Shown here piece by piece: positions 1 to 64,000 of a stretch of DNA of 64,000 bases. The notes beneath the pieces were generated by a model. The model did not search any database, was not told the origin of the DNA, and saw nothing but the letters and a program-made list of their open reading frames with translations. Positions within the stretch are counted from its first letter, which is position 1. Each line of letters begins with the position of its first letter. This DNA is from Emcibacter sp. SYSU 3D8 (GTDB lineage Bacteria > Pseudomonadota > Alphaproteobacteria > SMXS01), in contig NZ_JBBYXK010000002.1 in NCBI RefSeq assembly GCF_039655875.1, positions 62,001 to 126,000 on the forward strand, read 5' to 3'. The translations under genes were made by a program, and so were the position numbers.

Positions 1-279
1 GATGGGCGCGCCGGGACGGCCTTGCTCGGGAATGAAATTGCGGCGGTACTCGGCGCGGGCCAGCGCCGGCATGCGCTCGCGAGCACCGGGCGCATGCACT
101 GTCTCGTAATAGGTCTTGAACTGTTCGACCGTGGTGCCGGGCTTGCGGGCCAGCAGGATGATCAGCTTCTTGCTCATGGCGTTTTCGCCCTTGTTGCAGC
201 CCGTATTGTCCGCCAGGGCGGGCGCACCTGCCAGAGCGGCGAACAGGCCGACTGTCACCAACACGATCATCCGGCGCAT
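1..279 (-). CDS. Exported EthD-domain protein, 3' end cut by window edge
   Basis: The visible 93 residues begin with a signal peptide (basic MRRM, hydrophobic core to about residue 20, cleavage after APALA). An EthD-like ferredoxin-fold segment follows: KKLIILLARKPGTTVEQFKT, then the YYETVHAP and RMP motifs typical of the EthD family, whose members are small dimeric cytoplasmic proteins linked to ether or aromatic degradation. The ATG at 279 has a CGGAG seven bases upstream; an in-frame ATG at 285 sits too close to it. A second in-frame ATG at 177 (MSKKLI), preceded by AAGGGCG, would give an ordinary leaderless EthD protein, so the exported form is an inference. The gene runs off the left edge. 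Confidence 0.7.
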   Translation of the reverse strand, partial: MRRMIVLVTVGLFAALAGAPALADNTGCNKGENAMSKKLIILLARKPGTTVEQFKTYYETVHAPGARERMPALARAEYRRNFIPEQGRPGAPI

Positions 280-507
280 CGTCATCTCCGTCCTTGGTTG
301 AGGCCGTCGCGGAACAGGGTATTCAACCCGTCGTCGCCGGTTGCCCTGATGTGAGCGGTCCAGCGATGAACCAGCCGGCCGCCGCCCACGTTGCGGTCCA
401 AGCATACGGCCGGCATCGGCCCGGCTTCAAGCGTGCTGCTGGCGGATCGAGGTGGGCAGGAAATTCGGCCTGCCTGCAGGCGGTGCCGCGGAACTGCGGC
501 AGACCGA

Positions 508-711
508 CTACTGATCGCGAAAATATTCCCGGTCGCCGGTAAGGGTTTCGGCCATGCCGTCGATCGCCTTCATGACGTAATCGGCCTGGGCGCCGAACAG
601 GCTGTCGACGGGTGTCTGCCGCCTGATGCGGGCCAGTTCGTCCCGGCCGCGCCGCAGGCCGGCAAGCAATTGCTGGATGTCATCCTGCCCGATGGTCTGC
701 CTGCCATACAT
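508..711 (-). CDS. Small acidic protein under a LexA box
   Basis: A 67-residue protein with no signal peptide, membrane segment or family I recognise; it looks soluble and helical with a charged C-terminus (GDREYFRDQ). The ATG has a GAGG seven bases upstream, a good ribosome site. The alphaproteobacterial LexA motif GTTC-N7-GTTC ends 16 bases before the start codon and lies just after a -35/-10 pair, so SOS control is likely. The gene follows tspO on the same strand but the promoter lies between them. Function unknown; induction by DNA damage is the only hint. Confidence 0.7.
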   Translation of the reverse strand: MYGRQTIGQDDIQQLLAGLRRGRDELARIRRQTPVDSLFGAQADYVMKAIDGMAETLTGDREYFRDQ

Positions 712-726
712 GATCGCGCCTCATTT

Positions 727-741
727 GTTCCTGTTTTGTTC
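727..741 (-). promoter_or_regulatory. LexA box (SOS operator)
   Basis: GTTC-CTGTTTT-GTTC on the plus strand (GAAC-N7-GAAC reading with the gene). This direct repeat is the established LexA operator of Alphaproteobacteria. It sits between the predicted -10 and the start codon of the 67-residue gene, where a bound repressor would block transcription. The identical 15-mer occurs at 39466-39480 with the same spacing to another small gene. Confidence 0.85.
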
Positions 742-770
742 ATATTCGCCGGAGCCATTGCCGGAGTCAA
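742..770 (-). promoter_or_regulatory. Sigma70-type promoter of the small SOS gene
   Basis: On the minus strand TTGACT (765-770, 5/6 to consensus) is followed after 17 bases by GAATAT (742-747, weak -10). The LexA box begins directly after the -10. Confidence 0.55.
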
Positions 771-775
771 CGGAC

Positions 776-1252
776 TCAATTGAGAATGAACAGGGCCGCG
801 TTCAGCAGTGCGGCAAAGGCCACCCAGGCCGCATAGGGCAGGAACAGGCAGGATGCCGTGCGGTCGCTGTCCCACGAAGCGCGGATGAAGCCAAGGATCG
901 CGCCCAGCAGCAGCAGGATCACAGCAAGGGCGGCTCCGATGGCGTGGGCCGTGAAGAATATGGGCGACCAGATGAAGTTGAGGGCCATCTGCAGCCACCA
1001 CAACCGCATGGGCAGGCCGCGTCGATCACTGCGCCAGCACCGCCATCCGGCGATGGCGATCAGAACGTACAGCGCGGTCCAGACCGGGCCGAACAGCCAA
1101 TTGGGCGGATTGAATGCGGGCTTTGCCAGTTCGGCATACCAGCCGCCTGGCGCGGTCAGCATTCCGATGGCAGCGCCGCCGCCTACCACGAAGACCAGGA
1201 AAATTCCCAGTGAAACGAATCGGTTCACGATCCCGCGCCTCGCCCAAATCAT
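776..1252 (-). CDS. tspO: TspO/MBR family tryptophan-rich sensory protein
   Basis: Five-helix membrane protein of 158 residues, the usual family length. The signature is clear: WYAELAKPAFNPPNW at 38-52 followed by the FGPVWTALY stretch, then a WWLQMALNFIWSP segment at 85-97. TspO proteins bind porphyrins and related tetrapyrroles in the membrane; in Rhodobacter and Sinorhizobium TspO modulates pigment and nutrient or stress regulation. The ATG has AAGG eight bases upstream. No tetrapyrrole biosynthesis genes lie nearby, so its ligand and partner here cannot be read from context. Confidence 0.95.
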   Translation of the reverse strand: MIWARRGIVNRFVSLGIFLVFVVGGGAAIGMLTAPGGWYAELAKPAFNPPNWLFGPVWTALYVLIAIAGWRCWRSDRRGLPMRLWWLQMALNFIWSPIFFTAHAIGAALAVILLLLGAILGFIRASWDSDRTASCLFLPYAAWVAFAALLNAALFILN

Positions 1253-1387
1253 TCCCGTTACCTTGCGGAAATAGCACGAAGTTGCCGGTTTTCCTTCAAA
1301 ATCGCGTTACGGGTCCATGAATCCGGGCGTATATGTGCAAACTGTTAGCGTCGGCCCAAGATTCGAATTAGCATAAAATTTGAAACC

Positions 1388-1440
1388 ACCCATTTTGGGT
1401 AGATCGCCGGACCGAAAGGGTTCGGAACCAAGGGCCTTGG
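1388..1440. promoter_or_regulatory. Cluster of three short palindromes before the Mrr-like gene
   Basis: In the 201-bp divergent spacer between tspO and the Mrr-like gene three inverted repeats follow each other: ACCCA-TTT-TGGGT (1388-1400), GGTTC-G-GAACC (1419-1429) and CCAAGG-G-CCTTGG (1428-1440), the last two sharing bases. The last ends 13 bases before the ATG. They could be operators or RNA hairpins masking the ribosome site, as no clear Shine-Dalgarno precedes this gene. Confidence 0.4.
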
Positions 1441-1453
1441 GGGCACTTGACAC

Positions 1454-2410
1454 ATGAGCGCCTGGACTCGTCCAGAAGCAGCGGCTTATGGGGCTGATCA
1501 GATTTTCGAGAATCTGGTCGGCAAGAAGCTTTGCGCGCTCGGCTGGACCTGCGAGGCACTTCATGCATCCGACCGGCACGGCTCTGACCTCCTCTGCACC
1601 CAGCGCGACGAGAAGGCCATCGTCCAGTGCGTGCAGGGCGCGGGAATCGACCTGTCCGACCTGCAGCATGCCGCGGCCCTGAAAGCCTATCATTCGGCCG
1701 GCCAGGCCTTGATCGTTCACGACGGCACCCCGTCGGAGCGCGCGCGCTCCCTTGCCGGCGAAATGGGGGTTGTCCTTGTTCACACCGACGAACTGGTGGT
1801 CTCCAGCCCCTATGACCGGTCCGAGTACGGCGTCAGGCTGCGTCTCGAGCGTGAACTCCAGCAGCAGCAGGAGACGCGGTCGCGGCAGGAGACCGAAAAC
1901 CGGCTCGCCTTGATGTCCTATTACGAGGCGGTGGGCCAATACGACGTCAACGTCAAGTCGTGGCAGGCGGCACGTCGCCGGTATCCCTGGGTAAGAGGCC
2001 TGGGAATAGCATCGCTCGCACCGCCGTTCCTGCTGTTCGGGACCTATTACTTCTACGTTTTCATGGCGATCGCGCTGGCGCTGGCGGTCTACGCGGTATT
2101 TTTCACCAAACCCGGCGCCGAGCCGGTGGCGCCCTCACCGATCGAGAATCTCACGCCTGCCTCCATGTTTCCGGAGCGCGCCACGCGTGCGTTCCAGGCG
2201 CGTCCGACCCCGCGGGACCGGAACAGCCGCGGCGGCGTCCCCGTGCCCGCCACAATCGCCCGCGCCGGCAGGCTTCGGCATGGGCCGACGCCGGAACTGA
2301 AATCGATCGTCAAATGTCCCAAGTGCCACACCAAGATGCGGCTGCCGCGCGGCAAGCGCCTGATGGCGAATTGCCCGAAATGCAAGAACAAGTTCCGCGC
2401 GGATACGTGA
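1454..2410 (+). CDS. Mrr-like endonuclease-fold protein with membrane hairpin and C-terminal zinc ribbon
   Basis: 318 residues in three parts. Residues 15-115 look like an Mrr/REase-fold domain: FENLVGKKLCALGW, the GSD with the acidic metal ligand D45, and strand IVQC with Q58. The lysine expected two residues after that glutamine (QxK) is valine 60, so cleavage activity is doubtful. A charged Q/E/R linker (130-175) leads to two hydrophobic helices at about 183-218. The C-terminus carries CPKC (288-291) and CPKC (307-310), an MJ0042-type zinc ribbon. Mrr-like domains usually act on modified or foreign DNA; membrane anchoring plus a zinc ribbon suggests sensing or tethering instead. No partner methylase is adjacent. 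Confidence 0.7.
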   Translation: MSAWTRPEAAAYGADQIFENLVGKKLCALGWTCEALHASDRHGSDLLCTQRDEKAIVQCVQGAGIDLSDLQHAAALKAYHSAGQALIVHDGTPSERARSLAGEMGVVLVHTDELVVSSPYDRSEYGVRLRLERELQQQQETRSRQETENRLALMSYYEAVGQYDVNVKSWQAARRRYPWVRGLGIASLAPPFLLFGTYYFYVFMAIALALAVYAVFFTKPGAEPVAPSPIENLTPASMFPERATRAFQARPTPRDRNSRGGVPVPATIARAGRLRHGPTPELKSIVKCPKCHTKMRLPRGKRLMANCPKCKNKFRADT

Positions 2411-2412
2411 GC

Positions 2413-3150
2413 CTAGTGCGGCGTACCGGCGGGTAGCTTGCGGATAACGAGCTGCCAATATACGTCGACCAGTTCGTACCGGCCGCGCCGCTCGTCAAGC
2501 AGCCGGTTTACAGCGGCTGCCGGACAGTCTGTCGCGCCGTCATAGGGCGCCAACAGGTAATCGTCGAAGATCATGATGCCGCCCGGCTTGAGGGCGTCGA
2601 ATCCCGAGAACGCATCATGCAGCACATCTTCATACTGGTGAGATCCGTCCACATAGACGAAGTCGAACCGGTCCCTCATATCCTCGGCGGCAAAGAACTC
2701 AAGCGACGTTCCCTTGAATTTGCGAACCCTGCCGGCATGACCGGCCATATTGGCATCGAATCGCATCTCACTCGCAGCGGCAAGCGGTGTGCCCGCAGTG
2801 GTTCTTCCGCCCATCCAGGTGTCGACGCAGGTCAGGCGGGCATCGGGCCAGTTGGTGAGGATGAACAGGGCGGACATGCCCTCCCAGCTGCCGATCTCAA
2901 GGATTTCGGGGGCGCTGGGTAGCGGATGACGCTCGAATACGCCGAGCCACTCGCACAGCCGGGAGGTGAACCAGTCTTTCGAGACGTCGTATTCCCGCAG
3001 CATGGAGCCGAAGGCCGCGGCGCGAGTACGGAAGCGCCGCCGCAAATCGGGGGTGCGCAGACGGCTCCGGATCAATACCCCGTACACCGGCCATGGCGCT
3101 GCCGTACGCGCCAGCAGCCGCAAGGATTTCGCGGCAATGCGCAAATTCAT
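2413..3150 (-). CDS. Class I SAM-dependent methyltransferase (Methyltransf_24 type)
   Basis: 245 residues. After a basic N-terminal helix the Rossmann core starts with the SAM-binding motif EILEIGSWEGMSALFI (about 83-98), followed by the acidic end of strand 2 (LTCVDTWMGG), FDFVYVDGSHQYEDV (motif with DGSH) and LKPGGIMIFDDY. This order fits the Methyltransf_24 family, often acting on sugars or small hydroxylated molecules, but the substrate is unknown. The gene converges with the Mrr-like gene with a two-base gap. The start has only a weak GGA upstream. Confidence 0.8.
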   Translation of the reverse strand: MNLRIAAKSLRLLARTAAPWPVYGVLIRSRLRTPDLRRRFRTRAAAFGSMLREYDVSKDWFTSRLCEWLGVFERHPLPSAPEILEIGSWEGMSALFILTNWPDARLTCVDTWMGGRTTAGTPLAAASEMRFDANMAGHAGRVRKFKGTSLEFFAAEDMRDRFDFVYVDGSHQYEDVLHDAFSGFDALKPGGIMIFDDYLLAPYDGATDCPAAAVNRLLDERRGRYELVDVYWQLVIRKLPAGTPH

Positions 3151-3326
3151 CTCAGAATTCCGCTGTCATGCCAAAACACGGCGTCAAAATACTTTGCTCC
3201 CAGCCCATGACCGATCATGACGGGCGCGGCGGCGAAAATCCAGCGCTGGACCGCTCGCCTTGTTTCACCGCCTCCCGAATGGTTTCTGGCGTGTTGCTTG
3301 CATGAGATAAATGACGAAAAGCGGAC

Positions 3327-5438
3327 ATGGGGGCATGGGTGGACGACGACCAGCAGGACTACCGGTCCCTGTTCGACAACGCCGTCGAAGGCATGTACCG
3401 CACGTCTCCGGACGGACGATACCTTGCCGCGAATGATGCGCTGGCCCGAATTTATGGATATGAAAGCGCCGAGGCGCTGATGTCGGGGCTGACCGACATT
3501 GCCGGGGCGCTTTACGTAAACCCCCATGATCGCGACAGATTCCGCACGGCGCTGGAGGACTCCAGCGCGGTGCACGACTTCGTCGCGCGGGTGTACCGCA
3601 AGGATGGCAGCCAGATCTGGATCAATGAAAACGCCCGATCCGTACTGGCCGAGGATGGCACCCTGAAGTGGTATGAGGGGTTCGTTCAGGACATTACCGA
3701 CCGGATCAAGACCGATGAACGACTGCGCCTCGCGGCCAGTGTTTTCGATACGGCAGCCGAGGCAATCATGGTGTTGAATGACGAATTTTGCGTCACCGCC
3801 GTCAATCCCGCCTATTCCGCGATCACCGGCTTTCCGGCCCGGGATGTGATCGGCGGTCTCCCACCCTTCCTGGAATGGGGCCGGCCGATTCCTGAGCATC
3901 CACGAATTAGCATGGCCATCCTGCGCAAGGTCATCAAGTCCCATGGCAAATGGAGCGGCGAACAGTGGAACCGCAGGAAGAATGGCGAACACTATGCCGA
4001 ACAGCTGTCCGTCGTGCCCATTCCCGGCAGCAACGGCCAGGCTGGACGCTACCTCGTGGTGTTCAGCGACGTCACCCAACGCAAGCATGACGAAGAACGC
4101 ATCCGCTATCAGGCCAGCTACGATCAGCTAACCGGCCTGCCGAACCGCGCCCTGTTCATGGACATGCTGGCCAGGTCGCTCCTTCAGGCCGAGCGCGAGG
4201 GCGAGATGGTGGGCCTGATGTTCGTCGACCTGGACGGCTTCAAGATGGTCAACGACACGATGGGCCACGACATGGGCGACCTGCTGCTGCAGGAAGTGGC
4301 GGCGCGATTGAAGCGGTGCATGCGCTCGTCCGACACGGTTGCGCGATTGGGCGGTGATGAATTCACCGTGCTGATGCCGCAGATGCATGACTTCCACAAT
4401 GCACCGCGGGTCGCCGAGCGCATCACCGAAACATTGCGCGCACCGTTCAACCTTATGGGCAAGGAAGCCTTCATCTCCGCATCGATCGGCATCACGACCT
4501 TCCCCAACGACGCCATCGACGCGGCGACCCTGCTGAAAAACGCCGACGCGGCCATGTACCGTGCCAAGGAACAGGGCAAGCAGCACTTCCAGTTCTTCAC
4601 GTCGGAAATGAATGCCGAGATCGAGGAACGCCTGATCCTGATCAATGGCCTCAATACGGCGCTGGAACGCAACGAATTCGTGCTCCACTACCAGCCGAAG
4701 GTCGATCTGGTGCACGGGCGTCTCACCGGCGCCGAGGCGCTATTGCGTTGGCATCACCCTGAACTGGGCCTGGTGTCGTCGTCCAAGTTCATCCCGATCA
4801 TGGAAGACAGCGGCCTCATCGGCTCGGTCAGCGAATGGGTTATCGAAACCGCCTGCAGACAGCATCGCCAATGGCTGAACGAGGGACTGAACATCAAGGT
4901 TGCCGTCAATTTGTCGGTCCGGCAATTGCGGCAGCCCGGATTCGCCCAGACGGTAGCCGACCTGCTCGATCGCGCTGGCGTCGACCCGGGCGGCCTCGAA
5001 CTGGAAATCACGGAAAGCATGCTGATGAAGGACACCGAAAACGCGGTCCGGACTTTGGGGGAGTTGGCCGATATGGGCGTCAGCCTGGCCATGGACGATT
5101 TCGGGACCGGCTATTCGTCGCTGTCCTACCTGAAGCGATTCCCGCTGCATACCATCAAGATCGACCGCTCGTTCATCAACAACATCGCCTCCGATCCGGA
5201 CGACTACGAAATCATCCGGACGATTCTTTCAATGGGTCAGTCGTTGCGCCGGCGTGTCGTCGCAGAGGGGGTCGAGACGCGGCAACAGCTGGAGATCCTG
5301 CGCCAACTGGGATGCGACGAAATCCAGGGCTTCGTGATCAGCCCCGCGGTTCCGGCCAACGAACTGGCGGCGCTGGTACGCCGCGGCCCCTTGCTCGAGG
5401 CCGACCCTCAGCCCGTTGTTCGAACGGCAATCCACTGA
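3327..5438 (+). CDS. PAS-PAS-GGDEF-EAL cyclic-di-GMP protein
   Basis: 703 residues without membrane segments. Two PAS domains (about 10-130 and 135-255) precede a GGDEF domain with an intact GGDEF at 342-346 and an RxxD inhibitory site (RSSD, 333-336) exactly five residues before it. The EAL domain (440-690) keeps EAL at 470-472, the ITES glutamate, DDFGTG at 590-595, KIDRSF and AEGVET, so both cyclase and phosphodiesterase chemistry look possible. PAS1 has the usual N-x-A-x-x-x-IYGY core. As a soluble protein it probably reads an intracellular signal and adjusts c-di-GMP, hence motility or biofilm. It stands alone between a divergent methyltransferase and a convergent barrel gene. Confidence 0.95.
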   Translation: MGAWVDDDQQDYRSLFDNAVEGMYRTSPDGRYLAANDALARIYGYESAEALMSGLTDIAGALYVNPHDRDRFRTALEDSSAVHDFVARVYRKDGSQIWINENARSVLAEDGTLKWYEGFVQDITDRIKTDERLRLAASVFDTAAEAIMVLNDEFCVTAVNPAYSAITGFPARDVIGGLPPFLEWGRPIPEHPRISMAILRKVIKSHGKWSGEQWNRRKNGEHYAEQLSVVPIPGSNGQAGRYLVVFSDVTQRKHDEERIRYQASYDQLTGLPNRALFMDMLARSLLQAEREGEMVGLMFVDLDGFKMVNDTMGHDMGDLLLQEVAARLKRCMRSSDTVARLGGDEFTVLMPQMHDFHNAPRVAERITETLRAPFNLMGKEAFISASIGITTFPNDAIDAATLLKNADAAMYRAKEQGKQHFQFFTSEMNAEIEERLILINGLNTALERNEFVLHYQPKVDLVHGRLTGAEALLRWHHPELGLVSSSKFIPIMEDSGLIGSVSEWVIETACRQHRQWLNEGLNIKVAVNLSVRQLRQPGFAQTVADLLDRAGVDPGGLELEITESMLMKDTENAVRTLGELADMGVSLAMDDFGTGYSSLSYLKRFPLHTIKIDRSFINNIASDPDDYEIIRTILSMGQSLRRRVVAEGVETRQQLEILRQLGCDEIQGFVISPAVPANELAALVRRGPLLEADPQPVVRTAIH

Positions 5439-5449
5439 CCAGACGCAAA

Positions 5450-5476
5450 AGCCCCGCCGGACGAACCGGCGGGGCT
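5450..5476. terminator. Bidirectional hairpin terminator
   Basis: Perfect 11-bp stem AGCCCCGCCGG / CCGGCGGGGCT with loop ACGAA between two convergent genes. Reading leftward the stem runs into four T residues, making it a better intrinsic terminator for the barrel gene than for the GGDEF-EAL gene. Confidence 0.8.
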
Positions 5477-5489
5477 CCCGTGGCCTCGT

Positions 5490-6194
5490 CTAGAAGTAGT
5501 GCGAGACACCCACCGAAACCTGGTGCGCCTCGGGCTTCACCACCAGGGCGTTGGTCGGATTGATCTCCACATCGTAGTTGCCGTAGTTCGAATAGGTATA
5601 GTCCAGACGGCCGGTCCAGCCGCCGCCGAGCGCGATCTCGGCGCCGCCGCCGACCCGCCAGGCATCGCGCGTAACACCGTCATCAAAGACGGTGGTGGGC
5701 GAGCCGCCCGCCGGCGTGTTGATGAAACGGGTGTTGAACCGGGTCTGGCCCCAGCCGCCCGAGCCGTAGATCATCATGCCGTCCGAGACCCGCATGCCGA
5801 CCCTGCCCATGACGCCCCAACTCCAGCGGTTGCCCTGCTCGATGGACGTCTCGCTGGTATTGTCGGACACGGATGTATTGCCGCTGGCGTCGCTCCAGCG
5901 GCCGGTGCCCTCGATACCGACGATGAACAGATCGCTCAGCGGCATGTTGACGCCAAGCACGGCACCGGCGGCGATGCCGTCACTGCCGAGGCCGGTAATG
6001 AAACCGCCGTTCTCCTCATCGAAATCGGGGAGGTCGGAAGCGTTATCCAGATGGAAGCTGTCATAGCCGACCATGCCGCCCACGTAGAATCCGTCGAACG
6101 GATTCCGGTCGCTGGCAGGCTGGGCGACGGCCATGCCGACCGTCGCCCCGAGCATGCCGGCGGCAACACAGGTGGTGCGCAGTAGATGGTGCAT
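5490..6194 (-). CDS. Outer-membrane beta-barrel protein (Omp25/OmpA-like barrel)
   Basis: 234 residues. A signal peptide (MHHLLRTTC..., cleavage near AVAQ) precedes DGFYVGGMVGYDSF, the usual opening strand of small alphaproteobacterial porin-like barrels. Alternating aromatic/hydrophobic strands follow, including WTGRLDYTYSNYGNY, and the protein ends HQVSVGVSHYF with the C-terminal phenylalanine recognised by the BAM complex. The ATG at 6194 was chosen because AAGGAG lies six bases upstream; an extended frame reaches 6230 without a ribosome site. Such proteins are abundant surface antigens; no ligand can be inferred. Confidence 0.88.
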   Translation of the reverse strand: MHHLLRTTCVAAGMLGATVGMAVAQPASDRNPFDGFYVGGMVGYDSFHLDNASDLPDFDEENGGFITGLGSDGIAAGAVLGVNMPLSDLFIVGIEGTGRWSDASGNTSVSDNTSETSIEQGNRWSWGVMGRVGMRVSDGMMIYGSGGWGQTRFNTRFINTPAGGSPTTVFDDGVTRDAWRVGGGAEIALGGGWTGRLDYTYSNYGNYDVEINPTNALVVKPEAHQVSVGVSHYF

Positions 6195-6301
6195 TGGTGT
6201 CTCCTTGTTGATCGACATTGCGCCCATCAACTTCAGAGACCGCCCATTGTTCCCTACCGGCCGGAATTAAGTGTGCGTGAACAGATACTTGACCGAAACG
6301 A

Positions 6302-6895
6302 TCAGCGCGGCGGCAGGCCCCGCTTGGCGCGCTCCGCGTTCATACGTTCCTTGTCGCCGCTCAGCCTTTCGCCAAGTTCGTCTTCGGAAATGGTGCCCGC
6401 CATGTGCTGACCGGCCTTGCCGCCATTGTACATGATCATCTTTTCGGGCGTGACCGCCAGGACGGTCCGCAGCGGCGAGTCCAGCAGATTGTAGAAGAAC
6501 TCCTCGCCTTCCTTGCTGGTGGGATTCAGCTTCTTCGAAAGCGCCCGGTAGAACCACTCCTTGGTCTCGCGGTCGTCGAAAAACTCGCCGCGGCCCTTGA
6601 AGGTGATGGCGCCCGTGGGCAGGCTCTCGGAAGCGCCCTTGGGATAGCCGCCGCTGCTGACATTGACCGACACGCGCGGATCGCGGCGAATGGCGGCAGC
6701 CCGGTGACGGTGTTCGGCGAAAGTCAGCCAGATCTTGCCGTCGTGCCAGACGAATGCATGGGTGACGCCGACGGGCCAGCCGTCCTTCGTCGCCCACATC
6801 AGCACGCATTCATTGGAATTGTTCGCCAGCAGGTCGACTTCAGCTTCCGTAAACGGATAGATCGAAACGATTTCGTGATCGTGTGTTTGCGCCAT
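6302..6895 (-). CDS. Pyridoxamine 5'-phosphate oxidase-like FMN-binding split-barrel protein
   Basis: 197 residues with the split-barrel pattern: ECVLMWATKDGWPVGVTHAFVWHDGKIWLTF forms the first strands, HRAAAIRRDPRVSV the typical helix-strand turn, then ITFKGRGEFFDD. The family binds FMN or F420/heme and includes general stress proteins. The ATG at 6895 has GGAG six bases upstream, better than the ATG four codons earlier. A charged C-terminal helix (about 165-195) is extra. It is separate from the true pdxH at 53.9 kb. Substrate unknown. Confidence 0.85.
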   Translation of the reverse strand: MAQTHDHEIVSIYPFTEAEVDLLANNSNECVLMWATKDGWPVGVTHAFVWHDGKIWLTFAEHRHRAAAIRRDPRVSVNVSSGGYPKGASESLPTGAITFKGRGEFFDDRETKEWFYRALSKKLNPTSKEGEEFFYNLLDSPLRTVLAVTPEKMIMYNGGKAGQHMAGTISEDELGERLSGDKERMNAERAKRGLPPR

Positions 6896-7004
6896 GGGTC
6901 TCTCCAAGTCTTCCGGTTCATATGCGTCTTCCGACTGGCACTTTCGATGAAGCCGACGGAAATAACAATCATCAATGATGAACTGTTTTACCGTTTTTAC
7001 GTGT

Positions 7005-7952
7005 TCATTCCGCGAGCGCCCGCCGCAAGGCCTCGCGATAGTCCCGTTCGAACGTCCGGGACACCGAGGCCTGCGCCATCATGTTGAATCCATGGAAGGC
7101 ACCGCGATAAAGGTGCATCTCGACCGGCACGCCGTCGCGCGCCAGCCGCCGCGCATAATCAAGGTCTTCGTCAAGAAACAGGTCCAGCGCGCCGACGCTG
7201 ACAAAGGCGGGAGGCAGGCCGGCGAGTGATTCGGCTCGCGCCGCCGCCGCATAGGGCGACACCCCCTCGCCGCCGGGCTTTTGCCCCAGCAGCGCTTCCC
7301 AGCCGAACAGGTTGGACGGCGGCGTCCAGACAAATTCGCCGGTAAAGGGATGAGGATCCGCCAACGTCGTGCGATCGTCCAGCATGGGATAGATCAGCAG
7401 CTGGAACGCGACCGCCAGTTCTGCCCGGTCGCGGACGAGCAATGCCAGCGAGGCCGCGAGCCCGCCGCCCGCGCTTTCGCCCCCAATGGCGATTCGCGCC
7501 CTGTCCACGCCCAGCGACCCGGCATTGCCGTGCAGCCATTTGAGCGCGGCGTAGCAATCCTCGACCGGGCCGGGATGCGGCGTCTCGGGCGCGAGGCGAT
7601 AATCCACCGACACCACGACACAACCGATATCGGCGGCCAGCAACCGGTTGCGGGCGTCACTCATCTCGGGCGTCCCGACCACATAGCCGCCACCATGGAT
7701 ATGAAGGAAGGCCGGCCGCGGCGCCGCGTCGCCCTGCGGCGTATAGATCAACAGCCGGATGTCCGGCGCGCCATCGGGGCCGGGGACCCGCCGCTCGGCG
7801 ACATCGACCGGAACTTCGGGCACCGGCGCGGCCTTGAGCATCTCCATCATGCCCGCCCGGATGACGGGCAGGGTTTCCAGGCTGAAACTACTGGGCGGAA
7901 ACATGTCCAGCATGGGCAGCAGTTCGGGATCGACCAGATGCCGCGTGCTCAT
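7005..7952 (-). CDS. Alpha/beta hydrolase of the hormone-sensitive lipase (esterase/lipase) family
   Basis: 315 residues with the complete HSL signature: HGGGYVVG oxyanion motif (about 83-90), nucleophile elbow GESAGG, the acid in DLFLDEDLDY and the histidine in FHGFNM. This family hydrolyses short to medium acyl esters. It lies six bases downstream of the VOC gene on the same strand, so the two are probably one transcript. The actual ester is unknown. Confidence 0.92.
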   Translation of the reverse strand: MSTRHLVDPELLPMLDMFPPSSFSLETLPVIRAGMMEMLKAAPVPEVPVDVAERRVPGPDGAPDIRLLIYTPQGDAAPRPAFLHIHGGGYVVGTPEMSDARNRLLAADIGCVVVSVDYRLAPETPHPGPVEDCYAALKWLHGNAGSLGVDRARIAIGGESAGGGLAASLALLVRDRAELAVAFQLLIYPMLDDRTTLADPHPFTGEFVWTPPSNLFGWEALLGQKPGGEGVSPYAAAARAESLAGLPPAFVSVGALDLFLDEDLDYARRLARDGVPVEMHLYRGAFHGFNMMAQASVSRTFERDYREALRRALAE

Positions 7953-7958
7953 GACGCG

Positions 7959-8588
7959 TTAAGCCGCCGGCTGCAGCACGCGCTCGCGGCCGGGCGCCTT
8001 GGTCACCTCCCAGGTGTCCATGCCCACGCCCGGACCTCCGGGGCCGTAGAACAGCTTCAGTTCCTCGTCGATGAAGCGAATCGGCCGGGTGCCGTCGTAG
8101 CGGTCGGTATAGTACTTCACCATGGTGAACATGCGGCGGTGGCGCTCGACCGTGGCCATCAGCTGGATGATCGGCCAGGGAAAGCCGGGCTTCTTGATAT
8201 AGCAGTCGAGCTCGTTGAAGCGCTGCAGCACCTCGAAATCCTCGCCCAGCGCCTTCAGCCGCGCCAGTTCCTCGTCGATATTGTCGGCCCAGACCGCCAC
8301 ATGCTGCAGGCCGCCTTCCGGATTGTCCTTCAGGAAATCCTTGTAGACCGACGGACCTTCATTGTGATGGCAGATCAGCTCGAACTGGTGCTCGCCCGAA
8401 TAGGTGAAGGCGGCGGTGATGTTGAAGGTCTGCTCCTGGCCGCGATAGGTACAATTGCCGCCGACCACGTCGAAACGGTCGCGGATAAAGAACGGACCGA
8501 CGCCGATGTCGATGAAATAGGGCAGTTTTTCCCGTACGTCGGGCACCACGTAGCCCTGCTGGACGATCGGGCCCAGGATAATGCTCAT
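7959..8588 (-). CDS. VOC-superfamily (glyoxalase/dioxygenase-fold) protein
   Basis: 209 residues. The N-terminal half has the betaalphabetabetabeta pattern of VOC proteins (IVQQGYVVPDVREKLPYF, then FELICHHNEG and LQHVAVWADNIDEELARLKALG), with candidate metal ligands in LQHVAV and the strand FELI. A C-terminal extension (about 140-209) is not standard. The ATG at 8588 has GGGGAG nearby; an upstream in-frame ATG at 8618 lacks one. It forms a likely operon with the downstream esterase, suggesting breakdown of an organic ester, but the reaction cannot be named. Confidence 0.82.
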   Translation of the reverse strand: MSIILGPIVQQGYVVPDVREKLPYFIDIGVGPFFIRDRFDVVGGNCTYRGQEQTFNITAAFTYSGEHQFELICHHNEGPSVYKDFLKDNPEGGLQHVAVWADNIDEELARLKALGEDFEVLQRFNELDCYIKKPGFPWPIIQLMATVERHRRMFTMVKYYTDRYDGTRPIRFIDEELKLFYGPGGPGVGMDTWEVTKAPGRERVLQPAA

Positions 8589-8690
8589 TGATCTCTCCCC
8601 GCTTGATTTCGCGGCCACAGCATGGGGCGGCGGGCAGCGTGGGCCAAGCGAAAAATCACACGTGCATTTAACCGGGTGGACGGCGACAGG

Positions 8691-8850
8691 CCCAAAAGAG
8701 AAATGCCGGGCTCTTGCGAGCCCGGCAAATCAGGGAAGACTTCATGTCTTGGGGAGACGATGAAATGGGCGGCCCTGGAAACGGGGAGGAAAGCAGGGCC
8801 ACCAACCCTAGACCTCAATATGAGGAGGTCTTCGGGGCCGCCACGCTGAA
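8691..8850 (-). ncRNA. Candidate structured small RNA with C-rich loops
   Basis: Reading the minus strand, four hairpins follow one another: AGACCTC/GAGGTCT (8810-8831); GGCCCTG/CAGGGCC (8771-8800) with a 16-base loop containing CCTCCCC; AAGAC/GTCTT (8736-8750); and a strong 9-bp terminator (8705-8726) running into ATTTCTCTTTT. CTCCCC also occurs single-stranded between hairpins 2 and 3, and CCTCCTC in hairpin 1. Exposed C-rich, anti-Shine-Dalgarno-like loops are a known feature of many alphaproteobacterial trans-acting small RNAs. No coding frame on this strand is convincing. The 5' end is a guess, as no clear promoter is visible. Confidence 0.45.
8705..8726 (-). terminator. Strong intrinsic terminator hairpin
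   Basis: GCCGGGCTC / GAGCCCGGC, nine perfect pairs with a four-base loop. On the minus strand it is followed by ATTTCTCTTTT. No protein gene ends here on either strand; it would end the proposed small RNA, or act as an insulator or attenuator 117 bases before the VOC start codon. Confidence 0.7.
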
Positions 8851-9161
8851 CCGTTACTTCGTGGCGACAGATGTGAAGGTAATTGTGCGCCGCAGCATCG
8901 TCCACACACATTGGAGCAATTCGGCTATGCAGAAACGCAATACCGAAAAAATGGCGCAATTGCGCCACTTTTGGCCACCGTCACGGCACGACGGCGCAAT
9001 GTCGGCCGGCGGCGCTTCGGGCATCCGGGCCGCAGAAACGCAGCACGTCTCCCGCAGGCGCGAGACTCAAACGGGACCGGCAATCCTCTCGGGAAAAATT
9101 CCTTGCTGCCGGTGCGGGCTGCGTGAGTCATCATGGCGGCACACTTCCGGGGAGAACGAAC
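8851..9161. other. Non-coding spacer with a 16-bp perfect palindrome
   Basis: I find no credible gene here. The notable element is TGGCGCAATTGCGCCA (8952-8967), a perfect palindrome that could be an operator for the VOC/oxygenase pair starting at 9162. The partial words GGCGCAAT (near 8993) and GAGCAATTCG (near 8913) recur around it. The rest is ordinary GC-rich sequence with short frames only. Confidence 0.5.
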
Positions 9162-9623
9162 TTGATCAGGGGTATCCATCACACGTCCATCTCGACCGGC
9201 GATCTCGATCGCATGCTCGGTTTCTACCGCGACCTGGTGGGCATCGAGGTGCTTTTCGAGGTGGACTTCAGCGGCGCCGAGATCGAGGCGATCACCGCCC
9301 TGCCCGGCGCCAAGGGCCGCGTCGCCATGCTGCGCGCCGCCAATGCGCATATCGAACTGTTCGAGTATGCCCGCCCGGTGCCGGAGACCGGCGATCCGGA
9401 CCGGCCGGTGTGCAACCACGGCCTGACCCATATCTGCTTCGACGTGGTCGACCTGCCCTCCGAATATGCCCGGTTGACGGCGGCCGGCGTCCCGTTCCAT
9501 TGCGAGCCGCAATGGCTGGGCAACGGCACGGTGCTGACCACCTATGCCCGCGACCCGGACGGCAACGTGGTCGAGTTCCAGGAAATCCTGAACCCCAAGA
9601 GCCGCATGGCGATGACCTTCTGA
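9162..9623 (+). CDS. VOC-superfamily protein (glyoxalase-like), TTG start
   Basis: 153 residues, one VOC unit: IRGIHHTSISTGDLDRMLGFYRD opens with a metal-ligand histidine (H6), HIELFEYARP carries the glutamate, GLTHICFDVVDL the second histidine and VVEFQEI the last glutamate, the normal H/E/H/E set. The start is TTG because GGGGAG lies seven bases upstream and no ATG fits; upstream residues in this frame do not look coding. It is followed after 23 bases by the oxygenase gene, so the two are probably cotranscribed. Substrate unknown; dioxygenase, lyase or epimerase activity are all possible. Confidence 0.85.
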   Translation: MIRGIHHTSISTGDLDRMLGFYRDLVGIEVLFEVDFSGAEIEAITALPGAKGRVAMLRAANAHIELFEYARPVPETGDPDRPVCNHGLTHICFDVVDLPSEYARLTAAGVPFHCEPQWLGNGTVLTTYARDPDGNVVEFQEILNPKSRMAMTF

Positions 9624-9646
9624 CCGCCGATGCCCATCGTGTTGCC

Positions 9647-10222
9647 ATGACGCACAGCCCCGATACCCAGCCCGATTCCGGCGCGCCGCTCCTGCGTCAG
9701 GCCATGGTGCCGGAACACGAGGCACTCAACGCGCGGCTGCGGCCGATGCTGCTGGAAATGGCCGACCGCATTCCCGACAAGGGCACCAACAAGGCCACCG
9801 GCGAATCGTACTTCCGCAACAAGTGGCTGTCGGCGAGAAATCTGCATCACCTTCCCGATCCGGCGATGGTATCGCTAGTAGGGTTCATCGAGCAGGCGGC
9901 CAACCGCATCACCTGGCCGAACCTGCGGCCCGGCCAATACCGTATCACGGCCATGTGGGCCATCGTCTCGCGTCAGGGGCTGGAAGGACGGCCGCACAGT
10001 CATAGCGGCCTGATTTCAGGCGCCTATTACGTAGATAGCGGGGATTGCGACGAGGCTGGCGGCGGCGCGTTCGCCGTCTACGCACCGGACGCCGTGCGGA
10101 TTGTCGGCACGGTGCGGCCAAGGACCGGCCTGATGCTGATGTTTCCCAGCACGCTGTGTCACGGCGTGCAGCGCTACGACAGCGAAAGCCCCCGCGTCGT
10201 GATTTCCTTCAACCTGACTTGA
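9647..10222 (+). CDS. Putative 2OG-Fe(II) oxygenase (TIGR02466-like)
   Basis: 191 residues. The double-stranded beta-helix signature is WAIVSRQGLEGRPHSHSG followed by SGAYYVDSG, with PSTLCHGVQRY and SPRVVISFNLT at the end; candidate iron ligands are the histidines of RPHSHSG and LCHGV and the arginine in SPRVV would hold 2-oxoglutarate. This family is related to prolyl hydroxylases but its substrates are not known. Start ATG follows the VOC gene closely without a strong ribosome site, which fits translational coupling. Confidence 0.75.
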   Translation: MTHSPDTQPDSGAPLLRQAMVPEHEALNARLRPMLLEMADRIPDKGTNKATGESYFRNKWLSARNLHHLPDPAMVSLVGFIEQAANRITWPNLRPGQYRITAMWAIVSRQGLEGRPHSHSGLISGAYYVDSGDCDEAGGGAFAVYAPDAVRIVGTVRPRTGLMLMFPSTLCHGVQRYDSESPRVVISFNLT

Positions 10223-10398
10223 TACCGGCCGGAACTATTCGGCATATCGTTCGTATTCCAATACAGGACCGGTGGTAACTCGATACGGTGGCATTAGCGA
10301 TCCGATACGCTACCCTCGCATCGTGGTCGCACCCGAGAAGCCCTTTGCAGGGGGACTTCGGAGTGACATGTTACCGGGGGGGTGACAGGGAGAGGCGC

Positions 10399-11373
10399 AT
10401 GTGGGTACAACGCGTATCCGAGAACATGCACGCGCGGCCAGGGCTGGGATTGCTGGTGGGAGGATCATGCCTTGCCATCGCGATCGCGGCGCAGTTCGTC
10501 AGCGGCACCCCGATGGCGTTCATGCTGTTTTACCCGGCCATCCTGCTGGTCGCGTTCTTCGCTGGACGCCCGTTCGGCTATGCCAGCGTCGTGTTCTCGG
10601 CGGTATTCCTGTGGTTTCTCTACGTGCCGGCAGCCGAGCGATTCGCGCCCAGCCGTGAAAGCCTCATCGGCATTGTCGCCTATGTTGTCCTTGGCGTGTT
10701 GATCACCACAATCACCGGCAGCCTGACACGGGCGCTGGTCAGGCTGGCTGTGACCCAGCGCGAGGCCGAACGCGCCCGCGACGAGGCGTCGGCGCTGATG
10801 TCGGAAATGGGCCATCGCCGGCGCAACGAGTTGATGCTGGTCGACGCCATCGCCCGTTCGGTGACACCCAGGACACCGCAGGGACACATCGCCCTGCGGG
10901 AGTTCAGCAACCGTATCCGCGCGCTGGCCAGTTCCGGCGACCTGCTGACCCGCGAGGCCGAAGGCGCGCCGCTCGCCGAGCTTATCGAGGGCCAGATCCG
11001 CCCTTTCTGCCCGCCGGAGCGGGTGCGCCAGAGCGGTCCGCCGGTCATGCTGTCGTCCATGGCGGTGCGCTATCTGGGCATGGCGCTGCACGAATTGTGC
11101 ACCAACGCCACCAAACACGGCGCGCTGTCCGTGGACGAGGGCCTTGTCGACCTTACCTGGTCGCTGGACGAGCCCGGCTTCAACATCAAGTGGACGGAAT
11201 CCGGCGGCCCGCCCGTTGTGCCGACCGAATCCTCGGGTTTCGGCCGCAAGGTGCTGACCGAACTGGTGCCGGCGGCGCTGGAGGGCAGCGCGCAGATGAA
11301 TTACGCGCCCGGCGGCGTCGAGTGGACGCTCGCGTCGCCGCCGGTGACGATCGAAGCGCCGCAATCCTCCTGA
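10399..11373 (+). CDS. Membrane histidine kinase: DUF4118 + HWE/HisKA_2 kinase core
   Basis: 324 residues. Residues 10-100 hold about four transmembrane helices of the KdpD-like DUF4118 type (ARPGLGLLVGG, FMLFYPAILLVAFFAG). A short coiled-coil (about 108-130) leads to the phosphoacceptor box GHRRRNELMLVDAIAR, then ALHELCTNATKHGALS (N box) and GFGRKVLTELV (G box), the HWE/HisKA_2 arrangement common in Alphaproteobacteria, where such kinases feed the general stress response or light sensing. GGGAGAGGCGC precedes the ATG. No response regulator is adjacent, so it is an orphan kinase. The DUF4118 part has no extracytoplasmic loop of size, so the signal is probably membrane-borne. Confidence 0.88.
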   Translation: MWVQRVSENMHARPGLGLLVGGSCLAIAIAAQFVSGTPMAFMLFYPAILLVAFFAGRPFGYASVVFSAVFLWFLYVPAAERFAPSRESLIGIVAYVVLGVLITTITGSLTRALVRLAVTQREAERARDEASALMSEMGHRRRNELMLVDAIARSVTPRTPQGHIALREFSNRIRALASSGDLLTREAEGAPLAELIEGQIRPFCPPERVRQSGPPVMLSSMAVRYLGMALHELCTNATKHGALSVDEGLVDLTWSLDEPGFNIKWTESGGPPVVPTESSGFGRKVLTELVPAALEGSAQMNYAPGGVEWTLASPPVTIEAPQSS

Positions 11374-11395
11374 GAGGCGCTATACTCGCCCCACG

Positions 11396-12127
11396 ATGAC
11401 CAAGACCCACCCGTCCATGCGCCTCGACCGGCTCCTGTCCAACCTGGGCTATGGCAGCCGCAAGGAAATGATCGCCGCGATCCGCAACGGCTGGGTGACC
11501 GTGGGCGGCGTGGACGTCACCGATCCGGGATACGCGGTGCCGCTCGACAGGTCGGACACCGTCCGCCTTGACGGCGAGGCCATCGATCTTCCGCCGCCCA
11601 TGACCGTCATGCTGCACAAGCCGGCAGGCTATACCTGTTCGCATAATGACCTGGGCGCGCTGGTCTACGACCTGCTGCCCGATCGCTGGCGCATCCGCAA
11701 GCCGCCGCTGTCGACCGTGGGCCGGCTTGACAAGGAAAGCACCGGCCAGCTGCTGCTGACGGATGACGGTGACCTGCTGCACCGGATCACCCATCCTCGC
11801 AGCCATGCGGCGAAGCATTACCGCGTGACGTTGCGCGACCCGCTGCGCGGCGACGAGACGGCCCTGTTCGCGGCCGGCGGCTTCGTCATGAACGGCGACG
11901 CGCGGCCGCTCAAGCCCGCCACATGGACGCCGGAGGGATCCTCAAGCGGTGTCATGGTGCTGGACGAAGGCCGTTATCACCAGATTCGCCGCATGTTCGA
12001 GACACTCGGCAATCTTGTGGTGTCCCTCCACCGCTTCCGTACCGGCGGCCTGGATCTGGGCGACCTGCCGGAAGGCGCCTGGCGCTTCCTGGACGACGCC
12101 GACGAGGCTACGTTGTTCGCCGGTTAA
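11396..12127 (+). CDS. rsuA: Pseudouridine synthase, RsuA/RluB family (16S rRNA U516)
   Basis: 243 residues. An N-terminal S4 RNA-binding domain (MRLDRLLSNLGYGSRKEM, about 8-65) is followed by the catalytic domain with the motif GRLDKESTGQLLL, whose aspartate attacks the uridine, and the late motif GRYHQIRRMF. This order is that of RsuA, which makes pseudouridine in the small-subunit rRNA; RluB/RluE remain possible by sequence alone. It begins 22 bases after the kinase gene with no obvious terminator between. Confidence 0.88.
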   Translation: MTKTHPSMRLDRLLSNLGYGSRKEMIAAIRNGWVTVGGVDVTDPGYAVPLDRSDTVRLDGEAIDLPPPMTVMLHKPAGYTCSHNDLGALVYDLLPDRWRIRKPPLSTVGRLDKESTGQLLLTDDGDLLHRITHPRSHAAKHYRVTLRDPLRGDETALFAAGGFVMNGDARPLKPATWTPEGSSSGVMVLDEGRYHQIRRMFETLGNLVVSLHRFRTGGLDLGDLPEGAWRFLDDADEATLFAG

Positions 12128-12205
12128 CAGGCATGTCGATGCTGCTTTCCAATCGCCGGAAAGTGGGAGAATGTCTCGCACCGATACGGCGAACAGGCAT
12201 CGCGC

Positions 12206-13144
12206 ATGACCCTCGTCTACCTCATCCGAGCGCATAGGGCGCCGCACCAATTGGCACGGCTGGTGGGCGCCCTTCGCGGCGAAGGTGTGCGGTTTTTCAT
12301 CCATATCGACAGGAAGGTGGACGAGGCGCCGTTCCGGCGGGCGCTGGCAGCGCCTGATGTCAGGTTCGTCGCCAACCGGGTGGTGGCGAACTGGGGCGGC
12401 TATTCGCTGGTCCGCGCCACGCTTGCGGGCCTTCGGGAGATATTCGCCGACCCGTCCGGGGCCGCGCCGGACCGAATTTGCCTGTTGAGCGGACAGGACT
12501 ATCCGCTGATCTCCAGCGAGGGGATCGCCGCCTATTTCAGGCGCCACGCGGACACCGAATTCATCAGTTATGCCCGGATGCCGACGCCGTTCTGGGCGCC
12601 GATCGAGATGCGCCGCATCGAACGATACAACTTCTACGACTGGATCCCGCTGGTCTGGCCGGCCAACAAGAGCCGCCGCATCACCCGGCACATGACCTTC
12701 CGGCTCAGGCTGTTCACCAAGCTGGTACATGTCCTGTTGCCAAAGCCGGCCTTTCCCGCCGGCTACATACCTTATGGCGGATCGGCCTGGTGGTGCCTCA
12801 CGGGCCAGACAGCGCGCCGGCTACTGGAGTTGACGGACGCCAATCCGGCGCTGGCGCGGTTCTACGAGCGGACCATCCATGCCGAGGAAATGTATTTCCA
12901 GACCCTGCTGGTCAATTCGGGAGCCGACCCCGCCAGAATTCGCGGGGAATGGCGCGAGAACACGCTGGGCAGTTACCTGTGGTTCGAAATCTGGAAGAAA
13001 TCTTCGCCGCGCACGTTGCTCGAGACCGATCTCGACGCCCTCTTGGCGTCAAACCGCATGTTCGCCCGCAAATTCGACATCGATGTCGACAGCCGCATCC
13101 TCGACCTGCTCGACGAGGCCAGGACCGGCCGCACCCTGCCGTGA
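12206..13144 (+). CDS. GT14-family glycosyltransferase (core-2/I-branching type)
   Basis: 312 residues resembling the Branch family: VYLIRAHRAPHQLARLVGAL, FFIHIDRKVDEAPF, VANWGGYSLVRATLAGL and ICLLSGQDYPL are the typical blocks, followed by the YIPYGGSAWWCLT acceptor-site region and the HAEEMYFQTLLVNS catalytic-glutamate region. Related animal enzymes transfer GlcNAc or xylose; bacterial members usually work on surface glycans with unknown acceptors. It is soluble with no signal peptide, and no other glycan genes are nearby. Likely retained as a stand-alone transferase. Confidence 0.88.
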   Translation: MTLVYLIRAHRAPHQLARLVGALRGEGVRFFIHIDRKVDEAPFRRALAAPDVRFVANRVVANWGGYSLVRATLAGLREIFADPSGAAPDRICLLSGQDYPLISSEGIAAYFRRHADTEFISYARMPTPFWAPIEMRRIERYNFYDWIPLVWPANKSRRITRHMTFRLRLFTKLVHVLLPKPAFPAGYIPYGGSAWWCLTGQTARRLLELTDANPALARFYERTIHAEEMYFQTLLVNSGADPARIRGEWRENTLGSYLWFEIWKKSSPRTLLETDLDALLASNRMFARKFDIDVDSRILDLLDEARTGRTLP

Positions 13145-13151
13145 ACAGCGG

Positions 13152-14387
13152 TCAGGCGTCGGATTCCGTCAGCGCCGAATAGACCAGGGTGCGCAGGTCG
13201 CGGCGCAGGCTGATGTGGTGGGGCGACTGCAGCACCTGGGTCATGAACACCACCGCCAGATCCTCCTTCGGGTCGATCCAGAAGGCGGTGGAGGCGGCGC
13301 CGCCCCAGAAGAATTCGCCCACGGTGCCCGGCAGCCGGGTCCGCGCCACGTCGATCGTCACGCCGCAGGCCAGCGAGAAGCCGACGCCTGCATATCCCGC
13401 CTCGTTGAACAGGGCAGGCGCCAGGCCGAGTTCGGTCATGTCCTTGCCGCCCGGCAGGTGATTGAGGCTGAACAGGGCGACGGTCTTGGGACTGAGGATG
13501 CGCGCGCCGTCCAGTTCGCCGCCATTCAGCAGCATGCGGCAGAACCGCATGTAGTCGCCCGCCGTGGACACCAGGCCGCCGCCGCCCGATTCAAATATAG
13601 CCGGCGCGGCATAGGTGCTGGCCTGGGCGTCATCCTGAAGCTTGATGCCGCCTTCCGGCCTGGCGACATAGCAGGTGGCGAAACGCTCGATCTTCTCGGC
13701 AGGGACGTGGAACGCGGTGTCCCTCATGCCCAGCGGCTCGAACAGCCGGCTGCGAAGGAAGTCCCCGAATGTCTCGCCGGAAATCTTCTGCACCAGATAG
13801 CCCAGGACGTCGATCGACACCGAATAATTCCAGGCATCACCCGGCGAGCATTCCAGCGGCAGCTCGGCGAGGTCCTCGATAAAGCCCTCGAGCCCGCGCG
13901 CGTTGGGCATGTCGGCCACCTTGCGCTTGCGGTAGGCGGCATCGACATTGGTGCGGGCGAGGAAGCCGTAGGTGAGGCCCGCCGTGTGGGTGAGCAGGTC
14001 GATCACCTTCATGGGCCGCTTCACCGGCGTGGTGATGAACGCGCCAGGCACGCCGCCGGCGAACACGGCCAGGTTCTTCCAGGACGGGATATGGGTGGCC
14101 ACGTCATCATCGAGACCGATCAGGCCCTGCTCGACCAGGATCATCAGCGCCACGGCGGTGATCGGCTTGGACATGGAGTAAATGCGGAAGATGGTGTCTT
14201 CCCGCAAAGGCTTGCCGCGCTCCAGGTCCATGGAGCCGGTGATGCCGGTATAGGCCAGTTCGCCGCGCCGCCAGACCTGGATCAGGCTGCCGGGTATCTC
14301 ACCCGGCGCCACATATTTTCGCTCCAGCGTCTCGGTAATGCGATCGAGACGCTCGGCCGACAGGCCCAGATGCTTGGTTTTTCCCAT
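13152..14387 (-). CDS. Serine hydrolase of the beta-lactamase (class C/EstB esterase) family
   Basis: 411 residues with no signal peptide. The nucleophile motif S-M-S-K lies at 71-74 (IYSMSKPITAV) and the tyrosine motif in AWNYSVSIDVLGYL. The absence of a leader and the family context point to a cytoplasmic esterase or transesterase such as EstB rather than an antibiotic-resistance enzyme. GGAGG is seven bases before the ATG. It converges with the GT14 gene with seven bases between. Confidence 0.9.
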   Translation of the reverse strand: MGKTKHLGLSAERLDRITETLERKYVAPGEIPGSLIQVWRRGELAYTGITGSMDLERGKPLREDTIFRIYSMSKPITAVALMILVEQGLIGLDDDVATHIPSWKNLAVFAGGVPGAFITTPVKRPMKVIDLLTHTAGLTYGFLARTNVDAAYRKRKVADMPNARGLEGFIEDLAELPLECSPGDAWNYSVSIDVLGYLVQKISGETFGDFLRSRLFEPLGMRDTAFHVPAEKIERFATCYVARPEGGIKLQDDAQASTYAAPAIFESGGGGLVSTAGDYMRFCRMLLNGGELDGARILSPKTVALFSLNHLPGGKDMTELGLAPALFNEAGYAGVGFSLACGVTIDVARTRLPGTVGEFFWGGAASTAFWIDPKEDLAVVFMTQVLQSPHHISLRRDLRTLVYSALTESDA

Positions 14388-14470
14388 GACGTACCCTCCC
14401 CGGAATGTGGCGGCAGTCTAGCCTCCTCGCCGCGCCGGATGGAAAGGGAAACTACAGGCTGTCATGCCGG

Positions 14471-15484
14471 TCAGCCGGCCGGCTGACCAGCGAGGACCCA
14501 CTCCATATAGCGGCGGATGACGGGGAACGGCGCCGGGGTCATCGCCATGTTGGGATCGGCGATGACTTCCTGGCCGCAGGGCGCCACGAAAGATTCCATC
14601 TCCATCAGTCCCTTGACAATGCTGGTGCCGTCCTTGTCGGGGAACACCGCCGGACCGGTCGGATCGGTCACGTTCATGGCTGTGGGTTCCTGCGTCTTGT
14701 CCTTCGGCAGAAAGGCGATCGGGCAGACCGTCATCCGCTGACCGATCAGGGACACCAGCCAGCCCTTGTCCTTCACCAGCATGGTCTCGAGCTTGTAGTA
14801 GCGGGCAACGCACAGGGTATCGGAACCGGCCATGCCGCAGAGCAGGTTCCAGGCGCCGACGCTGTCGGTACCGGGCGCGCTGGTCTGGAAGGTGCCCGAG
14901 CCGTCGTCGTAGAAGCGGTAATAGACGCCATCGGCCCGGCCTTCCTGATAGGCGCGCTTGTCTTCCTTGGTCACGCCGGTGCGCGCGTCGGCCACGAATT
15001 TCTTCTGGACGTCCACCAGACCCGGTTTGGCGACGATGTAGGCGCCCTTCGCCTGATCGGGTGCGTCGTCGATGGCAAAGACCACCCTGAACATGTGGGT
15101 CGCAGCAACCGGCTTGCCGTTCTCAGTCGCCGGGATGAACCGCCACGAGGTGCTGGCCTCGGCGACGGCTGCCTTGTCGAGCGACGGCGAGCCGCTGCTT
15201 TCGGCAACGGCAACGGAAGCGGGATCGACACTGCCATCCGGGCGGACGACGAATTTCAGCACCACATTGCCGACCTCGCCCTTCTGGAAGGCGTCGGACG
15301 GATAGGCCGGCTGGGTCACGGGATTCGCCGGATCCTGACGCGGATCTGTCCGGCTGGCGCTCGCCGCAGCCATCTCGGACGTGGAAGGCGGCGTTTCCGG
15401 GGCGGCCGCCACCGGCGCCGCCGTCCAGGCCATCGAGAAAATTCCAGCAACCGCCGCCAGCGCAACCCGTTCAGTCCAGCGCAT
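14471..15484 (-). CDS. Periplasmic TonB C-terminal-domain protein with an extra C-terminal region
   Basis: 337 residues. A signal peptide (RWTERVALAAVAGIFSMAW, cleavage near VAAA) is followed at about 55-140 by a TonB_C domain: PAYPSDAFQKGEVGNVVLKF, VRPDGSVDPASVAVAESSG, LDKAAVAEASTSWRF. The proline-rich spacer and the single N-terminal anchor of true TonB are missing, and no exbB/exbD is nearby, so it is probably not an energy transducer. The last 190 residues contain three or four cysteines (LLCGMAGSDTLCVARYY, VCPIAF, APCGQE) that may pair in the periplasm; I do not recognise that region. Confidence 0.75.
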   Translation of the reverse strand: MRWTERVALAAVAGIFSMAWTAAPVAAAPETPPSTSEMAAASASRTDPRQDPANPVTQPAYPSDAFQKGEVGNVVLKFVVRPDGSVDPASVAVAESSGSPSLDKAAVAEASTSWRFIPATENGKPVAATHMFRVVFAIDDAPDQAKGAYIVAKPGLVDVQKKFVADARTGVTKEDKRAYQEGRADGVYYRFYDDGSGTFQTSAPGTDSVGAWNLLCGMAGSDTLCVARYYKLETMLVKDKGWLVSLIGQRMTVCPIAFLPKDKTQEPTAMNVTDPTGPAVFPDKDGTSIVKGLMEMESFVAPCGQEVIADPNMAMTPAPFPVIRRYMEWVLAGQPAG

Positions 15485-15686
15485 CTTGGCCCGTCTCCGT
15501 GTCGTTGATCCCGTTCGTGCGCCGGAGGCTATCGGATGGACGCGCCGGCCACAAGGCACCGGACCGCAGCGGCGCGCAACCGCCGCGCCCGGGGCCGGGA
15601 ACACCATTGGAATGCGGCGCCGACTTGCCCACAATGGACGCGCCGGTGCGGGGAACCCGGCCCAAACCGCAAAACGGGAGATCAAG

Positions 15687-16097
15687 ATGAACACCGGACC
15701 GACCGACGACCGCCTCGCCATCCGCGAACTGATCGAGCATTATTGCAATGCCGTGAACCAGCGCGACGCGGCGCTGTGGGGCGCCAACTGGGCCGAGGAC
15801 AGCGAATGGAACCTGCCCGTTGTTCCCGGCATGGAATCGGTGAAAGGCAAGGCGGCCATCGTCACCGCCTGGGTCGAGTCCATGAAGCTGTTCCCGTTCG
15901 TCAACATGATGGCCATGCCCGGCACGATCCGCGTCGAGGGCGATATTGCCCATGTCCGGTCGTACACGGCGGAGGTGGCAGTGATGCAGGACGGCACCGA
16001 GCTGCGCCCGCGCGGCCAGTATGACGATGTGGTGGTAAAGCAGGACGGCCGCTGGCTTTTCCAGCGCCGCTCGTTCCAGGCCCTGCACGGAGAATAG
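15687..16097 (+). CDS. SnoaL/NTF2-like protein
   Basis: 136 residues with the compact cone fold of the NTF2-like superfamily: DDRLAIRELIEHYCNAVNQRDAALW, DSEWNLPVVPG, GKAAIVTAWV, and DDVVVKQDGRWLFQRRSF. Members include SnoaL-type cyclases, ketosteroid isomerases and ring-hydroxylating dioxygenase small subunits; the D-W-N pattern does not decide between them. GGGAG lies six bases before the ATG. It stands alone, transcribed away from the TonB-C gene. Confidence 0.85.
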   Translation: MNTGPTDDRLAIRELIEHYCNAVNQRDAALWGANWAEDSEWNLPVVPGMESVKGKAAIVTAWVESMKLFPFVNMMAMPGTIRVEGDIAHVRSYTAEVAVMQDGTELRPRGQYDDVVVKQDGRWLFQRRSFQALHGE

Positions 16098-16172
16098 CAC
16101 TCGGCTTCATTTCGGCCCCTGATTGCGGTACCATAAGAGCTTGGATGGGCACTTGTAGAACCGGGCAGGACA

Positions 16173-16787
16173 ATGCCAGAGGTGAGCAACTCCGAGGCGC
16201 CAGGGGCCAAGGGCGGGCCAGCCAAGTGGTGGCAATGGATCATCCTCTACCCGGCGCTGGCGATTTCCATCGTGTCGGCGGCGCCGCAATGGGTGGACAA
16301 GGCACAGGCCATGTTCAACGGCGTCGAGGACAGGGGCTGGGATGAGGCGAAGCAGCAGCAAGACGCCTGGCGCGCCAACCTGACCTGTTCGGCCGCCCCC
16401 TTCGACTGGTACTCGACGCCGGAAAACCTGAAGGTCGACGCCACCATCTGCAATTCCGGCGACATCTTCGTGCGCGTCGCGACGCCGCGGCAGGGCAACT
16501 TTTACCAGTGGGTGCTGCTGAACTCGATCGTCAAGGACAAGCAGGCCGCATCCCTCCCGTTCATCTCGCATGCCTATGCCGGCGAGACCGCCACATGGCG
16601 CAGCGAGGGCCGCACTCAGATCGCATCGGCAGAAGCGGCCACCGTCATCTGCCAGGCATTCCTGCCGGACGGCCGCACCCTCCGGCGGCACGTCAGCACG
16701 GCGCAAGGCTGTTTCGATGAATATGTCGACACCTATTCGGGACAGGTCATTCGCCGGGAGCAGGTCAAGTGCCGCACCACATGCTGA
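16173..16787 (+). CDS. Membrane-anchored protein of unknown function
   Basis: 204 residues: a short cytoplasmic tail, one transmembrane helix (WWQWIILYPALAISIVSAAP, about 19-38) and a probably periplasmic domain with six cysteines (LTCSAA, TICNSGD, VICQAF, GCFDEY, VKCRTTC). I do not recognise the domain. Its end overlaps the next gene by 19 bases, and that gene overlaps a hydrolase, so three genes are translated as one unit. Confidence 0.65.
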   Translation: MPEVSNSEAPGAKGGPAKWWQWIILYPALAISIVSAAPQWVDKAQAMFNGVEDRGWDEAKQQQDAWRANLTCSAAPFDWYSTPENLKVDATICNSGDIFVRVATPRQGNFYQWVLLNSIVKDKQAASLPFISHAYAGETATWRSEGRTQIASAEAATVICQAFLPDGRTLRRHVSTAQGCFDEYVDTYSGQVIRREQVKCRTTC

Positions 16788-17074
16788 TTCTGGCCGCCAG
16801 ACTTCTCACACTGACAACTGGCCTGACCATCGCCGGTGCCTTGCCGGCGCCGGCCTGGGCGCAGCCCCACAAGCCCGAGATGGCGAAGACTACGTCACGG
16901 GCCGACCCTGAGGAGCCCGGACCGGACAGCGACGGCCCTGGCAAGAAGGTCAAGACGGAGGTCGAGAAGGCCCAGGCCGGCAAGGCCAGGCCCGCCGAGA
17001 ATAACGCCCGCGCCGAAACGCGCCCGCGCCCGCCCGGCGCACCGGTCTCTTCAACACCCGCGCACGATCAATGA
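16769..17074 (+). CDS. Small exported, charged, proline-rich protein
   Basis: 101 residues. A signal peptide (LILAARLLTLTTGLTIAG, cleavage after PAWA) leads to a low-complexity, Lys/Glu/Pro/Ala-rich mature part with no fold signature. GTG at 16769 is preferred because GGAG lies eight bases upstream; an ATG at 16781 is the alternative. It overlaps both neighbours, which supports it being translated despite its unusual composition. Function unknown. Confidence 0.5.
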   Translation: MPHHMLILAARLLTLTTGLTIAGALPAPAWAQPHKPEMAKTTSRADPEEPGPDSDGPGKKVKTEVEKAQAGKARPAENNARAETRPRPPGAPVSSTPAHDQ

Positions 17075-17775
17075 CCAGTTTCGTTCTGGTCCATGGCGGC
17101 TGGCACGGCGGCTGGTGCTGGCGCAAGGTCGCCCGCCTGCTGCGCGACCAGGGCCATGACGTGTTCACACCGACCCTGACCGGCCTGGGCGAACGCTCGC
17201 ACCTGATGTCCGCCGACATCAACCTGGACACCCAGATCCAGGATGTGGCGAACGTCATCGCCTACGAGGATCTGGACGACGTGGTGCTGGCCGGACATTC
17301 GTTCGGCGGCATGGTGATCTCGGGCGTGGCCGACCGGATGGCCTCGCGCATCGCCGCACTGGTCTATCTCGACGCCTTCGTGCCCGATGACGGGGATTCG
17401 CTGATGAGCCTGACCACCGGCGGGTTTCGCCAGTTCCTGACCGATGGCGCGTCACGCCATGGCGGGCTGGTCTCGCCGCCCATTCCGGCCGAGGGCTTCA
17501 GCGTCAATCCGGGCGACCGGGCGTGGGTCGATGCCAAATGCGGGCCGCATCCATTCGCGGCGTTCCTGCAGCGCATATCGCTGAACGGCGCGTGGAAAAC
17601 CGTGCCGCAAAAGACCTACGTCTATTGTGACGGCTGGTCTCCCAATCCTTACGCCGAACTCTATGAGCGGCTAAACAACGATCCGGCGTGGACCACGCGC
17701 ACCGCGCCCTGCGGCCACGACATCATGATCGATATGCCGGATGCGCTGGCCGAAATGCTGCTGGCGCAGAACTGA
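17071..17775 (+). CDS. Alpha/beta hydrolase (EstC/hydroxynitrile lyase-like)
   Basis: 234 residues with the pattern of the small plant-type esterase branch: FVLVHGGWHGGWCW oxyanion region, nucleophile elbow GHSFGGMV (about 79-86), acid around WSPNPYAE and histidine in PCGHDIMID. Start ATG overlaps the previous stop as ATGA, giving translational coupling. Substrate unknown; members hydrolyse short esters or, rarely, cyanohydrins. Confidence 0.9.
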   Translation: MTSFVLVHGGWHGGWCWRKVARLLRDQGHDVFTPTLTGLGERSHLMSADINLDTQIQDVANVIAYEDLDDVVLAGHSFGGMVISGVADRMASRIAALVYLDAFVPDDGDSLMSLTTGGFRQFLTDGASRHGGLVSPPIPAEGFSVNPGDRAWVDAKCGPHPFAAFLQRISLNGAWKTVPQKTYVYCDGWSPNPYAELYERLNNDPAWTTRTAPCGHDIMIDMPDALAEMLLAQN

Positions 17776-17829
17776 GCGGAACCCGCCCGCCCCACGCCCG
17801 TTGATGGCGGGAAAACCAAGGAGCGCGCC

Positions 17830-18075
17830 ATGACTGAAATCGTCTACAAGATCGTCGAGCACGACGGCGGCTGGGCCTACAAGGTGGGCGATGTGCTGTC
17901 GGAAACTTTCGCCAGTCATGACGACGCACGGGCGGCGGCGGATGCAGCCGCCGCGCGTCAGGAACTGCCCGGCGATACGACCGATATCGAGTTCGAGGAC
18001 GAGCGCGGCGTGTGGCACGAGGAAACCGCCCGCGGCGACGACCGCCCCGACACCGAAGTGGTCGACAAGGGCTAG
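17830..18075 (+). CDS. DUF2188-type small protein
   Basis: 81 residues. The N-terminus VYKIVEHDGGWAYKVGDVLSE followed by FASHDDARAAADAAA matches the DUF2188 pattern of a short beta-meander and helix; the C-terminus is acidic (DDRPDTEVVDKG). AAGGAG precedes the ATG with good spacing. Function unknown; such proteins are common in environmental alphaproteobacteria. Confidence 0.75.
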   Translation: MTEIVYKIVEHDGGWAYKVGDVLSETFASHDDARAAADAAAARQELPGDTTDIEFEDERGVWHEETARGDDRPDTEVVDKG

Positions 18076-18141
18076 ACCCTTTCCGCACCTGCCATCCCGT
18101 GCCATTGTGCCGCTGCCTTTCACTGGGAGGGGGCCGGGCAC

Positions 18142-19464
18142 ATGGGCGATCGGATCTGCCGCAAGGTGGCGTGGCGGCTGCTGCCGCTGTTGGTGGCGTG
18201 CTATTTCCTGTCGTTTCTCGACCGGGTGAACGTCAGCTACGCGTCGCTCACCATGAATGCCGACCTGGGGCTGAGCGCCACCGCCTATGGACTGGGCGCC
18301 GGCATCTTCTTCATCGGCTATCTGTTGTTCGAGGTGCCCAGCAATATCCTGCTGAAACGGTTCGGCCCGCGCGTCTGGATCGCCCGGATCATGATCAGCT
18401 GGGGGATCATCTCGTCCTGCATGGCCCTGGTCCAGGGCGAGACGAGTTTTTATGTGCTGCGCTTCCTGCTGGGCTTTGCCGAGGCGGGCTTCTTTCCCGG
18501 CATCGTCTACTACCTTTCGGTATGGTTCCCCGCAGCATGGCGAGGACGGATCATCGGCTCGTTCCTGGTCGCGCTGCCGCTGTCGAGCATCCTGGGCGCG
18601 CCCTTGTCGACGTTTCTGATGGGCATGGACCATCTGGGCCTGGCGGGCTGGCAATGGCTGTTCATCCTCGAGGGCCTGCCCACGATTTTGATGGGAGCCG
18701 TCGTCCTGCTGGTGCTGCCCAACAAACCCGATGATGCGCGGTGGCTCGCCGACGAGGAAAAGGCCTGGCTCAACGGCACGCTCGAGAGAGAGGACCGGGC
18801 CGCGACCGAAACCTCCCATGCCTCGATCGCCCAGGCACTGACCGTGCCCAAGATCTGGGTCATGGCCTTCATCTATATGGGAATCGTGGTTGGCCTATAC
18901 GGTTTCACCTTCTGGGTGCCACAGATCACCAAATCGCTCGGCGGCCTCAGCACGACCCAGGCGATCCTGATCACCGTGGTGCCGAACCTGCTGGCGGCCG
19001 GTGTGCTGGTGGCCTGGGGACGGCGATCGGACCTGTCAGGCGAACGCATCCGCAATCTGGCCATGCCGGCGCTGGTGGGCGGCACGCTGTTCATGGCGAG
19101 CGGCCAGATGGCCAGCCGGCCGCTGTTGTCCTATGTGCTGTTCTGTGCCGGCTTCCTGGCTGCCTTCGCCGCGTTCCCGGTGTTCTGGACCGTGCCGATG
19201 GCGGTACTGCGCGGCTCGGCCGCGGCAGCCGGCATTGCGCTGATCAATTCGGTGGGCAATCTGGGCGGCTTCCTGGGGCCCTACATGATCGGCGCGGTCA
19301 AGGACCGCACCGGCGACTATGGCATGGGCATCGTCGCGGTGGGCGCTTTCGTCGCCCTGTCCGGCGTGCTGACCCTGCTTCTGGCGCGCCTGTCGCCGGA
19401 CACCGGCCGGGCGCTGCGGCAGGCGGCGCTGAGCGGCGCCGCACCATCGGAGCGGGCAGGTTAG
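18142..19464 (+). CDS. MFS transporter, anion:cation symporter (phthalate/glucarate) type
   Basis: 440 residues with twelve predicted helices. Helix 1 carries the ACS signature YFLSFLDRVNVSYASLTMN; the loop LLKRFGPRVWIAR and the helix 4-5 stretch LRFLLGFAEAGFFPGIVYYLSVWFP are also diagnostic. ACS proteins import organic anions such as phthalate, glucarate or tartrate with protons. No catabolic genes are adjacent, so the substrate cannot be inferred. The end overlaps the convergent nucleotidyltransferase gene by four bases. Confidence 0.92.
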   Translation: MGDRICRKVAWRLLPLLVACYFLSFLDRVNVSYASLTMNADLGLSATAYGLGAGIFFIGYLLFEVPSNILLKRFGPRVWIARIMISWGIISSCMALVQGETSFYVLRFLLGFAEAGFFPGIVYYLSVWFPAAWRGRIIGSFLVALPLSSILGAPLSTFLMGMDHLGLAGWQWLFILEGLPTILMGAVVLLVLPNKPDDARWLADEEKAWLNGTLEREDRAATETSHASIAQALTVPKIWVMAFIYMGIVVGLYGFTFWVPQITKSLGGLSTTQAILITVVPNLLAAGVLVAWGRRSDLSGERIRNLAMPALVGGTLFMASGQMASRPLLSYVLFCAGFLAAFAAFPVFWTVPMAVLRGSAAAAGIALINSVGNLGGFLGPYMIGAVKDRTGDYGMGIVAVGAFVALSGVLTLLLARLSPDTGRALRQAALSGAAPSERAG

Positions 19465-20549
19465 GCGAAACCCAGCCGCCCCTTCACCGCGCCCCACCCC
19501 TTGATCGCCAGATGCCGCGCCAGCAGAAATGGCGGCATGCGCAGCCAGTGCGAGCGAATGAACAGCATCCGCCGGGCCAGCGCCGCGCCCGTGGAAACCC
19601 GGTCGGGATGGCTGGGCAGGAGAGCGGCCGGCACCAGTGTGTCCATGACCGCCAGCGCGAGGGCGGCCGGGCGCGGCGACAGGGTTCGCAGGAACTCCTC
19701 CGGCACCGGCGTACCGAGCAGGCGGCGGGCGAAGTGAAAGGCGTAGAACAGCGGCCGGCCGGCCTGATGCAATCGCGCCCGCTCCGCCAGGCCGTTCCAG
19801 AAGCCGGCATCGGCCGCCGCGAATTCAGCCGCGAGTTCATGCAGGTCGAGCAGGTCGCGCAGACGCTCGGCAAGGTCGCCATCCTGGAACAGGTGCAGCG
19901 CGGCGTGGATCACCATGTCGTCGGGCCGCGGCACCAGCGCGGTGCGTCCCATCACCGCGACCGGCAGGGCATCGCGCAGCAGCGCGCCAGCGTCGGGGGT
20001 GATCCGGCCGGTCAGCGGCAGGATCGTGTGGTGGACATCCATCACCGTGGCGCGATAGCGGTGCTGGAGCGGCGGCAGCTCGTGCATCCATTCGCGGTAA
20101 TAGCGCTGGTCATAGGGGTCCAGCTTCATGCCGGCCCAACCCGCCGCGTCCAGCGCCAGCTCTACCGCCGGCAGCCGCTCGCGCGGCACCAGCACGTCGA
20201 TATCCGACGAGACCCGGCCGCGCGCCAGCTTCAACCCCAGCAGCGCATAGGCCGCGCCCTTCAGGAACAATACGGGTGACCCGGCATCGCGCAGGGCGTG
20301 CAGCACGAGGAACGCCTCGGCCTTCAGGTGTTCGTCGTTGTAGGCGCACAGCCGGCCGGCCGACGCAAACTGGCGCCGCACCGCGGCCGGCAGCGCATCG
20401 GTGACACCGGCGTCGGCTGCCCCTTGCGCCAGCTTGCCCAGCAAAGCGCGCGGTCGGGCGCGCTGCATCAGCCCGGTCCAGTCCGCCCCGGTCAGCGCTG
20501 TCATGGATGCCGGATCGCGCAGGGCCCGCAGCAGCGGATCGGCCGTCAT
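19461..20549 (-). CDS. Nucleotidyltransferase-family protein of the HPr-rel-A cassette
   Basis: 362 residues of the uncharacterised NTP_transf_5 type. FLKGAAYALLG (95-105) and RVSSDIDVLVPRE (112-124) supply the strand-turn and DxD (D116, D118) typical of polymerase-beta-like transferases. The rest is helical, with WMHELPPLQHRY and MDVHHTI blocks. It is the last gene of a four-gene minus-strand operon and overlaps the kinase gene as ATGA. By family it should transfer a nucleotide or phosphoryl group to a peptide or small molecule; the partners suggest the exported protein at the head of the operon. Confidence 0.85.
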   Translation of the reverse strand: MTADPLLRALRDPASMTALTGADWTGLMQRARPRALLGKLAQGAADAGVTDALPAAVRRQFASAGRLCAYNDEHLKAEAFLVLHALRDAGSPVLFLKGAAYALLGLKLARGRVSSDIDVLVPRERLPAVELALDAAGWAGMKLDPYDQRYYREWMHELPPLQHRYRATVMDVHHTILPLTGRITPDAGALLRDALPVAVMGRTALVPRPDDMVIHAALHLFQDGDLAERLRDLLDLHELAAEFAAADAGFWNGLAERARLHQAGRPLFYAFHFARRLLGTPVPEEFLRTLSPRPAALALAVMDTLVPAALLPSHPDRVSTGAALARRMLFIRSHWLRMPPFLLARHLAIKGWGAVKGRLGFA

Positions 20550-21451
20550 GCCACCACCTGCTCCAGCAGGGCGACGGCCGATTCCGTGTCCGGATAGGAC
20601 GCGCCGAGCATGGCGTGTCCGTCCACCAGCCGGCTGATGGCATCGAAGCCAGCATGGCCGAATTCACGGTAATTGACCGAGCAGGCGGTGAGCGCGATGA
20701 ACGCGGCGGCCTTGCCCATGGGATCGAGCGAGGGAGCCTCGGCCGGATCGAAACGCGGAAACACCACGGCGACCGGCGCCGCCGCCTGGGACGCGGCCTC
20801 GACGGCGGCGCGGGCGGGCCTGACATAGCCGATGGTGCCCTTGGGCGTGCCCTCGAAGGCCTGGGATTGCTCGAGCTGCGGCGCGAAATCGGCGACCACG
20901 GCAAGCGAGCTGTTCTTCAGCGAGATCGGGCGCGGATGGGCGGTGATGGCCAAGCTCGACGGGTCCAGCAGCGCGAATTCGTCGGACATGTGCCGCCAGC
21001 CGCGCGCAACCAACGCCGCGCACAACGTGCTCTTGCCCTGGCCCGACTGCCCTGGAAGGATCACCGCGCGGCCGTTCCTCGCCACCACCGCGGCATGCAG
21101 GATGAGGTGCGTCAGGGTGCGAGTCGCCACGCACCAGTTCAGCGCCTGCTCGAACATGATCGGCGCCATGAATTCAGGGAGCGGCGTATAGGGTGGCGGC
21201 GTGTCGATGAAGGCCATGGCCTGGCGGCGCGCGAAACGGCGCAGGCCGCCCGTCCCGGCCACCCGGATGACGAAATCCGGCGCCTCGCCGTCGTCCAGCA
21301 GGTCGAACTCGCCGTAGAGCATGTGCATGGACCGGTGCAGCGCCGCCAGCGGGGTCTGCAGCCGGACGGCGAAGGGCGGCACCGCAATCACCGCGCCCGC
21401 CGCAAGGCGCCGCGACAGGGCCGCCGTATCCATCGCGCCGATGCGTGTCAC
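20546..21451 (-). CDS. HprK-related kinase A (HPr-rel-A system)
   Basis: 301 residues. The C-terminal half resembles HPr kinase/phosphorylase: LHAAVVARNGRAVILPG then the P-loop GQSGQGKS (134-141) and SDEFALLDP (156-164). The N-terminal half is a family-specific domain. HPr(Ser) kinases phosphorylate serine on HPr, but no PTS protein is nearby; this branch is known to travel with PqqD-like proteins. GTG at 21451 overlaps the preceding stop (GTGA) and has GGAG eight bases upstream; an ATG at 21433 is the alternative. It probably phosphorylates a serine or threonine on a peptide presented by the PqqD-like partner. Confidence 0.88.
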   Translation of the reverse strand: MTRIGAMDTAALSRRLAAGAVIAVPPFAVRLQTPLAALHRSMHMLYGEFDLLDDGEAPDFVIRVAGTGGLRRFARRQAMAFIDTPPPYTPLPEFMAPIMFEQALNWCVATRTLTHLILHAAVVARNGRAVILPGQSGQGKSTLCAALVARGWRHMSDEFALLDPSSLAITAHPRPISLKNSSLAVVADFAPQLEQSQAFEGTPKGTIGYVRPARAAVEAASQAAAPVAVVFPRFDPAEAPSLDPMGKAAAFIALTACSVNYREFGHAGFDAISRLVDGHAMLGASYPDTESAVALLEQVVA

Positions 21452-21741
21452 CGCGTTTTCTCCAGCAGCGCGAGCACCTCGAAATTGCGCAGCGCCCGGC
21501 CGATCTGGGCCTCGAGCGCGGCCGAGTGCTCGCGTCCCAGTTCGGCGCAGACCGTCCCGGTCAACGCGTCGGCGGTTTGCGCGGATGTCTCTACGAGCCG
21601 CAGCAGATAAGCGGTGAAATCGTCCAGGTAATGGGTCTCGCCCGTCGCAAGGTTGAAAACGACACAGCCGTCGTCCCATTCGCGCCACAGCAGCGACCCG
21701 GACGGCGCCGCGAGACGGTAGGTTTCGCCGGTGCCATCCAT
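21448..21741 (-). CDS. PqqD-like peptide chaperone of the HPr-rel-A system
   Basis: 97 residues. The pattern LLWREWDDGCVVFNLATGETHYLDDFTAYLLRLV is the PqqD/RRE fold: a beta-strand pair, the THYLD strand and a long helix, then a helix pair ending LRNFEVLALLEKTR. PqqD-like domains bind the leader of a ribosomal peptide and hand it to modifying enzymes. Its stop overlaps the kinase start, and the Tat-exported protein is 19 bases upstream. Which leader it binds is not shown; the twin-arginine leader of that protein is the obvious candidate. Confidence 0.88.
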   Translation of the reverse strand: MDGTGETYRLAAPSGSLLWREWDDGCVVFNLATGETHYLDDFTAYLLRLVETSAQTADALTGTVCAELGREHSAALEAQIGRALRNFEVLALLEKTR

Positions 21742-21760
21742 CGAGCGGCTCTGGCCGCCG

Positions 21761-22282
21761 CTATTTGCAGACCGAGGGCGTGGTGTCGGAAAGGATCGCG
21801 ACGTTGCGGCTGCCCTTGATCGGACCGGCGCAATAGGACGTCCAGCACGACCCGTTGGTGACAATGAGATGGATCATGTCGCCGGTTTCGACCGAATCTC
21901 CGGGGCCGCTCGGATACGGATACCCGCCGCTGGTGCCGCTGAAACCCTTGACGATGGATTCGATGTCGTTCGTGCCCGAGCCCGACGCCTTGTCGGGAAG
22001 GCCGGTCAGGCTGGTGACCAACGCCTGGTTCTGGAGTTGCGTGGCGGTGGGAGAACCCGGACCGGTAAAGCTGCCGAACTTGCTGACCAGCTGGGCCTTT
22101 GTCGGTCGATTCGTGGTGCCGGCGCAACTTGAGATGGCCCAGGCCGTGCCGCTTTGCAGCGAAATGATGACAGGGACTGCCGCCGCGCCGGTCTTGAGCA
22201 GCCGTCGGCGCAGCATGTCGGCGGCGCGGCGCGCTTCCACGGCGCCCTCTCCGCGGGCCTCGTGCGATTCCTGCTCGGACAT
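21761..22282 (-). CDS. Tat-exported small protein, candidate substrate of the HPr-rel-A system
   Basis: 173 residues. A charged N-terminus (1-24) is followed by a twin-arginine motif RRRLLKTG (25-32), a hydrophobic core (AAAVPVIISLQSG) and a signal-peptidase site after TAWA (49). The mature part is rich in Ser, Thr and Gly, has four cysteines (53, 146, 151, 172) and repeats the word CAG (SSCAGT, SYCAGP). The folded core is not one I recognise. ATG at 22282 has GAGAGG eight bases upstream. It is first in an operon with a peptide-binding protein, a kinase and a nucleotidyltransferase, so it is probably modified before export. Confidence 0.8.
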   Translation of the reverse strand: MSEQESHEARGEGAVEARRAADMLRRRLLKTGAAAVPVIISLQSGTAWAISSCAGTTNRPTKAQLVSKFGSFTGPGSPTATQLQNQALVTSLTGLPDKASGSGTNDIESIVKGFSGTSGGYPYPSGPGDSVETGDMIHLIVTNGSCWTSYCAGPIKGSRNVAILSDTTPSVCK

Positions 22283-22349
22283 GACCTTAACCTCTCTGCC
22301 GCCCCCAAGGGCCTGCCGGCACCGCAAGTCGCCTCATGCCGAACACCTC

Positions 22350-22378
22350 ATTTTAGAAGAGCTTAGCCCGCCAATCAA
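22350..22378 (-). promoter_or_regulatory. Sigma70-type promoter of the HPr-rel-A operon
   Basis: Minus strand TTGATT (22373-22378), a 17-base spacer and TAAAAT (22350-22355, 5/6 to consensus). The expected start of transcription is near 22343, giving a leader of about 60 bases before the ATG at 22282. Confidence 0.6.
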
Positions 22379-22400
22379 TGCCGGGTGGCAAGGTGCCTAC

Positions 22401-23132
22401 TCAGAGCGGGGCGCCGTGGCGCAGCACCTGCTCGGCTTCCGGCGTATAGCGGCCGTCTTGCGCATGCAGCACGAGCCCCGGCAGCAGCCGCGACGGCGCC
22501 CGGCCGCCGCGGCGTGCCTGGAGGATCACGCGCCGGGCCTCGGCGCCCTGTTTCGGCCACAGCGGCAGCAGCGTGAGGCCGCCGAGCCGCGGCTCGATCA
22601 ACGCCACCGCGCGGGACAGCTCGCCTGCCGGCAGCACCAGGCTGAGCGTCCCCTTGCCGCGCACCCGCGCAACGCAGAACGCCAGCCAGGCGTCGAAATC
22701 CGCGTCGGTGATGCTGTGGGCCGCCGCCCGCGCCGGGTCGGGGCTGCGCTGGCCCCGGTCCGCCGAGCGGTAGGGCGGGTTGCTGATGACATGATCGTAT
22801 TGCCGCGAAAGCACGGCGGACGGCGGCGCCAGCACGTCGCCCTCGATCCAGTCCACGGAGACGCCGTTGGCCCCGGCGCTACGCTGCGCCAGCGCCAGCG
22901 CGCCGGGGTCGCGCTCGATACCGCTCAGTTCGATCCCCGGGATACGGGCAGCGAGGCACAGCCCCGCAGCGCCCGTGCCGCTGCCCACGTCCAGCACGGT
23001 GTGGCCGGAACGGGCCGGAACGGCGGCGGCGAGCAGCACCGGGTCGATGGCCGCCCGGTAGCCGTCCTTCGGCTGGAAAAGCCGGACGCGGCCGCCCAGC
23101 AGGGTGTCGTCGGTCAGCGCCGGCTCATTCAT
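22401..23132 (-). CDS. tRNA1(Val) A37 N6-methyltransferase-like (TrmN6 family)
   Basis: 243 residues. SAM motif VLDVGSGTGAAGLCLA (about 46-61), acidic motif GIERD, and the N6-adenine methyltransferase signature VISNPPYRS (about 114-122) are in order; an LFQPKDGYRAAIDPVLLAA block at the N-terminus is typical of TrmN6, which methylates adenosine next to the anticodon. Its start overlaps the end of the DUF2007 gene by eight bases. Assignment to TrmN6 rather than another NPPY enzyme rests on the N-terminal block. Confidence 0.85.
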   Translation of the reverse strand: MNEPALTDDTLLGGRVRLFQPKDGYRAAIDPVLLAAAVPARSGHTVLDVGSGTGAAGLCLAARIPGIELSGIERDPGALALAQRSAGANGVSVDWIEGDVLAPPSAVLSRQYDHVISNPPYRSADRGQRSPDPARAAAHSITDADFDAWLAFCVARVRGKGTLSLVLPAGELSRAVALIEPRLGGLTLLPLWPKQGAEARRVILQARRGGRAPSRLLPGLVLHAQDGRYTPEAEQVLRHGAPL

Positions 23133-23334
23133 CGATCTTCGAATCGGCGATGATGCCGCGCGCTTCGGTCTCGTCTTCGTCGATCACCATCAGCCGGCGC
23201 TGGATGGCGCCGATGCTGCCCTCGAGGACCGAGGTATGCCCGTCGAACAGCATGGTCTCGATTCCGGCTTCCTTGAGCAGGCTCTGCGCCACGGAAATCA
23301 GGACCGGGTCGTTGGTGCGCAGCACTTCCTTCAT
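23125..23334 (-). CDS. DUF2007 small protein
   Basis: 69 residues, PII-like small fold: MKEVLRTNDPVLISVAQSLLKEAGIETMLFDGH, then IQRRLMVIDEDETEARGII, which is the DUF2007 ('putative signal transducing protein') consensus. GGGGA lies seven bases before the ATG. It is cotranscribed with the methyltransferase gene that overlaps its end. No function is established for the family. Confidence 0.88.
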   Translation of the reverse strand: MKEVLRTNDPVLISVAQSLLKEAGIETMLFDGHTSVLEGSIGAIQRRLMVIDEDETEARGIIADSKIDE

Positions 23335-23439
23335 GTCGTTGTCCCCAGTCCGATTTGCGGGCAGGTCACTTGACCGCCGATCTTACGCCCTTCTATCTTG
23401 GCCAGAACGCATAAAAGCAAGAAAGCAAGGAAGCGGCTG

Positions 23440-24462
23440 GTGGAAAACGTCGTCCGAATCGACAGGGACAAGCGCGGGCAGCCGTCGGCGCTCGACGTGC
23501 TGACAGAGCTGACCAAGGCTGATATGCAGCGGGTCAACCAGGTGATCATGACCCGGATGCAGAGCCCCGTGGCGCTGATCCCGCAGCTCGCCGGCCACCT
23601 GATCGCCTCGGGCGGCAAGCGGCTTCGCCCCATGCTGACCCTGGCGACCGCCTCGCTGTGCGGCTATTCGGGCGACCGGCACATCCCGCTGGCCGCCTGC
23701 ATCGAGTTCCTGCACAGCGCCACGTTGCTGCACGACGACGTGGTCGACGAGAGCCGGCTGCGGCGCGGCAACGATACCGCCAACGTGCTGTGGGGCAACC
23801 AGGCCAGCGTGCTGGTGGGCGACTTCCTGTTCAGCCGCGCCTTCCAGGTGATGACCGACGACGGCTCGCTGGATGTGTTGCGCCTGTTGTCGGGCACGTC
23901 CGCCGTGCTGGCCGAGGGCGAGGTGCTCCAGCTGATCACCTCGAACGATGTCGACACCAGCGAGGACAGCTACCTGCAGGTGGTCAGCGCCAAGACCGCG
24001 GTGCTGTTCGCCGCCGCCTGCCAGATCGGCGCCATCGTCGCCACCAGGCCGGCCGCCGAGGAAGAGGCGCTGGAAAGCTTCGGCCGCAATCTCGGCATCG
24101 CCTTCCAGCTGGCCGACGATGCGCTCGACTATTCGGCCAAGCAGGCAACCCTGGGCAAGTCGGTGGGCGACGATTTCCGCGAGGGCAAGATCACCCTGCC
24201 GGTGATTCTTGCCTATCGCCGTTCCGACGCCGAGGAGCGCAATTTCTGGCGCCGCACGCTCGAGCAGGTGGACCAGCAGCAGGACGGCGATCTGGACCGG
24301 GCCATCGGCCTGATGACCAAGTACGACGCCCTCGCCGACACGCTTACCCGCGCCCGCCATTACGGCGCCATGGCCAAGGACGCCCTGCGCCTGTTCGCGC
24401 CCTCGCCCATGCGCGATGCGCTGACCGGTATCGTCGATTTCTCCATCGACCGGGCTTTTTAG
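23440..24462 (+). CDS. Long-chain polyprenyl diphosphate synthase (octaprenyl/decaprenyl type)
   Basis: 340 residues if started at GTG 23440, which has AAGGA eight bases upstream; the frame is open back to a TTG at 23398. Both aspartate-rich motifs are present: LLHDDVVDES (first DDxxD) and LADDALDY (second), with GGKRLRPML and KTAVLFAAAC. It condenses IPP onto an allylic primer to make the side chain of ubiquinone. Its neighbour genes on the minus strand (DUF2007, TrmN6) are the usual alphaproteobacterial surroundings of ispB-like genes. Chain length cannot be read from sequence with certainty. Confidence 0.93.
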   Translation: MENVVRIDRDKRGQPSALDVLTELTKADMQRVNQVIMTRMQSPVALIPQLAGHLIASGGKRLRPMLTLATASLCGYSGDRHIPLAACIEFLHSATLLHDDVVDESRLRRGNDTANVLWGNQASVLVGDFLFSRAFQVMTDDGSLDVLRLLSGTSAVLAEGEVLQLITSNDVDTSEDSYLQVVSAKTAVLFAAACQIGAIVATRPAAEEEALESFGRNLGIAFQLADDALDYSAKQATLGKSVGDDFREGKITLPVILAYRRSDAEERNFWRRTLEQVDQQQDGDLDRAIGLMTKYDALADTLTRARHYGAMAKDALRLFAPSPMRDALTGIVDFSIDRAF

Positions 24463-24482
24463 GTTTTCACTGCGAAGGCCGC

Positions 24483-24511
24483 TTGCAGGCGGCGCGGCGG
24501 AACGCTATACA
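24483..24511 (+). promoter_or_regulatory. Likely tRNA promoter
   Basis: TTGCAG (24483-24488), 17 bases, TATACA (24506-24511), ending 27 bases before the tRNA. Matches to consensus are moderate but spacing is ideal. Confidence 0.5.
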
Positions 24512-24538
24512 CGCGCCCTGCCCCACCTAAGGGCCCGT

Positions 24539-24615
24539 CGGGGAGTAGCTCAGCCTGGTAGAGCACTGTGTTCGGGACGCAGGGGCCGGAGGTTCGAATC
24601 CTCTCTCCCCGACCA
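24539..24615 (+). tRNA. tRNA-Pro (anticodon CGG)
   Basis: A complete 77-base cloverleaf. Acceptor stem CGGGGAG/CTCCCCG, D arm GCTC/GAGC, anticodon stem CTGTG/CGCAG around the loop TTCGGGA, T arm GGAGG-TTCGAAT-CCTCT, and an encoded CCA end. The anticodon CGG reads CCG proline codons. There is no integrase or direct repeat of its 3' end nearby, so it has not served as an attachment site within this window. Confidence 0.95.
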
Positions 24616-24823
24616 ATTAATGCAGCACGGCAGGCGGTCCCGAAAAACGCCTCCCTTCGACCGCTGCGTCACCAGGGGCGCACGCGTGCCGGCTGACGGC
24701 CATTAACCGGCATTCCGGCTTCATGTGTCCCGGAAAAGTCGTGCGGCCGATTTCGGTAAAACCCCGTTTGCGATAGGTATTCCAAGACCACGGCGCGCCT
24801 TCCGTGGCAGCGTGCGGCTGCCG

Positions 24824-25333
24824 CTACGCATCCGGCAGCGCAAGTAGGTCGGCCATGGACGGGCAATTGCCCGTCTCCAGATACAGCCGAACGATATTCC
24901 GCTTGCTGAAGCGCCGGTCGCCGGTGACTTCCTGGCCCAGCCAGTCGGGGATGGTGAAGGGCTGGCTTTCATCCTGCAGCTCGATTTCCGCGAGGGCGAT
25001 GCCGGCAAGATCGCCGCCATAGACGTCGATATCCCAGATGGTCTCGCCCTCCCGGACATAATAGCGGGTCTTCTCGATGATTCGGTGGTCGCAGCAGGCC
25101 GCGAACATGGCCTCGGCGTGGGCGCGGGGAATTTCGTACTCGAATTCGGTACGGCGGAGTCCGGTGCGGGGGCTCTTGACCGTAATGGTGGCTTTGGCCT
25201 CGCCGAGGCGGACCCTGACCTTGCCGCCCGCATCCGAGGCAATCAGGCCATCGGTGAAGACGCGGCTGTCGATCACGTGATTTTTCCAGCCATCATTCCT
25301 GAGAAGAAACTTGCGTTCGATTTCGATCTGCAC
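24824..25333 (-). CDS. CYTH-domain protein (triphosphate tunnel family)
   Basis: 169 residues, a whole CYTH domain. The N-terminal EIERKFLL is the ExExK signature binding divalent metal and triphosphate; paired basic strands (GGKVRVRLGEAKATITVKSP, GLRRTEFEYEIP) and IWDIDVYGGDLAGIALAEIEL line the tunnel. Members are inorganic triphosphatases or class IV adenylate cyclases; the short length favours a triphosphatase. The start is GTG, because the signature lies only three residues downstream and no ATG fits. Confidence 0.9.
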   Translation of the reverse strand: MQIEIERKFLLRNDGWKNHVIDSRVFTDGLIASDAGGKVRVRLGEAKATITVKSPRTGLRRTEFEYEIPRAHAEAMFAACCDHRIIEKTRYYVREGETIWDIDVYGGDLAGIALAEIELQDESQPFTIPDWLGQEVTGDRRFSKRNIVRLYLETGNCPSMADLLALPDA

Positions 25334-25500
25334 CCGGTATGCCCTGGTCGTTGCCAATGGCCGGTATCTAGCATTCAACAATGTGCCGGCGCACCGGTTG
25401 CTTCCGGAAAGCTGCCCCGCGCACACGCCCGGCATGCCTTGAACGACGGCCAACGGGTCGCCACCTCCTCGTGGAACGGCGAGCGAAAGAGGTGCAGCGA

Positions 25501-26919
25501 ATGAAACGGTTTATGATCGGCGTGGCGGCGGTGGTGGTGGCGGGCGCGCTTGCCTGGGCCTATGTGCCCCAGGTCCGCACGCTCTTCCATGACGGCACAC
25601 CATCCCGTCCGCCGCTGGTCCTTGCCGAGCCCGGGTCCACGCCGCCGGCCATGCCGTCGCTGCATCCCGTCCTCACGCGGGTATCCGGCGCGGTCGTCAA
25701 CGTGTCGGTCGAAGGCTCACGGCCCGGCGCCATGAATCCGCTGCTGGAGGACCCGTTCTTCCGCCGGTTCTTCGGTGCGCCCGAGGCCGTGCCCGAACAG
25801 AAATCGAACAGCGTGGGCTCGGGCGTCATCATCGACGCGGCCAACGGCTACATCCTGACCAACCGCCACGTGATCGCCGATGCCGACAGGGTCGAGGTGA
25901 CCCTGACCGACCGCCGCGAACTGGAGGCCAAGCTGGTCGGCGCGGACGCCGAGATGGACATTGCCGTGCTGAAGGTCGACGCCGCCGATCTGGTGGCCAT
26001 GCCGGTGGGCGATTCGTCCGCCCTGAAGACCGGCGACTTCGTGGTGGCGATGGGCAATCCGTTCGGGCTTGGCCAGACCGCGACGCTGGGTATCGTCAGC
26101 GCCCTGGGCCGGTCCGGGCTGGGCATCGAAGGCTATGAGGATTTCATCCAGACCGACGCCTCGATCAATCCGGGCAATTCGGGCGGCGCGCTGGTCGATC
26201 AGAGCGGGAATCTGATCGGCATCAACACTGCCATCCTGTCGCGCAGTGGCGGCAATATCGGCATCGGCTTCGCCATTCCGGTCAACATGGCCATGCGCGC
26301 CGCCCGGCAAATCATCGAGCACGGCAGCGTCGAGCGCGGCCAGATCGGCGTGAGCATCCAGGACATCACGCCGGAACTGGCCGACGCCATGCAGATCAAA
26401 CCCTGGTCGGGGGCGCTGGTGGCCAACGTCATGCGCGGCACGCCGGCCGAGCAGGCCGGGCTGCGCGCCGGCGACGTCATCGCCGAGGTGAACGGCCACG
26501 ACATCTCCAGCGGCACGGAATTGCGCAACCGCGTCGGACTGATGCGGCCTGGCGAAGAGGTCAAGCTGCAGGTCCAGCGCAACGGCAAGGTCATGAAGGT
26601 CTCGCTCAAGCTCGCGGCAAGGGAGCAGGCCGCCGATGCGAGCGCGCTGGGCAACCGTTTCGCGGGCCTGGGTATCACGCCCATCCCCGAGGGACACCCG
26701 CTGTCGCGGGAGACGACGGGCCTTTATGTGCAATCGGTCGCCCCCGGCAGCAAGGCCGCGCGCGCGGGCATTCGTGAAGGCGATATCATCGTCGAGGTGG
26801 ACCGCCGGCCGGTGGCCACCCCCGACGACCTGCGGCAGGCGGAAACGGCGGCGGCGGGCAGGCCCATGCTGGTCCACATCGTGCGCGGCGCGGGCAGTCT
26901 GTTCCTCGCCATGCCCTAG
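25501..26919 (+). CDS. degP: Periplasmic DegP/DegQ-type serine protease (Do family)
   Basis: 472 residues. A membrane leader (MIGVAAVVVAGALAWAYV) is followed by a trypsin-like domain with catalytic triad H123 (TNRHVIAD), D153 (EMDIAVLK) and S227 (GNSGGAL), and two PDZ domains (about 290-370 and 390-470), the second containing REGDIIVEVDRRP. It degrades or refolds misfolded envelope proteins. The long hydrophobic leader without an AxA site could keep it anchored like DegS, but DegS has one PDZ. GAGG lies eight bases before the ATG. No cpx/rpoE-like regulator is adjacent. Confidence 0.93.
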   Translation: MKRFMIGVAAVVVAGALAWAYVPQVRTLFHDGTPSRPPLVLAEPGSTPPAMPSLHPVLTRVSGAVVNVSVEGSRPGAMNPLLEDPFFRRFFGAPEAVPEQKSNSVGSGVIIDAANGYILTNRHVIADADRVEVTLTDRRELEAKLVGADAEMDIAVLKVDAADLVAMPVGDSSALKTGDFVVAMGNPFGLGQTATLGIVSALGRSGLGIEGYEDFIQTDASINPGNSGGALVDQSGNLIGINTAILSRSGGNIGIGFAIPVNMAMRAARQIIEHGSVERGQIGVSIQDITPELADAMQIKPWSGALVANVMRGTPAEQAGLRAGDVIAEVNGHDISSGTELRNRVGLMRPGEEVKLQVQRNGKVMKVSLKLAAREQAADASALGNRFAGLGITPIPEGHPLSRETTGLYVQSVAPGSKAARAGIREGDIIVEVDRRPVATPDDLRQAETAAAGRPMLVHIVRGAGSLFLAMP

Positions 26920-26998
26920 GCACCGGGGCGACCTAAAGTTCTCGACCTGCCTTCGCTTCAGCCAATATCATGGGACGCAGCAATCTGGGAGAGCCGCC

Positions 26999-27907
26999 AT
27001 GAGCACCGTCGCCGAGAAGACCCTTTATCTCCAGCCCGCCTGGGAGGAGATCGTCAAGGCGTTCGAGAAGGCGGGTACGTTCACTGTGCGCACCACCAGC
27101 GGCGGTGTGGCCATCGAACAGACCGGCGTGATCGACGAGGTGTTCCTCCGCGGCGAAGGCCAGTTCGCCTCGGTGGTGCAGGACGACATGGACCTGCGCT
27201 TCCTGCTGAAGCGCCTGGCGCGCGGCGAGGTGCATCCTGCCCATACCACCATCGACATCTACAACGAGGCCGGGGTGCTGGCGACGTCGTTCCACGGCGC
27301 CGACAAGGAGGGCAAGGCGGCCATTGAGTCGATCGCCCAGCGATTCGGCACCGATCACGCCGGAGCGCAGATTTCCAACGCCGGCAATCGCCGTCCCGGT
27401 CTTGCCGACAAGGACGTGGACGCCGACGCAGTGCGCGCCGACTGGAAAGCCATGACCAACGTCCACCACTTCGAGGCGCTGCTGGCCAAGCACCGGGTCG
27501 GCCGGCTGCAGGCGTTCCGGATGATGAACGGCGACTTCACCCACGAACTGGCGGCTGACGCGTTCCCCGACCTGCTGGGCAAGCTGGACAAGACCGGCGA
27601 GAAGGTGATGGTTTTCGTCGCCAACCGCGGCTTCGTGCAGATTTTCTCCGGTCCGGCGAAGGCGCCCAAGCGGGTCGGCCACGGCTGGGAGATCGTCCAT
27701 GACCGGGCCAAGGTGTTCGTGCCCGATTCGGCGCTGCAGCATCTGTGGCTGGTGAACAAGCCGACCGCCGCCGGCATCATCTCGTCGCTGGAGATCGTCA
27801 GCGAGGCCGAGGACCAGGCGCTGGCCAGCATTTTCGGCAAGCATCCGCACGGCGATCCGCAACCGGCAAGCTGGCTGGAACTGCTGAACACGCTGCCGCG
27901 CAAATAG
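26999..27907 (+). CDS. HemS/ChuX-like hemin-degrading-domain protein
   Basis: 302 residues, shorter than typical HemS (about 345). The C-terminal half has the family pattern: KVMVFVANRGFVQIFSGP, GWEIVHDRAKVFVPDSALQHLWLVNKPTAAGIISSLEI, and WLELLNTLP. The N-terminal half is more divergent (LPAWEEIVKAFEKAG..., DDMDLRFLLKRL). HemS proteins hold or break down heme in the cytoplasm after uptake; no TonB-dependent receptor or heme ABC genes are nearby, so a role in heme handling outside uptake is possible. GGGAG lies seven bases before the ATG. Confidence 0.72.
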   Translation: MSTVAEKTLYLQPAWEEIVKAFEKAGTFTVRTTSGGVAIEQTGVIDEVFLRGEGQFASVVQDDMDLRFLLKRLARGEVHPAHTTIDIYNEAGVLATSFHGADKEGKAAIESIAQRFGTDHAGAQISNAGNRRPGLADKDVDADAVRADWKAMTNVHHFEALLAKHRVGRLQAFRMMNGDFTHELAADAFPDLLGKLDKTGEKVMVFVANRGFVQIFSGPAKAPKRVGHGWEIVHDRAKVFVPDSALQHLWLVNKPTAAGIISSLEIVSEAEDQALASIFGKHPHGDPQPASWLELLNTLPRK

Positions 27908-28091
27908 GGCCTTCCCGTTGACTTGGCGGGTTTAGCGACGCGCGCCAGCCGGGCGGCCGATGGCAGGCCGGCGGTCCGGCTGCTCTGCTGCGCATTGCTT
28001 GGAAGATATCCGAGTGGATGACCTGTCCTTCACTCTTGCCGGTTGATCTGCGCTCCCCTTACAGTCGGTGAAGATCGGGGAGAGATATTCA

Positions 28092-29474
28092 ATGAACATG
28101 GCGTTCACCATCACGGACGACATCGGCGCCGCCGGCCGCGCCGTGCGCGAGAGCCTGAGCCGCAAGAACCAGCGGTCGCAGGAGCTGACCGGACGCACCA
28201 GGGAACTGATGAACATGGGCTCGGCCGCCAGTGTCGAGATGCCGTTTCCGGTGCTGATCGAAAAGGGCGAAGGCGCCCATCTGATCGATGCCGACGGCAA
28301 CCGCTACATCGACTTCCAGATCGGCTTCGGATCGCTGATCCTGGGTCACCGGCACCCGGTCATCACCCAGGCGATCCTGGATCAGGTCGAGAACCGGGGC
28401 TGGCAGTTCGGGCTGCACAATCCCAACCAGGTGCCGCTGGCCGAGCAACTGATCAAGGCCGACAATTGCGTCGAGCGGGTGATCTTCTGCAACACCGGCA
28501 CGGAAGCGTCGATGTACGCCATCCGCGTGTCCCGCGCCTTTACCGGCAAGAACAAGATCGGCGTGTTCGACGGCTTCTATCACGGCGCCCACGATTACGG
28601 CATCGGCATCGCGGATCCCGCCAGCCCGCGCGACGCGCCGGTCTACCGGCCGCTGGGCGCGGGCGTGCTGCCCGCCGTCGTCGAGAACCAGGTCATGCTG
28701 CCCTACCGGTCACCGGCGGCATTCGACCTCATCCGCCAGCACAAGGACGAGCTGGCGGTGGTGATGATCGAGGCGGCGCAGAGCTCGAACCCGCATATGA
28801 ACGACGAGATCCGCGACTACCTGCACGAACTGAAAGCGGTGTGCGCCGCCTCAGGCGTGCTGTTCATGATGGACGAGGTGATCACCGGCTTCCGCTTCGC
28901 CTATGGCGGCGCCCAGGAATTCTACGGCGTGAAGCCGGACCTGGCGACCTATGGCAAGGCGCTGGGCGGCGGCCTGCCCATCGGCGCGGTCGGCGGCCGG
29001 GCCGACATCATGCGGCTGTTCAACGCCATGCACGAGGGCGACCCGAAGGGCATCATGTCGGGCGGCACCTTCTCGGGCAATCCGTTGACCATGGCGGCGG
29101 GCTATGCCCAGACGCGGTATTTCGACGAGCACCGGGACAAGGTCTATCCGCACATCAACGGTCAGGGCGAGCGGCTGGCGAAGATGGTCAACGACTACGC
29201 CCATTCCAAGAACATGGCGGTGCAGGTGCTGAACGCCGGCTCGATGTTCCAGATCTATTTCCGGAAGGAGCCGATCCGTTCCGCCCGCGACCTGAACATG
29301 AAGAAACCCCAGGCCGAGACCGAGTTCTATCTGCATCTGCTGGACAACGGCGTGCTGGTCCCGGGCACGCGGCGGTCGTTCGTGTCCTTCGCCCATACGC
29401 CTGAGCTGATCGACGAGGCGGTAGGCCGCATCACCCGGTCGCTCGATCTGGTGCGGGAGGACGGCCTGATCTAG
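28092..29474 (+). CDS. Class III PLP aminotransferase (glutamate-1-semialdehyde aminomutase-like)
   Basis: 460 residues. The PLP lysine lies in ATYGKALGGGLPIGAVGG, the phosphate loop in CNTGTEASMYAIRVSRA and the ring-stacking D in MMDEVITGFR, the full class III signature. The GSAM-like NSGTEA-equivalent (NTGTEA) and GTFSGNP block are typical of the aspartate aminotransferase/aminomutase branch. A true hemL is unlikely because the protein is longer than usual; substrate unknown. GGGGAG lies nine bases before the ATG. Confidence 0.9.
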   Translation: MNMAFTITDDIGAAGRAVRESLSRKNQRSQELTGRTRELMNMGSAASVEMPFPVLIEKGEGAHLIDADGNRYIDFQIGFGSLILGHRHPVITQAILDQVENRGWQFGLHNPNQVPLAEQLIKADNCVERVIFCNTGTEASMYAIRVSRAFTGKNKIGVFDGFYHGAHDYGIGIADPASPRDAPVYRPLGAGVLPAVVENQVMLPYRSPAAFDLIRQHKDELAVVMIEAAQSSNPHMNDEIRDYLHELKAVCAASGVLFMMDEVITGFRFAYGGAQEFYGVKPDLATYGKALGGGLPIGAVGGRADIMRLFNAMHEGDPKGIMSGGTFSGNPLTMAAGYAQTRYFDEHRDKVYPHINGQGERLAKMVNDYAHSKNMAVQVLNAGSMFQIYFRKEPIRSARDLNMKKPQAETEFYLHLLDNGVLVPGTRRSFVSFAHTPELIDEAVGRITRSLDLVREDGLI

Positions 29475-29523
29475 GATGCGGTCCTGACGGGGCGCAGAGC
29501 CCGGCTGGAGAGGGGGAATTCCG

Positions 29524-30024
29524 ATGAAACCGACCATGAAGTTCGCGCTGCCGCTGCTGGCGGTGGTCATGCTGGCAGGCTGCGGCCAGGATGCGGCCGA
29601 AACCGCCGCCGAGAAAATCGCCAAGCAGCACGGCATCGACATGGATATCGACAGCGACGGCGACGAATCGACCGTTTCCATGACCGGTCCCGACGGGTCC
29701 AAGGTGATGGTCGGCCAGGATCTGGGCCTGCCGAGCGGCTTTCCCGACGACGTTGCCATGTATCCCGATATCAAGATCGTCTCCACCAGCACCACGCCGC
29801 AGGGTTTCATGATCCATGCCCAGAGCACCGACAGCCTCGACAAGGTTGTCGCGTTCTATGAGGACAGGATGACGTCGAAGGGCTGGACCAGGGATGCGGC
29901 GCAGGTACAGGCCGACACCATGCAGACCATGGGCTTCACGAAGGATGACCGGCGGGCCTCGGTGACCGTGTTCGCGGGTGACGACACGACCACCGTTCAG
30001 GTCGCCACCATGGACGGTGTCTGA
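29524..30024 (+). CDS. Lipoprotein of unknown function
   Basis: 166 residues. A type II signal peptide ends in the lipobox VVMLAGC (cysteine 20). The mature protein starts acidic (DMDIDSDGDESTVSMTG) and has one compact domain (GLPSGFPDDVAMYPDIKIVSTSTTP...LDKVVAFYEDRMTSKGWT), similar to small lipoproteins with a swapped alpha/beta fold. AGAGGGGG precedes the ATG. The following gene starts inside its 3' end, so the two are coupled. Confidence 0.85.
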   Translation: MKPTMKFALPLLAVVMLAGCGQDAAETAAEKIAKQHGIDMDIDSDGDESTVSMTGPDGSKVMVGQDLGLPSGFPDDVAMYPDIKIVSTSTTPQGFMIHAQSTDSLDKVVAFYEDRMTSKGWTRDAAQVQADTMQTMGFTKDDRRASVTVFAGDDTTTVQVATMDGV

Positions 30025-31228
30025 GGCTCTTGCAGAAGGTCCGCCGCGGCGGTCCGGTACGGTTGTCCTGGGCCTGCTGCTCGCCCTGATGGCGATGCCT
30101 GCCGATGCGGCAGGCAACAGCTATCACACCAGCCCCGCCTGCTGGGACGCGCCGCGTATCCATCACGCGGGCGCGCCATCCGGCGATCTGGCGGCGCGCG
30201 TGCGGCTCAAGGTGGGCGAAGTGGCCCCGGCGTCGGGCGCGCCAACCCTGTCGCCCAATGGCGCCTACCGGTTCTGGGCCCACCAGCCGGACACGGCCCG
30301 GCCCGGCCCGTGGAATGCCGTGCTGGTCGCCGATACCGAGCGGCCCGGACGCGTCAGCCTGTTCCTGCGGGATGTGGCGCAGCCCATCGCGCCGCGCTGG
30401 ATCAACGAGAAACTGATTTTCCTGCGGGTGGCCTGGGGCCGCACGGTTTTCAGCGACCTGTTGCTCGACGTGGAACAGGCCAAGGTGATCTACCACGAAG
30501 AGGCGCGCGACGGCGCCATTGCCTTCGAGCAGTTCCGGCAAGGTTGCGGCGCTGAGTGCCCGTGCGCAGCGAGCGGGGACGCCGCCCCGCTGCCGTCGGC
30601 CGCGCCGGGCAAGAACGCAGTCCTTGGCCTGATCCTCCTGCCCGGTATCTTCGGCCCACCCGAGACAGGGGGCGTCGTAGCGGCCGAGCAGCCGGTGCCG
30701 CTGCCGGTTTATGCCGTGCCACGGGACGATGCGCCCGCGATCACGGTGTTGCGCACGCCCGAGGACGTGGAATACCGCGAATATACCTATGAAGGCGCTG
30801 CCGCGGTGGTCTATGAGGCCCGGCCGCCCTGGTACCGGATCGGCGTGCGCGCCGCCCTGCCCGGTTCGCTGAAGCACGGCTGGATCAAGGTCGACGCCGC
30901 GGGAGACTTCATGCCGGTGGACGACCTGCTGACCCGGTCGATGACCTTTCTGAACCGGGAATGGGACGGGCGCCTGTGGAGTGAACCCGAGGCCGGCGCA
31001 CGCCCCGCAACGTCGACGCTCAGGCAGGGAGCCGCGGCGGAAGACGATGAATTCATCGTCGACGTGCAGGAGACGCGCCGGGTTGGCGACGGTCTGTGGC
31101 TGCGGGTCCAGACCTTCGACCAGAGCCCCTGCGAGGGCGGCACACCCAAGGTCGTCGACACCGGCTGGGTGCCCGCCTATTCGGCCAATGGAAAGCTGAC
31201 GGCCTGGTTCTATTCCCGCGGGTGCTGA
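30017..31228 (+). CDS. Secreted protein with SH3-like region
   Basis: 403 residues starting at GTG inside the end of the lipoprotein gene. A signal peptide (SGTVVLGLLLALMAMPADA) precedes a domain I do not recognise; it has a cysteine cluster (GCGAECPCAA). The region 240-320 resembles a bacterial SH3 domain: VPLPVYAVPRDDAPAITVL, PWYRIGVR and LKHGWIKV. SH3-like domains often hold peptidoglycan or peptides in the periplasm. The start is uncertain because no Shine-Dalgarno is visible, consistent with coupling to the gene before. Confidence 0.68.
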   Translation: MSEALAEGPPRRSGTVVLGLLLALMAMPADAAGNSYHTSPACWDAPRIHHAGAPSGDLAARVRLKVGEVAPASGAPTLSPNGAYRFWAHQPDTARPGPWNAVLVADTERPGRVSLFLRDVAQPIAPRWINEKLIFLRVAWGRTVFSDLLLDVEQAKVIYHEEARDGAIAFEQFRQGCGAECPCAASGDAAPLPSAAPGKNAVLGLILLPGIFGPPETGGVVAAEQPVPLPVYAVPRDDAPAITVLRTPEDVEYREYTYEGAAAVVYEARPPWYRIGVRAALPGSLKHGWIKVDAAGDFMPVDDLLTRSMTFLNREWDGRLWSEPEAGARPATSTLRQGAAAEDDEFIVDVQETRRVGDGLWLRVQTFDQSPCEGGTPKVVDTGWVPAYSANGKLTAWFYSRGC

Positions 31229-31238
31229 CGGCGCCGGT

Positions 31239-32780
31239 TCAGACGATACGGCCTTCCTGCTTGCCCCAGTAGCGGTCCCGCAACAGCCGCTTGTAAAGCT
31301 TGCCCGTGGGATGGCGGGGCAACTCGGCCTCGAAATCGACGCTCCTGGGGCATTTCAGGTGGGCCAGGTGCTGGCGGCAATAGGCGATGATGTCGGCCGC
31401 GAGCGCGGGCCCGGCGTCGGACCAGTCCATGGGCTGAACAACCGCCTTCACCTCCTCGCCGAATTCCTCGTTGGGGACGCCGAACACCGCCACGTCGGCC
31501 ACCTTGGGATGGCCGATCAGCAGGTTTTCGACCTCCTGCGGATAGATGTTCACACCGCCCGAGATGATCATGAAGGCCTTGCGGTCGGTGAGGTAGAGGA
31601 AGCCCTCCTCGTCCACATAGCCCACATCGCCCAGCGTGGACCACCCCTTGTCGTTCCGGGTCTGCGCGGTCTTGTCCGGGTCGTTGTGATAGGCGAATTC
31701 GGGCCCGCCGGAGAAATAGATGGCGCCCGGCTCGCCGGGCGGCAATTCCTCGCCGTCGTCGCCGACGATGTGCAGGCCGGCGACCAGCGAACGCCCGACC
31801 GAACCCGGGTGCTTCAGCCAATCCTCGGAATTGATGAAGGTGGAGCCGTTGCCTTCGGTGCCGGCGTAGTACTCCATCAGGATCGGGCCCCACCAGCCGA
31901 TCATCGACCGCTTCACCTCGATCGGACAGGGCGCGGCGGCATGGATCGCCACCTTGAGCGACGAGACATCGTACCGGGCGCGCACCTCCTCGGGCAGCTT
32001 CAGCATGCGCACGAACATGGTCGGCACCAGCTGGCTGTGGGTGGCGCGGTGTTTTTCCACCTGGCGCAGATAATCCTCGGCGTCGAAATGCTCCATGATC
32101 ACGCAGGTGCCGCCGACACGCATGACCCACATGTTGAAGCGCAGCGGCGCCGCGTGATAGAGCGGCGCCGGCGAGAGGTAGATGGTGTTCTCGTCGAACC
32201 CGTAGAGCATGCGCGAGGCCATGCCTTGCGGCGACACATAATCGATCGGCTCGCCTGGCAACGGCAGTTTGACGCCCTTCGGCCTGCCGGTGGTGCCCGA
32301 GGAATAGAGCATGTCGGTGCCCGAGGTCTCGTCGCCGATGGGAACGGACGGCATCGCAGCCACCGCCGTTTCATAGCTCTCGAAACCTGGCAGCGTGCCA
32401 CCGGTCATCAGCAGCGCCTCGACCCCCGGCGCCTGCCCGGGCAGATCGGCGGCCACCGCCGCCATGGCATGGGAGGTCACCAGCAACCGCGCGCCGCAAT
32501 CATTGACGATATAGGCGGCCTCCGCGGCAGTAAGGCGGGTGCTGATCGCGGTGAAGTAAAGGCCAGCGCGCTGCGCCGCCCAGCACACTTCATAGAAGCG
32601 GGGCTGATTCTCCATCAGCAGGGCGATGTGGTCACCGGTCTTGAGGCCGAGCGCACGAAACAGCTGCGCCAACTGGTTCGAGCGACTTTCAAGCTCGCCA
32701 TAAGTCACCACGACGCCCGATCCGGCCATGATATAGGCCGCTTTGTCAGGCGTGGTCCGGGCGTGCACGGATGGGTGCAT
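31239..32780 (-). CDS. Fatty acyl-CoA synthetase (AMP-binding, FadD/long-chain type)
   Basis: 513 residues. AMP-binding signature YSSGTTGRPKGVK and the later motifs MEYYAGTEG, GWSTLGDVGYVDEEGFLYLTDRK and the C-terminal lysine motif PTGKLYKRLL are all present, so both half-reactions should work. The ATG at 32780 has GGAG ten bases upstream; a frame extension to 32819 lacks a ribosome site. It is divergent from the SDR/wax-ester block and may supply acyl-CoA to the acyltransferase there. Confidence 0.93.
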   Translation of the reverse strand: MHPSVHARTTPDKAAYIMAGSGVVVTYGELESRSNQLAQLFRALGLKTGDHIALLMENQPRFYEVCWAAQRAGLYFTAISTRLTAAEAAYIVNDCGARLLVTSHAMAAVAADLPGQAPGVEALLMTGGTLPGFESYETAVAAMPSVPIGDETSGTDMLYSSGTTGRPKGVKLPLPGEPIDYVSPQGMASRMLYGFDENTIYLSPAPLYHAAPLRFNMWVMRVGGTCVIMEHFDAEDYLRQVEKHRATHSQLVPTMFVRMLKLPEEVRARYDVSSLKVAIHAAAPCPIEVKRSMIGWWGPILMEYYAGTEGNGSTFINSEDWLKHPGSVGRSLVAGLHIVGDDGEELPPGEPGAIYFSGGPEFAYHNDPDKTAQTRNDKGWSTLGDVGYVDEEGFLYLTDRKAFMIISGGVNIYPQEVENLLIGHPKVADVAVFGVPNEEFGEEVKAVVQPMDWSDAGPALAADIIAYCRQHLAHLKCPRSVDFEAELPRHPTGKLYKRLLRDRYWGKQEGRIV

Positions 32781-32824
32781 GAAACGCGGTCTCCCCTTTT
32801 GTTTGCGCCTATTTAACACTGTGC

Positions 32825-32838
32825 TTACCGCCCGGTAA
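32825..32838. promoter_or_regulatory. Inverted-repeat operator in divergent acyl-CoA/lipid promoter region
   Basis: TTACCG-CC-CGGTAA, six perfect pairs around two bases. It lies 45 bases upstream of the acyl-CoA synthetase start and 180 bases before the SDR start. The ACCG-N2-CGGT core is common in TetR-type operators; no TetR gene is nearby, but a MarR regulator is encoded at the end of the divergent block. Confidence 0.45.
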
Positions 32839-32934
32839 ACGACCGAGCGCGCGCCGGCGCCGCCAACTTAAGGTCAGATGTGACTTAAACTGACCATGCA
32901 GTCACCGCATAGCTGCATCGCAGCATACTTGTAT

Positions 32935-32963
32935 TTGCAATTAACAGCTCTGCTGGTTATATG
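32935..32963 (+). promoter_or_regulatory. Candidate promoter of the wax-ester/TAG block
   Basis: TTGCAA (32935-32940), 17 bases, TATATG (32958-32963), 56 bases before the SDR start codon. Each hexamer matches consensus at four of six positions. Confidence 0.45.
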
Positions 32964-33018
32964 CGCCGGGAGGGGGTCATGCTGCAATGCAACATGATTG
33001 TAATCTGGGGAACTTTCC

Positions 33019-33828
33019 ATGGCACACGGATATGGCAAAACGGCGCTGGTGACCGGCGCGTCCAGTGGCATCGGCCGCGAACTCGCCGCGATTTTCGCCG
33101 AGCACGGCTACAATCTGGTGGTGGTGGCGCGCAACGAAGCCGCGCTGCAGGCCCTTGCCGAAGAATTGTACGACGCCTTCGGCACCACGGTAACCGTGCT
33201 GCCGAAGGACCTGTCGAAAGCGTCGGCTCCCCAGCAGATCTTCAAGGCGCTTCAGGCCGACGGCATTCATATCGACGTGCTGATCAACAATGCAGGGTTC
33301 GGCGCCTTCAGGGGTTTCGCCGATACACCATTGTCGCGTGTGACCGGCATGATCGGCGTCAATGTGGCGGCGCTGACCGAGTTGTGCCACCTGTTCGCCG
33401 GCCCGATGATCGAGCACCGCGAGGGACGCATCCTCAATGTCGCGTCCGTGGCGGCGTTCAATCCCACGCCAAACGCCGCCGTCTACGGCGCGACCAAAGC
33501 CTTCGTGCTGTCGCTGAGCGAGGCGCTGAGCGAGGAGCTGCAGCCCTACAACATCACCGTCACCGCGCTGTGCCCGGGACTGACCGAGACCGGCTTCTCC
33601 AGAGAGGCCACCGGCAAGACCGGTGCCAACCCGGCGGTGCCCGGATTCATGATGCTGAATGCCAGGCAGGTGGCCAAGGAAGGCTTCGACGCGCTGCATG
33701 CCGGTGACGTGATCCGGATCAATGGCCTGGCGTACCAGCTAGGGGTGGAGTGGCTGCGCTATACGCCGCGGGCGGTGGCTCGCACCGTCGGCGCCATGTT
33801 CGGCAAACAACTCGAAGACGGCTTCTGA
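33019..33828 (+). CDS. Short-chain dehydrogenase/reductase (DltE/YqjQ-like classical SDR)
   Basis: 269 residues. Nucleotide-binding TGASSGIGRELA, NNAGFGAF, the catalytic serine in NVASVAAF and Y-x-x-x-K in YGATKAF are complete; VVVARN at the end of strand 2 favours NADPH. Position at the head of a wax-ester synthase/lipase block suggests it reduces a lipid-related carbonyl, for example a fatty aldehyde, or an oxidised substrate; this is inference. The next gene starts 22 bases on, with GGAGGG before its ATG. Confidence 0.9.
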   Translation: MAHGYGKTALVTGASSGIGRELAAIFAEHGYNLVVVARNEAALQALAEELYDAFGTTVTVLPKDLSKASAPQQIFKALQADGIHIDVLINNAGFGAFRGFADTPLSRVTGMIGVNVAALTELCHLFAGPMIEHREGRILNVASVAAFNPTPNAAVYGATKAFVLSLSEALSEELQPYNITVTALCPGLTETGFSREATGKTGANPAVPGFMMLNARQVAKEGFDALHAGDVIRINGLAYQLGVEWLRYTPRAVARTVGAMFGKQLEDGF

Positions 33829-33850
33829 GACCGCGAAGGAGGGTGGGACG

Positions 33851-35404
33851 ATGAATACGCATATCCAGAAACTTTCCGGCATGGACGCCAGCTGGCTGCA
33901 CTTCGAGAACGAGGACGTACCCCTGCACGTGGCAAGCTGCCCGATCTTCCAGCTACCCAAGGGCACCGATCCGGGCACCTTTTTCACTCAGGTCAAGGCA
34001 CTGGTGAAGCAGAGGGCGCCGGCGCTGAAGAACTACCGTATCCGCCGGGTCGACACGCCCTTTGGCCTGGACCATCCGGTATGGCACGACGATCTGGCCA
34101 ACATCGATTTCGACTACCACATCCGCCGGGTGCGCCTGCCCAGGCCGGGGTCGCTGGAGCAGCTCGAGGCCGCCTGCTCGCGTATCGCCGCCGCACCCAT
34201 GGATATGGACCGGCCGCTTTGGGAGTATCACCTGATCGAGGGCCTGCAGGGCAACCGGGTCTGCCTGGTGATCAAGATCCACCACGCCGTGATCGATGGT
34301 GAATCGGGGGTCATGCAGCTTGACATGATGATGGACCCGACGCCCGAGCCACGCCAGGTGCTGCCGCCGTCGGGCCTGCCGAACGGCACCGACGCGCCGC
34401 ATATGTGGGAACTGCTGAGCGATGCGTTCCTGCGCTTCATGCAACAGCCGCTGACCATGCTGGAGTCGCTGCCCCGCATGGCCGAGGCGGCGAACAATTA
34501 TTCCACCGTGATGATGGACAAGCTGAGCCACGGCGAAGCGCTGAACCAGGTTGCGCCGCCGACCTCGTTCAACCGCTCGGTGTCCCGCAGCCGCCGCTAC
34601 GTCATGGCCTCGGTCGGTCTCGAGGAAGCCAAGGCGATCAAGAACGCGCTCAAGGTGACGCTGAATGACGTCGTCATGAGCGTCTGCGCCGGCGCCCTGC
34701 GCCGCTACCTGCAGCGCACGGGCGGCGAACTCGGCGACGAATTGCTGGCCATGGTGCCGGTCTCGCTGCGCCGGGGCGACGCCGATACCGACAAGATGGG
34801 CACGCTGGTCACCGGCATGGTCTGCGGCCTGGCCACCCACGTCGAGGATCCGGTCGACCGGCTGCGCGCCATCAACAAGCGCAGCCGCGCCGCCAAGACC
34901 GAGGTCGAGGCGACCAAGGGCGCCATGATCCAGAACTACAACATCGCCGGCGCACCACTGGCCCTGCGGCTGGCGTCGCAGCTCTATGGCGGCCTGCGCC
35001 TCGCCGACCTGGTCCGGCCCATGTTCAACGTCACGATCTCGAACGTGGCAGGCCCGCGCGTGCCGCTGTATCTCAACGGCGCGCGCATGCTCCACTACCA
35101 CCCGCTTTCGCTGGTGACTCATGGCCTGGGGCTCAACATCACCGTGCAGAGCTATTGCGACACGCTGGATTTCGGGCTGATCTCCTGCGCCAAGCTGCTG
35201 CCGGACCTGGCCGAATTGCGCGACGACCTGCTGGGCAGCTTCGAGGAATTGCGCCAGGCGGTGATCGGCGACGCGATCAAGCCGGCGGCGCCGAAGGAAA
35301 CCGTGCCCGACCTGTCGCGCCCGCGCGCCGGCAATTCCGCGCCGGCCCAGTCCAAGTCGCGCCGCCTGCCCAACCGACGCCCCTCATCCCAGCACCCGCG
35401 CTGA
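33851..35404 (+). CDS. Wax ester synthase/diacylglycerol acyltransferase (WS/DGAT)
   Basis: 517 residues. The catalytic HHxxxDG is intact at H144-H145-x3-D149-G150 (KIHHAVIDGES), and PLWEYHLIEGL, NDVVMSVCAGALRRYL, MVPVSLR and NVTISNVAGP blocks fit the WS/DGAT family, which esterifies acyl-CoA to fatty alcohols or diacylglycerol for storage lipid. The last 45 residues form a basic, proline- and serine-rich tail (SKSRRLPNRRPSSQ) that is not part of the fold; it may be disordered. Transcribed with the SDR before it and the lipase-like gene after it. Confidence 0.93.
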   Translation: MNTHIQKLSGMDASWLHFENEDVPLHVASCPIFQLPKGTDPGTFFTQVKALVKQRAPALKNYRIRRVDTPFGLDHPVWHDDLANIDFDYHIRRVRLPRPGSLEQLEAACSRIAAAPMDMDRPLWEYHLIEGLQGNRVCLVIKIHHAVIDGESGVMQLDMMMDPTPEPRQVLPPSGLPNGTDAPHMWELLSDAFLRFMQQPLTMLESLPRMAEAANNYSTVMMDKLSHGEALNQVAPPTSFNRSVSRSRRYVMASVGLEEAKAIKNALKVTLNDVVMSVCAGALRRYLQRTGGELGDELLAMVPVSLRRGDADTDKMGTLVTGMVCGLATHVEDPVDRLRAINKRSRAAKTEVEATKGAMIQNYNIAGAPLALRLASQLYGGLRLADLVRPMFNVTISNVAGPRVPLYLNGARMLHYHPLSLVTHGLGLNITVQSYCDTLDFGLISCAKLLPDLAELRDDLLGSFEELRQAVIGDAIKPAAPKETVPDLSRPRAGNSAPAQSKSRRLPNRRPSSQHPR

Positions 35405-35417
35405 GCCCGGAGATTTC

Positions 35418-36257
35418 ATGATCAGTAATGGCATCCGCCACTTCCGCCTCGGCAGCGACATGTTTCTCGCGGGCTGCGAATATATGGGCCAGTTCATCTA
35501 TGGCCCCATGGCGCTGACCGTCGCGCCTCGCGCCACCGGCCCAAGAGCGGTCATCACCATCCCCGGATATACCGGCACCGACGAGGCTGTAGCACCACTT
35601 AACGACGCCCTCGCCGGCCTCGGCTACACCGCCGAATCCTGGGGTCTGGGCATCAATACAGGTGTGCCCGGGCGGCACAAGTTCGAGCAGCAGATCAACG
35701 AGATCGCCAAGCGCGCCTCGCGGCTCGCGGAAACCACCGGCACCCGTGTGTCGCTGGTCGGTCATTCACTGGGCGGCATGTTCGCGCGCGAGATCGGCCG
35801 GCGCTTCCCCCAGCTGATCGACCGGGTCATCACCATGGGCAGTCCCGCCCATATGACCCAGCAAGACGAGACGGGCGCCATCGGCACGGCCAGCGGCGTC
35901 CATGGCCGACCGTTGGGCCGCCGCGACCGCGACCATCTGTTCAGCGACCAGCCGCCGCCCGGCATGCCGCTGGTCGCGATCTACAGCCGCCTTGACGCGA
36001 TCGCCCCGGTGAAGACGACGCAGATTCCTGCCGACCTGCTGAGCGACCCCGACGGATCGCCGCGCGAGAATGTCGAGGTACTCTGTTCGCATCTGGGCAT
36101 GGCGGTCAATCCGCTGGTGCAGATCGTCGTCGCCGACCGCCTGGCCCGGCCGCTCGGCGACTGGCAGGCGTTCGAAGCATCCCGGTACTTCCCATTGCCG
36201 GTCAAACTGGCCCATTCGGTGTTCTATCCGCCGGTAAACGATCGGGCGCCGGCATGA
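35418..36257 (+). CDS. Alpha/beta hydrolase, lipase-like (lipid block)
   Basis: 279 residues. Strand-turn AVITIPGYTGTDEAV, nucleophile GHSLGGMF (about 113-120), acid at the loop with YSRLDAIAPV and histidine in CSHLGMAV are the triacylglycerol-lipase-like order. Start ATG is 13 bases after the WS/DGAT gene (GGAG upstream). With WS/DGAT and the acyl-CoA synthetase it suggests synthesis and breakdown of storage lipid. It overlaps the MarR gene by four bases. Confidence 0.88.
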   Translation: MISNGIRHFRLGSDMFLAGCEYMGQFIYGPMALTVAPRATGPRAVITIPGYTGTDEAVAPLNDALAGLGYTAESWGLGINTGVPGRHKFEQQINEIAKRASRLAETTGTRVSLVGHSLGGMFAREIGRRFPQLIDRVITMGSPAHMTQQDETGAIGTASGVHGRPLGRRDRDHLFSDQPPPGMPLVAIYSRLDAIAPVKTTQIPADLLSDPDGSPRENVEVLCSHLGMAVNPLVQIVVADRLARPLGDWQAFEASRYFPLPVKLAHSVFYPPVNDRAPA

Positions 36258-36751
36258 AGCAGACCCCCGACAGGCCCGCCGCCGCCCTTGCCCCTGACAC
36301 GCCGACCCGGAGCGATCCCATTCCCGACTTCAACCTGAACGAATATGTGCCCTTCCTGATCAACCGAGGCGCGACCCGCGTGGCCGCGGACTTCGGAGCG
36401 GGCCTCAAACCCTATGGCGTCAACATCACCGTATGGCGTCTGCTGGCGTCCCTGAACCAGCATACGAGCCAGCGAATCGGGGAACTTTCGGATTTTACGG
36501 GTATTGAAATGTGGACGGTGTCGCGCGTTGTGTCGCGGCTGGAACAGGACGGCCTTGTCGAGAGGCACCGCGGCGACGAGGATGCGCGCGGCGTCATCGT
36601 CTCACTGACACAGGCGGGCTCGAGCCTCGTCGAAACCCTCATTCCCGAGGCCCAGCACTATGAAAGCCTTATATTGAAAGGCTTTAGCGAAGAAGATGTC
36701 GTTCATCTCCGTGGGCTTCTCGACCGCCTGTTCGAAAATATGCGGCGCTGA
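36254..36751 (+). CDS. MarR-family transcriptional regulator
   Basis: 165 residues. A winged helix-turn-helix is clear: LASLNQHTSQRIGELSDFTGIEMWTVSRVVSRLEQDGLVERHRGDEDARGVIVSLT. A proline-rich N-terminal stretch of about 30 residues precedes it. ATG overlaps the lipase-like stop (ATGA). Position at the end of the lipid block suggests it controls that block, but no operator for it is certain. MarR proteins usually bind acids or phenolics. Confidence 0.92.
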   Translation: MKQTPDRPAAALAPDTPTRSDPIPDFNLNEYVPFLINRGATRVAADFGAGLKPYGVNITVWRLLASLNQHTSQRIGELSDFTGIEMWTVSRVVSRLEQDGLVERHRGDEDARGVIVSLTQAGSSLVETLIPEAQHYESLILKGFSEEDVVHLRGLLDRLFENMRR

Positions 36752-36912
36752 TACGGCTGGAATTTCCCTTCATGAAACTGAATCTTAACAGTGGCTTATT
36801 CGCCAACGCTCGCTTTCATTATTTGCGGATGCCGTGCATTACAGGTACGATTTCGGCGACTGGATGCCGTGAGGCGTTCAATGGGCGTCATTGGGCAATA
36901 CGGCTGATCGTT

Positions 36913-36928
36913 ACCGTTCGCGAACGGT
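36913..36928. promoter_or_regulatory. 16-bp palindrome before the hybrid kinase
   Basis: ACCGTTCGCGAACGGT, a perfect palindrome 24 bases before the TTG start of the kinase. A 10-base direct repeat GGATGCCGTG also occurs in this spacer (36827-36836 and 36862-36871). Confidence 0.45.
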
Positions 36929-36951
36929 TTCCATCCTCAAGTTAGGGCGAC

Positions 36952-39261
36952 TTGGAAGGAACCTTGGCCAACACGTTAAACAATAAGTGGTCGCAACTGG
37001 GCGCCACACTGTTCGATGATCTTTCGGAAGGCGTTTTCGTTTTCGACAGGTCGTTGTCGGTCGTGTCCTGGAACCCGGCGCTCCAACGGCTGCTGCGGCT
37101 GCCGGCTGCGGTGTTTGCCGCGCCCATCGGCGTGCGCGACCTGATGCTGGCCTGTGCCCGCCGCGGCGACTTCGGCCCGGGCGACGCCGATATTCTGGCG
37201 GAGGCCGCCGTCGATCACCTGGTTGGCGCTCATACCACGTTTCTCGCCTGGCCGGCCAATGGCCGTGACGCGCTGCGGTTTCGGACGCGCGAGGCCGATG
37301 ATGGTGTGCGCGTTGCGTTCGTGACCGAGGAAGACGTCAGCGCCAAGACCCGTCCTAGCGTCGGCGCCCGCGCCGGCGGCAACGGTTTCGAGGCGCGCAA
37401 GATCGAGGCCTTTATCCTCAGCCAGATCCGCGAAGGGTTCGTCGTCACCGACGTCGGCGGCATCGTCACCGACTGCAATCCGGCGGCCTGCGAGATTCTC
37501 GGGGTGCCCGAAGCCAAGTTGCTGGGCATGTCGACCTACTCGTTCCTGCCGGCCAACGAAGCCAGCAAGGCGGTCGAGAACGACATCAAGGACACGCTGG
37601 ACGACGAGCAAACCTGGTCCGACGAGACCGAGATCGTGCGGCTCGATGGCACGTGCGTGACCATCCAGTCCTCGATCACGCCCATGCGCGGCCCCGATGG
37701 CACGATCATCGGCCGCATCGGCGTGATGCGCGACGTCACCGCCCGGCGCGACGCCGAACGGGGTGTACTGGAAGCCGAGACCAAGTTCCGCAATCTGGTG
37801 GAAGGCTCGCTGCAGGGCGTCCTGATCCACCGCGATACCCGCATCGTCTATGTCAACCAGTCCGCCGCCCGGATCTACGGCTCGACTCCCGAGAAAATGA
37901 TCGGCCGCACGGTGCTGGATTATTGCTCGCCCGAGGATTTGCGCCGTGGCGAAGAAAGCATCCTCAAGCCAATCTCACCGGCCTGGAAACTGCGCGGCCG
38001 CCGCGAGGACGGCAGCACGGTCTGGGTGGAGGTGAATGCCCGGGCCGTCGACTGGGAGGGGACGCCGGCCCGCCAGGTCACCATTGTCGACGTCAGCGAG
38101 AAGCAGCGCGCCGAAGAGGCCCTGCTGCACGCGCAAAAACTCGAATCGCTGGGTCAGTTGACCGGCGGCATCGCCCACGACTTCAACAATCTGCTGGGGG
38201 TCATTTCCGGCAATCTGGAGCTCCTGCGCGAGCAGATGGAGCCCAGAGGCGACCATGCCAGCTATATCGAAGCCAGCCTGCGGTCGGTGCGGCGCGGGGC
38301 CGAGCTGTCGAAGCGCCTGCTGGCCTTCGCCCGCAAGCAATCGCTGAAGCCCGAATTGACCAATCTCAACGATCTGGTCGAGTCGATGACCACCATCCTG
38401 CAGCGCACCCTGGGCGAAACCATCAACGTCGAGCCCAAACTGGCCGCCGAGCCGTGGCCAACGCTGATCGACCCGGGCCAGATGGAAAACGTGCTGCTCA
38501 ACCTGGCGCTCAATGCGCGCGACGCCATGCCCCATGGCGGCCGCTTGCTGCTCGAGACCGCCAATCTGTCGCTGGATCAGGACCTGGTGAAGACCCCAAC
38601 CGTGATCCCGGCGGGCGACTACCTGAAACTGACCGTGCGCGACACCGGCATGGGCATGACCCCCGAGGTGCTGGCCAAGGCGTTCGAGCCGTTCTTCACC
38701 ACCAAGGATGTGGGCGTCGGCAGCGGCCTGGGTCTTGCCATGATCTACGGTTTCGTCCAGCAATCCTCGGGCCATGTCTATATCGACAGCGCACCGGGCG
38801 CCGGCACGACCATCCATCTTTACCTGCCGCGCTCAACCCAGTCGCTTCCCTCCAGGGACACCCGCAAACCCAAGAGCGCCAACGCGCCGGGCAACAACGA
38901 AATCGTGCTGATTGTCGAGGATGACAGCGATCTGCGCGATCTCGCCGTGCTGCTGCTGGGCCGGATGGGCTACAGGACCCACGAAGCCGCCGATGGCGAA
39001 ATGGCGCTGGCACTGCTCGAGAAGCTGCCCCATATCGACCTGCTGTTCACCGATCTGGTGCTGCCGCACGGCATGAGCGGCGCTGAAATCGCCAAGGCGG
39101 CGCGCAAGCGCTTCCCCGGCCTGAAGGTGCTGTTTACGTCGGGCTACGGCGAAGGCGCGACGTTCGAGAACGTTTTGCCCGACACCAAGGTCGAGCTGAT
39201 CAGCAAACCCTACCGCCGCGAGGCCCTGGCCAAGCGGCTGCAGGAAGTGCTGGCGAGTTGA
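36952..39261 (+). CDS. Three-PAS hybrid sensor histidine kinase with receiver
   Basis: 769 residues, soluble. A PAS_7-like N-terminal module (LFDDLSEGVFVFD..., about 15-100), PAS 2 (about 145-255) and PAS 3 (about 268-385) are followed by the HisKA box LESLGQLTGGIAHDFNNLLG (H409), the N box LALNARDAMPHGG, DTGMGM and GSGLGLAMIYGF, and a receiver with D701 in LLFTDLVLP. The order is typical of hybrid kinases that pass phosphate to another protein. Start is TTG 36952 or 36964; neither has a good ribosome site. No DNA-binding output or partner regulator is adjacent. What the PAS domains sense is unknown. Confidence 0.92.
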   Translation: MEGTLANTLNNKWSQLGATLFDDLSEGVFVFDRSLSVVSWNPALQRLLRLPAAVFAAPIGVRDLMLACARRGDFGPGDADILAEAAVDHLVGAHTTFLAWPANGRDALRFRTREADDGVRVAFVTEEDVSAKTRPSVGARAGGNGFEARKIEAFILSQIREGFVVTDVGGIVTDCNPAACEILGVPEAKLLGMSTYSFLPANEASKAVENDIKDTLDDEQTWSDETEIVRLDGTCVTIQSSITPMRGPDGTIIGRIGVMRDVTARRDAERGVLEAETKFRNLVEGSLQGVLIHRDTRIVYVNQSAARIYGSTPEKMIGRTVLDYCSPEDLRRGEESILKPISPAWKLRGRREDGSTVWVEVNARAVDWEGTPARQVTIVDVSEKQRAEEALLHAQKLESLGQLTGGIAHDFNNLLGVISGNLELLREQMEPRGDHASYIEASLRSVRRGAELSKRLLAFARKQSLKPELTNLNDLVESMTTILQRTLGETINVEPKLAAEPWPTLIDPGQMENVLLNLALNARDAMPHGGRLLLETANLSLDQDLVKTPTVIPAGDYLKLTVRDTGMGMTPEVLAKAFEPFFTTKDVGVGSGLGLAMIYGFVQQSSGHVYIDSAPGAGTTIHLYLPRSTQSLPSRDTRKPKSANAPGNNEIVLIVEDDSDLRDLAVLLLGRMGYRTHEAADGEMALALLEKLPHIDLLFTDLVLPHGMSGAEIAKAARKRFPGLKVLFTSGYGEGATFENVLPDTKVELISKPYRREALAKRLQEVLAS

Positions 39262-39450
39262 TCAGGCGTAGCGGAACGCCTTTTCCGACACCCGACACAC
39301 CGGACTGCGCTGGAAGGCCTTGCGTCTCGCACGCCGGTCGCGCATCAATTGCCGGTATTCACGAAATGTTCTCGTGCCGCCGATGACGAGAAACACAACC
39401 ATGGACGCCAGCAACGCCCAGCAAGACAGATGAACCAGTTCAGCAGACAT
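39262..39450 (-). CDS. LexA-box single-pass membrane protein
   Basis: 62 residues: a short N-terminus, a single helix (CWALLASMVVFLVIGG, about 10-25) and a strongly basic cytoplasmic tail (REYRQLMRDRRARRKAFQR). It lies behind a LexA box with the same spacing as the small gene at 508-711. Small SOS-induced membrane proteins that block division (SidA in Caulobacter) are known in this class, so it may be a division inhibitor; the sequence itself does not show this. Its stop abuts the hybrid kinase stop on the other strand. ATG chosen because of MSAEL and an AAGGG ten bases upstream. Confidence 0.72.
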   Translation of the reverse strand: MSAELVHLSCWALLASMVVFLVIGGTRTFREYRQLMRDRRARRKAFQRSPVCRVSEKAFRYA

Positions 39451-39465
39451 CGGCCATATTCCCTT

Positions 39466-39480
39466 GTTCCTGTTTTGTTC
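39466..39480 (-). promoter_or_regulatory. LexA box (SOS operator)
   Basis: GTTC-CTGTTTT-GTTC, identical to the box at 727-741 and again ending 16 bases before an ATG on the minus strand. It directly follows the -10 of that promoter and also lies 50 bases from the divergent DUF2147 gene. Confidence 0.85.
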
Positions 39481-39481
39481 T

Positions 39482-39510
39482 AATCTACCTGCGAGTCGGC
39501 AAGTTGGCAA
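39482..39510 (-). promoter_or_regulatory. Sigma70-type promoter with LexA box
   Basis: Minus strand TTGCCA (39505-39510, 5/6), 17 bases, TAGATT (39482-39487, 4/6), followed at once by the LexA box. Confidence 0.6.
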
Positions 39511-39532
39511 GTATTTCCGCCGCACCCTGATA

Positions 39533-39901
39533 ATGGTGGCCGCCGCCGCCGTCTCCACCGTCCCGCTCCCTGCCTCGGCGGTCCTCCATGTCGGGGACAT
39601 TTACGGCTTCTGGCGCCCGCCGGATGGGGGCCGCATCGAAATCCATCCATGCGGCGACATGATCTGCGGCCATATCCGCGACGACGGGATCGACGACGGC
39701 AAACCCACCCATGCCGGCCATCTCCTGCTGCAGGCCCTGCACTATCAGGGCGCGCTGACCTGGGCCGGAGGCACCGTCCGGAACCCGCGCGACAACCGGG
39801 CCTACCGGGCGAAATTGCGGCTGATGAACGGAAACCAGTTGAAACTCACCGGCTGCGCGTGGATTTTCTGCGGCTCACAGGTCTGGACCCGGATAGAGTA
39901 G
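39533..39901 (+). CDS. DUF2147-like exported protein, start unclear
   Basis: Residues from GFWRPPDGGRIEIHPCGDMICGHIRDDG to CAWIFCGSQVWTRIE match DUF2147, a small periplasmic beta-barrel with paired cysteines. The leader is odd: the only ATG (39533, MVAAAAVSTVPLPASA) has no ribosome site and lacks the basic n-region, although basic residues (YFRRTL) sit just upstream in frame. A rarer start codon upstream, or a leaderless mRNA, is possible. It is divergent from the LexA-box gene and may share that operator. Confidence 0.6.
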   Translation: MVAAAAVSTVPLPASAVLHVGDIYGFWRPPDGGRIEIHPCGDMICGHIRDDGIDDGKPTHAGHLLLQALHYQGALTWAGGTVRNPRDNRAYRAKLRLMNGNQLKLTGCAWIFCGSQVWTRIE

Positions 39902-39905
39902 CCCC

Positions 39906-40811
39906 ATGGTTGAGATTCCTTTCGTCCGAGACATCAAGTTCGAATATGGCGTGACCCAGCAGGTCGCGCCTGGCCTGAGGCGCGTGATCGCGCCGAACCA
40001 GGGGCCGTTCACCTATACCGGCAGCGGCACCTACATCATCGGCGAGGGCAAGGTGGCGGTGATCGACCCCGGCCCCGACTTTCCGCCCCACATCGATGCC
40101 ATCCTGGCCGGGCTGGAGAAGGGCGAGACCGTCTCGCACATTCTCATCACCCACACCCATATGGATCATTCACCCGGCGCAGCCCCGCTGAAGCAGGCGA
40201 CCGGTGCGAAGACCTATGCCTATGGGCCGCATGGCGGCGACCGTGGCAAGGGCGATAGCGAGGAAGGCGGCGACTGGGCGTTCATGCCGGATGTGCGCGT
40301 GCCCCACGGCGGCGTGGTCGAGGGCGATGGCTGGTCGTTCGAAGGCGTGTTCACCCCGGGCCACACGTCGAATCACATGAGCTGGGCCTGGCGCGAGGCA
40401 AAGGCGCTGTTCACCGGCGATCACGTCATGGGCTGGTCCACCTCGGTGATCGCCCCGCCTGACGGCGACATGCACGCCTATATGGACAGCCTGCGCCTGC
40501 TGCTCGACCGTGACGACGAGGTCTACTGGCCGACCCATGGCCCGGCAATCCTGGATCCCAAGCCGTTCGTGCGCGCCTTCATCGCCCACCGCGAGGAGCG
40601 CGAGGCACAGATCATGGCATGCCTGAACTCGGACGTGCGCTACATCCCGGCCATGGTGAAAATCATGTACGCCAATGTCGCCGAAACCCTGCATCCGGCG
40701 GCGGCGCGCTCGGTGCTTGCCCATCTCGAACACATGATCGAAACAGGACGAGTCGTCTCCTCGACCACGCCGCCTGGCCAGAAGTCCCTTTACACAGCGG
40801 TTACCCGGTAA
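39906..40811 (+). CDS. MBL-fold metallo-hydrolase (LACTB2-like)
   Basis: 301 residues. Zinc ligands HTHMDH (H83, H85, D87, H88), then H and D in FTPGHTSNHMSW and FTGDHVMGW, are the two-metal site; the C-terminal helix bundle (RSVLAHLEHM) resembles LACTB2 or other RNA/thioester hydrolases. It is not a beta-lactamase by context. Its stop overlaps the next start (TAATG), so it is translated together with the aminotransferase. Confidence 0.92.
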   Translation: MVEIPFVRDIKFEYGVTQQVAPGLRRVIAPNQGPFTYTGSGTYIIGEGKVAVIDPGPDFPPHIDAILAGLEKGETVSHILITHTHMDHSPGAAPLKQATGAKTYAYGPHGGDRGKGDSEEGGDWAFMPDVRVPHGGVVEGDGWSFEGVFTPGHTSNHMSWAWREAKALFTGDHVMGWSTSVIAPPDGDMHAYMDSLRLLLDRDDEVYWPTHGPAILDPKPFVRAFIAHREEREAQIMACLNSDVRYIPAMVKIMYANVAETLHPAAARSVLAHLEHMIETGRVVSSTTPPGQKSLYTAVTR

Positions 40812-42172
40812 TGCCTTTCGTGCCCAACTCGCTCGAGGCGCGTGACGTCGCCGGTCTTGTCCACCCCTACACCAACCTGGCCAAGCATGCCGAAAACGGC
40901 CCGCTGGTGATCGACCGGGGCGAGGGCATCCATGTATGGGATACCGACGGCAAGCAGTACATCGAAGGCGTGGCCGGCCTGTGGTGCGCGTCGCTGGGCT
41001 ATGGCGAGACCGAACTGGTCAAGGCCGCCACCGCGCAGATGGAAAAGCTGGCCTTCGGCCACCTGTTCCAGAGCCGCAGCCACGGCCCGGCGATCGAGCT
41101 GGCGGAAAAGCTGAAGTCGCTGGCGCCCTGCGAAACGGCGCGGGTGTTCTTCGTCGGCGACGGGTCGAGCGCCAACGATACCGCCATCAAGCTGATCTGG
41201 TACTACAACAATGCCATCGGCCGCCCCGAGAAGAAGAAGATCATCGGCCGGCTGAAGGCCTATCACGGCGTTACCGTCGCCTCGGCCAGCGTCACCGGCC
41301 TGACCCACAACCACCTGGACTGGGACTTGCCGCTGAAGGGCTTCCTGCACACGGACTGCCCGCACCACTACCGCGAGGCCCTGCCCGGCGAGAGCGAAGA
41401 TGACTTCGTCGACCGGATCATCGGCAATCTGGAACGGCTGATCCATAAGGTGGGACCGGAGACGGTGGCGGCATTCTTCGCCGAGCCGATCCAGGGCGCC
41501 GGCGGCCTGATCGTGCCGCCGCAAAACTACTTTCCCAGATTGCAGGCGGTGCTGAAAAAGCACGACATCCTGCTGGTGGCCGACGAGGTCATCACTGGCT
41601 TCCTGCGTACCGGCAATTACTGGGGCTGCCAGACCGTCGACATGCAGCCCGACATGGTGACCTGCGCCAAGGCGCTGTCGTCGGCCTATCTGCCGATCGG
41701 CGCGGTGACGATCCCGTCATTCATGCATGAGGCGATGGTCGAGCAGTCGAGGAAGATCGGCACCTTCGGCCATGGCAACACCTATTCGGGCCATCCGGTC
41801 TGCGCCGCCGTGGCGCTGCGCACCCTGCAGATCTACGAGGAACGCAACCTGCTGGAGCATGTGCGCGGACTGATCCCGCGCTTCCAGCAACGGCTGGCAG
41901 CGCTGGCAAGTCATCCGCTGGTGGGCGAGGCGCGCCTTGGCGCCGGCCTGATGGGCGGCGTGGAACTGGTGGCCGACAAGGCGGCGAAGACGGCCTTCGA
42001 TCCCAAGCTGACTGTGGGGATGAAGGCCCTGCTCGCGTGCCAGGAACAGGGCCTGATGATCCGCGCCGTGGGCGACGTGGCCATATTGTGCCCGCCGCTG
42101 ATCATCACCGAACCCCAGATCGACGAGATGTTCGACCGGCTGAAAGCAGCGCTGGACGGGCTGGAGCTTTAG
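40811..42172 (+). CDS. Class III omega-aminotransferase
   Basis: 453 residues. The PLP lysine lies in [18 protein letters not shown]; the D of VADEVITGF, phosphate loop [14 protein letters not shown] and the GNTYSGHPV block are all there. The pattern fits omega-amino acid:pyruvate or putrescine-type transaminases ([25 protein letters not shown]). Coupling with an MBL hydrolase suggests they act on the same small-molecule route, for instance a polyamine or beta-amino acid; this is inference. Confidence 0.9.
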
Positions 42173-42297
42173 CGCAGGGCAACGCAACGCATCCCAGCCT
42201 TTCGCTTAATTGTCTTGTTAATCGTTCCGTCATATCCAACATAACGCGCCACGCTCGACGTCATCTAGCGGGAGCGGGCGCAAGTCCGGATGATGCC

Positions 42298-43317
42298 ATG
42301 AACACTACGGTTCTCGATCGGCCCAAGGGCAACCTGAAGCCGCTGAACATCACCGAGATCGATCCGTTCATCGATCTGAAGGCCGAGATCGACCGGCTGC
42401 GCAAGGAGCGCAACGCCGTGATCCTGGCCCATTATTATCAAGAGGGCGAAATCCAGGACATCGCCGACTTCGTCGGGGATTCGCTGGACCTGTCGCGCAA
42501 GGCCGCCGCCACCGACGCCGACGTGATCGTGTTCTGCGGCGTGCGCTTCATGGCCGAGACGGCCAAGATCCTGAGCCCCGACAAGACCGTGATCCTGCCC
42601 GACATGAAGGCCGGCTGTTCGCTGGAGGACAGCTGTCCGCCGGATCTGTTCCGCAAGTTCCGCGAGGAGCATCCGGACCACGTGTCGCTGACCTACATCA
42701 ACTGCTCGGCCGAGGTGAAGGCGCTGTCCGACATCATCGTGACCTCGAGCAACGCCGAATATATCGTCGACCAGATTCCTAGGGACAAGCCGATCCTGTT
42801 CGCGCCGGACCGCTTCCTGGGCGGCTACCTGGCCAAGAAGACCGGCCGCGACATGCTGCTGTGGCAGGGCTCGTGCATCGTCCACGAGCAGTTCTCGGAG
42901 CGCGAACTGGTGAAGCTGATGGGCACCCATCCCGGTGCGCCGGTGATCGCCCATCCGGAGTGCCCCGGCCACATCCTGCAGCACGCCGACCATGTGGGCT
43001 CGACCTCGTCGATCCTGAACTATGTGCTGACCTCGGACGCCGACACGTTCATCGTCGTCACCGAGCCGCACATCATTCACCAGATGCAGAAGACGGCGCC
43101 CGACAAGACCTTCATCGGCGCGCCCAATGACGACGGCAACTGCAACTGCAACAACTGCCCGTTCATGGCGCTGAACACGATGGAGAAACTCTATCTGTGC
43201 ATGGCCAACATGACGCCGCAGATCGAGGTGCCGGAAGACATCCGGGTAAAGGCGCTTCGCTCGGTGCAGCGGATGATGGACATGTCGCCGCCCGTGCAAC
43301 CCGCCAAAAATGTCTGA
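42298..43317 (+). CDS. nadA: Quinolinate synthase
   Basis: 339 residues. Three cluster cysteines lie in [25 protein letters not shown] and the C-terminal [10 protein letters not shown], the [4Fe-4S] set; [22 protein letters not shown] and HPECPGHIL are family blocks. It condenses iminoaspartate with dihydroxyacetone phosphate to give quinolinate, the first part of de novo NAD synthesis. The next gene, nadC, overlaps it by eight bases. No nadB is in this window, so iminoaspartate must come from elsewhere. Confidence 0.97.
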
Positions 43318-44155
43318 GCTGCTGCCGCTGTCGCGGGAGGCGCTCGACGACTTCATCACCCGGACGCTCGCCGAGGACGTGGGCACCGGCGATGTCACCG
43401 CCGAGGCGACCATTCCCGAAACCGCGCGCTTTGGCGCCAGGATCGCGGCGCGCGAGACTCTGGTGGTCGCCGGCCTGCCGGTCGCCATCGCCATCGTCGA
43501 ACGGCTGGCGCCCGGCGCCCTGGTGGATGTGGCGATCCGGGACGGCCAGAGAGCCCGGCCCGGCGATGTCGTCGTGCGGATCGAGGGACCGGCCCGCGCC
43601 CTGCTGACCGCCGAGCGCTCGGCGCTCAACATCCTGCAGCACCTGTCGGGCGTGGCGACGCTGACCCGCTCCTATGTGGATCTGATCGCCGGCACCAAGG
43701 CGCAGCTGCTCGACACCAGGAAGACCATTCCGGGCCTGCGGGTGCTGGAGAAATACGCGGTGAAGATGGGCGGCGGCACCAACCACCGCATGGGCCTTTA
43801 TGACGCCGTGCTGATCAAGGACAACCACATCGCCGTGGCCGGCGGCGTGACGGCGGCGGTGACGGCCTGCCGCGCCCATACCGGACTGCGGGTGCAGGTG
43901 GAATGCGACACGCTGGTACAGGCCCGCGAGGCCATCGACGCCGGCGCCGACAGCCTGCTGCTGGACAATATGAGCCTGGACCAGCTCCGCGAGGCCGTGT
44001 CGTTCGCGCCGGTGCCGCTGGAAGCTTCGGGCGGCGTCAATCTGCAGACCATCCGCGCCATCGCCGAGACCGGCGTCGACTTCATCTCCGTCGGGCGGCT
44101 GACCCAGTCGGCGCCCGCCATCGACCTGGGCATGGATTTCGAAAGCCTGGGCTGA
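43310..44155 (+). CDS. nadC: Nicotinate-nucleotide diphosphorylase (carboxylating)
   Basis: 281 residues. N-terminal domain [17 protein letters not shown], then the catalytic barrel with [55 protein letters not shown] and VECDTL; these include the lysine and arginine residues that hold quinolinate and PRPP. It makes nicotinate mononucleotide from quinolinate. Start overlaps nadA, so they are translated together. Confidence 0.97.
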
Positions 44156-44241
44156 CTCCGCAGCCGTTCATGGTGAAACACCGGCAGCCCGGCTCCGATG
44201 GCCGCCGTTGAACACCGGCTGTTTTGCGATATCCTCGCGCG

Positions 44242-44661
44242 ATGGCGCTGCGCATCACCATCCCAGAGACCCCGTCGGAAGCCGATCGCGAGGCGGTTCT
44301 CGCGCCCTTGCGCGCCTACAACATCAGCCGCTCGGGCGACCCGCGCATCCGCCCCGTGGCCCTGCTGTTGACTGACGAGCAGGGCGACCACGTGGGCGGG
44401 CTGTGGGGCAAGATCGCCTATGACTGGCTTTTCGTCGAGCTGCTTGCCGTCCCCGAAGCGCATCGCGGCAAACGCTACGGCGCGGCGCTCATGGAGCAGG
44501 CCGAAAGCATTGCCCGTGCCAGCGGCTGCACCGGAATCTGGCTCGACACCTACGAGTTTCAGGCCCGTGGCTTTTACGAAAAGCTGGGCTTCCAGGTATT
44601 CGGCACCCTCGAGGATCATCCCGCCGGGCAGAAACGGTACTTCCTCCGCAAGCATCTATAG
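44242..44661 (+). CDS. GNAT-family N-acetyltransferase
   Basis: 139 residues. AcCoA-binding signature LLAVPEAHRGKRYGAALMEQAES (R/Q-x-x-G-x-G/A type) and the C-terminal ARGFYEKLGFQVFGTLEDHP strand-helix-strand are complete. Substrate unknown. ATG (MALRIT) chosen over an upstream TTG at 44224. It follows nadC after 86 bases with no obvious functional link. Confidence 0.88.
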   Translation: MALRITIPETPSEADREAVLAPLRAYNISRSGDPRIRPVALLLTDEQGDHVGGLWGKIAYDWLFVELLAVPEAHRGKRYGAALMEQAESIARASGCTGIWLDTYEFQARGFYEKLGFQVFGTLEDHPAGQKRYFLRKHL

Positions 44662-44789
44662 CAGCCGAAGCGTTCCGGCAGACCGCGTCTGACCGCCTTC
44701 CGCCTCATCGAAAGCCAACGTCCGTTTCAGATCGGGGCTGGTCCGTGGGCCACTGCCGGATTACTCTGCCCTCGGTCAGGGGAGACCGC

Positions 44790-44809
44790 GTTCCTCACAG
44801 GGGGAACGG
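44790..44809. promoter_or_regulatory. Inverted repeat before the FAD oxidoreductase
   Basis: CGTTCC-N8-GGAACG lies 53 bases before the ATG of the FAD gene. It could be an operator for the FAD-cupin-glyoxalase block. No regulator is adjacent. Confidence 0.35.
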
Positions 44810-44862
44810 CGAATGGATGATATGCGCGCTCAAGGGCGCGGCCGGTCAAGGGGAGAAGACTT

Positions 44863-46245
44863 ATGGCGAGAGACTATGACGTAATTATCGTCGGTTCTGG
44901 CGCAGCGGGCCTGGCGGCCGCCGTCGCGGCGGCGGATGAAGGCGCCTCGGTGCTGGTGGTGGAAAGCGAAAAGAAGGTGGGCGGATCGTCACGTCTGTCG
45001 GGCGGGCACTTCTATGCCGCAGGCACGTCGGTCCAGAAGGCGGCAGGCATCGTCGGCGATACCGCCGACGCCATGTTCGAGCACTACATGACGCTGGCCC
45101 AGTGGCTGGTGGACCCGGCCGTGGTGCGGCGCTACTGCGATCTGTCGGCGCCGACCCTCGAATGGGTGATGGGCCTGGGCGTGAAATATCACAAGGAAAC
45201 GCTGTATGTGTCAGGCGTCGGCTCGGTGCCGCGCGGACATCCGCCCGAGGGCGACGGCGAGGAAGTCATCAACGTGCTGGACGGCCATCGCAGCAACAAG
45301 GGCGTCGATGTGGTGCTGGATTCGCGGGTTACCGGCCTCCTGACCAACGACGAAGGCCGGGTGACCGGCATCCGGATCGGCGACGACGAGGCGACCTGCG
45401 GCGCGGTCATCCTGGCGACGGGCGGCTTCGGCAACAATCCGGAGATGATCGAGAAATACCTGCCCAGGGCGGCGGCCACCGGCGATTGGCGCTGGTATAT
45501 CGGCGCCGACGGCGCGCGGGGCGACGGCATCACCATGGGTCAGGCCGTAGGCGGGATCGTCGACGGCCATGACCGCGCGCTGATGCTGGCCACGCCAGGC
45601 TTCAGCCGCGACCTCGAGGTGGCGCTGCCGGGCTGGCTGGTCATGGTCAACCAGGACGGCCGGCGCTTTTGCGACGAAACCGCCAATTACACGGTGATCG
45701 CCGGCCTGCTGAACAAGCAGGGCGGGAACGCCTACGCGATCTTCGACGAGCCGGCGCGCGCCGCCGCCAAGCGGAGCCCGCAATTCCAGGCCTACTGGGT
45801 CAATGACGTGCTCGAGCAGAAGGCGGAGGACGGACGGATCTTCCGGGCCGACACCCTGGCCGGGCTGGCGGCCAAGGCCGGCATCGACCCGGACGGGCTG
45901 GAAGGCATGGCCGAGCGCTACAACGCCGACGTGGCGGCGGGCGAGGACACCGCCTTCTTCAAGAAGGCAGCCATGGCGCCGATCCAGACCCCGCCGTTCT
46001 ATGCCGTCGAGATCAGGCCCGCCATCCTGTGCTGGACCGGCACGGGGCTGCGCATCAATGCGGACACTGCCGTGATGAACAAGGCCGACAAGCCGATCCG
46101 GGGCCTCTACGCCGCGGGCGAGACCGTCGGCAATCTGCACGGCGACGTCTATATCGGCGGCGGCGGCTCCTACGGGCCCTGCCTCGTCTTCGGCAAGCTG
46201 GCGGGCGAGAATGCCGCCAGATACGCCAAGGAACTGAACGACTGA
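44863..46245 (+). CDS. FAD-dependent oxidoreductase (FAD_binding_2; fumarate reductase/ketosteroid dehydrogenase-like)
   Basis: 460 residues. N-terminal dinucleotide motif VIIVGSGAAGLAAAVAAADEGASVLVVE and the late FAD contact RGLYAAGETVGNLHGDVYIGGGGSYGPCLVFGKLAGENAA are clear. A substrate domain covers about 215-340. FAD_binding_2 proteins include fumarate reductases and 3-ketosteroid dehydrogenases; the short size and lack of heme or partner subunits favour a soluble dehydrogenase. Followed by a cupin and a glyoxalase I, perhaps in one transcript, though a GC hairpin lies after the stop. The true electron acceptor is unknown. Confidence 0.85.
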   Translation: MARDYDVIIVGSGAAGLAAAVAAADEGASVLVVESEKKVGGSSRLSGGHFYAAGTSVQKAAGIVGDTADAMFEHYMTLAQWLVDPAVVRRYCDLSAPTLEWVMGLGVKYHKETLYVSGVGSVPRGHPPEGDGEEVINVLDGHRSNKGVDVVLDSRVTGLLTNDEGRVTGIRIGDDEATCGAVILATGGFGNNPEMIEKYLPRAAATGDWRWYIGADGARGDGITMGQAVGGIVDGHDRALMLATPGFSRDLEVALPGWLVMVNQDGRRFCDETANYTVIAGLLNKQGGNAYAIFDEPARAAAKRSPQFQAYWVNDVLEQKAEDGRIFRADTLAGLAAKAGIDPDGLEGMAERYNADVAAGEDTAFFKKAAMAPIQTPPFYAVEIRPAILCWTGTGLRINADTAVMNKADKPIRGLYAAGETVGNLHGDVYIGGGGSYGPCLVFGKLAGENAARYAKELND

Positions 46246-46252
46246 GGAAGAT

Positions 46253-46272
46253 ACCGGCCCCACAGGGCCGGT
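46253..46272 (+). terminator. GC hairpin after FAD oxidoreductase
   Basis: ACCGGCCC-CACA-GGGCCGGT, eight perfect pairs and a four-base loop, seven bases after the stop. No T run follows, so termination may be weak or the hairpin may stabilise the message. Confidence 0.4.
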
Positions 46273-46355
46273 CATTGCGCCGCTCACCGGCCGCCGCCAT
46301 CCACATTGACGGTAGCCGGGGGGCGATCTAGCCTGAACCAAACGGGGAGATAATT

Positions 46356-46805
46356 ATGGCTATGCAGGACATTCGGCCGATCAACGGCAATCTTCAGGAC
46401 ACCCTGGTGGAGGCCTCCAAGACCCCCTGGATCGAGCAGACGCCGCTGTCGTCGATCAAGGTGCTGTACACCGGCGCCGAGACCGGCAGCTGGGCGGTGC
46501 TGTTCAACTGGAAGAAAGGCTACGTGGCGCCGCCGCACAAGCATCTGGGCGCCTCGCACACCTTCATCCTGAAGGGCCAGCTCAAGGTGCGCGACGGCGT
46601 GCTCAATGCCGGCGACTATGTCTACGAGCCCAACGGCGTGCTGCACGGCGCCACCGAGGCGATGGAAGATACGGAATATCTGTTCATCTGCAACGGACCG
46701 ATCCTGTTCTATGACGACGAACACTTCACCAGCTACAAGAGCTGGGAAGAGGTGGAGATGATCCGCCGCGCGGGCGCCGCGGCGCCGGCCAAGGCGGCGG
46801 AATAA
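46356..46805 (+). CDS. Cupin-domain protein (acetylacetone/dihydroxyacetophenone dioxygenase-like)
   Basis: 149 residues. PPHKHLGASHTFILKGQLKVRDG is cupin motif 1 with metal-ligand histidines, and NAGDYVYEPNGVLHGAT is motif 2 with the final histidine. A glutamate of the usual set is replaced by threonine/serine positions, as in dioxygenases that use three histidines. Between an FAD oxidoreductase and glyoxalase I, five bases before the latter, it may act on an aromatic or dicarbonyl substrate. Confidence 0.85.
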   Translation: MAMQDIRPINGNLQDTLVEASKTPWIEQTPLSSIKVLYTGAETGSWAVLFNWKKGYVAPPHKHLGASHTFILKGQLKVRDGVLNAGDYVYEPNGVLHGATEAMEDTEYLFICNGPILFYDDEHFTSYKSWEEVEMIRRAGAAAPAKAAE

Positions 46806-46809
46806 CTTC

Positions 46810-47334
46810 ATGCAGCCTACGGCCGGTTTCCGCCTGAACCACACCATGCTGCGCGTGCGCGATCCCGAGGCTTCGCTGGGCTTCTACCGCGATATCCTGG
46901 GCATGACCGTCATCGACCGCTTCGACTTCGAGGCGGGCCGCTTCTCGCTCTATTTCCTGGGCTATCCGGAAGAACCGGTGCCGGAGGATGCGGACGCACG
47001 CGTGGAATGGCTGTTCGAGCAGCGCGGGCTGCTGGAGTTGACCCACAATTGGGGCACCGAGACCGATGCCGCGTTCGCTTATCACAACGGCAATACCGAG
47101 CCGCGCGGTTTCGGCCACATCGCCCTGACCGTGCCCGACGTCGACGGCGCCTGCGCCCGCCTCGACCAGCTGGGCGTGACCTTCGTGAAGCGGCCGCAGG
47201 ACGGGTCGATGAAAGGCCTTGCCTTCATCCAGGACCCGGACGGCTACTGGATCGAGATCGTCTCGGGGCCGAATCTGCGCGGCCTGATGGCCGGCGTGCG
47301 GGCGGCGGCAAAACAGGACGCCGGCGCGGCCTGA
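46810..47334 (+). CDS. gloA: Glyoxalase I (lactoylglutathione lyase)
   Basis: 174 residues. Metal ligands are in LNHTMLRV (H), LLELTHNWGTE (E), RGFGHIALTV (H) and YWIEIVSG (E). SLGFYRDILGM and VKRPQDGSMKGLAFIQDPDGYWIEI match the eukaryotic-like, zinc-type GloA. It detoxifies methylglyoxal as its glutathione adduct; a GST gene follows on the opposite strand. Together with the cupin it looks like a detoxification block. Confidence 0.93.
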   Translation: MQPTAGFRLNHTMLRVRDPEASLGFYRDILGMTVIDRFDFEAGRFSLYFLGYPEEPVPEDADARVEWLFEQRGLLELTHNWGTETDAAFAYHNGNTEPRGFGHIALTVPDVDGACARLDQLGVTFVKRPQDGSMKGLAFIQDPDGYWIEIVSGPNLRGLMAGVRAAAKQDAGAA

Positions 47335-47341
47335 CGGCGGG

Positions 47342-47995
47342 TCAGCCGGCCTGCTGGCTGGCGGTGAATACCGCCAGTTGGTCGGCGAAGGCGCGCTTAT
47401 AGGCTGGCCGCGCCTCGCCGCGGGCGATGTAGGCTGACAGGGTCGGGTAGTCCTGCAAAATGCCCGATCCCTCCAGCCGGCGCAGCACCAGCACCATCAG
47501 CAGGTCGGCGGCGCTGAACCCGCCATCGAGCCAGTCGGCATCGCCGAGCCGTTCGGCGAGTTCGTCCAGCCGCTTGCGGATTCGCGCCTCGATCATGGGC
47601 CGCCGTTCGGCGAACCAGGCCCGGTCGCCCTCGATATATTCGGACTGTTCGAGATCGACGATGGGCGGCTCGACCGTGCCCAGCGCGGCGAACATCCACA
47701 TGATCGCCCGCGCCCGTGCATTCGCGTCGATCGGCAGCAGACCCGCATGGCGCTGCGCGATATGAAGAACGATCGCTCCGGACTCGAACAGCACGAGCCC
47801 GTCTTCCTCATAGGTCGGGATCTGCCCGAACGGATTCAGGGCCAGATGCGCGGGCTGCTGCATTTCTTGGAACGACACGAGCCGGACCTCGTAGGGCTGG
47901 CCAACCTCCTCCAGCGCCCAGCGAACCCGCATGTCGCGCGCCAGCCCCCTGCCGCGATCGGGCGATGCTGCGAAGGCGGTGATGGTGATCGTCAT
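47342..47995 (-). CDS. Glutathione S-transferase family protein
   Basis: 217 residues. Thioredoxin-like N-domain with VRWALEEVGQPYEVRLV, NPFGQIPTYEEDGLVLFESGAIVLHIAQR (cis-proline and glutathione-contact residues), and a helical C-domain with LGDADWLDGGFSAADLLMV. The catalytic position in SPDRGRGL is serine or arginine rather than a clear cysteine. Substrate unknown. GGAG lies six bases before the ATG. Convergent with gloA, with seven bases between. Confidence 0.9.
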   Translation of the reverse strand: MTITITAFAASPDRGRGLARDMRVRWALEEVGQPYEVRLVSFQEMQQPAHLALNPFGQIPTYEEDGLVLFESGAIVLHIAQRHAGLLPIDANARARAIMWMFAALGTVEPPIVDLEQSEYIEGDRAWFAERRPMIEARIRKRLDELAERLGDADWLDGGFSAADLLMVLVLRRLEGSGILQDYPTLSAYIARGEARPAYKRAFADQLAVFTASQQAG

Positions 47996-48018
47996 CGCAA
48001 ACTCCGGGTCGCTGGCAG

Positions 48019-48762
48019 TTACTCACCGCGGCGCAAGTTCCGCGCAAAGAGCGCGAGCATCGCGGCCCAGCCGCGCTCGGCGGCGACATGATCGTACACG
48101 GGGAAGTCCGGCTTCATCCAGCCATGCGCCGCGGGGTAGGTTTCCGTGCTGAAGCGCACATTCGACTGGGCCAGCGTCTTCTCGAGCCGCTCGGCCATCT
48201 CGGGCGGATAACTGCCATCATTATCGGCGGCGGCGATATAAACCTCGGCCTCAAGCTTTCGCGCAGCCAGATGCGGGCTTGTCGGCGCGTCGGTCGCCAG
48301 GTTGCCGCCATGAAAGCTGGCGACCGCGCCGAAGCGGTCAGGGTAGGTTCCCGCAGCGGCAAGCGCCATGCCGCCGCCCATGCAGAAGCCGACCGCGCCG
48401 ACTTTCCGGTCCGTTACGTCATCCCGCGTGTCGAGAAAGGCCAGCAAGGCTTCCGTGTCTTCGGCTGCCTTGTCATTGCCGGTCGTGGCGATCAACGGGC
48501 CCAGGATTGCGCCCACATCGCCCGCGAAGACCTCCCTGGGCACGAACGGGCCGTAGGGACCGTAGCGGTAGAACAGGTCCGGCAGCAGCACGATGTAGCC
48601 GTGATTCGCAAGCCGCTGCGCCATGTCGAGCTCTGCCGGCCGTATCCCGCCCGCGTCCATGTAGAAGATCACCCCGGGCCAAAGCCCGTCCACCGCCGGG
48701 GTCATGACATGGCAAGGGCACTCGCCATCGCGCGTCCGGATGGTGACTTGCTCGTTCGACAT
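48019..48762 (-). CDS. Dienelactone hydrolase family protein
   Basis: 247 residues. GFCMGGGMAL gives the cysteine nucleophile typical of dienelactone hydrolases; the acid lies in AAADNDGSYPP and the histidine in PAAHGWMKPD. The family opens lactones or hydrolyses thioesters in aromatic breakdown, though no ring-cleavage genes are nearby. AAGGAG lies six bases before ATG 48762 (a second ATG at 48765 is too close). Preceded on its strand by a crotonase gene and terminator. Confidence 0.9.
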   Translation of the reverse strand: MSNEQVTIRTRDGECPCHVMTPAVDGLWPGVIFYMDAGGIRPAELDMAQRLANHGYIVLLPDLFYRYGPYGPFVPREVFAGDVGAILGPLIATTGNDKAAEDTEALLAFLDTRDDVTDRKVGAVGFCMGGGMALAAAGTYPDRFGAVASFHGGNLATDAPTSPHLAARKLEAEVYIAAADNDGSYPPEMAERLEKTLAQSNVRFSTETYPAAHGWMKPDFPVYDHVAAERGWAAMLALFARNLRRGE

Positions 48763-48803
48763 CATGTGCTCCTTGCTATGCGTTCCGGTGATGCCACCAA
48801 CAA

Positions 48804-48825
48804 AAAGGGACCCGAAGGTCCCTTT
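48804..48825 (-). terminator. Intrinsic terminator after crotonase gene
   Basis: AAAGGGACC-CGAA-GGTCCCTTT, nine pairs; on the minus strand the stem continues into TTG after five T residues. It ends the crotonase transcript before the dienelactone hydrolase gene, 39 bases from its start. Confidence 0.75.
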
Positions 48826-48836
48826 CGTAACCGGTA

Positions 48837-49709
48837 TCAGCCGAAGCGGGGTTCGTCCCACCAGGGGAACCAGCCGGGCATGTCCTCGGACACCTTCAGC
48901 TTGTATTCGGCCGGGCGCTTTTCGAGGAACGAGGTGACGCCTTCGGCGGCGTCGGCCATCTTGCCCAGGGTGGCGATGCCGCGGCTGTCGATGTTGTGGG
49001 CTTCCATGGGGTGCGAGGCGCCCATCATCCGCCACATCATCTGGCGCATCAGCGCGACGGACACGGCCGAGGTGTTTTCGGCGATCTCGCGGCCGATCTC
49101 GCGGGCGCGGGGGATCAGGTCCTCGGGCGCCAGCAGCTCGGAGACGAGGCCGCCGTCCTTGGCTTCCTGGGCCGGGAAGACGCGGCCCGAATAGCACCAC
49201 TTGGCGGCCTGCTCGATGCCGACGAGGCGCGGCAGGAACCAGCTGGAGCAGGCCTCCATCACCAGGCCGCGCCGGGCGAACACGAAGCCGTACTTGGCCT
49301 CGGTCGAGGCAAGGCGGATATCCATGGGCAGCTGCATGGTGACGCCGACGCCCACCGCCGGGCCGTTGCAGGCGGCGATCACCGGCTTGAGGCACTCGAA
49401 GATCTGCAGGGTCACGCGGCCGCCGCCGTCGCGCCACAGCCCGCCGGGGCCGACCTTGTCGATGGCCGGGCGCTTGTCGGTGTCGAAAGTGCTGCCGCCC
49501 GCGCCCAGATCGGCGCCGGCGCAGAAGCCGCGGCCTTCGCCGGTGACGATCACCGAGCGCACCTCGTCGTCGTCATTGACCTTCCTGAACACGTCGACCA
49601 TCTCGGCCTGCATGTCGAAATTGAAGGCGTTGAGCCGTTCGGGACGGTTCAGCGTGACGGTCAGGATGTTCTCCTTCACATCGGTCTTGAGCGACTTGTA
49701 GGTGGTCAT
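48837..49709 (-). CDS. Enoyl-CoA hydratase/isomerase (crotonase family)
   Basis: 290 residues. The crotonase core is in order: LTVTLNRPERLNAFN, the oxyanion-hole GRGFCAGADLGAGG and CNGPAVGVGVTMQLPMDIRLAS, and the C-terminal helix. The second acidic residue of hydratases is not obvious around FARRGLVMEACSSWFLPRLVG, where a glutamate (MEAC) is present. An exact reaction (hydratase, isomerase or hydrolase) is not determined. Its transcript ends at a clear terminator. Confidence 0.9.
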   Translation of the reverse strand: MTTYKSLKTDVKENILTVTLNRPERLNAFNFDMQAEMVDVFRKVNDDDEVRSVIVTGEGRGFCAGADLGAGGSTFDTDKRPAIDKVGPGGLWRDGGGRVTLQIFECLKPVIAACNGPAVGVGVTMQLPMDIRLASTEAKYGFVFARRGLVMEACSSWFLPRLVGIEQAAKWCYSGRVFPAQEAKDGGLVSELLAPEDLIPRAREIGREIAENTSAVSVALMRQMMWRMMGASHPMEAHNIDSRGIATLGKMADAAEGVTSFLEKRPAEYKLKVSEDMPGWFPWWDEPRFG

Positions 49710-49742
49710 GGCATCTTCCCCGATTCGGTTACGCGTGATTGT

Positions 49743-51230
49743 TCAGTGATTTGCTATGTATTGGGCAATGGCGAGAAAGTCACCCGTTTTGCCCAGAGGC
49801 TGCTGGTTCTCCACATCGGCGATGAGCACCGCCTCGGCGACCAGACCGCCATCGAGATAGGCGGCGATCGCCGCGGCCAGCCGCCAGGGGCGCGTGACCA
49901 CCCGGCGCACGCTGCCCGGATCGCCGTCGGCGACCATGCGCTCGAACAGCGCCTTGTTGGTGGCGATCAGGCCCGTCATCACGCCGGGCCGCGCGAGGCC
50001 GAACCGGTCGGCCTGTACCGCAATCTCCAGCTGATTGGTGAAGGCGCGTCCCTCGACGGCCTCGTCCAGCGCGACCATGGCCTTGACCGTGTCGCCCAGC
50101 GCGGTGCTGTAATCGATCAGCAGCGGCGCGGCGCCGTGTTTCAGGTTGACCAGCGGATCGAGAATGCCGCGCGCCCCCGCAAGGAACCTGGCGGCCTCGG
50201 CCTTGTTGCCCCGTTCCGACGACACCAGCGACAGCCGTGCAAAGGCCAGGGCCTTGTCCTTGCTGTTGTTCATGGTGCCGATCATCGCGAGGGCGCGGTT
50301 GGCCTGTCCGCTTTTCACCAGCAGGGCCAGCAATTCATCGAGCAGCGCCTGATCGTAGCTCAGGGCCGAGGGGAACCGCTTCTGCGCCGCCGCGAAGTCG
50401 CCGTGCCGCGCATAGACCAGCGCCCGCGCCAGCTTGGCATCGGACGATCGGGGCGAGGCCACCAGCAGGGCGTCAAGGGCCTTTTCGGCCACCGCACGTT
50501 TGCCCAGCTCGTCCTGCTTGAGCGCGATGCGGGCGGCGATCCGCGGGCGGTCCAGATCCGGCAGCAGGGCCAGCATGCGCTGCGCCGCGTCCAGCCGGCC
50601 CGCCGCCACGAAATCGAGCGCGGTGTCCGAATGGACGATGATCGCCGTATGCTCGGCGGAACCCTTGCCGCCAAAGTCGCGCAGCAGCCTGTCGGCCCGG
50701 TCGAGATGACCGGCCTCTTGCTGGGCCCGGACCAGCGCCAGCAGCGAATTCACCCGGCGGTCGGGTGGCTCACCCTCAAGCCAGGCACTGATCCGCTTCG
50801 GGTCGTTCAGGGCAACCAGCACGTTCGCGATCGCCCAGTCCACCTGACCGGCGGCCAGCGGCTGCGCCAGCATGGCGTCGAGGATGGCGACCGACCGCTT
50901 GCGGTCGCCGTTCCTGGCGAGCAGCGCCGCGAAACGCGCCTCGGCCAGGCGACGCTGCAGGCCGCCGGGTATCCTGTCGGCGCTGAGCCGCGTCCGGGCA
51001 ACGTCGCCCGCATCGGCCGCGACCTCGTTGAACTTGACCCACTGGATGGCGGTTTCGTCAGGGAATTTGGCGCCGGCGTCGCTATCGAGCGTTTGCGCGG
51101 TCCGGTCGAGCAGGCAGGCGAGCATGGGCGTGCCGCGCGCCGCCTTCGCGCACGGCGAATCAGGCGCGGCCACCGCCGGCGCCGCGATGGCCGCCGCAAT
51201 GGCGAAGGCGATCGCTGCCAGAAAGCGCAA
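49743..51230 (-). CDS. Exported TPR-like repeat protein of unknown function
   Basis: 495 residues if started at TTG 51230, five bases after the previous stop. A signal peptide (LRFLAAIAFAIAAAIAAPAVAA) precedes long arrays of about 30-residue helix pairs (LAEARFAALLARNGDRKRSVAILDAML, LARALVYARHGDFAAAQKRF, FARLSLVSSERGNKAEAARFL), a solenoid like TPR or Sel1 without clear consensus. The two N-terminal cysteines (SPCAKAARG, MLACLL) may bond. The lack of a ribosome site at the TTG suggests coupling to the upstream gene. Function unknown. Confidence 0.68.
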   Translation of the reverse strand: MRFLAAIAFAIAAAIAAPAVAAPDSPCAKAARGTPMLACLLDRTAQTLDSDAGAKFPDETAIQWVKFNEVAADAGDVARTRLSADRIPGGLQRRLAEARFAALLARNGDRKRSVAILDAMLAQPLAAGQVDWAIANVLVALNDPKRISAWLEGEPPDRRVNSLLALVRAQQEAGHLDRADRLLRDFGGKGSAEHTAIIVHSDTALDFVAAGRLDAAQRMLALLPDLDRPRIAARIALKQDELGKRAVAEKALDALLVASPRSSDAKLARALVYARHGDFAAAQKRFPSALSYDQALLDELLALLVKSGQANRALAMIGTMNNSKDKALAFARLSLVSSERGNKAEAARFLAGARGILDPLVNLKHGAAPLLIDYSTALGDTVKAMVALDEAVEGRAFTNQLEIAVQADRFGLARPGVMTGLIATNKALFERMVADGDPGSVRRVVTRPWRLAAAIAAYLDGGLVAEAVLIADVENQQPLGKTGDFLAIAQYIANH

Positions 51231-51234
51231 CGGT

Positions 51235-51567
51235 CTAATGATCTGAACGGGCCGCGTTGAGCAGCCCGGTGTCGTATTCCAGTCCCGCCTTGGTCAGGGT
51301 GATGGCGACCGGGAAATGGGACTTGGCGAGGCCCTTGCGCTCAAGCGCGATCCAGACCGCCTCGTTGGCGAAGCCGGTGATGTCGCGGGTCGAGACCACG
51401 AATTCGCCCACATGGACGTGATCGCCGTGCGGATGGGGCATCTGGGTGACGACGACCTCGCCGGTCTTCTCGTCGACCATGGAGGTTTCCCGGTGGCGCG
51501 CCAGCTCCTGCATCAGGGCCAGCGTCTTGTTCTGCAGCGGGTTCAGCTTGATCTTGTCCTTGGCCAT
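51235..51567 (-). CDS. Small His-rich conserved protein of unknown function
   Basis: 110 residues, no leader. The centre MPHPHGDHVHVGEFVVSTRDITGF has four histidines in eleven residues, a plausible metal site; the C-terminal part (VWIALERKGLAKSHFPVAITLT) is a strand-helix pattern. AGGA lies eight bases before the ATG. Translated just before the exported repeat protein. I do not recognise the family. Confidence 0.68.
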   Translation of the reverse strand: MAKDKIKLNPLQNKTLALMQELARHRETSMVDEKTGEVVVTQMPHPHGDHVHVGEFVVSTRDITGFANEAVWIALERKGLAKSHFPVAITLTKAGLEYDTGLLNAARSDH

Positions 51568-51696
51568 ATCGTCTTCCTGTCTCTCTCACCCTTGCAGGCT
51601 GTTCACTGGTATGTCCGCCTTGCGGACGCGCCCTCACCCGCTGCGCCGCGGCTCCCGCGCCTGTACGGCGCCGGGCGGGGAGATGGGCAAGCTTTC

Positions 51697-52440
51697 CTAG
51701 ACGTGCTGCCCGCCATTGACGTGCAACTCGGCACCGGTGACGTAGCTCGATTGCTCCGAACACAGGAAATAGATCGCCTTGGCGACTTCTTCAGGGGTGC
51801 CGAGACGGCGCAGCGGCAATTGCTCGACGATTTTCTCGGTGCCCGGCGACAGGATCGAGGTGTCGATCTCGCCCGGCGCGATGGCGTTGACGCGGATGCC
51901 GTGCGGCCCGAAGTCGGACGCCATCTCACGGGTCAGCGCCGCCAGCGCCGCCTTCGACGTGGCATAGGCGGTGCCGGCGAAGGGATGCACCCGGCTGTCG
52001 GCGATGGAGGTGACATTGACGACCGCGCCGCGCGCCGCCTTCAACTCGTCCATCAGGCCGCGGGCCAGCAGAAGGGGAGAGACCAGATTGACCTCGTACA
52101 CCCGGTGCCAGAGATCGAGCGGCGTGTCGATGGAACTGAGCCGCGCGCCGCCCGGCCCCTTGGGCGAGACGCCGGCATTGTTGACCAGCGCGTTGAGCGG
52201 GCTGCCATGCAGCCGCTCGCGCATCTGCTCGATGCCCCGCGACCGGTTTTCGGGATCGGCGAGATCGATCTGCACATGATTGTCACGGCCGCCGAGCCAG
52301 GGACAGTCCTCGGAGAATGCCATGCGCGAACAGGTGATCACGCGCCAGCCGGCGCTGGAGAAGCGCTTGACCGTGGCGTGGCCGATGCCCCGGCTTGCAC
52401 CGGTGAGGATCAGCGTCTTGCGTTCTTCGTTGGACGACAA
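51697..52440 (-). CDS. Short-chain dehydrogenase/reductase (3-oxoacyl-ACP reductase-like), TTG start
   Basis: 247 residues. TGASRGIGHATV, NNAGVSPKGPGG, VNVTSIADSRVHPF with catalytic serine, YATSKAAL (Y-x3-K) and the C-terminal YVTGAELHVNGGQHV are classical FabG-like blocks. TTG start with GGA six bases upstream; no ATG fits. The 3-oxoacyl-ACP name is only by family resemblance. It stands alone before a 127-base spacer and the ArsC-like gene. Confidence 0.88.
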   Translation of the reverse strand: MSSNEERKTLILTGASRGIGHATVKRFSSAGWRVITCSRMAFSEDCPWLGGRDNHVQIDLADPENRSRGIEQMRERLHGSPLNALVNNAGVSPKGPGGARLSSIDTPLDLWHRVYEVNLVSPLLLARGLMDELKAARGAVVNVTSIADSRVHPFAGTAYATSKAALAALTREMASDFGPHGIRVNAIAPGEIDTSILSPGTEKIVEQLPLRRLGTPEEVAKAIYFLCSEQSSYVTGAELHVNGGQHV

Positions 52441-52567
52441 TTCGAATCCAGTCAGTAGTGCGAACGATTCTTGCCAATGCGGATATCATAATAATCGGGT
52501 TGCACCAATTCGATATCCCCGGGCAGCAGACGCCGACGATACCGCCCCGAAAGCCGGCAGGGTAGCA

Positions 52568-52915
52568 CTACAGAGCGTCGAGGGCCTGCCTTTGTTCGTC
52601 GCCGAAGCCGACGGTGAGCGTCTTGCCGGTGTCGATCACCGGGCGCTTGACCAGCGACGGCTGGGCCATCACCAGCGACACCGCCGCCGCGTCGCTGTCC
52701 ATGGCCTGCTGGGCCGGCGACAGCTTGCGCCAGGTGGTGCCCCGGCGGTTGATGACGGTGTCACGGCCAAGCGCTTTCATCCAGCGCGCGGCGGTCTTTG
52801 CATCGATGCCTTCCAGCTTGAAGTCGTGGAAGCGGTATTCGATGCCCTTGCCGTCCAGCCAGTCGCGGGCCTTCTTGACGGTGTCGCAGTTCCTGATGCC
52901 GTAGACGTCGATCAT
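52568..52915 (-). CDS. ArsC/Spx/MgsR-family protein (YffB-like)
   Basis: 115 residues. VYGIRNCDTVKKARDWL carries the N-terminal cysteine of ArsC-like reductases (C10) with no second cysteine in CX2C; the pattern KLEGIDAKTAARWMKALG, RRGTTWRKL and LVKRPVIDTG is that of the YffB/ArsC-like branch, which is glutathione-dependent. Arsenate is unlikely as a substrate. Next on the strand and five bases away is a cation exporter. Confidence 0.9.
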   Translation of the reverse strand: MIDVYGIRNCDTVKKARDWLDGKGIEYRFHDFKLEGIDAKTAARWMKALGRDTVINRRGTTWRKLSPAQQAMDSDAAAVSLVMAQPSLVKRPVIDTGKTLTVGFGDEQRQALDAL

Positions 52916-52919
52916 GAGC

Positions 52920-53861
52920 CTATCTTTCGAAATGGTCGCGCCGTTCGATCACACCTTGCGGGTCGGCATGGATGATCACCTCGGCGCCCGGATAGCGTTC
53001 CAGCAACTCGCCCTCGATGTCATCGACAATCTCGTGCGCATCGAGCAGCGACAGGGTCCGGTCGACCTCCACGTGAAACTGGATGAATACATTCGGCCCC
53101 GACGAACGGGTGCGCAGGTCGTGGAGGCTGATGACGCCGGGATGGCCGCGGACCATATCCTTGATGGTGTCCCGGTCGATGTCGGGCAGTTCCTTGTCCA
53201 TCAGCACATCGAACGACACCCGGACGATGCTGTAGGCGCTCCAGGCCAGGTAAAGGGCAATGCCAATGGCGAACAGCGGATCGGCGTAGGCGAACCCGGT
53301 ATAGCCGGCGATGATCAGCGCCGCGATGACGCTGAGATTGGTCAGAAGGTCGCTGATATAGTGCCGGGAATCCGCGAGGACGGCGGTCGAGCCGGTCTTC
53401 CGGACCACATGCTGCTGGTACAGCACCAGCGCCAGGGTGGCCCCGATCGAGACCACCATCACGGCGATGCCCGCCTCGGGGTTGCGGACCTGCGGCGGCG
53501 CCAGCAACCGGGACGCCGCCTCGAAGATCACGAAGGCCGCCGATCCCGCCATGACCGCCGCCTGCACCAGGCTGCCGATGGATTCGGCCTTGCCGTGGCC
53601 GAACCGGTGCTGTCGATCGGCGGGCGTCACGGCCTGCGCGATGGCGAACAGGTTGACGGCCGAGGCGATCATGTCGAGCAGTGAATCGACCAGTGAGGAC
53701 AGGATCGCCACCGAGCCGGTATAGAGCCCGGCGGCAAACTTGATCCCGATGAGCAGCGCGGCGACGGTGAGCGAAGCCCGGGCCGCGCGCTTCATCAACG
53801 GCGCCGCGCGCCTGATGTCGATGGCGGCCCGGTCCAGCTCGCTGTGGTTCGGCGCGCTCAT
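52920..53861 (-). CDS. Cation diffusion facilitator (FieF-like) metal exporter
   Basis: 313 residues, six helices. Metal site A is intact: DxxxD in SSLVDSLLDMIA and HxxxD in DSRHYISDLLTN. The GHGKAESIGSLVQA loop and the cytoplasmic HDLRTRSSGPNVFIQFHVEVD domain are typical. It exports divalent metals (iron or zinc) against protons. Its ATG is seven bases after the pdxH stop, so it is probably translated in the same message, and five bases before the ArsC-like gene. Confidence 0.93.
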   Translation of the reverse strand: MSAPNHSELDRAAIDIRRAAPLMKRAARASLTVAALLIGIKFAAGLYTGSVAILSSLVDSLLDMIASAVNLFAIAQAVTPADRQHRFGHGKAESIGSLVQAAVMAGSAAFVIFEAASRLLAPPQVRNPEAGIAVMVVSIGATLALVLYQQHVVRKTGSTAVLADSRHYISDLLTNLSVIAALIIAGYTGFAYADPLFAIGIALYLAWSAYSIVRVSFDVLMDKELPDIDRDTIKDMVRGHPGVISLHDLRTRSSGPNVFIQFHVEVDRTLSLLDAHEIVDDIEGELLERYPGAEVIIHADPQGVIERRDHFER

Positions 53862-53868
53862 CTCCGGC

Positions 53869-54456
53869 TCAGGGGTAAAGCCATTGCACCGTCCAGCCGT
53901 CGCCCGCGCGGGTGAACAGCTGGCGCTCGTGCAGGCGGTGGTCGCGGTGCTGCCAGAATTCGACGGCCTGCGGCACGATGCGGAATCCGGTCCAGTAATC
54001 CGGGCGCGGAATCCTGCCCACGGCATGGCGCGCGGCATAGGACGCGACCGCCTTCTCCAGCGCGAACCGGCTTTCCAGCGGCCGGGACTGCTTCGAGGCC
54101 CAGGCGCCGATGCGGCTGCCGCGGTCGCGGCTGTCGAAATAGGCATCGGCCTGTTCGTCCGAGACCCGCTCGACGACGCCGCGCACCCGCACCTGGCGGC
54201 CCAGGCTTTTCCAGTGGAAGCACAGCGCAGCGCGCGGGTTGGCGGCCAGTTCCTCGCCCTTCGCGCTTTCGGTGTTGGTGTAGAACACGAAGCCCTCCGA
54301 CGGGCCGCGCGCCTTCAGCAGCACCATGCGCACATCGGGTTGACCATCGGCGTCTGCGGTGGCCAGCGCCATGGCCTCGGGAACGTCGGGCTCGGTGCGG
54401 CGCGCATCGGCGAACCACTCCTCGAAACGGTCGTAGGGATCGGTATCGGAACTCAT
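53869..54456 (-). CDS. pdxH: Pyridoxamine/pyridoxine 5'-phosphate oxidase
   Basis: 195 residues. [54 protein letters not shown] matches the FMN and substrate site of Pdx[13 protein letters not shown] and [35 protein letters not shown] complete the C-terminal signature with the RLH arginine-histidine pair. It makes pyridoxal phosphate, needed by the class III aminotransferases in this window. Start at MSSDTD; the frame extends upstream without a ribosome site. Confidence 0.96.
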
Positions 54457-54614
54457 GGCGGCCGCACCGGAACGTTGACAGCGATGCTGTGTTGTAGCGG
54501 TTCCGCGCGCCGGGTCCAAGCATGTGGCGCTGCAGGGCAGGAAACCGGTCCATTGGGGCTGGCCGCGCCGCGTCCGTGTCCTATACTGCGGGTTCGCAAT
54601 CCGAGGATAGACCC

Positions 54615-55094
54615 ATGCGTATTCAACGGCTTCTCTGTCTCACAGCCTTGTCCGTGGTGCTGGCGGCCTGCGCCAGCGACTACCGCGAACCGGTGAGCGA
54701 AGCGCCGCCGCCGCCGCCCGCGCCCGCGCCCCAGCTTCCCCCGCCGCCACCGCCACCGCCGCCGCCCACTGTGGTGCCGCGCGAGACCGGCAAGGTCGCC
54801 GGACGGGAGGTCGGCGGCGCCGCCGCCAGGTTCCTGCAGGCCGAGGATCAGGCGATCATGGAGAAGGCGACCCAGAAGGCGCTGGCCACCGGAACCGCCG
54901 GCAAGGCCATCAAGTGGTCCAATCCCAAGACCGGCGCCGGCGGCTCGATCACGCCCCAGCCGCAATTTTCCATGGCTGGCAAGAACTGCCGGGAGTTCCA
55001 GCAGGTGGTCACCGCCGGCGGCAAGCGCTCGACCGGCTACGGCACCGCCTGCGCGGCGCCGGACGGCACCTGGCTGATCGACGAGAACGGCTGA
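54615..55094 (+). CDS. Lipoprotein with polyproline linker and 17-kDa-antigen-like domain
   Basis: 159 residues. Lipobox VLAACAS with cysteine at about 19. A linker with 20 prolines in 30 residues ([13 protein letters not shown]...) follows, then a C-terminal domain with [63 protein letters not shown], which resembles the surface-antigen family of Rickettsia (RT0821-like). The polyproline tract likely spans the periplasm or peptidoglycan. GAGG lies eight bases before the ATG. Ends at a strong terminator shared with the convergent CsgG-like gene. Confidence 0.85.
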
Positions 55095-55122
55095 GCCCGT
55101 TCAGCCCATCCGCCGGACGCAA

Positions 55123-55148
55123 AAAAAGGGGGCCGAGGCCCCCTTTTT
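55123..55148. terminator. Strong bidirectional terminator
   Basis: AAAAAGGGGG-CCGAGG-CCCCCTTTTT, ten perfect pairs with T runs on both strands, between two convergent envelope genes. Confidence 0.9.
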
Positions 55149-55169
55149 CCATCGGGACAGCCCCGAAGA

Positions 55170-56096
55170 TTATTTCGCCAGCTCGAGCAATTCGGACGGG
55201 ACCCAGCCGCGGTCGCCGTTGGGCTCCTCGACTTCCCAGAACAGGCCGGACTTGTTGCCGGTCGGATGCAGGACCATGCCCTCGCGCAGGCCGCGGACCG
55301 GCGCCGCGTCGTCGCGCGGCTCGGACAACAGCGCGGTACGCTCCAGCAGGCGCTGGGCCGGGAGAGGCGCCGCCATCCTGGCATTGCCCGACAGGCCGCC
55401 CATCTGGGTGACCATATTGCGGTAGGCCTTGACGTAGGCGAGCGTGATCACCTTGCCGATGTCGGTGTCGGCGTAGCCGCCGCCCGCCGCCGCCAGCGCC
55501 AGGCCGAAGCCGCCCCAGCCGCCGCCGCCGAAGCCGAACGACACATCGGTTTTCTTGTAGGTGCCCTCGGCGATCAGCTCCTGCACACCGGTGCGGGCAT
55601 TGGTCAGGGTGAGCAGTGCCTGGGCTTCCAGCTTCTTGGTCTTGATGCCGCCCAGCGCCGCGCCCCAGCCGCCGCCGATGGCGCCGCCGATGCCCGCGCC
55701 GATGGCGCTGCCGCCGGAATTGCTGTCCTGGGTCACCAGGTCGGGCAGGACGAAGTAGTCGGCTGCGACCATCTGGCCCTTGCCGATGTCCGAACCGCGC
55801 TGCAGTTCGTCCTCGCCCATGAGATCGCGCTCTTCCCGCATCATCTGCATGCCCTGGCCGCGATCGACCAGCTGGAAGCAGCCCGACTTCATGACGATCA
55901 GCTTGATCACCGCCGCCGGGTTGCCCAGATTGTACTGGCGCCACCACTCGTTCTGGGAGTCCTTGATGGCGACCGTGCCCAGCACCTGCGGGCACATCGG
56001 AATTTCAAGATTCTCCTCAGGCGTCTTCTTCTTGGCGAAGGCGGGACTGCCGGCCAGAATGACGGCCGCCGCCACGGCGTATGCAATCGTGCGCAT
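55170..56096 (-). CDS. CsgG-family lipidless periplasmic protein with glycine-rich insert and C-terminal SH3-like domain
   Basis: 308 residues. A signal peptide (MRTIAYAVAAAVILAGSPAFA) has no lipobox, unlike CsgG. The core has CsgG-like blocks: AAVIKLIVMKSGCFQLVDRG, GMQMMREERDLMGEDELQRGSDIGKGQMVAADYFVLPDLV and a hydrophobic glycine-rich hairpin GGSAIGAGIGGAIGGGWGAALGG, then KLEAQALLTLTNARTGVQE. The last 60 residues look SH3-like (GMVLHPTGNKSGLFWEVEEPNGDRGWVPSELL). No curli genes are nearby. It may form an outer-membrane pore or assembly factor; this is inference. Confidence 0.75.
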   Translation of the reverse strand: MRTIAYAVAAAVILAGSPAFAKKKTPEENLEIPMCPQVLGTVAIKDSQNEWWRQYNLGNPAAVIKLIVMKSGCFQLVDRGQGMQMMREERDLMGEDELQRGSDIGKGQMVAADYFVLPDLVTQDSNSGGSAIGAGIGGAIGGGWGAALGGIKTKKLEAQALLTLTNARTGVQELIAEGTYKKTDVSFGFGGGGWGGFGLALAAAGGGYADTDIGKVITLAYVKAYRNMVTQMGGLSGNARMAAPLPAQRLLERTALLSEPRDDAAPVRGLREGMVLHPTGNKSGLFWEVEEPNGDRGWVPSELLELAK

Positions 56097-56271
56097 CTTG
56101 TATAAACCCCCTCGACGTTGAACCAGATTACCACCGGATTAACATTGCCGGCGCCCTTGGCATAAACAGGTATCGCCTCAACAATTTGGTGTCAATCGCC
56201 GCACCGGACGCGTGCCGCCCGGCACGGGGAAATATCCCGGAGCGAACTGGAGCGGGGCCGGACCCGCCGGT

Positions 56272-56299
56272 TTGACGACCGGCCCGGTTGGTGTACGAT
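56272..56299 (+). promoter_or_regulatory. Candidate fabI promoter
   Basis: TTGACG (56272-56277), 16 bases, TACGAT (56294-56299), 40 bases before the start codon. A GC-rich hairpin CGTGCC-GCCC-GGCACG (56211-56226) lies upstream. Confidence 0.5.
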
Positions 56300-56338
56300 G
56301 CGGCTCACTTTTCTCCTGAAAACAACAAGTAAGAACAG

Positions 56339-57166
56339 ATGACCCCACCGAACGGCCTGATGACCGGCAAGCGCGGCCTCATCATGGGTGTGGCGAACAA
56401 TCGCTCCATCGCCTGGGGCATCGCCCAGAGATTGCGGGAACACGGCGCAGAACTGGCCTTCACCTTTCAGGGCGAAGCGCTGGAGCGGCGCGTGCGGCCG
56501 CTGGCGGACTCGCTGGGCAGCTCGCTGGTCCTCGAATGCGACGTCACGAAAGACGAGCAGCTCGACGCCACCTTCGCGGCGCTGGAGAGCGCCTGGGGCA
56601 CCATCGACTTCGTGGTGCATGCCATCGCCTATTCGGACAAGGACCAGCTGAAGGGCCGGTACGTCGACACGACGGCCGACAACTTCGCCATGACCATGAA
56701 CATCTCGTGCTATTCGTTCACCGCCGTCTGCCAGCGGGCCGAGAAACTGATGCCCAATGGCGGCAGCCTGCTCACCCTGACCTATTACGGCGCCGAGAAG
56801 GTGCTGCCCCATTACAACGTGATGGGCGTGGCCAAGGCGGCGCTGGAAGCCAGCGTGCGCTATCTGGCCAAGGACCTGGGCGAGAAGGCCATCCGGGTCA
56901 ACGCCATCTCGGCCGGCCCGATCAAGACGCTGGCCGCATCCGGCATCGGCGACTTCCGCTACATCCTGAAGTGGAATGAATACCATTCGCCGCTGCGCCG
57001 GAACGTGACCATCGAGGAGGTGGGCGGCTCGGGCCTTTACCTGCTGTCCGACCTGTCGACCGGTGTCACCGGCGAGATCCATTATGTGGACAGCGGCTAC
57101 AACATCATCGGCATGAAGGACGAATCCGCCCCCGACATCGTGATCGGCGGCGCGGTTCAGGAATAG
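56339..57166 (+). CDS. fabI: Enoyl-ACP reductase (NADH)
   Basis: 275 residues. GLIMGVANNRSIAWGIA is the FabI nucleotide motif; Y159-x6-K166 (Y-NVMGVA-K) is the catalytic pair; SAGPIKTLAASGIGDF is the substrate loop. It reduces trans-2-enoyl-ACP in fatty-acid elongation and is the target of triclosan-type inhibitors. aroC follows after three bases, the usual alphaproteobacterial arrangement. Some members have a longer C-terminus, as here (DESAPDIVIGGAVQE). Confidence 0.97.
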   Translation: MTPPNGLMTGKRGLIMGVANNRSIAWGIAQRLREHGAELAFTFQGEALERRVRPLADSLGSSLVLECDVTKDEQLDATFAALESAWGTIDFVVHAIAYSDKDQLKGRYVDTTADNFAMTMNISCYSFTAVCQRAEKLMPNGGSLLTLTYYGAEKVLPHYNVMGVAKAALEASVRYLAKDLGEKAIRVNAISAGPIKTLAASGIGDFRYILKWNEYHSPLRRNVTIEEVGGSGLYLLSDLSTGVTGEIHYVDSGYNIIGMKDESAPDIVIGGAVQE

Positions 57167-57169
57167 ACC

Positions 57170-58243
57170 ATGTCGCACAATAGTTTCGGCCACATGTTCC
57201 GGGTGACAACCTGGGGCGAAAGCCACGGCCCGGCGATCGGTTGCGTGGTCGACGGCACGCCGCCGGGCCTTGCCGTCGACGAGGCGTTCATCCAGCACTA
57301 TCTCGACCAGCGCCGGCCGGGCCAGTCGCGCTTCACCACCCAGCGGCGCGAACCCGACGCGGTCAAGATCCTGTCCGGCGTGTTCGAGGGCAAGACCACG
57401 GGCACGCCGATCCAGTTGATGATCGAGAATGTGGACCAGCGGTCGAAGGACTATGGCGACATTGCCGCCAAGTACAGGCCGGGACATGCCGACTACACCT
57501 ACTTGGCCAAATACGGCATCCGCGACTACCGCGGCGGCGGCCGCTCGTCGGCGCGCGAGACCGCCTCGCGGGTGGCGGCGGGCGCCATCGCCCGCAAGGT
57601 GCTGGGTGACGGCATCGTGATCCGCGGCGCGCTGGTACGGATCGGCGAACATGCCATCGACCCGGCCAACTGGGACTGGAGCATCACCGGCGACAACCCG
57701 TTCTGGTCGCCAGACGCCAGGGCCGCCGCGCTGTGGGAAGGCTATCTGGACGGCATCCGCAAGGCCGGCAGTTCGGTGGGCGCGGTGATCGAGGTGCATG
57801 CTTCGGGCGTGCCCGCAGGCTGGGGCGCGCCGCTCTATGCCAAGCTGGACGCCGACCTGGCCGGCGCCATGATGAGCATCAACGCGGTCAAGGGCGTCGA
57901 GATCGGCAGCGGCTTCGAGGCGGCGTCCCTGACCGGCGAGGCCAACGCCGATGAAATGCGCGCCGGCAACGACGGCACGCCGCGCTTCCTGTCGAACAAG
58001 GCGGGCGGCGTCCTGGGCGGAATTTCGACCGGCCAGGATGTGGTGGTGCGCTTCGCGGTCAAGCCGACGTCGTCGATCCTGTCGCCGCGCCAGACCGTGA
58101 CGGTGGACGGCGAGGAAACCGAGATCGTCACCAAGGGGCGGCACGATCCGTGCGTGGGCATACGCGCCGTGCCGGTGGGCGAGGCCATGATGGCCTGCGT
58201 GCTGGCCGACCACATGCTGCGTCACCGCGGTCAGAACGGCTAG
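57170..58243 (+). CDS. aroC: Chorismate synthase
   Basis: 357 residues. Signatures [73 protein letters not shown] and the C-terminal [21 protein letters not shown] are all present, including the FMN-binding residues. It makes chorismate from EPSP, the last common step to aromatic amino acids. Cotranscribed with fabI. Confidence 0.98.
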
Positions 58244-58304
58244 CATTGCTCGACAGGGCTCCTACTTCACGTAGGGTCGTGGTTTCGCTTCGGAAGGAAT
58301 TCGC

Positions 58305-58718
58305 ATGAACAAGGGTTGGGCGGCCGCGTTGGGCCTGGGGCTGATGGGCGTGGCACTGTCGGCCGTGGCCCAGGATTCAAATCGGGATGCGGTCAACCCT
58401 TCCACGCCGGGCCAGATGAATCCGGCCACCAAACCGATCGACGAAACCTTCCGGAATCCGATCCCGGCCGAGACCGAGCGGCCGACCGTTTCGGATTGGG
58501 GCGGCCTGCGGCCTGATTACGGCCGCGAGGAAACCTATTATTTCTGCAGTCCCTGTCATTCGGACGCGCGCATCCGCGCCACGCGCAAGACGCGCGACGA
58601 ATGGTCGGCCACCATCGACCGCATCCTGGACAAATATCCGTACGAACCGCTCGAGGCGCAAGAACGCGACGTCATACTGGACTACCTCGCCAAGCAATAT
58701 GGCCCAAACGTGCCGTGA
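58305..58718 (+). CDS. Periplasmic cytochrome c-like protein
   Basis: 137 residues. Signal peptide (NKGWAAALGLGLMGVALSAVAQ) then one heme c site C81-S-P-C84-H85 in YYFCSPCHSDARI. A helix region TRKTRDEWSATIDRILDKYPYEPLEAQERDVILDYLAKQYG follows with no clear axial methionine. It resembles small single-heme proteins that pair with dehydrogenases. AAGGAA is just before the ATG. The next gene is a paralogue without the heme motif. Confidence 0.85.
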   Translation: MNKGWAAALGLGLMGVALSAVAQDSNRDAVNPSTPGQMNPATKPIDETFRNPIPAETERPTVSDWGGLRPDYGREETYYFCSPCHSDARIRATRKTRDEWSATIDRILDKYPYEPLEAQERDVILDYLAKQYGPNVP

Positions 58719-58777
58719 ACCACATGGCCCAGCGCAGAGTTTTCCGCTAGAATCAGCTTTTCCAAGGGGATGATCCG

Positions 58778-59122
58778 ATGAAGACCTTGCTGATGGGCGC
58801 AGCGCTGCTTGGTGTGATGGCCGGCACGGCGATGGCCCAGCCTGAAACGCAATATCAGAGCCCCATTCCGGACCAGCGCACCTTCCTGCGCAACGACGAC
58901 AAATATGAGGGGCTGGCGCCGGGCGAAGGCCGCGAGAGCACCTTCTATGCCTTCCAGAACTGTTTCAAGATCGGCTGGATCAAGCGCCAGAAGCTGACCC
59001 GCACCGAATGGGACCTTACGGTCGACCAGATGCTCAAGGATTGCAACCAGGAGCCGCTCGAAGCCGACGAGAAGGCCTCCGTTGTCGAGTACCTGGCCAC
59101 CAATTACGGCCGGCGCCGCTGA
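58778..59122 (+). CDS. Heme-less paralogue of the preceding cytochrome c
   Basis: 114 residues, signal peptide (MKTLLMGAALLGVMAGTAMA). Its C-terminal half aligns with the gene before: RESTFYAFQNCFKIGWIKRQKLTRTEWDLTVDQMLKDCNQEPLEADEKASVVEYLATNYG against the same blocks of the cytochrome. The CSPCH is replaced by FQNCF, so the histidine and first cysteine are gone; one cysteine is kept and another (KDC) is new, and these two may pair. The two genes are 59 bases apart. Function unknown; it may partner the heme protein. Confidence 0.82.
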   Translation: MKTLLMGAALLGVMAGTAMAQPETQYQSPIPDQRTFLRNDDKYEGLAPGEGRESTFYAFQNCFKIGWIKRQKLTRTEWDLTVDQMLKDCNQEPLEADEKASVVEYLATNYGRRR

Positions 59123-59126
59123 TCGT

Positions 59127-60392
59127 TCAGCTTTTCCTGAATAGTGCCGCCAGTTCCACATGGGCCGACCAGCGGAACTGGTCGATGGGCGTAACCGCTT
59201 CCAGCGTGTAGCCGCCGTCGGCCATGGCTCGCGCATCGCGGGCGAAGGTCGACGGGTTGCACGAAAACGCCGCGACCACAGGCACCTTCGAGATAGCCAG
59301 CATCTCGGTCTGAGCCTTCGCGCCGGCGCGGGGCGGATCGATGACCACGGCATCGAACCGGGACAGTTCCTTGGCGGTCAACGGCTCGCGGAACAGGTCG
59401 CGGCGCGACAGCGTCACCGGATGCAGACCGTGGGCATGGTTGAGGCCGCGGCGGCAGGCATCGACCATCTCGGCCGAGGATTCGAATGCCGACACGGCCG
59501 ACTTTTCGGCGATTGCGGCGGTGAAGGTGCCGCAGCCGGCGAACAGGTCGGCCACATGCTTCGCGCCCGCCACCGCGCCGCGGGCCCGATCGATCATCCA
59601 GTCCTCGCTATCCTTCGTCGCCTGCAGGAACGCACCCGGGGGCACCGGCATGCCGGCCTTGCCGAGCAGCACGGTGGGCGGACGGCGGACGGCGATCGAT
59701 TCCACGCCCTCCTTGGACTCCCAGGATATTCGGGCCAGATCCTGCGCTTCGGCAAAGGCGGCCAGGCTCTGCAGCGCACGCATATTGGGGCGCCGCTCGC
59801 CGGCGATCAGCAGATCGACGCCCGTGTCGGTGGCCGTGAGGGTGAGGTGGAGCGTATCCTTGGCGCCCAGCACGCTGGCCAGCAGGCCGCGCAACGGTCG
59901 CATGAGGGCCTCGAGGCGCGGCAGGATCACGGGACACTCGGTGACCCCGACCATGCGATGGCTGCCGCGCTCCAGATATCCCAGCAGCACCCTGTCTCCC
60001 GACCGGCGGGCCGTCAGGCGGGTGCGGCGCCGGGTGCGGGGCGGGACAATCAATGGCGCGGCAACCTCGACATCGCGGAAACCCTGATGGGCCAGCGCGC
60101 GCACCACCTGGTCGCGCTTGAACGCCGCATAGGGGGCGTCGTCCAGATGCTGCAGGGCGCAGCCGCCGCAGATGCCGAAATGGACGCAGGCCGGCGTCAC
60201 CCGGCCGGGACCGGCCTCGATGATCTCAAGCAGTTCGGCAGACCTGCCGTCGCCCCGCTTTTCGCCTGCCAAGATACGCGCCAGGTCGCCGGGGACAGTG
60301 AACGGCACGTAGACGCGCTCGCCGTTCACCTCGGCGACACCGTCTCCCTGGGCGCCGAGCGCCGTGATGTGGACGTCAATGGGATCGGTCAT
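59127..60392 (-). CDS. 23S rRNA uracil-C5 methyltransferase, RlmD/RumA-like
   Basis: 421 residues. N-terminal TRAM domain (about 1-58), Fe-S cysteines C69, C75, C78 and C153 (VTPACVHFGICGGC, TECPVI), SAM motif VADLFAGCGTFTAAIAEK, DPPRAGA and the catalytic cysteine in FSCNPSTFARD are complete. This is the RlmD family for C5 methylation of uracil in large-subunit rRNA, but TrmA/RlmC paralogues cannot be excluded. Preferred ATG is 60392 (MTDPID). Convergent with the cytochrome paralogue, four bases apart. Confidence 0.9.
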   Translation of the reverse strand: MTDPIDVHITALGAQGDGVAEVNGERVYVPFTVPGDLARILAGEKRGDGRSAELLEIIEAGPGRVTPACVHFGICGGCALQHLDDAPYAAFKRDQVVRALAHQGFRDVEVAAPLIVPPRTRRRTRLTARRSGDRVLLGYLERGSHRMVGVTECPVILPRLEALMRPLRGLLASVLGAKDTLHLTLTATDTGVDLLIAGERRPNMRALQSLAAFAEAQDLARISWESKEGVESIAVRRPPTVLLGKAGMPVPPGAFLQATKDSEDWMIDRARGAVAGAKHVADLFAGCGTFTAAIAEKSAVSAFESSAEMVDACRRGLNHAHGLHPVTLSRRDLFREPLTAKELSRFDAVVIDPPRAGAKAQTEMLAISKVPVVAAFSCNPSTFARDARAMADGGYTLEAVTPIDQFRWSAHVELAALFRKS

Positions 60393-60396
60393 GGGG

Positions 60397-61740
60397 TCAG
60401 GCGGCCGCCAGCACAAATCGCTTGCGCCAACGCCGCACCAGCAAAAGCGTCATGAACCCGAACTGGGCCAGCGCCGCGCACAAGGTGAACACCGGCGCCG
60501 CCGGGGCAAAGGGATAGAACACGAACAGCACGTCGTCGTCGAACCCGGTAACGCCCGGCAGCACCAGATAGAGCAGGCCCAGCAAGATCAGGGTGACCAG
60601 ATTGGCGCGGACCGGGTTGGGCGACAGCCAGAAGAAAAGATTGAGGGCGATGTCGCGGGCCATGAACAGCAAGCCGGCAATGATCGCCGCCCACAGGGTG
60701 ACGCCGCCCACCTTGCCGCCGCCGCCAAAAGCCAACAGCAATATTGCCAGGACGGCCGTGATCGCCAGCGACACCAGCCATGCGGGTGTGTAGGACGCGA
60801 ACTCGCGCCAGCGCTTGGCGTCGTATAGCCGGATCAGCCGCCGGAACATCACCGGATCCTTGTCGTCCCAGAACAGCGCCGCATAGGTCAGTCCGGCGGC
60901 GGTAACGGCGGCGATGGCAAGACGCTCGGTGATCTCCAGGCTGACGAAGTCGCCCGATGGCGGCGCCACGGATGGCGGAAAGCCCGCCATGAACGCGCAG
61001 GTGAACAGGACAAAGGCCGGCCATGCCCAGGGGCGGGTCCGGTAGGCCAGTTCGCGCATCATGAGCCGGTGCGCGCCCAGCAGCGTCCAGCCGAGAAAGG
61101 CCACGACGCCGACGGTCGCCATGGCGCTGGCGGCCACGGCAATGCCGTACCATTCCAGCAGCCTGTCGCCGCCGGCGGATCCGAACCAGCCGATTTCGGC
61201 GCCCGGCACCATGCCCGCATATCGGAGCGCGGTGTAGCCGACCATGATGCCGATGCCCTGGCTGACCAGCGTTCCCACCCTGGTGCGATGGCCCCGCAGG
61301 CGGACCGACTGCAGCCCCAGCAGGAACGACACGGTCTGCGCCATCAGGGCGGCGCAGATCAGATAGAGCGTGCCATGCATCAGCGGCACGATGTCGTGGT
61401 CCTTCATCAGGGCAACGAACCGCACGGCCAGGCAGATCAGCGCGCCGTACCAGGTGAACAGGGTGGCACCGATGACCTTGCCCCAGGTGAGTTGCCACGC
61501 CGTGAGGGTGGACAGCCGTTGCCAGTCCCAGGTGCTCTCGGTGACTTCGGCCGCGACGGCGTCCGCGGCCTGGCGGGTGCCCCACAGGATCGTGATGATG
61601 CCGAAGAATCCGCCGGCCAGATCGGCAATGAACGAATTCGAGCCCCAGAGCATGAGCAGCGCGCCCAGCACCAGCGGCATGGCAATCAGCCGGCGAAGAG
61701 TCAGCTCGTGCCAGACGTTGCGCAGCAGTTCCGGATTCAT
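60397..61740 (-). CDS. ABC-2 type exporter, membrane subunit
   Basis: 447 residues with about twelve hydrophobic helices (for example LIAMPLVLGALLMLWGS, MAQTVSFLLGLQS, LAITAVLAILLLAFGG, LVTLILLGLLYLVLPG). It starts inside the end of the ATPase gene (ATGA overlap) so the two form one exporter. No other substrate clue; ABC-2 systems with such large permease subunits often carry hydrophobic compounds or peptides or influence membrane lipids. Confidence 0.88.
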   Translation of the reverse strand: MNPELLRNVWHELTLRRLIAMPLVLGALLMLWGSNSFIADLAGGFFGIITILWGTRQAADAVAAEVTESTWDWQRLSTLTAWQLTWGKVIGATLFTWYGALICLAVRFVALMKDHDIVPLMHGTLYLICAALMAQTVSFLLGLQSVRLRGHRTRVGTLVSQGIGIMVGYTALRYAGMVPGAEIGWFGSAGGDRLLEWYGIAVAASAMATVGVVAFLGWTLLGAHRLMMRELAYRTRPWAWPAFVLFTCAFMAGFPPSVAPPSGDFVSLEITERLAIAAVTAAGLTYAALFWDDKDPVMFRRLIRLYDAKRWREFASYTPAWLVSLAITAVLAILLLAFGGGGKVGGVTLWAAIIAGLLFMARDIALNLFFWLSPNPVRANLVTLILLGLLYLVLPGVTGFDDDVLFVFYPFAPAAPVFTLCAALAQFGFMTLLLVRRWRKRFVLAAA

Positions 61741-62663
61741 TGGCCCGCCTCCAGTCCGTCGACGAATGACAGGTAGGATTCCTGCAACCGTTCCCGGTGC
61801 TGGGCGAACGCGCTGACCGGCAGCCCAGCGGCGACCAGCGCAGCGAGCACGGATTGGCGATCCTCGCCTTCAGCTCCGCAGACAATGATCGCCGAGTTCG
61901 CGTCCGCGCTCTCGACCGACAGGCCGGCGACCGCCGACAGCGCGCCGGACAGGTTCTCGACCGGCCGTGCCATTTCCACCCGGATCCGCATGGTGAGCGA
62001 TGCGGCCGAGGCACCCAGCGGCGCGTGCTGCACCAGCCTTCCCTCGCGGATGAACAATATTTCGGTGGCGTAGTCCTCGAGCTCGGACAGAATGTGCGAC
62101 GACACCAGCAGGGTCATGCCCTGGTCGCGCAGTGTCTTGAGCAGTTCGGACAGATCGTGCCGGGCCTCCGGATCGAGGCCGGAGGCCGGCTCGTCCAGGA
62201 TCAGCACGGTGGGATCGTGAATCATGGCCTGGGCGATGCCCAGACGCTGGCGCAGGCCGCGCGAGAGGGTACCGGACAGCGCGCCCATGCGATCGGACAG
62301 CTCGACGCGGGCCGCCGCGCGCGCCACCGACGCGCCCACATTCTCGGGCGGCACGCCGCCGGCCATGGCCGCATAGCGCAGGCAGCGTTCCACCGTCAGG
62401 TCGCGGTAGACGCCGAAGAAGTCGGACAGGTAGCCGATGCGCTTGTGCACCTCGCGCGGATGCTCTGCGGTGTCGATACCGTCGATCTCGATACTGCCGG
62501 AATAGGGCAGCTCCAGCGCCGCCAGGCAGCGCATCAACGTGGTCTTGCCGGCGCCATTGGGACCGATCAGGGCGGCGATGGCGCCCTGGCCGATGGTGAA
62601 GCTGACATCCGAAAGCGCGCGCAGGTTCGGGTATTCATAGGTGACGGCGTTGGCGACAATCAT
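61737..62663 (-). CDS. ABC transporter ATP-binding subunit
   Basis: 308 residues. Walker A GPNGAGKTT, Q-loop region, signature LSRGLRQRLGIAQAM, Walker B VLILDEPASGLDP and H-loop SSHILSEL are in order. A C-terminal 90-residue region (MRIRVEMARPVENL...) is a separate small domain, common in ABC-2 exporters. The next gene, the permease, overlaps its end. ATG at 62663 has only a weak ribosome site. Confidence 0.94.
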   Translation of the reverse strand: MIVANAVTYEYPNLRALSDVSFTIGQGAIAALIGPNGAGKTTLMRCLAALELPYSGSIEIDGIDTAEHPREVHKRIGYLSDFFGVYRDLTVERCLRYAAMAGGVPPENVGASVARAAARVELSDRMGALSGTLSRGLRQRLGIAQAMIHDPTVLILDEPASGLDPEARHDLSELLKTLRDQGMTLLVSSHILSELEDYATEILFIREGRLVQHAPLGASAASLTMRIRVEMARPVENLSGALSAVAGLSVESADANSAIIVCGAEGEDRQSVLAALVAAGLPVSAFAQHRERLQESYLSFVDGLEAGQ

Positions 62664-62742
62664 GGAGGTTCCGGTCTGAAGGGCCAAGGCAGCCTGCCCG
62701 CGTTCGAGAGACCGCGCGCTGCCCTGGTGCGCGCCCACAATA

Positions 62743-63483
62743 TCAGGGTGCGCGGCGGGCGGCGATGAGGAACTCCTTGTTCCCCTCCGGTCCGGTAATC
62801 GGGCTTTCGGCGATGCCCAGCACGCTCCAGCCGGGTTGGGCGCCGAGCCAGTCGCGGATCATGTCGCAGACTTCCTCGTGCAGCGCCGGGTCGCGCACCA
62901 CGCCGCCCTTGCCCACCTGCCCCTTGCCCACCTCGAACTGGGGCTTGATGAGCGCGATCAGGAGAGCGCCGGGGGCGGCCAGGGCCATGGGCGCGGGCAG
63001 CACGGTCCGCAGACCGATGAAGCTGGCGTCGCACACCACCGCGCCAACCGGCTCGGGAATTTCCAGCGCGGTCAGGTGGCGGGCGTTGGTCTTCTCCAGC
63101 ACCACCACGCGCGGATCCTGGCGCAGCGACCAGGCCAGCTGGCCGTGGCCGACATCGACGGCATAGACACGCAACGCACCGTGATGCAGCGCCACATCGG
63201 TGAAGCCGCCGGTGCTGGCGCCCACGTCGAGCACCACCATGCCGGTGATATCCAGGTCGAAATGCTTCAGGGCGTGATCCAGCTTGAGGCCGCCGCGGCT
63301 GACCCAGGGATGGTCGCGGCCCTTGACCGCGAGCGGCGCGTCCTCGGCGAGAGTCTGCCCCGCCTTGGCGATGCGCTCGGTGCCGGTATAGACCGCACCC
63401 GCCATGATCAGGGCCTGGGCGCGGCTGCGGCTTTCCACCAGGCCGCGGTCAACCAGCAGGACATCTACACGAATTTTCGCCAT
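62743..63483 (-). CDS. tlyA: TlyA-family rRNA (cytidine-2'-O)-methyltransferase
   Basis: 246 residues. An S4 domain (RVDVLLVDRGLVESRSRAQALIMAGAVY, about 1-65) is followed by FtsJ-type SAM motif VVLDVGASTGGFTDVAL, VYAVDVGHGQL, CDASFIGLRTVLPA and LIKPQFE. TlyA methylates cytidines in 16S and 23S rRNA. The neighbour upstream is dxs, the conserved context of this gene. Confidence 0.95.
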   Translation of the reverse strand: MAKIRVDVLLVDRGLVESRSRAQALIMAGAVYTGTERIAKAGQTLAEDAPLAVKGRDHPWVSRGGLKLDHALKHFDLDITGMVVLDVGASTGGFTDVALHHGALRVYAVDVGHGQLAWSLRQDPRVVVLEKTNARHLTALEIPEPVGAVVCDASFIGLRTVLPAPMALAAPGALLIALIKPQFEVGKGQVGKGGVVRDPALHEEVCDMIRDWLGAQPGWSVLGIAESPITGPEGNKEFLIAARRAP

Positions 63484-63534
63484 CGAGGCCTTCCAGTCCC
63501 CTCTCCGCCCGGGAGAGGTTAAACGGGCGGCGGC

Positions 63535-64000
63535 TTATGCGCTTTCCTGGCGAATCGCCGCGGCGTCCAGGCCCATGGCAACCAGCGCCTTCTCGACGAT
63601 CTGCTGGGCGTTGAGGCCGGCAACGGCGTACATCACTTCGGGCTTGTCGTGATCGATGAAGATGTCGGGCAGGGTCATCGTCCGCACCTTCAGGCCCTTG
63701 TCCAGCCGACCATCCTCGGCGAGGAAATGCAGCACATGGGCGCCGAAGCCGCCGATGGCGCCTTCCTCGATGGTCAACAGCACCTCGTGTTCCTTGGCCA
63801 GCCGCCGGATCAGGTCGTGATCGAGCGGCTTGGCGAAGCGGGCATCCGCGACGGTGGTCGAGAAGCCGCGCGCCGCCAGCATGTCGGCCGCCAGCAGGGA
63901 TTCCTGCAGGCGCGTGCCGAGCGACAGGATGGCCACTGACGAGCCTTCGCGAATCACGCGGCCCTTGCCGATCTCGAGCGGAATGCCCCTCTCCGGCATC
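63535..64000 (-). CDS. dxs: 1-deoxy-D-xylulose-5-phosphate synthase, C-terminal part (cut by window edge)
   Basis: The 155 visible residues are the transketolase C-terminal domain: [66 protein letters not shown] and [27 protein letters not shown]. These match Dxs rather than a metabolic transketolase. The catalytic N-terminus lies beyond the right edge. Dxs starts the MEP isoprenoid route that supplies IPP for the polyprenyl synthase at 23.4 kb. Confidence 0.93.

Follow-up and report, generated by a model that had tools for sequence, protein, structure and literature searches.

LPP (Bacillota) and paeninodin-type modification systems share a tailoring core of a recognition element, an HprK-like kinase and an NTP transferase (PMC13381572). 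In the LPP system, LppK places phosphate on the core peptide, at Ser3 just past the point where the leader is cut off, and deletion of lppN is reported to change nothing detectable (PMC13381572). In the pseudomycoidin system, PsmK followed by PsmN gives phospho- and hexosyl-serine, and nucleotidylation by PsmN could not be excluded (PMC9266682). The HPr-rel-A families (TIGR04352 and TIGR04353) are named in annotation pipelines, yet a literature search covering titles and abstract openings, with few subscription journals, returned no reaction, substrate or other biochemistry for HPr-rel-A, nor a Tat precursor accompanied by these enzymes. The first-pass annotation gave these families no established reaction, but the cassette reaction is less open than claimed, since enzymes of these three types are at work on the precursors of LPP and of paeninodin-type peptides (PMC13381572, PMC9266682).

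The window, a 64,000-base stretch of the Emcibacter sp. SYSU 3D8 genome, contains a four-gene operon on the minus strand encoding, in order, a Tat-like signal protein, a PqqD-like protein, an HprK-related kinase A and an NTP_transf_5 protein (Table 1). Genes 1 and 2 are separated by 19 bases, and genes 2/3 and 3/4 are joined by 4-base overlaps (GTGA and ATGA, respectively). This layout was re-derived as first annotated, together with the retained P-loop and DxD motifs and a promoter with 17-base spacing, the last being a consensus match only (9/12 consensus bases; shuffle mean 0.0 for 50 shuffles of a 301-base stretch).

Table 1. Features of the cassette and its neighbours, in window positions.
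Feature	Position	Strand	Remark
Sigma-70-like promoter match TTGATT-17-TAAAAT	22350..22378	-	consensus match only
Tat-like signal protein, 173 aa, proposed cassette substrate	21761..22282	-	without Pfam/NCBIfam family
Twin-arginine-type signal, residues 25-49 (RR to AWA), proposed also as leader for the recognition element	22136..22210	-	
Candidate phospho-acceptors Ser51 and Ser52 (+2/+3 of the mature protein for a cut after AWA)	22127..22132	-	site inferred
PqqD-like discrete recognition element (RRE), 97 aa	21448..21741	-	TIGR04353; profile A5 PDB matches
HprK-related kinase A, 301 aa, GTG start	20546..21451	-	TIGR04352
Kinase P-loop GQSGQGKS, residues 134-141	21029..21052	-	
NTP_transf_5 nucleotidyltransferase-like protein, 362 aa, proposed to act on phosphoserine	19461..20549	-	PF14907
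DxD motif of transferase, D116-I-D118	20196..20204	-	
TrmN-like methyltransferase, neighbour gene	22401-23132		
MFS transporter, neighbour gene	18142-19464		

The kinase scores 292 bits against TIGR04352 (cut-off 200) and the PqqD-like protein, whose gene adjoins it, 62 bits against TIGR04353 (cut-off 35), making both HPr-rel-A members, while the transferase scores 165 bits against PF14907 (cut-off 31). The kinase residues H119, K140, D157 and E158 are each present in 81/81 aligned sequences, and K97, G98, R112, D116 and D118 of the NTP_transf_5 protein in 80/80. Alignment of the kinase profile with solved HPr kinases is confined to the surroundings of the P-loop. An HprK-related protein, ScmC (TIGR04249), also occurs in the SynChlorMet cassette, which has radical-SAM enzymes; its model is the second-best NCBIfam match of our kinase, at 34 bits far under the 125-bit cut-off. 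For the PqqD-like protein, a profile (A5) built from 67 of 77 such sequences plus the window sequence finds TbiB1 (E 1e-6) and TfuB1 (4e-6) as best PDB matches, with PqqD behind (0.9); judged by profile similarity, its nearest solved relatives are thus lasso-peptide recognition elements.

Like the window cassette, LPP clusters combine a discrete recognition element with an HprK-like kinase and an NTP transferase; their precursors (35-200 aa) join a conserved N-terminus to a very variable remainder, undergo signal-peptidase-type processing and bear the target serine just behind the cleavage site (PMC13381572), the presumed position of the candidate serines here. The likeness extends to paeninodin and pseudomycoidin, with their HprK-like kinases (PadeK, PsmK), a B1-type recognition element and an annotated nucleotidyltransferase (PsmN) that there yields hexosyl phosphoserine (PMC9266682). 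Unlike the LPP leader, YxxPxVLxHQxIxFETxxS (PMC13381572), the window leader is Tat-like and lacks Y/WxxP, which the recognition elements of lasso and LPP systems read. The four operon genes and their two neighbours include neither the SipW-like peptidase and MsbA-like exporter of LPP systems (PMC13381572) nor the macrolactam cyclase and B2 leader peptidase of lasso systems. Additionally, the lasso acceptor is the C-terminal Ser of the precursor (PMC9266682), whereas the window protein ends in SVCK, and LPP products are peptides of Bacillota (PMC13381572), whereas the cassette belongs to Pseudomonadota and one of its cargo types is a folded domain. The HPr-rel-A models cover two enzymes, and no Pfam or NCBIfam model was found for the Tat-like protein. 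Some cassette loci adjoin exopolysaccharide genes, as LPP clusters do.

The first-pass annotation had stated that the kinase and PqqD-like families recur together and asked whether a Tat protein starts the operon; both points are borne out. Across 398 genomes, the kinase exceeds its cut-off in 61, and of the 52 that pass the PqqD-like cut-off, 49 pass that of the kinase too. The named kinase loci are the best 80 of 343 relatives, and therefore those nearest the query; among them an NTP_transf_5 gene is present at 79, a PqqD-like gene is detected at 77, and a Tat-like leader protein occurs at 78, upstream in 76. This count of 78 comes from reading ORFs plus one frame by eye (L080), an automatic pattern having returned 63/80, some spurious, while missing some true leaders. 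A Tat-like protein also lies upstream at 29 of 30 PqqD-like loci fetched, the window's own included (at L138 about 530 bases separate the end of the leader gene from the PqqD-like match). Searches at order and class level gave 14 kinase loci, the window's among them, and such a protein is present at 13, L022 having none. These locus sets overlap in part, L008/L046 and L009/L048 being pairs on contigs of equal length. The enzymes are present without an adjoining Tat-like protein at L022 and L058.

No Pfam or NCBIfam model matches the first protein at E up to 1, nor at a maximum E of 10, where the filters drop most weak matches. Within the window's clade the signal stays constant and the exported part is exchanged, the signal being the more conserved in distant pairs. 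Specifically, 20/25 signal residues but 15/125 mature residues are identical between the window protein and L047 (the extreme pair), 17/25 and 35/127 for L048, and 20/25 and 43/125 for L046. Similar signals precede mature types that by eye seem unrelated, and two cargoes have just 8 and 20 residues behind the signal. These patterns fit the reading of a precursor with constant leader and variable cargo. In 70 loci (a set without L053, L055, L085, L065, L089, L095 and L117), distances among mature parts follow those among kinases with a partial rank correlation of 0.335 (0/500 permutations), and in 17 thinned loci with one of 0.273 (8/500), by Mantel permutations that ignore shared descent. By the same procedure, which ignores shared descent here as well, leader distances show no specific association with those of the recognition element (0.035, 121/500 in the 70 loci; 0.023, 210/500 in the thinned 17) and go weakly with kinase and NTase (0.126 each; 12 and 15/500). 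Taken together, the sequence evidence strongly indicates that the first protein is the cassette substrate; the earlier assignment of that role is upheld by its presence at most cassettes and by its constant leader and variable cargo, but not by co-variation of leader and recognition element.

The enzymes might instead serve another substrate, such as an exopolysaccharide carrier, with the Tat-like protein as a co-expressed envelope partner. Among the nearest flanking genes, 16 of 128 encode a match to the XrtA/PEP-CTERM exopolysaccharide export protein, by reading mostly at Massilia-type loci, and L022, which has no Tat-like protein, carries such a gene. We nonetheless regard this reading, the strongest of the alternatives, as unlikely, given the Tat-like gene at 78 of the best 80 of 343 relatives, the methyltransferase and MFS transporter that neighbour the window cassette, and a leader that stays constant as the cargo changes, a constancy for which a mere partner would have no need.

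The system had been conceived as a folded-protein analogue of ribosomal-peptide modification, a description that suits one cargo type and may not extend to all. The model of the L098 mature domain is folded (mean pLDDT 89.4), and its least certain part, the first 20 residues (pLDDT 68), is as an exposed tail would be predicted to look; by comparison, the window's first protein, modelled with 8 relatives, has a mean pLDDT of 49, and the cargoes of 8 and 20 residues were mentioned above. A Foldseek search with the L098 model gave nothing better than E 3.8, none of 80 re-aligned chains had a Z of at least 2, and a sequence search of the PDB with the mature profile gave no match, although a new fold is not proven thereby. 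As a genome-wide substrate finder, the profile of this cargo type (A3) is weak, matching in 12 of 398 genomes against 61 with a kinase over cut-off. Eight of the 12 matches adjoin the kinase, G482 is a poor match elsewhere (E 7e-4, two stops), and G537, G646 and G699 are genomes without a kinase match.

In the window protein, 24 residues precede the signal RRRLLKTGAAAVPVIISLQSGTAWA, in which a twin-arginine motif, a hydrophobic stretch and AxA are present by eye (RRRLL...AWA). TIGR01409 and PF10518 do not list this signal at E up to 10, where the filters drop most weak matches, and TIGR01409 at the same limit lists 14 places in the window's genome, the cassette signal not among them. When six cassette proteins were scanned with Tat models, the best was L047, with 13.3 bits against the TIGR01409 cut-off of 16.7, and the window protein gave nothing; at E up to 0.01, a Tat model (TIGR02811) matches 1 of the 78 proteins from the best 80 of 343 relatives. 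Tat export, as first annotated, is thus supported by the motif seen by eye but not by TIGR01409 or PF10518. RRx[FLIVM] is present in 78/78 kept proteins of the best 80 of 343 relatives, partly by construction because loci were scored for RR plus a hydrophobic stretch. The signal has no second strong match in its own genome. In an alignment of 111 leaders (without L062 and L104), Pro occurs within the hydrophobic core in 62 and [TS] at one column in 98, forming a [TS]-L step inside the hydrophobic stretch.

Both the sub-threshold Tat scores in the members scanned and a leader held tighter than an export signal requires could mean that the leader does not work as a Tat signal, the RR being a recognition feature of a RiPP-like substrate that stays inside or leaves via Sec or another route. 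This reading, second among the alternatives, has a small probability in our estimate, in view of the twin arginines in every kept protein (subject to the scoring just noted), the hydrophobic stretch with an AxA or AxG end in many leaders, the TatC encoded in the window's genome, and the cysteines of the mature part, which fit an exported protein.

In one cargo type, 72 mature domains diverge to a mean column identity of 12%, and just two of their columns do not vary; both hold Ser in 72/72 and lie close to the mature N-terminus. These domains are 72 of 77 and form the profile A3 set, L046, L047, L048, L049 and L085 having been set aside beforehand as other types. The pattern C.{1,5}S.{2,4}S occurs near the N-terminus in 70/72 domains against 21.9 in shuffles, and a stricter motif in 51/72 near the N-terminus against 0/72 in residues 46-90. 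With no type set aside, the same columns hold Cys in 75, Ser in 74 and Ser in 72 of 78 proteins (best 80 of 343 relatives). Three secreted proteins that have the same domain but no cassette lack the serine motif. The window's clade is without the invariant-serine motif, and Ser51 is invariant in 9 of its members. Once the C-S-S pattern had taken 49 of 113 proteins (L025 and L132 among them being the same protein), 57 of the 64 left have Ser within +1 to +6, counts that are approximate because the cleavage guess misplaces L057, L062, L095, L102 and L104. A conserved C-terminal Ser/Thr, by analogy with lasso peptides, was weighed as a target because many Betaproteobacterial cargoes end in YLxxT, and was rejected as a general one because C-termini vary widely and the window's is SVCK.

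These serines also bear on the possibility, to which we assign a lower probability again, that only the leader or N-region is phosphorylated or extended as an export checkpoint and the mature protein leaves unmodified. The signal is indeed the most conserved part in distant pairs, and its [TS] column (98/111) could be the acceptor; however, that residue sits in a [TS]-L step within the hydrophobic stretch, cleavage is presumed to fall ahead of the invariant serines, kinase distances track the mature domain, and the LPP phosphate is on the core (PMC13381572).

HPr kinases can also dephosphorylate, which would suit a different chemistry in which the NTP_transf_5 protein nucleotidylates Ser/Thr directly and the HprK-like protein is a phosphorylase or regulator. 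Although nucleotidylation was left open for PsmN (PMC9266682), this is the least probable alternative, since phosphorylation of serines in the precursor is what LppK and the lasso kinases carry out (PMC13381572, PMC9266682).

We therefore favour, at somewhat better than even odds, the reading that the cassette serves to modify and export a single dedicated protein, by guided phosphorylation, perhaps followed by glycosylation, before export. The linkage of the four genes, the constancy of the leader with an exchangeable cargo, the invariant serines, the family memberships and the retained catalytic residues are observed, and from them we infer every binding, chemical and export step, and their order, as follows. 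Gene 1 would give a precursor in which the Tat-like signal also serves as a leader in the manner of RiPPs. The PqqD-like protein, as a discrete recognition element of lasso-B1 type, would hold this leader in the cytoplasm and present the cargo, and may keep the unfinished precursor off the translocase in the manner of Tat proofreading chaperones. The HprK-related kinase would then add one or more phosphates to a serine just behind the signal, namely Ser51/Ser52 in the window or the invariant serines of C-xx-S-G-xx-S in the Beta/Gammaproteobacterial type, whereupon the NTP_transf_5 protein may attach a sugar or nucleotide to the phosphate. Finally, the product would be exported by Tat and the leader removed by signal peptidase. 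More tentatively, and with odds that we put somewhat below even, the cassette may represent a protein-scale RiPP system of Alpha-, Beta- and Gammaproteobacteria, in which a Tat signal serves both for export and as the RiPP leader, and a recognition element of lasso type has the role of a chaperone in Tat quality control. The exported cargo would range from a tail of 8 residues to a folded domain of 180 residues, whose fold may be new, and would bear, on a serine at the N-terminus created by cleavage, a sugar attached through (poly)phosphate.

The HPr-rel-A families thereby gain a candidate acceptor serine, a proposed chemistry and a family of substrates for which our searches gave no model in Pfam or NCBIfam. 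If true, the proposal would bring together the maturation logic of RiPP leaders and that of Tat signals, which are normally treated separately, and would explain the need to finish modification in the cytoplasm prior to export. It would also suggest a class of secreted phospho-glycoproteins, with the logic of small modified peptides carried over to whole secreted proteins.

The four-gene arrangement proposed in the first-pass annotation, with its overlaps, 19-base gap, promoter match of 17-base spacing, kinase P-loop and nucleotidyltransferase (NTase) DxD, is confirmed in the sequence. The window kinase passes the NCBIfam cut-off of HprK_rel_A (292 bits) and the PqqD-like protein that of PqqD_rel_X (62 bits), a model whose description mentions the 'HPr-rel-A system'. 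Of the other two proteins, the fourth belongs to NTP_transf_5 (PF14907, 165 bits) and the first matches no family in Pfam or NCBIfam scans. Residues H119, K140, D157 and E158 of the kinase are each kept in 81/81 aligned sequences, and K97, G98, R112, D116 and D118 of the NTase in 80/80. Lasso kinases, as described in PMC9266682, require a His-Lys-Asp-Asp set, whose last Asp would, in a putative alignment, be Glu in HprK-related kinase A. A TrmN-like methyltransferase gene lies directly upstream of the cassette, and a methyltransferase-type gene of this kind is also found upstream in locus L046; downstream, a convergent MFS transporter gene shares 4 bases at its end with the fourth gene.

Coordinates of the features discussed (L, fetched loci; G000, genome of the window)
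Feature	Position	Strand
Cassette	window 19461-22282	minus
First, Tat-like signal protein	window 21761-22282	minus
TrmN-like methyltransferase gene	window 22401-23132	minus
Second NTP_transf_5 cluster	G000:C1:1066740-1072393 (L181:6741-12394)	
Downstream Tat-like gene, Sedimenticola	L053:7102-7701	opposite
Downstream Tat-like gene, Sedimenticola	L055:7114-7713	opposite
Transposase-like ORF	L058:3813-4652	
Leader with 8-residue cargo	L085:1667-1984	
Protein with modelled mature domain	L098:4079-4615	

The cassette is patchily distributed: the kinase exceeds its cut-off in 8/10 genomes of the order, 11/385 of the class and 61/398 of the phylum panel. The PqqD-like protein does so in 52/398 genomes of that panel, 49 of which are also kinase-positive by cross-count (about 8 expected if independent), in line with the recurrence together that the first-pass annotation gives as known. 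Among the best 80 of 343 kinase loci from a scan with a 14-sequence profile, iterated profiles detect an NTP_transf_5 gene in 79 (the exception, L117, is at a contig edge) and a PqqD-like gene in 77 (not in L065, L089 or L095). A Tat-like leader protein is encoded upstream in 76 of these 80, with 245-431 bases between the end of its gene and the kinase match in 75 of the 76; L113, among the four without it, stops at a contig edge. The leader protein also lies upstream in 29/30 fetched PqqD-like loci (L154 is cut short) and at 13/14 order- and class-level kinase loci, both counts including the window and the locus sets partly overlapping. The protein taken for the substrate is thus not missing from most cassettes, but present at the great majority of the loci compared. 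In two Sedimenticola genomes a Tat-like gene lies downstream, behind the NTase gene. In L058, a bin labelled Phycisphaeraceae, a transposase-like ORF occupies its place, and binning error or transfer is possible. In L022 (G016:C561) an exopolysaccharide-export-like gene immediately precedes the cassette, which has no Tat-like gene.

Around the best 80 of 343 loci, 128 flanking genes were compared (the nearest of at least 150 aa on either side, those above 600 aa left out). Among them are 16 matches to the exopolysaccharide export protein of XrtA/PEP-CTERM systems and 4 to a PEP-CTERM glycosyltransferase; neither neighbour of the window's cassette is of these kinds. Capsule loci are a frequent site of clusters for linear polyphosphorylated peptides (LPP), according to PMC13381572. 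Elsewhere in the window's genome, two NTP_transf_5 genes (130 and 67 bits) lie in a second cluster, where a PqqD-like ORF and ORFs resembling glycosyltransferases can also be made out by eye; this is possibly another recognition-element system.

Signal peptides usually diverge faster than their cargo. Distant pairs of the window's clade show the reverse, with the signal (residues 25-49) conserved above the mature part: identities to the window protein are 20/25 and 15/125 for L047, 17/25 and 35/127 for L048, 20/25 and 43/125 for L046, and 25/25 and 76/129 for L006. Close relatives differ little (L003, 23/25 and 107/124). In an alignment of the nine clade proteins (A6), R25, R26, G32, P37, V38, I40, L42, Q43, S44, G45, T46, A47 and A49 are invariant in the signal, as are S51 and C53 beyond it. 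The window's genome has no second strong match to the 41-residue leader region (next E about 0.3), and the PVIISLQSG stretch is missing from about 9/14 genomic TIGR01409 matches read as clear Tat signals, a small control. Across 111 aligned leaders, one core column is [TS] in 98 and another Pro in 62, and in other lineages a similar leader precedes mature parts that appear, by eye, unrelated. The cargo of two draft-contig loci is peptide-sized: 8 residues (VSTPSSTS) in L085 and 20 in L135 (reverse strand) follow a Tat-like leader before the PqqD-like gene, and none of the three frames displayed has an evident frame break.

The Tat assignment of the first-pass annotation holds by eye (RR, any residue and a hydrophobic one, then a hydrophobic stretch and AWA) but not by Tat models. 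TIGR01409 at E up to 10 finds 14 places in the window's genome, the window signal not among them; in the Tat-model scan the window protein and 4/5 cassette relatives have no match, and the fifth, L047, scores 13.3 bits (cut-off 16.7); PF10518 likewise does not match the window protein. TIGR02811 is matched by 1/78 members (E 0.0013), and the window's genome encodes TatC. Because eye and models disagree, we call the leader Tat-like and treat export as inferred; the leaders of these cassettes may form a subtype of Tat signal missed by standard models.

The mature parts offer candidate acceptors. In 72 domains of the Beta/Gammaproteobacterial type (A3; 5/77 were set aside beforehand as other types), mean column identity is 12% and the sole invariant columns are two serines, both within a motif C-xx(x)-S-G-xx-S-G-N-x-S immediately after the signal. 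Since the alignment itself could help line up serines, we also counted patterns: the loose motif occurs in 70/72 domains (21.9 expected from the same 45 residues shuffled) and the strict motif in 51/72 (4.3 expected), with 0/72 in residues 46-90. With nothing set aside (n=78), these columns hold Cys in 75, Ser in 74 and Ser in 72. The motif is missing from the same domain in L161, L162 and L165, three secreted proteins, few in number, from genomes without a kinase match. At the two serine columns the window has Thr57 and Lys62; in its clade (n=9) Ser51 (mature +2) is invariant and Ser52 mostly kept, and in the GAALA-type signal group a serine recurs at +3. The LPP kinase targets core Ser3, as reported in PMC13381572. 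The L098 mature domain, secreted and with GYW...LNA motifs, gives a confident model (pLDDT 89.4; 68 over the first 20 residues) with no PDB match; domains of this type also occur close to the C-terminal end of secreted proteins that are unrelated (L161, L162, L165).

Co-variation was assessed by partial rank correlation of distances over 70 loci and over 17 thinned to below 50% kinase identity, statistics that ignore phylogeny. With recognition element and NTase allowed for, mature and kinase distances correlate at 0.335 (0/500 permutations reaching this value; thinned, 0.273, 8/500), which favours the cargo being the substrate of the kinase. Mature part and NTase (0.077, 87/500; thinned, -0.027, 305/500), mature part and recognition element (0.023, 180/500; thinned, -0.038, 318/500), leader and kinase (0.126, 12/500; thinned, 0.2, 59/500) and leader and NTase (0.126, 15/500; 70 loci) are weakly associated. 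Leader and recognition element give a null result (0.035, 121/500; thinned, 0.023, 210/500), which fails to support leader reading, in a test of little power because the leader has few residues and hardly varies. A profile of 67/77 PqqD-like sequences plus the window's own has its best PDB matches in two recognition elements of lasso peptides, TbiB1 (5v1u, E 1e-6) and TfuB1 (6jx3, E 4e-6), followed by weaker ones to designed helical proteins (E from 0.016) and to PqqD (3g2b, E 0.9). On this B1-type relationship, the PqqD-like protein would recognise the leader.

Taken together, the linkage of the four genes, the constancy of the leader and the conservation of the serines are observed directly, and the earlier proposal that the first, leader-bearing protein is the substrate is well supported and now more specific. 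The cassette would work like LPP and phospho-lasso tailoring, yet its leader lacks the LPP motif, and its four genes and two neighbours include neither the SipW-like peptidase and exporter of LPP nor the cyclase of phospho-lasso systems; as these features define the two, it is set apart from them. As a homologue of LppK and of the lasso kinases, the kinase would phosphorylate the cargo, and by analogy with PsmN the NTase would add a sugar, although for LppN PMC13381572 reports no effect detected in its host. The precursor would be held back from Tat export, and Tat would export the cargo.
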